Assembly (NCBI GenBank): GCA_013213985.1
Contig: JABSSP010000114.1
Location: 1-10,260, forward strand
From: Candidatus Babelota bacterium
Lineage (GTDB): Bacteria > Babelota > Babeliae > Babelales > Vermiphilaceae
Length of the DNA: 10,260 bases
Direction: 5' to 3'
Part shown: one piece after another, positions 1 to 10,260 of the stretch
How positions within the stretch are numbered: the first letter of the stretch is position 1
Layout of the letters: each line of letters starts with the position of its first letter
Program-made: the position numbers and the translations under genes
The notes under the pieces: generated by a model
The model's database searches: none
What the model saw: only the letters and a program-made list of their open reading frames with translations
Told to the model about the DNA's origin: nothing

Positions 1-83
1 CAATGCAAGATCACCCAGCGCTCACATCTTTTTATTCTAAACCAAAAAAGCCAAAAAGACAACCTCAATCTGCGTTAAAAAAA

Positions 84-159
84 TGGAGCTGGCGACAGGA
101 TTCGAACCCGTGACCTGCTGATTACAAATCAGCTGCTCTACCAACTGAGCTACGCCAGC
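84..159 (-). tRNA. tRNA-Thr (anticodon TGT)
   Basis: Read leftward, this is a complete 76-nt cloverleaf. The 7-bp acceptor stem is GCTGGCG/CGCCAGC, the D arm contains AGTTGGTA, and the anticodon stem GCTGA/TCAGC encloses loop TTTGTAA. The T loop is TTCGAAT and the CCA end is encoded. The T stem has one G-T wobble. Anticodon TGT reads ACA and other ACN threonine codons. It is the last of three tRNAs transcribed together. A run of seven T follows the CCA on the transcribed strand but no clear hairpin precedes it. Confidence 0.97.
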
Positions 160-172
160 ATATTTAGCGAAC

Positions 173-248
173 TGGAGCGGGAAACGGGACTCGAACCCGC
201 AACCTACAGCTTGGAAGGCTGTCGCTCTACCAGTTGAGCTATTCCCGC
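173..248 (-). tRNA. tRNA-Gly (anticodon TCC)
   Basis: This is a complete 76-nt tRNA on the minus strand. The acceptor stem is GCGGGAA/TTCCCGC, the discriminator is T, the CCA is encoded, and anticodon loop CTTCCAA sits in stem ACAGC/GCTGT. Anticodon TCC reads GGA/GGG glycine codons. It lies 9 nt downstream of tRNA-Tyr and 13 nt upstream of tRNA-Thr, so the three are almost certainly cut from one transcript. Confidence 0.97.
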
Positions 249-257
249 GGTCTTTTC

Positions 258-341
258 TGGTGGCGAGAGCAGGATTCGAACCTGCGAAGGCTAACCAGCG
301 GATTTACAGTCCGCCCCCTTTGACCACTCGGGAATCTCGCC
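258..341 (-). tRNA. tRNA-Tyr (anticodon GTA)
   Basis: This is a class II tRNA of 84 nt with acceptor stem GGCGAGA/TCTCGCC, anticodon loop CTGTAAA (GTA, tyrosine) and an encoded CCA. The extended variable arm between the anticodon and T stems is the hallmark of bacterial tRNA-Tyr. It is the first tRNA of the cluster, about 30 nt downstream of the promoter at 372-400. The order Tyr-Gly-Thr is the same as in the E. coli thrU-tyrU-glyT-thrT-tufB operon, but no tuf start is visible in the 83 nt beyond tRNA-Thr. Confidence 0.97.
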
Positions 342-371
342 TTCAATAAAATAACTTGCCTTGCAGTCAAT

Positions 372-400
372 AGAATATGTGTTTTCTACAAAGATTTCAA
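372..400 (-). promoter_or_regulatory. Promoter of the tRNA-Tyr-Gly-Thr cluster
   Basis: Read leftward, a -35 box TTGAAA (395-400) and a -10 box TATTCT (372-377) are separated by exactly 17 bp. Predicted transcription starts near 365, about 24 nt before tRNA-Tyr. Position, spacing and match to the sigma-70 consensus all fit a tRNA operon promoter. This is a pattern match only. Confidence 0.65.
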
Positions 401-485
401 GCCATTTTTTTCTTTTTTATAACATTTATCAAAAATGAGGTGACCACTACTATCCCTATCCCTGTAAAATCGGCCCATTAATGTA

Positions 486-529
486 TAACTGCTCATGTTT
501 TATTTTAACCTATAAAACATGAGCAGTTA
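486..529. repeat. Perfect 18-bp inverted repeat (long hairpin) after the Bfd-like gene
   Basis: Arms 486-503 and 512-529 are perfectly complementary over 18 bp and enclose an 8-nt loop. The core of the arm is AACTGCTCATGTTTTA. It starts about 20 nt beyond the stop of the leftward Bfd-like gene, so it would form a strong stem at the 3' end of that transcript. No U-tract follows on the minus strand, so it is not a textbook intrinsic terminator. It may be a 3'-end stabiliser, a processing site, an atypical terminator or a protein-binding palindrome. Confidence 0.7.
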
Positions 530-549
530 GGAATAGCAATAACGAAACC

Positions 550-759
550 CTACTTATCACCTAACTTTTCTTTTAAAATATCTTTGACTTCAGGTACACA
601 GCTATTGCACCCCGTTCCAACCAGTAAAAATTCAGAAAGCTGATCAAATGTTGTATAGCCATCCTCTATAGCCTGGCAAATCTCAGAATACATAACGCCC
701 ATGCACGTGCATACTAAATAATCAGGACGTTGCAATAGGCCGCTTTTTTTATTTGTCAT
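550..759 (-). CDS. Bfd-like [2Fe-2S] ferredoxin domain protein
   Basis: This small cytosolic protein (69 aa from the ATG) consists of a BFD-type [2Fe-2S] binding domain (Fer2_BFD family). Counting from an optional GTG at 762, the cluster ligands are C18, C20, C52 and C55. That gives CxC-x31-CxxC, the same spacing as E. coli bacterioferritin-associated ferredoxin. The helix-turn-helix-like pattern between the cysteine pairs also fits. Family members pass electrons to bacterioferritin to release iron, or occur as domains of larger redox enzymes. No bacterioferritin gene is visible here, so the partner is unknown. The start overlaps the end of tsaE (GTGATGACAAATAA), suggesting translational coupling. 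A GGG lies about 4 nt before the ATG, which favours 759 over the GTG at 762. Confidence 0.85.
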   Translation of the reverse strand: MTNKKSGLLQRPDYLVCTCMGVMYSEICQAIEDGYTTFDQLSEFLLVGTGCNSCVPEVKDILKEKLGDK

Positions 760-1204
760 CACACCCTTTTAACGAACACGATAAAATACGTTCATCTGCA
801 CCATTGTATTCAAGAGTAATATGACATACGTCTTTTTCTAAATGTGGCATAATTATGTCCGGCCACTCAATTAACGCTATACTTTTAGGTGCATAAAGAT
901 ATTCATCAAATCCTGATTCTACAAATTCATCGAGTAACTTTATACGATACAAATCAAAATGATTGAAGGTTATTCCCTTTTTATTTTTATATGAATTAAC
1001 ACAGACAAACGTAGGACTCGTAATTTCTTCTGTTATACCACACTTTCTAAGCAATGCTCGTACCAATGTTGTTTTGCCCGCACCTAAACTTCCTGTCAAC
1101 GTAATCACTTTACAATTCTTCATGTGATCGTAAACATGGTCAACCGCTTTTTTCAATTCGTCTAAACTATACACAAGGCGCACATCACACTTTGTCTGCT
1201 TCAT
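749..1204 (-). CDS. tsaE: tRNA threonylcarbamoyladenosine biosynthesis ATPase TsaE
   Basis: TsaE (YjeE family) is the small ATPase that works with TsaB and TsaD to put threonylcarbamoyl on A37 of tRNAs decoding ANN codons. At 151 aa it has the usual length. The Walker A loop GSLGAGKTT is at residues 38-46. It is followed by SPTF (63-66), the family signature HFDLYR (82-87) and a Walker B-like IEWPD (112-116). These are diagnostic and in the right order. It lies 3 nt downstream of the YacP-like gene and overlaps the start of the Bfd-like gene, so it is the middle gene of a three-gene leftward operon. No tsaB or tsaD is in the window. I see no lesion. Confidence 0.96.
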   Translation of the reverse strand: MKQTKCDVRLVYSLDELKKAVDHVYDHMKNCKVITLTGSLGAGKTTLVRALLRKCGITEEITSPTFVCVNSYKNKKGITFNHFDLYRIKLLDEFVESGFDEYLYAPKSIALIEWPDIIMPHLEKDVCHITLEYNGADERILSCSLKGCDDK

Positions 1205-1207
1205 GCC

Positions 1208-1792
1208 TTATAATTTCCTAATAATGTCTGCCATCTTACGCTCATTTTTTGATAGTTTATGTGTATCTTCATCTAGTTGTATATCATGAAGATCATCTTT
1301 TTGATCAACATACATACTACCTTCTGTCATAAGCTTATCAACCTCCTCATTCTCGTCTGATGACAATTTAACAACAGTACCTTTTTGTCTAGATGTTTTT
1401 TTTTCTTTTACTGCTGCCATACGATTTTCAACTATGTTACAAAATTCTAATGAACCAATTGATATCACTCCTTCTTGAGAAACCCATGCACATAGCTCTC
1501 TGTCAGAAGAAACTAATAACGGCTTTTTGTTTTTGTTTTTTTGAATATAATCCTGAATAACTTTGTCAGCAGTTTGTCGTGCACCAGAATAAATAACAAG
1601 AATGCCATGTTCATGTCCACGAGAAGGCCAATGATATGGCCCGCCATCAAACACAACAACCACGGTATGTTTGCGCAGTTTAGCATATGCAGCCATCTGC
1701 ATAATAAACTTGGTTCGTTTCCGATCAGAAATATCTCGTGACGGCAACGTTTGCTTGAGTACGTTGTACGCGTCTATAATAATTAACATCAT
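1208..1792 (-). CDS. YacP-like NYN domain ribonuclease
   Basis: This protein belongs to the NYN_YacP family, PIN-like metal-dependent RNases thought to act on structured RNA (Rae1 of Bacillus subtilis is the studied member). Numbering from the GTG at 1801, conserved acidic residues sit in IIIDAYN (D10), VVFDGG (D52), TADKVI (D79) and SSDREL (D100), in the normal spacing for the active site. The nuclease domain ends near residue 125. A charged tail of about 70 residues (many K, D, E) has no recognisable domain. Family members start directly before the first beta-strand, so I prefer the ATG at 1792 (MMLIIIDAYN). The GTG at 1801 has no ribosome binding site. It is the first gene of the operon with tsaE, 3 nt away, and is divergent from atpG. 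Confidence 0.88.
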   Translation of the reverse strand: MMLIIIDAYNVLKQTLPSRDISDRKRTKFIMQMAAYAKLRKHTVVVVFDGGPYHWPSRGHEHGILVIYSGARQTADKVIQDYIQKNKNKKPLLVSSDRELCAWVSQEGVISIGSLEFCNIVENRMAAVKEKKTSRQKGTVVKLSSDENEEVDKLMTEGSMYVDQKDDLHDIQLDEDTHKLSKNERKMADIIRKL

Positions 1793-1829
1793 TTCATCCA
1801 CTCAATGATTGCAAACTAAAAAAATCAAT

Positions 1830-1857
1830 ATTACACTTACAAAGCAGCTCTTATAGT
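1830..1857 (+). promoter_or_regulatory. Putative promoter of atpG
   Basis: A -10 box TATAGT (1852-1857) lies 16 bp after ATTACA (1830-1835), a 4-of-6 match to the -35 consensus. Transcription would start near 1864, about 25 nt before the atpG ATG. A GGGG at 1877-1880 serves as ribosome binding site 7 nt before that ATG. This 86-bp divergent gap must also hold the promoter of the yacP-like operon, for which I see no convincing boxes. Confidence 0.4.
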
Positions 1858-1887
1858 ACAAAACACAAATTTTTTTGGGGCAATGGT

Positions 1888-2742
1888 ATGGCTCAACTCG
1901 TTCAAATGCGACAACGCATTAAGACAATTGAAACAATAAAAAAAGTCACTAACGCTATGCGACTTATTTCAATGTCATCTCATACAAAAATGCAAGCAAA
2001 GCGTAAAATCCTTAACCATTACACAGAAACGATAAAAAATCTTTTCTATAAACTTAGAAAGAGTACTCCCTCATGGCGCAATCGCATTTTAATGCCAAAT
2101 CCTGAATTACCTCAGAAAACCCTCTTTATACTCATTGGATCACAAAAAGGTCTATGTGGAAATTTTAGCAGCGCTCTTTTTTCATATTTTACCAATAACG
2201 TAGAAAAAGACCAATACCAGAACGCAACACTCGTAGCAATCGGCAAAAAAGCTACCGACTATGTCAGAGGACTTAAAGGTATAAAAGTTAACACCAAGCA
2301 TGAAAAGATTAGTATTAATCAAATAGAACCGATTTCTACGGCAATCATTAGTATGATTATGGATACCGACACTCCTTTTACTTCAGTTGTTATTTTTTCC
2401 AATAAGATTAAAAACTTCTTTATACAAAAACCTTCTTCGACACAGCTCATACCCCTTGGACAAGAAAGTATAACAGTTGAGCCTCGAATAAACGAACCTT
2501 ATGTTTGGGAACAACCACCCGAAGAATTGCTTGGGTATCTTTCGCACGAACTTCTACACACCATGGTGTATAATTTACTTTTTGAATCGTTAATCGCTGA
2601 GCAAGCAGCTCGTTTTATCTCAATGGATAACTCAACAAGAAATGCACAAACCATCTTGGATACCACTAAGTTGGCATATAATAAATTGCGTCAGATGAAA
2701 ATAACCAGAGAATTAACTGAAATAACCGGAGCTCTTCACTAA
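1888..2742 (+). CDS. atpG: ATP synthase F1 subunit gamma
   Basis: The gamma subunit is the central rotor shaft of F1, coupling proton flow through Fo to ATP synthesis or hydrolysis at the cytosolic face of the membrane. At 284 aa it matches the family length. The N-terminal helix (RQRIKTIETIKKVTNAM, residues 9-25) and the C-terminal helix are both present. The latter contains ESLIAEQAARFISMDNSTRN and ends with TRELTEITGAL. These two helices form the coiled-coil shaft. A central Rossmann-like domain with SQKGLCGNFSS (about 89-99) is also typical. Unusually, atpA, atpD and atpC do not flank it. Upstream is a divergent nuclease operon, and 42 nt downstream is a sugar-nucleotide dehydrogenase. 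The gene looks intact. Confidence 0.96.
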   Translation: MAQLVQMRQRIKTIETIKKVTNAMRLISMSSHTKMQAKRKILNHYTETIKNLFYKLRKSTPSWRNRILMPNPELPQKTLFILIGSQKGLCGNFSSALFSYFTNNVEKDQYQNATLVAIGKKATDYVRGLKGIKVNTKHEKISINQIEPISTAIISMIMDTDTPFTSVVIFSNKIKNFFIQKPSSTQLIPLGQESITVEPRINEPYVWEQPPEELLGYLSHELLHTMVYNLLFESLIAEQAARFISMDNSTRNAQTILDTTKLAYNKLRQMKITRELTEITGALH

Positions 2743-2773
2743 GTTAAAAAATAAAAAAAAAGTAAGCACAAAA

Positions 2774-2778
2774 AAGGA
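2774..2778 (+). promoter_or_regulatory. Ribosome binding site fixing the long start of the UDP-glucose dehydrogenase
   Basis: AAGGA lies 6 nt before the ATG at 2785. The internal methionine at residue 31, where a normal dehydrogenase would start, has no purine-rich site before it (cttgcatgcaaaaat). The leader of about 27 residues is therefore likely to be translated. Confidence 0.65.
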
Positions 2779-2784
2779 TAATTA

Positions 2785-4092
2785 ATGAAGCTCAAAACCC
2801 TACTTAAAAATAAGACTCTGATTCTCTCTGTATTGCTCAGTATTACTGCATATCATTCTCTTGCATGCAAAAATATGTGCGTCATCGGAGCAGGATACGT
2901 TGGACTTATCGCTGGGTCTAAATTTGCTCAGATGGGAAATAATGTTATCTGTACAGATATATCACAATCAAAAATTAATGATCTTAACAACGGAATAAAA
3001 CCCATTTTTGAACCTGGCTTACAAGCAATAGTTAAAGAAGGTATGCACCAAGAAAAACTTTTTTTTACAACTGATGTTGAGCATGCCATACAAACAGCTG
3101 ATATTATTATTGTTGCCGTTGGAACCCCAATGGGCAAAGATGGGAGTTCAAATATTTCTGCACTTATCAATGTGATAGAAACAATCGCAAAAAACATGCA
3201 AGGCTACACAGTTATTTGCATTAAGAGCACGGTTCCTATTGGAACTAATAAGAATGTACTGTTACAACTTGATGAACATTGTGCGCCAGGTGCATTGTAC
3301 GATCTTGTTTTTAATCCTGAATTTTTGCGTGAAGGATCTGCTTTAAAAGATTTTAGTATTAATCCTATTGTACTCGGAAGTAATTCTCAAAAGGCACTCG
3401 ACATAATGACAGAATTATATTCGCCGCTTATTGAACGGGGATGCCCTTTAGTGCACACCGATTTGACAACAGCCGAAGCATTTAAATATACGTGGAACAG
3501 TTTTAGAATGACACGAATCATGTTTGTAAACGAACTGGCATGTCTGTGTAACACCGTCGGAGCAGATATTGAAACACTTGTTACAAGTATGAGCATGAGT
3601 GAACAATCAATGCCAACGAAAAATCTTAAACCAGGACCTGGTATTGGCGGTTCTTGCTTCCCCAAAGATAGCCGTGCACTTGCACATACAGCACGTAAGG
3701 TAGGAGAACGTTTCTGCATATTAGAAGCTGTTATAAAGGCAGATCAACTCCATAAACAAAAAATGATCACAACTATTTATGATTTGATGGATAATAACGT
3801 ACGTGGTAAAAAAGTTGCTATATGGGGATTATCATTTAAAGCAAACACAGATGACATTCGTGATTCAGTCGCTATTAAGATTATCAAGAAACTACTCGGT
3901 AACGGTGCAATTATACAAGCATATGATCCACAAGCAATGAAAAATATGCACGCTTTAATTCCTGATATATGTTATTGCACTTGCGCAGAAAAAGCCCTTG
4001 AAGATGCTGATATTTTAGTGATTGTAACTGAATGGCAAGAATTCACTCACGTCGATCTTAAAACAATAAAAACAAAATGCGTCAACCTATAA
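2785..4092 (+). CDS. ugd: UDP-glucose 6-dehydrogenase with N-terminal signal peptide, C-terminus frameshifted
   Basis: This enzyme oxidises UDP-glucose to UDP-glucuronate with two NAD+. The NAD-binding Rossmann motif is GAGYVG (residues 35-40). Next come VAVGTP (110-114), substrate-loop EFLREG (179-184), K234 and N238 of the central domain, and catalytic C291 in GPGIGGSCFPKD. The UDP-binding domain contains WGLSFKANTDDIRDS (347-361). These residues suit UDP-glucose better than GDP-mannose dehydrogenase. Two things are odd. First, residues 1-27 form a Sec-type signal: lysines, a hydrophobic core (TLILSVLLSIT) and a cleavage site at SLA/C. The fold proper starts at residue 31. Second, the frame ends at CVNL after residue 431, while the expected last 33 residues continue in another frame to 4178. 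Restored, the protein would be about 464 aa, or 437 without the leader, the normal family size. It follows atpG by 42 nt. Confidence 0.9.
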   Translation: MKLKTLLKNKTLILSVLLSITAYHSLACKNMCVIGAGYVGLIAGSKFAQMGNNVICTDISQSKINDLNNGIKPIFEPGLQAIVKEGMHQEKLFFTTDVEHAIQTADIIIVAVGTPMGKDGSSNISALINVIETIAKNMQGYTVICIKSTVPIGTNKNVLLQLDEHCAPGALYDLVFNPEFLREGSALKDFSINPIVLGSNSQKALDIMTELYSPLIERGCPLVHTDLTTAEAFKYTWNSFRMTRIMFVNELACLCNTVGADIETLVTSMSMSEQSMPTKNLKPGPGIGGSCFPKDSRALAHTARKVGERFCILEAVIKADQLHKQKMITTIYDLMDNNVRGKKVAIWGLSFKANTDDIRDSVAIKIIKKLLGNGAIIQAYDPQAMKNMHALIPDICYCTCAEKALEDADILVIVTEWQEFTHVDLKTIKTKCVNL

Positions 4093-4178
4093 TAATGGAC
4101 ACACGCAACTTACTCAACCCCCTGCAAGTCAAAAATAGTGGCTTTACCTATGTTGATTTAGGCAGAAAGCATTATTAA
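4077..4178 (+). pseudogene. Displaced C-terminal tail of the UDP-glucose dehydrogenase
   Basis: In the frame one base back from the dehydrogenase, these codons read MRQPIIMDTRNLLNP, then a stretch ending GFTYVDLGRKHY and TAA at 4176-4178. This is the family's conserved C-terminus (pattern: P-hydrophobic-D-x-R-N-L-x-x-P, later a G-F-x-Y-x-x-x-G-R block). It directly continues the UDP-binding domain of the upstream frame. One extra A in the runs at 4068-4072 or 4074-4077 would restore a single reading frame. The sequence is too well conserved to be an old relic, so the lesion is recent, a sequencing indel, or a programmed -1 shift. Confidence 0.85.
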
Positions 4179-4183
4179 AAACA

Positions 4184-5662
4184 ATGAAAACTAAATATAG
4201 TTTACTGACGAGTATCTTCTTATTCTTTAGCATAGTATCAAATAATGAAACACCCTTGGTGATTTTAATCTGTTCGTATAACAACGAACCGTGGATTGAA
4301 AAAAACTTAGATTCAGTATTTTGCCAACAGTACGAAAACTTTAGAGTCATTATTGTTGACGACGCATCTACAGACAAAACATTACAAAAATATAAAGAGT
4401 ATATTCACAATCATAATCTAGAAAAAAAAGTAACACTCATTCACAATAAACAACGTTGCAAAAAACTTAAAAATGTATACCTTGCTATTCATGAGCACTG
4501 CCATGACGATGAAGTGGTCGTACAAGTTGATGGCGATGACTTTTTAAACAATACTCATGTATTTGAGCGCATTGACTACGAATATCAAGATCCACACGTA
4601 TGGCTCACCTATGGTCAATTTAGACCCGTCCCTTTAACACAACACACTGGAAGACTAAAAATAAAACTATGCTCAGAAACTCCTGAAAAAATAATCGAGC
4701 AAAATAGTTTTAGAAAAGATAAATGGCGCTACACGCATGTACGAACATTTAAAGCTTGGCTCTTTAAATGCATTAGATTGCAAGATCTTATCTGTGATAG
4801 TGTTGTACCAGGCTTCGAAGGGCAGTTTTTCCCCGCATGCAACGATTTTGCTATCATGTTCCCCATGCTTGAAATGTGTCACTACAACTTTCGGTTCATT
4901 CCTGAAATTTTGTATGACTATAACATTGAAAATCCACATACTGGTTTCCGTAAAGAATTACAAACAATGATCGCATCAGCAAAAAATGTTCGCAAGCTTC
5001 CGCCCTATCAACCACTTGAAAAACCAACTAAAAATAAAGTAAATACCATTGTAAATGCTCAAGCAGATATTATTATTTGTTCAAAAGCACCAATAAAAAA
5101 TTTGCAACAAAAAATTCGTGATATTACACATAACATATCGGGGTTCGGTTCGATCATTGTACTTCACCAAGCCAATAACAAAACTCAGCATGAATGTAAA
5201 AAGAAACTCCAATATTTTAATAACATAACGTATGTTGGGCTGCCATCGAAAAGAACTCAAAAACATCTTGAGTCATACCTCATTGCAGAACTAAAAAAAT
5301 CACTTAATAAGTATGTTGTTTTTTGTACCGATACAAGTTCCACAACAAACCAATTTGATTGTAATCAGTGCATACAATGGTTAGAAAAAACATATGCACA
5401 TGCATGTTACATGGGATCAGCATTTCCAAAAACAATTAATCATCAACATTTACACAAGAACATCTATGCATGGAAGTTTAGTCAGGATCTAAAAAAAAAA
5501 ATAAAACCGTTTAGTAATATGACACTTTACCGAAAAAACGAAATTGTAAAAATTTTACAAAAGCAAAAAACAAGAGATATTAAAAGCTTTGTACGAAAAT
5601 TAGAAAGGGTACCTATTGATCAGAATAAGGTTGGACTGTTGTTAAGGCAAGAAAATAATTGA
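4184..5662 (+). CDS. Family 2 glycosyltransferase with N-terminal leader and an unassigned C-terminal half
   Basis: The N-terminal half is a GT-A, family 2 glycosyltransferase. It has LVILICSYNNEPWI (25-38), then IIVDDASTDKT (56-66) for nucleotide binding. The metal-binding DxD-type motif is VDGDD (115-119), and RTFKAWLF (187-194) and CNDFAIMFPMLEM (219-231) lie around the acceptor site. It would transfer a sugar from a nucleotide-sugar donor to an unknown acceptor. Residues 1-19 (MKTKYSLLTSIFLFFSIVS) are a hydrophobic leader resembling a signal peptide or anchor. No later ATG precedes the catalytic core. Residues 290-492 have alternating strand/helix character (ADIIICS, SIIVLHQ, KYVVFCTDTSS) and could be a second, degenerate GT-A-like fold; I do not recognise it. 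The start is 6 bases beyond the dehydrogenase tail, with no clear ribosome binding site, suggesting coupled translation. Confidence 0.87.
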   Translation: MKTKYSLLTSIFLFFSIVSNNETPLVILICSYNNEPWIEKNLDSVFCQQYENFRVIIVDDASTDKTLQKYKEYIHNHNLEKKVTLIHNKQRCKKLKNVYLAIHEHCHDDEVVVQVDGDDFLNNTHVFERIDYEYQDPHVWLTYGQFRPVPLTQHTGRLKIKLCSETPEKIIEQNSFRKDKWRYTHVRTFKAWLFKCIRLQDLICDSVVPGFEGQFFPACNDFAIMFPMLEMCHYNFRFIPEILYDYNIENPHTGFRKELQTMIASAKNVRKLPPYQPLEKPTKNKVNTIVNAQADIIICSKAPIKNLQQKIRDITHNISGFGSIIVLHQANNKTQHECKKKLQYFNNITYVGLPSKRTQKHLESYLIAELKKSLNKYVVFCTDTSSTTNQFDCNQCIQWLEKTYAHACYMGSAFPKTINHQHLHKNIYAWKFSQDLKKKIKPFSNMTLYRKNEIVKILQKQKTRDIKSFVRKLERVPIDQNKVGLLLRQENN

Positions 5663-5665
5663 AAT

Positions 5666-6400
5666 TTATTTTTTTATACCTTTGAGCATAGCAAGTTCTT
5701 GCGGAGTAAGTTTTCTCCAGCGTCCCACAGGCAATCCTTTTTTAACTAAGCCAGCATATGCAGTACGATCAAGCTTTATGACTTTGTAGCCAAGATATTC
5801 AAACAAGCGTCGAATGACTCTATATTTACCACTGTGCAATGTAATTTTAGCCCGTCCTTGGAAACGTTGTTTGTTAAATACTGAAACGAGATTATCTACT
5901 TTAACTATACCATCTTCCAGCTTTACACCTTTTCTGATTTTTTGTGCGTCTTTTGGTTGTAATGGTTTATCAAGAACAACGTTGTACGTTTTTTGTGCGC
6001 CATACCGTGGATGGCTTACCTTGTTAGCCAGATCACCATCATTGGTAAATAAAAGTAAACCAGTAGTGTGACGATCTAGTCGGCCAACAGGAAAAATTTT
6101 TGCTTTTGTCGCAGAACGCACCAAATCTAAAACTGTTTTACGTCCCTTTTCGTCAGAAACAGTGGTAATATAATCTTTGGGCTTGTTGAGTAAAATATAA
6201 ACTTTGGCTGCTTGTCGAATTACACGGTTCCCAATCTTGACAATATCGCCCTGTAAGAGTTTATGTGCGGAGTTAGTGATACGCACCCCATTGACCGTCA
6301 CTCGTCCACTAGCGATCAATTCTGGTGCCTGGCGACGTGAACATACACCTGCTTGGGCAATGTATTTGCTCAATGAACTATCTTGACTTACTTCACTCAT
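5666..6400 (-). CDS. rluB: Pseudouridine synthase, RsuA/RluB family
   Basis: This enzyme isomerises a specific uridine of ribosomal RNA to pseudouridine. An S4 RNA-binding domain (about residues 9-56, LSKYIAQAGVCSRRQA) precedes the catalytic domain. The latter contains GRLDRHTTGLLLFTNDGDL (106-124), with D109 the catalytic aspartate, and a late GKYRVIRRLF segment (family: GKNRQVRRM). At 244 aa it fits RluB, which modifies 23S rRNA, rather than longer family members. RsuA (16S rRNA) cannot be excluded. It is convergent with the glycosyltransferase (3-nt gap, no visible terminator) and divergent from radA. A perfect -10 hexamer TATAAT lies at 6440-6445 on the minus strand, without a good -35. 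GAGGA is about 12 nt before the ATG. Confidence 0.92.
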   Translation of the reverse strand: MSEVSQDSSLSKYIAQAGVCSRRQAPELIASGRVTVNGVRITNSAHKLLQGDIVKIGNRVIRQAAKVYILLNKPKDYITTVSDEKGRKTVLDLVRSATKAKIFPVGRLDRHTTGLLLFTNDGDLANKVSHPRYGAQKTYNVVLDKPLQPKDAQKIRKGVKLEDGIVKVDNLVSVFNKQRFQGRAKITLHSGKYRVIRRLFEYLGYKVIKLDRTAYAGLVKKGLPVGRWRKLTPQELAMLKGIKK

Positions 6401-6500
6401 ACTTGAAACATTCCTCTGATCAAGGCAAAAAAAAGAATTATTATACTTATAAGGATAACAAAAATGATAAAAAAATCACTGGCTAATACTACGTTTCACT

Positions 6501-6527
6501 TTGAAAAAAACATAAGTAGGTTATGCT
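6501..6527 (+). promoter_or_regulatory. Possible promoter of radA
   Basis: TTGAAA (6501-6506) and TATGCT (6522-6527) are separated by 15 bp, shorter than optimal. Transcription would start near 6534, leaving a leader of about 38 nt. A GATAAT at 6531-6536 is an alternative -10 without a partner. The rest of the 171-bp divergent gap shows no other structure. Confidence 0.3.
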
Positions 6528-6571
6528 AAGGATAATAGTAACCCTCTAAAAAATAACAATAAACGTACCCT

Positions 6572-7912
6572 ATGGCCAAACAATCGACACACTATACCTG
6601 TAAATCATGCAATTACCAAACTCTTAAGTGGGTAGGATGTTGTCCTGGATGCAGTGAGTGGGAGAGTTTTACGACAAAAACTAATACGCCACCTTCAGGA
6701 AAACACTCATCTTTACAAAAAACTGCCATGGTTTCACTTGATTCTGTAGATATAAAGCCTCAAAAGCGTATGCTTTCAGGAGTTCAGGAATGGGATCGTG
6801 TGCTCGGTGGAGGAGTTGTACCAGGATCGCTCCTTATTTTAACCGGGGACCCGGGCATTGGTAAATCAACTCTTCTTTTACAAGTCACCAATAAATTGGC
6901 ACAAAATCGTAAAGTTTTTTATTTTTCTACTGAAGAATCTATTCAACAAGTTGCTGCACGTGCACAACGGTTACACTGCGATAGCACTACCCTCTTGTTT
7001 TCAGACTGTGCTGACCTTGAAACTATTGTAAACACAGCACTCACCGAAAAACCTGATGTCATTGTTATTGATTCTATTCAAAATTGTCGCAATACCAACA
7101 CTCATAATTTTCCGGGCAGCGTTGGTCAACTGCGTGAATCAACTTTTAGACTGATGCAGCTTGCTAAAGAAAATAACATTGCGGTTATTATTAGTGGACA
7201 TATCACCAAAGAAGGCAGTATTGCTGGTCCAAAAACATTAGAACATATGGTTGACGGAGTATTTTATTTGCAAGGTGAAGGCCGTTGGCAAACTCGGATT
7301 TTACGTTCGGTTAAAAATAGATTTGGTACCATTAACGAAGTTGGTTTTTTTAAAATGGGTGAAACTGGTCTGTGCCAGGTTCCTAATATTAACGAACACT
7401 TAATTAAAGAACTTACCTATGCTCCTGGGTCATCTTTGATAAGTATCTTACAAGGTTCACGCCCCCTGTTACTTGAACTGCAAGCACTTACTATTGTAAC
7501 AAAATTAACCATTCCTCAGCGCGTTATTGCAGGAGTTGATCACAAACAAGTCGTTCTTATTGCTGCGATATTAGAAAAATATCTCCAAGTAAAATTAAGC
7601 GCGCATGATATCTTTTTTAAAATTAGCGGCGCTACATTAAAACTTAAAGATAGCGTCAGTGATCTTGGCATAGCACTCGCATTACTTTCAAGTTATTTTC
7701 AGCAACCACTACCCGAAAAATCAATCTCCTTAGGTGAAATTAGTGTCACAGGACAAATTAAGCCAATTAATCAAATAGATATTTTAGTACGAGAAGCTCA
7801 AAGTTTTGGTATTAAAAAAATCCTCGTCGCTAAAAATCAAAAAATAGAAAATTCTATCTGTGCTTCCGTAAGATTTTCAAACGTATATGAACTGTTATCT
7901 TTGTTTTCCTAG
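6572..7912 (+). CDS. radA: DNA repair protein RadA (Sms)
   Basis: RadA is a hexameric RecA-like DnaB-type helicase that drives branch migration during homologous recombination. All family parts are present in 446 aa. A C4 zinc finger has C10-x2-C13 and C24-x2-C27. The Walker A is GDPGIGKST (92-100) and Walker B is VIVIDSIQ (163-170). The RadA signature KNRFG is at 248-252. A C-terminal Lon-protease-like domain starts at about 280 and contains VIAGVDHKQVVL and GEISVTGQIKPI. The start MAKQSTHYTCKSC matches the usual N-terminus, although no ribosome binding site precedes it. It stands alone, divergent from the pseudouridine synthase, with a 119-bp gap before the next gene. It looks intact. Confidence 0.97.
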   Translation: MAKQSTHYTCKSCNYQTLKWVGCCPGCSEWESFTTKTNTPPSGKHSSLQKTAMVSLDSVDIKPQKRMLSGVQEWDRVLGGGVVPGSLLILTGDPGIGKSTLLLQVTNKLAQNRKVFYFSTEESIQQVAARAQRLHCDSTTLLFSDCADLETIVNTALTEKPDVIVIDSIQNCRNTNTHNFPGSVGQLRESTFRLMQLAKENNIAVIISGHITKEGSIAGPKTLEHMVDGVFYLQGEGRWQTRILRSVKNRFGTINEVGFFKMGETGLCQVPNINEHLIKELTYAPGSSLISILQGSRPLLLELQALTIVTKLTIPQRVIAGVDHKQVVLIAAILEKYLQVKLSAHDIFFKISGATLKLKDSVSDLGIALALLSSYFQQPLPEKSISLGEISVTGQIKPINQIDILVREAQSFGIKKILVAKNQKIENSICASVRFSNVYELLSLFS

Positions 7913-7985
7913 CAAAAGTAATAAACAAAAAAAATCTGATTAAGTATTTTACAACAGCATCTTTAATTAAGCTGTCTAAACTGTA

Positions 7986-7991
7986 TATACT
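7986..7991 (+). promoter_or_regulatory. Possible -10 box of the FAD-dependent oxidoreductase gene
   Basis: TATACT matches the -10 consensus in 5 of 6 positions and stands about 40 nt before the start codon. The -35 region at the right distance (ttaatt, 7963-7968) is weak. A short inverted repeat ACAGC...GCTGT spans about 7954-7975, upstream of this box, and might be an operator or the weak end of the radA transcript. Confidence 0.3.
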
Positions 7992-8018
7992 AACGACAGA
8001 TTAATCATATTACTTAAA

Positions 8019-8025
8019 AAGGAGA
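8019..8025 (+). promoter_or_regulatory. Strong ribosome binding site of the FAD-dependent oxidoreductase
   Basis: AAGGAGA lies 6 nt before the ATG at 8032. It is the best Shine-Dalgarno match in the window. It fixes the start ahead of the hydrophobic leader. Confidence 0.8.
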
Positions 8026-8031
8026 CTCATA

Positions 8032-9216
8032 ATGCGTCAATCTTATGTGTATTTAGTAAGTTGCTTACTAAGTTTCTCTTTCAATGTTTGTGCAAAAAAT
8101 TCAAAAACGCAAGAGCATCATGCCGATGTTAGCTGGACTGTTGTTGGCGCTGGGCCAGCGGGCATTGCAACTATTGGCGTACTGTTAGAACTTGGAATTT
8201 CAGAAAAAGATATTGTGTGGGTTGATCCAAAATTTGATGTGGGCAGACTTGGTGAATATTATTATAATGTACCCGGTAACGCAGTAACAAAAAATTATGT
8301 TTTTTTTGTGCAACAATGTCGTGTTTTTAATGAATTTCCATCGCAAGCACGCGACAAATTATTTGAAGACAGTGATTCATGCGAAGAATGCATACTCGGA
8401 TTCGTTGTTGACCCATTACTTGATATAACTAATCATTTGCGTACAAAAGTAACAAGTGTGCAAGACTCTCTTGTATCTCTTAAGCGCAATGAACAACACG
8501 AATGGCATTTACAATTAAATAATAGTTCATTCACATCGCACAATGTTGTATTGGCAACTGGAGCGCAGCCAAGAAAGCTCAATTACCCATGTAAAAATTG
8601 TATTTCTTTAGACTTGGCGATTGATAAAAATAAACTTACTCAGCTGGTAGATACACAAAGCGATACGATTGCCCTTATTGGTGGTGCGCACTCAGCAATT
8701 TTAATTCTTAAGTATCTAAGTGAAATTGGCGTACCCCGTATAGTAAATTTTTATAAACATCCATTAAGATATGCCTATGATATGGGAGACGGTAATCCAA
8801 CTCACTTTAATGGACTAAAAGGAGCAACTGGACGTTGGGCCTACAATGTTTTAGAAAAAAATTCTCCAGCGCAAATAGCACGACTCAAAAACAGTCAAGA
8901 GGCAAGAGAAGCATGGCTCCCTCTATGCAATAAAATTATTTACGCTATAGGTTACACAAGAAATCCTGTGCCATTAGCAGAAGGCCATACAAGCCAAGTA
9001 GATTATAACAGTTCAAGTGGAGAAATTTCATCACGTTTATTTGGTATTGGCATTGCATTTCCTGAGCAAGTGATTGAAGACGGAAAAAAAGAAGCTATGA
9101 TAGGCCTCATTGATTTTATGTTGTATGCTCAGCGAGTTGCCCCTGAATGGATCAAAAAACTTCACAGTAGACATATTGAATTACTCAACAATATACTTAC
9201 CATCAGCATATTATAA
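8032..9216 (+). CDS. FAD/NAD(P)-dependent oxidoreductase with signal peptide
   Basis: This is a two-dinucleotide-domain flavoprotein (pyridine nucleotide-disulfide oxidoreductase / flavin monooxygenase superfamily). FAD binding is shown by VVGAGPAG (37-44). An ATGAQPRKL motif (175-183) and a second Rossmann motif IGGAHSA (216-222) for NAD(P)H follow. A late IIYAIGYTRNP segment (302-312) also fits. The substrate cannot be read from the sequence. GRLGEYYYNVPGNAVTKNYV (71-90) is a distinctive conserved-looking block. Residues 1-21 are a Sec-type signal ending VCA/K. The strong ribosome binding site leaves little doubt that it is translated. Two CxxC pairs (C117/C120 and C187/C190) lie outside the classic disulfide-reductase position. 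The gene is monocistronic: promoter candidate before it, terminator after it. Confidence 0.85.
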   Translation: MRQSYVYLVSCLLSFSFNVCAKNSKTQEHHADVSWTVVGAGPAGIATIGVLLELGISEKDIVWVDPKFDVGRLGEYYYNVPGNAVTKNYVFFVQQCRVFNEFPSQARDKLFEDSDSCEECILGFVVDPLLDITNHLRTKVTSVQDSLVSLKRNEQHEWHLQLNNSSFTSHNVVLATGAQPRKLNYPCKNCISLDLAIDKNKLTQLVDTQSDTIALIGGAHSAILILKYLSEIGVPRIVNFYKHPLRYAYDMGDGNPTHFNGLKGATGRWAYNVLEKNSPAQIARLKNSQEAREAWLPLCNKIIYAIGYTRNPVPLAEGHTSQVDYNSSSGEISSRLFGIGIAFPEQVIEDGKKEAMIGLIDFMLYAQRVAPEWIKKLHSRHIELLNNILTISIL

Positions 9217-10260
9217 AAATTTAAGAGGGAGAGTTTAGTGCTCTCTCTCTTTTTTAAGCAAGTTTCAATTTTTTTTAAAACCTTGTTAACTATGATCACT
9301 AAGGCTCCGTCTCCGATTAGGTTTGCTGCAGTCCCAAATGGATCAAGCAATACATACAAAGACATAACAACTGCAATCATTTCTTCAGTAAAACCAAATT
9401 GTGATGTGAGCAAAGGCATCATGACAATAATACCACCACAGGGTAAACCCGCGACTCCAAACATTGCTATACAAAAATAGGGAATAAAAAAAAAGATAAG
9501 AAATAAATGAAGGCAAACATCCTCGAAAAATGTACATGGTTGCTAGCGATAACATTGGGGTTCCAACACTGTCACTTAATAGATGTACATTTGCCATGAT
9601 AGGCATAGCCATTTAAGCAAGCGGCGCATTGCCCGTGTTTTTTGTAGCGGCACCTACACTCACCGGTATTGTTGCAGTGCTCGACATCGTACTAAACGCG
9701 GTTAAATAACTTGGCAATGCAATTTTAATTGATTTAAGCGCTTTAGAAAATGAAAACCCTTCCGCAAGAAAATAAATCCATGCCAAATATACAATCTGCA
9801 TACCAATAATAAGCACACACGTTGCACCATATTGACGGAATAACAGTGCAAAAGTTCCTTCGCATCCTATTTTTAACATGAAACCAAAAACATAAAGGGG
9901 TAACAGTGGAATAAAAAAAGTATAAATTGCTTTTTCAACGTATGATTTAAATGCTTCTAATCCTTTGTCTACCACAGGAACGCGCCAAATGAAAAAATAA
10001 TACCAAGAATAACTGCGTTAAAAAGTGCATACACCGAACTCACACTAACCCAGCCTGGCATGTTAAATTCAGTAAACGGTATCAAGGGTGTTCGAGGAAC
10101 CAAGGAAACTACTTCTTGCGTCCCTGCTAAACATGTAGCCGCCGATAAACCGAGCCATGCAGTAAAATAAGATGATAATGCAACAAACGCATTAGAAAAG
10201 ACAATAAAACCTATAAGTACCGCTAAGGCTAAAGGAGCACCTTTTTTAAATGATAAAATA
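9162..10260 (-). pseudogene. Sodium:dicarboxylate/amino-acid symporter (DAACS family), degraded and cut by the window edge
   Basis: Read leftward, the remains of a multi-spanning membrane symporter can be followed for about 366 codons. From the right edge, one frame gives PLALAVLIGFIVFSNAF through ...GIIFSFGA and stops at 9969-9971. The protein continues one base back with VPVVDKGLEAF to FSTMSSTATIPVSV and KNTGNAPLA. A TAA at 9613-9615 interrupts it, and the same frame resumes with MAMPIMANVHLL. In the A9 run at 9486-9494 it shifts again to FGVAGLPCGGIIVMMPLL and FGTAANLIGDG. The STSSS-like loop, HP2-like hairpin and NxxGD motif are family hallmarks. R397 of GltPh is replaced by glycine, and N401 and D405 are kept. 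The last frame overruns the terminator and overlaps the oxidoreductase gene by 55 nt, so the native stop is probably lost. The N-terminus lies beyond 10260. Confidence 0.88.
9223..9255 (+). terminator. Intrinsic terminator of the FAD-dependent oxidoreductase gene
   Basis: An 11-bp stem (9223-9233 with 9241-9251, one G-U pair) closes a 7-nt loop and runs into a T tract at 9251-9255. It begins 7 nt after the stop codon. The leftward symporter pseudogene reads through the same DNA. Confidence 0.85.

Follow-up and report, generated by a model that had tools for sequence, protein, structure and literature searches.

The secretomes of two Dependentiae, Chromulinavorax destructans (PMC6561590) and Babela massiliensis (PMC4378268), have been described as rich in signal peptides for Sec export; in the former, 44% of the coding sequences carry a predicted signal sequence, and in the latter the type II system is the sole secretion system detected. 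In the available text, the classes named as exported comprise proteases, nucleases and hydrolases, repeat proteins such as those with ankyrin repeats, and ubiquitin- or SUMO-related proteins, and the ankyrin proteins have been inferred to get into the host cytoplasm (PMC6561590, PMC4378268). The portions of PMC6561590 available to us hold no mention of UDP-glucose or glycosyl, and report that Chromulinavorax showed no genes for LPS; those of PMC4378268 hold no mention of sugar, the sole glycosyl mention being a DNA glycosylase.

Two other systems offer partial parallels. Chlamydia trachomatis, an intracellular bacterium, exports enzymes of a sugar polymer, for which the donor outside the bacterial cytosol is host UDP-glucose; here, however, Type 3 secretion delivers the enzymes into the lumen of the vacuole (the inclusion) for synthesis of glycogen, and the available text names no nucleotide-sugar-producing enzyme as exported (PMC4829429). 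The algal and amoebal viruses PBCV-1 and mimivirus bring their own GMD, GMER (Fcl), hyaluronan synthase and glycosyltransferases (GTs) into the host cell (PMC4691112, PMC9614988). A functional PBCV-1 UDP-glucose dehydrogenase (UGDH) is the subject of a paper cited by title in PMC4691112, and most PBCV-1 GTs are predicted to be without signal peptides (PMC4691112, PMC9614988). The genes of these viruses are translated in the host and export is not needed, whereas the bacteria considered below would add leaders instead.

The window, i.e., the whole stretch of DNA that was analysed (10,260 nucleotides), probably belongs to the same phylum as the two Dependentiae above, as judged from the few homologues that bear names (P0172, P0210 and P0217, "Candidatus Babeliales bacterium"; P0316, "Candidatus Dependentiae bacterium"). 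To our knowledge, bacterial nucleotide-sugar synthesis is regarded as cytosolic. The reading that we favor, with a probability of roughly two in three, is that Babeliales/Dependentiae export a Sec-dependent nucleotide-sugar and glycosylation toolkit that would work beyond the inner membrane and draw its nucleotides from the host. The features of the window on which the discussion draws are the following.

2774..2778, + strand: AAGGA, Shine-Dalgarno-like, 6 nt upstream of the UGDH leader start (match length 4, spacing 6)
2785..2865, + strand: Sec-type leader of UGDH, residues 1-27 (rule-based scan; like extension across the family)
2785..4092, + strand: UGDH-like ORF, 435 aa as read (PF03721, PF00984, PF03720 and TIGR03026 above cut-off)
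3655..3657, + strand: codon of Cys291, presumably catalytic, in a GGSC motif (invariant in 59/59 leadered homologues)
about 4093..4178, + strand: rest of the UGDH C-terminus, ~30 residues, out of frame with 2785-4092 (comparison with P0001)
4184..4240, + strand: Sec-type leader of the GT, residues 1-19 (rule-based scan; homologues)
4184..5662, + strand: GT2-family glycosyltransferase, 492 aa, two GT-A-like domains (PF00535; model pLDDT 90.8; fold matches)
4529..4540, + strand: DGDD motif, residues 116-119, first GT-A domain (D116, D118 and D119 invariant in 70 aligned sequences including the window's)
5039..5659, + strand: second alpha/beta domain of the GT, about residues 286-492 (structure model; kin to a separate leadered protein of ~300 aa)
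8032..8094, + strand: Sec-type leader of an FAD oxidoreductase, residues 1-21 (scan; Shine-Dalgarno match 5, spacing 7)
8032..9216, + strand: FAD/NAD oxidoreductase with leader (PF07992; a RadA-like gene lies alongside, here and in a relative)

The first-pass annotation placed export-type leaders before the catalytic cores of UGDH and the GT, and both are borne out, the two ORFs lying at the coordinates given: the UGDH leader has four Lys, a 10-residue hydrophobic core (mean Kyte-Doolittle 2.61) and a candidate cleavage site after A27, and the GT leader has two Lys, a core with a mean of 2.31 and a candidate site after S19, all by simple rules. By the same rules, both proteins have the positive n-region and the short hydrophobic core ahead of the mature fold that are expected of Sec-exported proteins. 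The AAGGA upstream of 2785 is confirmed; neither of the alternative UGDH starts (codon 31, ATG; codon 17, TTG) has a Shine-Dalgarno match, and for the GT no match was found at 4184, at TTG codon 25 or at GTG codon 26.

At the class level, UGDH has the expected three domains (TIGR03026, 398.8 bits, cut-off 189.8), the first Pfam domain match begins at residue 30, and among chains of solved structure the nearest one is a UDP-glucose dehydrogenase. The TuaD equivalog model (NCBIfam UDP-glucose 6-dehydrogenase) gave 383.1 bits, below its curated cut-off of 700. UDP-glucose is the putative substrate. Ten positions that we take to be catalytic or cofactor-binding (GxGxxG, Thr, Glu, Lys/Asn, Cys, Asp, Lys and Arg) are retained in 59/59 leadered homologues, with G37S as the sole exception. 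The earlier description of the cores as complete holds for the catalytic motifs but not for the reading frame of UGDH, which is broken near its end; an intact enzyme of 464 aa (database cluster P0001) is identical to the window copy at 430 of 431 aligned residues, and the break may be an assembly error or a mutation.

The GT matches PF00535 from residue 27 (65.5 bits, cut-off 23.3) and has a DxD-type motif, as expected for GT2. Its second domain is related to the leadered ~300-aa protein at L068:6471-7385 (BLASTP E 8e-12), and a hydrophobic leader is found in 109 of the best 120 database homologues of the GT, counted with its own clusters and at database start sites. In the structure model, the nearest folds appear to be those of glycosaminoglycan synthases, i.e., K4 chondroitin polymerase (K4CP) and Pasteurella heparosan synthase 2, which share the GT-A domains (two in full-length matches); the top match by Z is UDP-GlcUA-bound K4CP, a likeness that does not give the donor. 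These enzymes differ from the window GT in sequence (12-20% identity) and in how the domains are arranged (rmsd 13.9 over the two), and the sequence match to heparosan synthase covers residues 19-70 only (E 7e-5).

Absence of the leader from close homologues had been set beforehand as the result that would overturn the proposal. Instead, an extension with a hydrophobic core is found in 12/12 UGDHs of the window's family (the window and 11 relatives) and in 0/7 homologues read from other families; a stricter charge rule is passed by 11 of the 12, the exception (L004) having an acidic residue in its n-region. A wider search added six leadered and seven leaderless loci, and a UGDH of the window's type is present in 12/29 family genomes only. 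A second dehydrogenase lineage gained its leader separately, beside a leadered GT4, and a single origin of the UGDH leader is not supported: a careful tree, in which the long branches L031 and L199 are unsurely placed, bootstrap is not settled and L201 was dropped, shows three changes. A larger quick tree shows nine changes against a shuffled mean of 23.1, where the label was an extension of at least 14 residues, hence including four non-hydrophobic ones, and P0116 was dropped. Clusters in sister families hold an enzyme of the same family beside genes that by eye resemble GT4s; there, in contrast, UGDH is leaderless, and 6/34 neighboring ORFs are leadered (L201 dropped; the statistics ignore kinship). 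A scan of named genomes for UGDH returned a single match, an ordinary leaderless enzyme of Nanoarchaeota.

A leader alone is not rare, the strict rule being passed by 75/183 ORFs in ten sampled stretches of a relative (G022), and the rules occasionally accept a genuine start that is followed by the first strand of a Rossmann fold (e.g., L083:17163-18467). Among housekeeping controls, chosen by author-selected motifs, a leader was found in 0/29.

The leaders are conserved on enzymes with intact motifs. The idea of a two-step modification system formed by this pair proved too small, as the two genes are part of a wider group with leaders. Genes for GDP-mannose dehydratase (GMD), a GDP-fucose synthase-like enzyme (Fcl) and a mannose-1-phosphate guanylyltransferase-like enzyme (ManC) are leadered in most family loci scored among the best 30 matches per search, where loci without a core match (7/30 Fcl, 1/30 GMD, 2/30 ManC) were left out; the count is too low for one Fcl (L163) and two ManC loci (L135, L136) because an internal Met was chosen, and these are otherwise seen to be leadered. 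Fcl scores above its curated cut-off in only 3/51 genomes, and the ManC matches lie below that of a bifunctional model in 51/51. A UDP-glucuronate decarboxylase (UXS) with a leader occurs in one relative, and leadered transferases of the GT2, GT4, GT6, GT10 and GT32 types were also found; in the window's own genome, leaders are present on GMD, on Fcl, on two UGDHs and on several GTs. The strict rule is passed by 25 of the best 30 GT loci, and of the other five, three have a hydrophobic start by eye, one is a wrong ORF and one is unclear. As for recurrence of the gene pair, GT2 kin of the window GT lie within a few kb of UGDH in 6/11 family relatives (G006, G017, G018, G019, G022, G027) but on different contigs in the other five; GT2-positive genomes were assigned by hand at E < 1e-20, and the association tests ignore kinship. 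Some sets are mixed, i.e., a leadered ManC-like gene accompanies a leaderless GMD in G011, G016 and G025, and in G017 Fcl and one GMD are leaderless, which indicates that not every pathway is wholly exported. A GalE-like gene of G017 (named by eye) likewise has no leader.

Export and nucleotide-import genes are widespread in the 51 genomes. Signal peptidase (PF10502) is found in all of them and an outer-membrane secretin (PF00263), which delivery to the host by a type II route would need, in 48, both including G000, with type II and type IV-pilus secretins not separated. TLC nucleotide carriers are found in 48/51 genomes. Nucleotides need to pass the outer membrane to reach these carriers, which makes a nucleotide-free periplasm doubtful; the earlier premise that UDP-glucose and NAD+ are not available there need not hold for a nucleotide importer in a host cytosol. 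If host nucleotides cross the outer membrane, the periplasm is no less plausible a site of action than the host cytosol. GalU-like matches occur in 50/51 genomes (12 above cut-off; fragments only in G003, G007 and G030) and GalU is leaderless in 6/6 read, so that UDP-glucose is probably also made in the bacterium's own cytosol; absence of such a supply was therefore rejected as proof of provision by the host. A search with PF01704 was uninformative because the model was silent in controls too.

Within the favored reading, UGDH and the GT would be working enzymes carried over the inner membrane by Sec in what is probably an intracellular parasite of protists. They may form part of a clade-wide exported set that produces activated sugars, i.e., UDP-glucuronate via UGDH and, in relatives, UDP-xylose as well as GDP-fucose via the ManC-like, GMD and Fcl enzymes, with sugar transfer by the exported GT2, GT4, GT6, GT10 and GT32-type transferases. 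The set would meet host UDP-glucose, GDP-mannose, NAD+ and GTP outside the bacterial cytosol. This could happen in the cytosol of the host, which would call for a second export step, or in a periplasm that host nucleotides can enter through the outer membrane. The window GT might use UDP-glucuronate to assemble a glycan, attached either to the surface of the bacterium or to molecules of the host. The sequences themselves show the leaders, their conservation, the catalytic residues, the neighboring genes and the genes for export and nucleotide import; that the proteins are exported and cleaved, where they act, on which substrates and on what target are predictions. A broader version, to which we would give somewhat less than an even chance, is that nucleotide-sugar synthesis and glycan assembly have been relocated from the bacterium's own cytosol by adding leaders to complete ManC-like, GMD, Fcl, UGDH, UXS and GT genes (to UGDH more than once). 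GDP-fucose, UDP-glucuronate and UDP-xylose would then be produced and consumed in the cytosol of the host, or in a periplasm that the host feeds, with GTP, sugar phosphates and UDP-glucose of the host as starting materials. This would be a bacterial counterpart of the autonomous glycosylation of giant viruses that builds parasite-surface glycans or rewrites host glycans.

The alternative that survives best, though we consider it unlikely, is that the leaders are uncleaved N-terminal anchors (N-in, C-out) that hold the enzymes at the inner membrane, facing the periplasm. Host nucleotides that come in across the outer membrane would then serve to glycosylate the envelope of the bacterium itself, and nothing would be delivered to the host. 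The periplasmic nucleotides implied by the TLC carriers would suit such an arrangement, as would the n-region charge, which exceeds that after the core in 47/59 UGDHs, 80/101 GT2s and 46/74 GMDs, in line with the N-in rule; in L010 and L012, both UGDHs, the leader closes with Gly-Cys, which by eye resembles a lipobox. Signal-peptidase-like sites exceed shuffles only modestly, clearly so for GT2 (39 vs 27.1) but weakly for UGDH (23 vs 18.5) and GMD (29 vs 27.6), a pattern that argues against anchors in the GT2s and leaves room for them in the other two; the claim of cleavage was dropped for the UGDH and GMD leaders. The hydrophobic stretches (median 12-13 residues, 90th percentile 16-17) speak against anchoring, as such lengths are short for a membrane anchor.

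It is improbable that the enzymes are cytosolic, with leaders that are mis-called starts or inner-face tethers, and that UGDH and the GT take part in making an ordinary polysaccharide of the capsule or envelope. Sister families do have UGDH, GMD and Fcl without leaders, GalU is leaderless, and a second, leaderless form could arise from codon 31 (ATG) of the UGDH in the window or, in several leadered Fcl proteins, from the Met kept where leader and core meet. However, the Shine-Dalgarno match lies at the UGDH leader start rather than at codon 31, a start codon is absent in 9/11 family relatives at the position where leaderless homologues begin, hydrophobic character is retained across diverged leaders (pN/pS 0.56), and a leader was gained separately next to a leadered GT4; a start artefact was rejected on the alternative starts, the relatives and pN/pS. 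That the exported proteins are inactive binding proteins, or that the window genes are decaying, as the UGDH frame break and a fragmented transporter gene (9162-10259) might suggest, is very improbable given the retained catalytic positions of UGDH, the invariant DGDD aspartates of the GT, the intact P0001 and a core pN/pS of 0.22.

No earlier description of such an exported set was found in the open-access PMC literature searched or under the terms looked up in PMC12172432. Because enzymes of normally intracellular steps are seemingly exported, glycan building outside the inner membrane with host building blocks becomes possible. If so, export of sugar-nucleotide enzymes together with their transferases would give an intracellular parasite a new way to draw on the nucleotides of its host, convergent with giant viruses, and would provide a testable account of self-coating or host-glycan remodelling by Dependentiae. 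It would also caution that enzyme family is not a safe guide to localization in this phylum.

The description of two leadered enzymes in tandem is accurate for UGDH and the GT but incomplete, since the FAD oxidoreductase is a third leadered enzyme in the window. The end of its leader after A21 was set by eye, the first candidate site found by the script being after residue 16. A leadered relative (L078:7633-8778) lies beside a RadA-like ORF, an identity likewise assigned by eye, and close to leadered GTs.

The 2785-4092 open reading frame encodes a UDP-glucose dehydrogenase (UGDH) with all three domains of this enzyme, the first starting at residue 30, and that at 4184-5662 encodes a glycosyltransferase (GT) with a GT2 domain from residue 27. 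The first-pass annotation had described export-type leaders on both proteins, and this observation is confirmed: in a rule-based scan, lysines and a hydrophobic core precede each catalytic fold, and an AAGGA motif stands six bases upstream of 2785. Besides this start, the UGDH has one nearby ATG, at codon 31, which is without a Shine-Dalgarno match; none was found for the GT start at 4184. By the same scan, leaders are absent from the window AtpG and YacP-like ORFs and from the RadA-, TsaE- and pseudouridine synthase-like ORFs (named by eye). Two further features are found in the window:

8032-9216, + strand, FAD/NAD oxidoreductase with a Sec-type leader, the third leadered gene of the window
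9162-10259, - strand, sodium:dicarboxylate symporter gene (PF00375), in pieces across different frames

A leadered relative of the oxidoreductase (L078:7633-8778) likewise adjoins a RadA-like ORF and has leadered GTs nearby. The frame of the window UGDH breaks at the 3' end, while its database cluster is intact; together with the fragmented symporter, this break suggests assembly errors or decay in the contig.

The closest named homologues are from "Candidatus Babeliales bacterium" and "Candidatus Dependentiae bacterium", and the window probably comes from a Babeliales/Dependentiae bacterium. Isolates of this group are described, in the sections cited, as parasites of protists (PMC6561590, PMC4378268). 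The window genome (886 kb, 176 contigs) was searched together with 28 relatives from the same family and 22 genomes from other families of the order. A signal sequence is predicted for 44% of Chromulinavorax coding sequences in the cited section of PMC6561590, and in one relative (G022) our strict leader rule passed 75 of the 183 ORFs from ten sampled stretches, i.e., a leader alone is common in this group. What needs explanation is the presence of leaders on enzymes that elsewhere start at the fold.

Absence of the leader in close relatives had been named beforehand as refuting; the opposite was found. A UGDH of the window type is held by 12 of the 29 family genomes, the window genome included, and each of these 12 begins with an extension that contains a hydrophobic core (the stricter charge rule also passes 11 of them), while the seven homologues read from other families all begin at the core. 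Leaderless homologues start 4-9 residues before the GxG motif; 9 of 11 family relatives have no start codon there, and in the remaining ones it is without a Shine-Dalgarno match. Among the best 120 database homologues of each protein, a hydrophobic leader, none, or another type of extension was found in 60, 56 and 4 (non-hydrophobic) UGDHs, 109, 1 and 10 GT2s, and 74, 44 and 2 GDP-mannose dehydratases (GMDs), respectively. A search of 101 phylum genomes yielded 14 new UGDH loci, of which six were leadered (families f3, f11, f13 and f19), seven leaderless and one unscorable. On the UGDH core tree the leader label requires 3 changes, compared to a shuffled mean of 12.9. The leadered UGDH of G094 (L209) is nested within a leaderless clade with support 100/100, so that its leader was gained separately; it adjoins a leadered GT4, and leaders may have been acquired jointly by both genes. 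The UGDH leaders of L010 and L012 end in Gly-Cys, lipobox-like by eye, and these proteins may be lipoproteins.

Leader status clusters by neighborhood. Leadered neighbors make up 29 of 53 beside 18 leadered UGDHs versus 6 of 34 beside 14 leaderless ones (p 7e-4; scored per locus, p 5e-4). In the first search, which gave 19 UGDH loci, all 12 in GT2-positive genomes (match E below 1e-20) are leadered and all 7 in GT2-negative genomes leaderless; GMD (p 0.001) and GDP-fucose synthase (Fcl; p 0.03) show the same trend, mannose-1-phosphate guanylyltransferase (ManC; p 0.055) a less clear one. All these p values take no account of shared descent.

The leadered set extends beyond the UGDH and the GT. 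In G018, leadered genes near the leadered UGDH include a ManC-like guanylyltransferase (254.7 bits; the bifunctional model has a higher cutoff, 372.95), an Fcl (482 versus a cutoff of 500), two GMDs (one over the cutoff at 581, the other a match of 537) and GT2, GT6 and GT32-type genes, the last also over the PF12919 cutoff across 39 residues. In G058, the leadered UGDH has as its immediate neighbor a leadered UDP-glucuronate decarboxylase (nearest solved chain 2b69, E 1.5e-79), which points to UDP-xylose as an additional product in this genome. In the window genome itself, a leadered Fcl neighbors a leadered GMD, both with strong Shine-Dalgarno sites; this genome also holds a second leadered UGDH, GT2s, two GT10 fucosyltransferase-family genes and an FkbM methyltransferase. 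Among scored loci from the best 30 matches per search, omitting those lacking a core match (1, 7 and 2 of 30 for GMD, Fcl and ManC), leaders were found on 17 of 21 family GMDs versus 1 of 8 others, 14 of 19 Fcl-like proteins versus 1 of 4, and 12 of 17 ManC-like proteins versus 1 of 11. Neither control group showed a leader, whether motif-picked housekeeping proteins from the fetched DNA (29 distinct ones) or GalU (six). The original proposal of a secreted two-enzyme system finds partial support and is broadened: these genes belong to a set of leadered enzymes (nucleotide-sugar enzymes and glycosyltransferases) spread across the clade, which most likely act outside the inner membrane. The PMC literature searched yielded no earlier account of Dependentiae exporting nucleotide-sugar enzymes. 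In its proposed mode of action the set resembles, without being a member of either system, the exported glycogen enzymes of Chlamydia, fed by host UDP-glucose (PMC4829429, section cited), and the GMD, GMER and hyaluronan synthase that giant viruses carry into hosts (PMC4691112, section cited).

Some sets are mixed: ManC-like genes are leadered with leaderless GMD and Fcl in G011 and G016, and with a leaderless GMD in G025; G017 has one leadered and one leaderless GMD, in one cluster (L079, 9783-10994 and 12033-13136), and a leaderless Fcl. GalU is present and also leaderless. Export thus does not amount, in every species, to the relocation of one complete pathway.

A host cytosol had been considered necessary for such exported enzymes. 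Delivery there is possible, given signal peptidase I in 51 of 51 genomes, a secretin in 48 and, in Babela, type II as the sole secretion system detected (PMC4378268, section cited). TLC nucleotide carriers (48 of 51 genomes), however, imply passage of nucleotides through the outer membrane already, which makes a periplasm fed with host metabolites an equal candidate. The leaders have short hydrophobic stretches (median 12-13 residues), mostly follow the N-in charge rule and show modest enrichment of cleavage sites; either a cleaved signal or an uncleaved anchor is possible.

In a pooled comparison of nine related gene pairs, pN/pS was 0.56 for leaders and 0.22 for cores, ratios that are rough because synonymous sites are near saturation. 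The leaders look fast-changing, like signal peptides, yet coding. Apart from a single G37S, no change was seen at ten catalytic or cofactor positions across the 59 leadered UGDHs tested, and the DGDD aspartates are invariant across 70 aligned GTs; judged by these residues, the leadered enzymes look functional.

A further GT2 copy in the window genome (G000:C154:4436-5202) contains several in-frame stops, i.e., this family has expanded and is partly decaying. The leadered GMD and Fcl of that genome adjoin a leadered thioredoxin-fold protein (L114:2619-3185, - strand). A complete, leadered acetate-CoA ligase over the NCBIfam cutoff (L210:14541-16481, G090) is apparently another exported central-metabolism enzyme. 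In the leadered Fcl of L164, L160, L168 and L169 a Met is kept near the start point of leaderless Fcl, which would fit addition of the leader in front of an intact gene; both starts may be in use.
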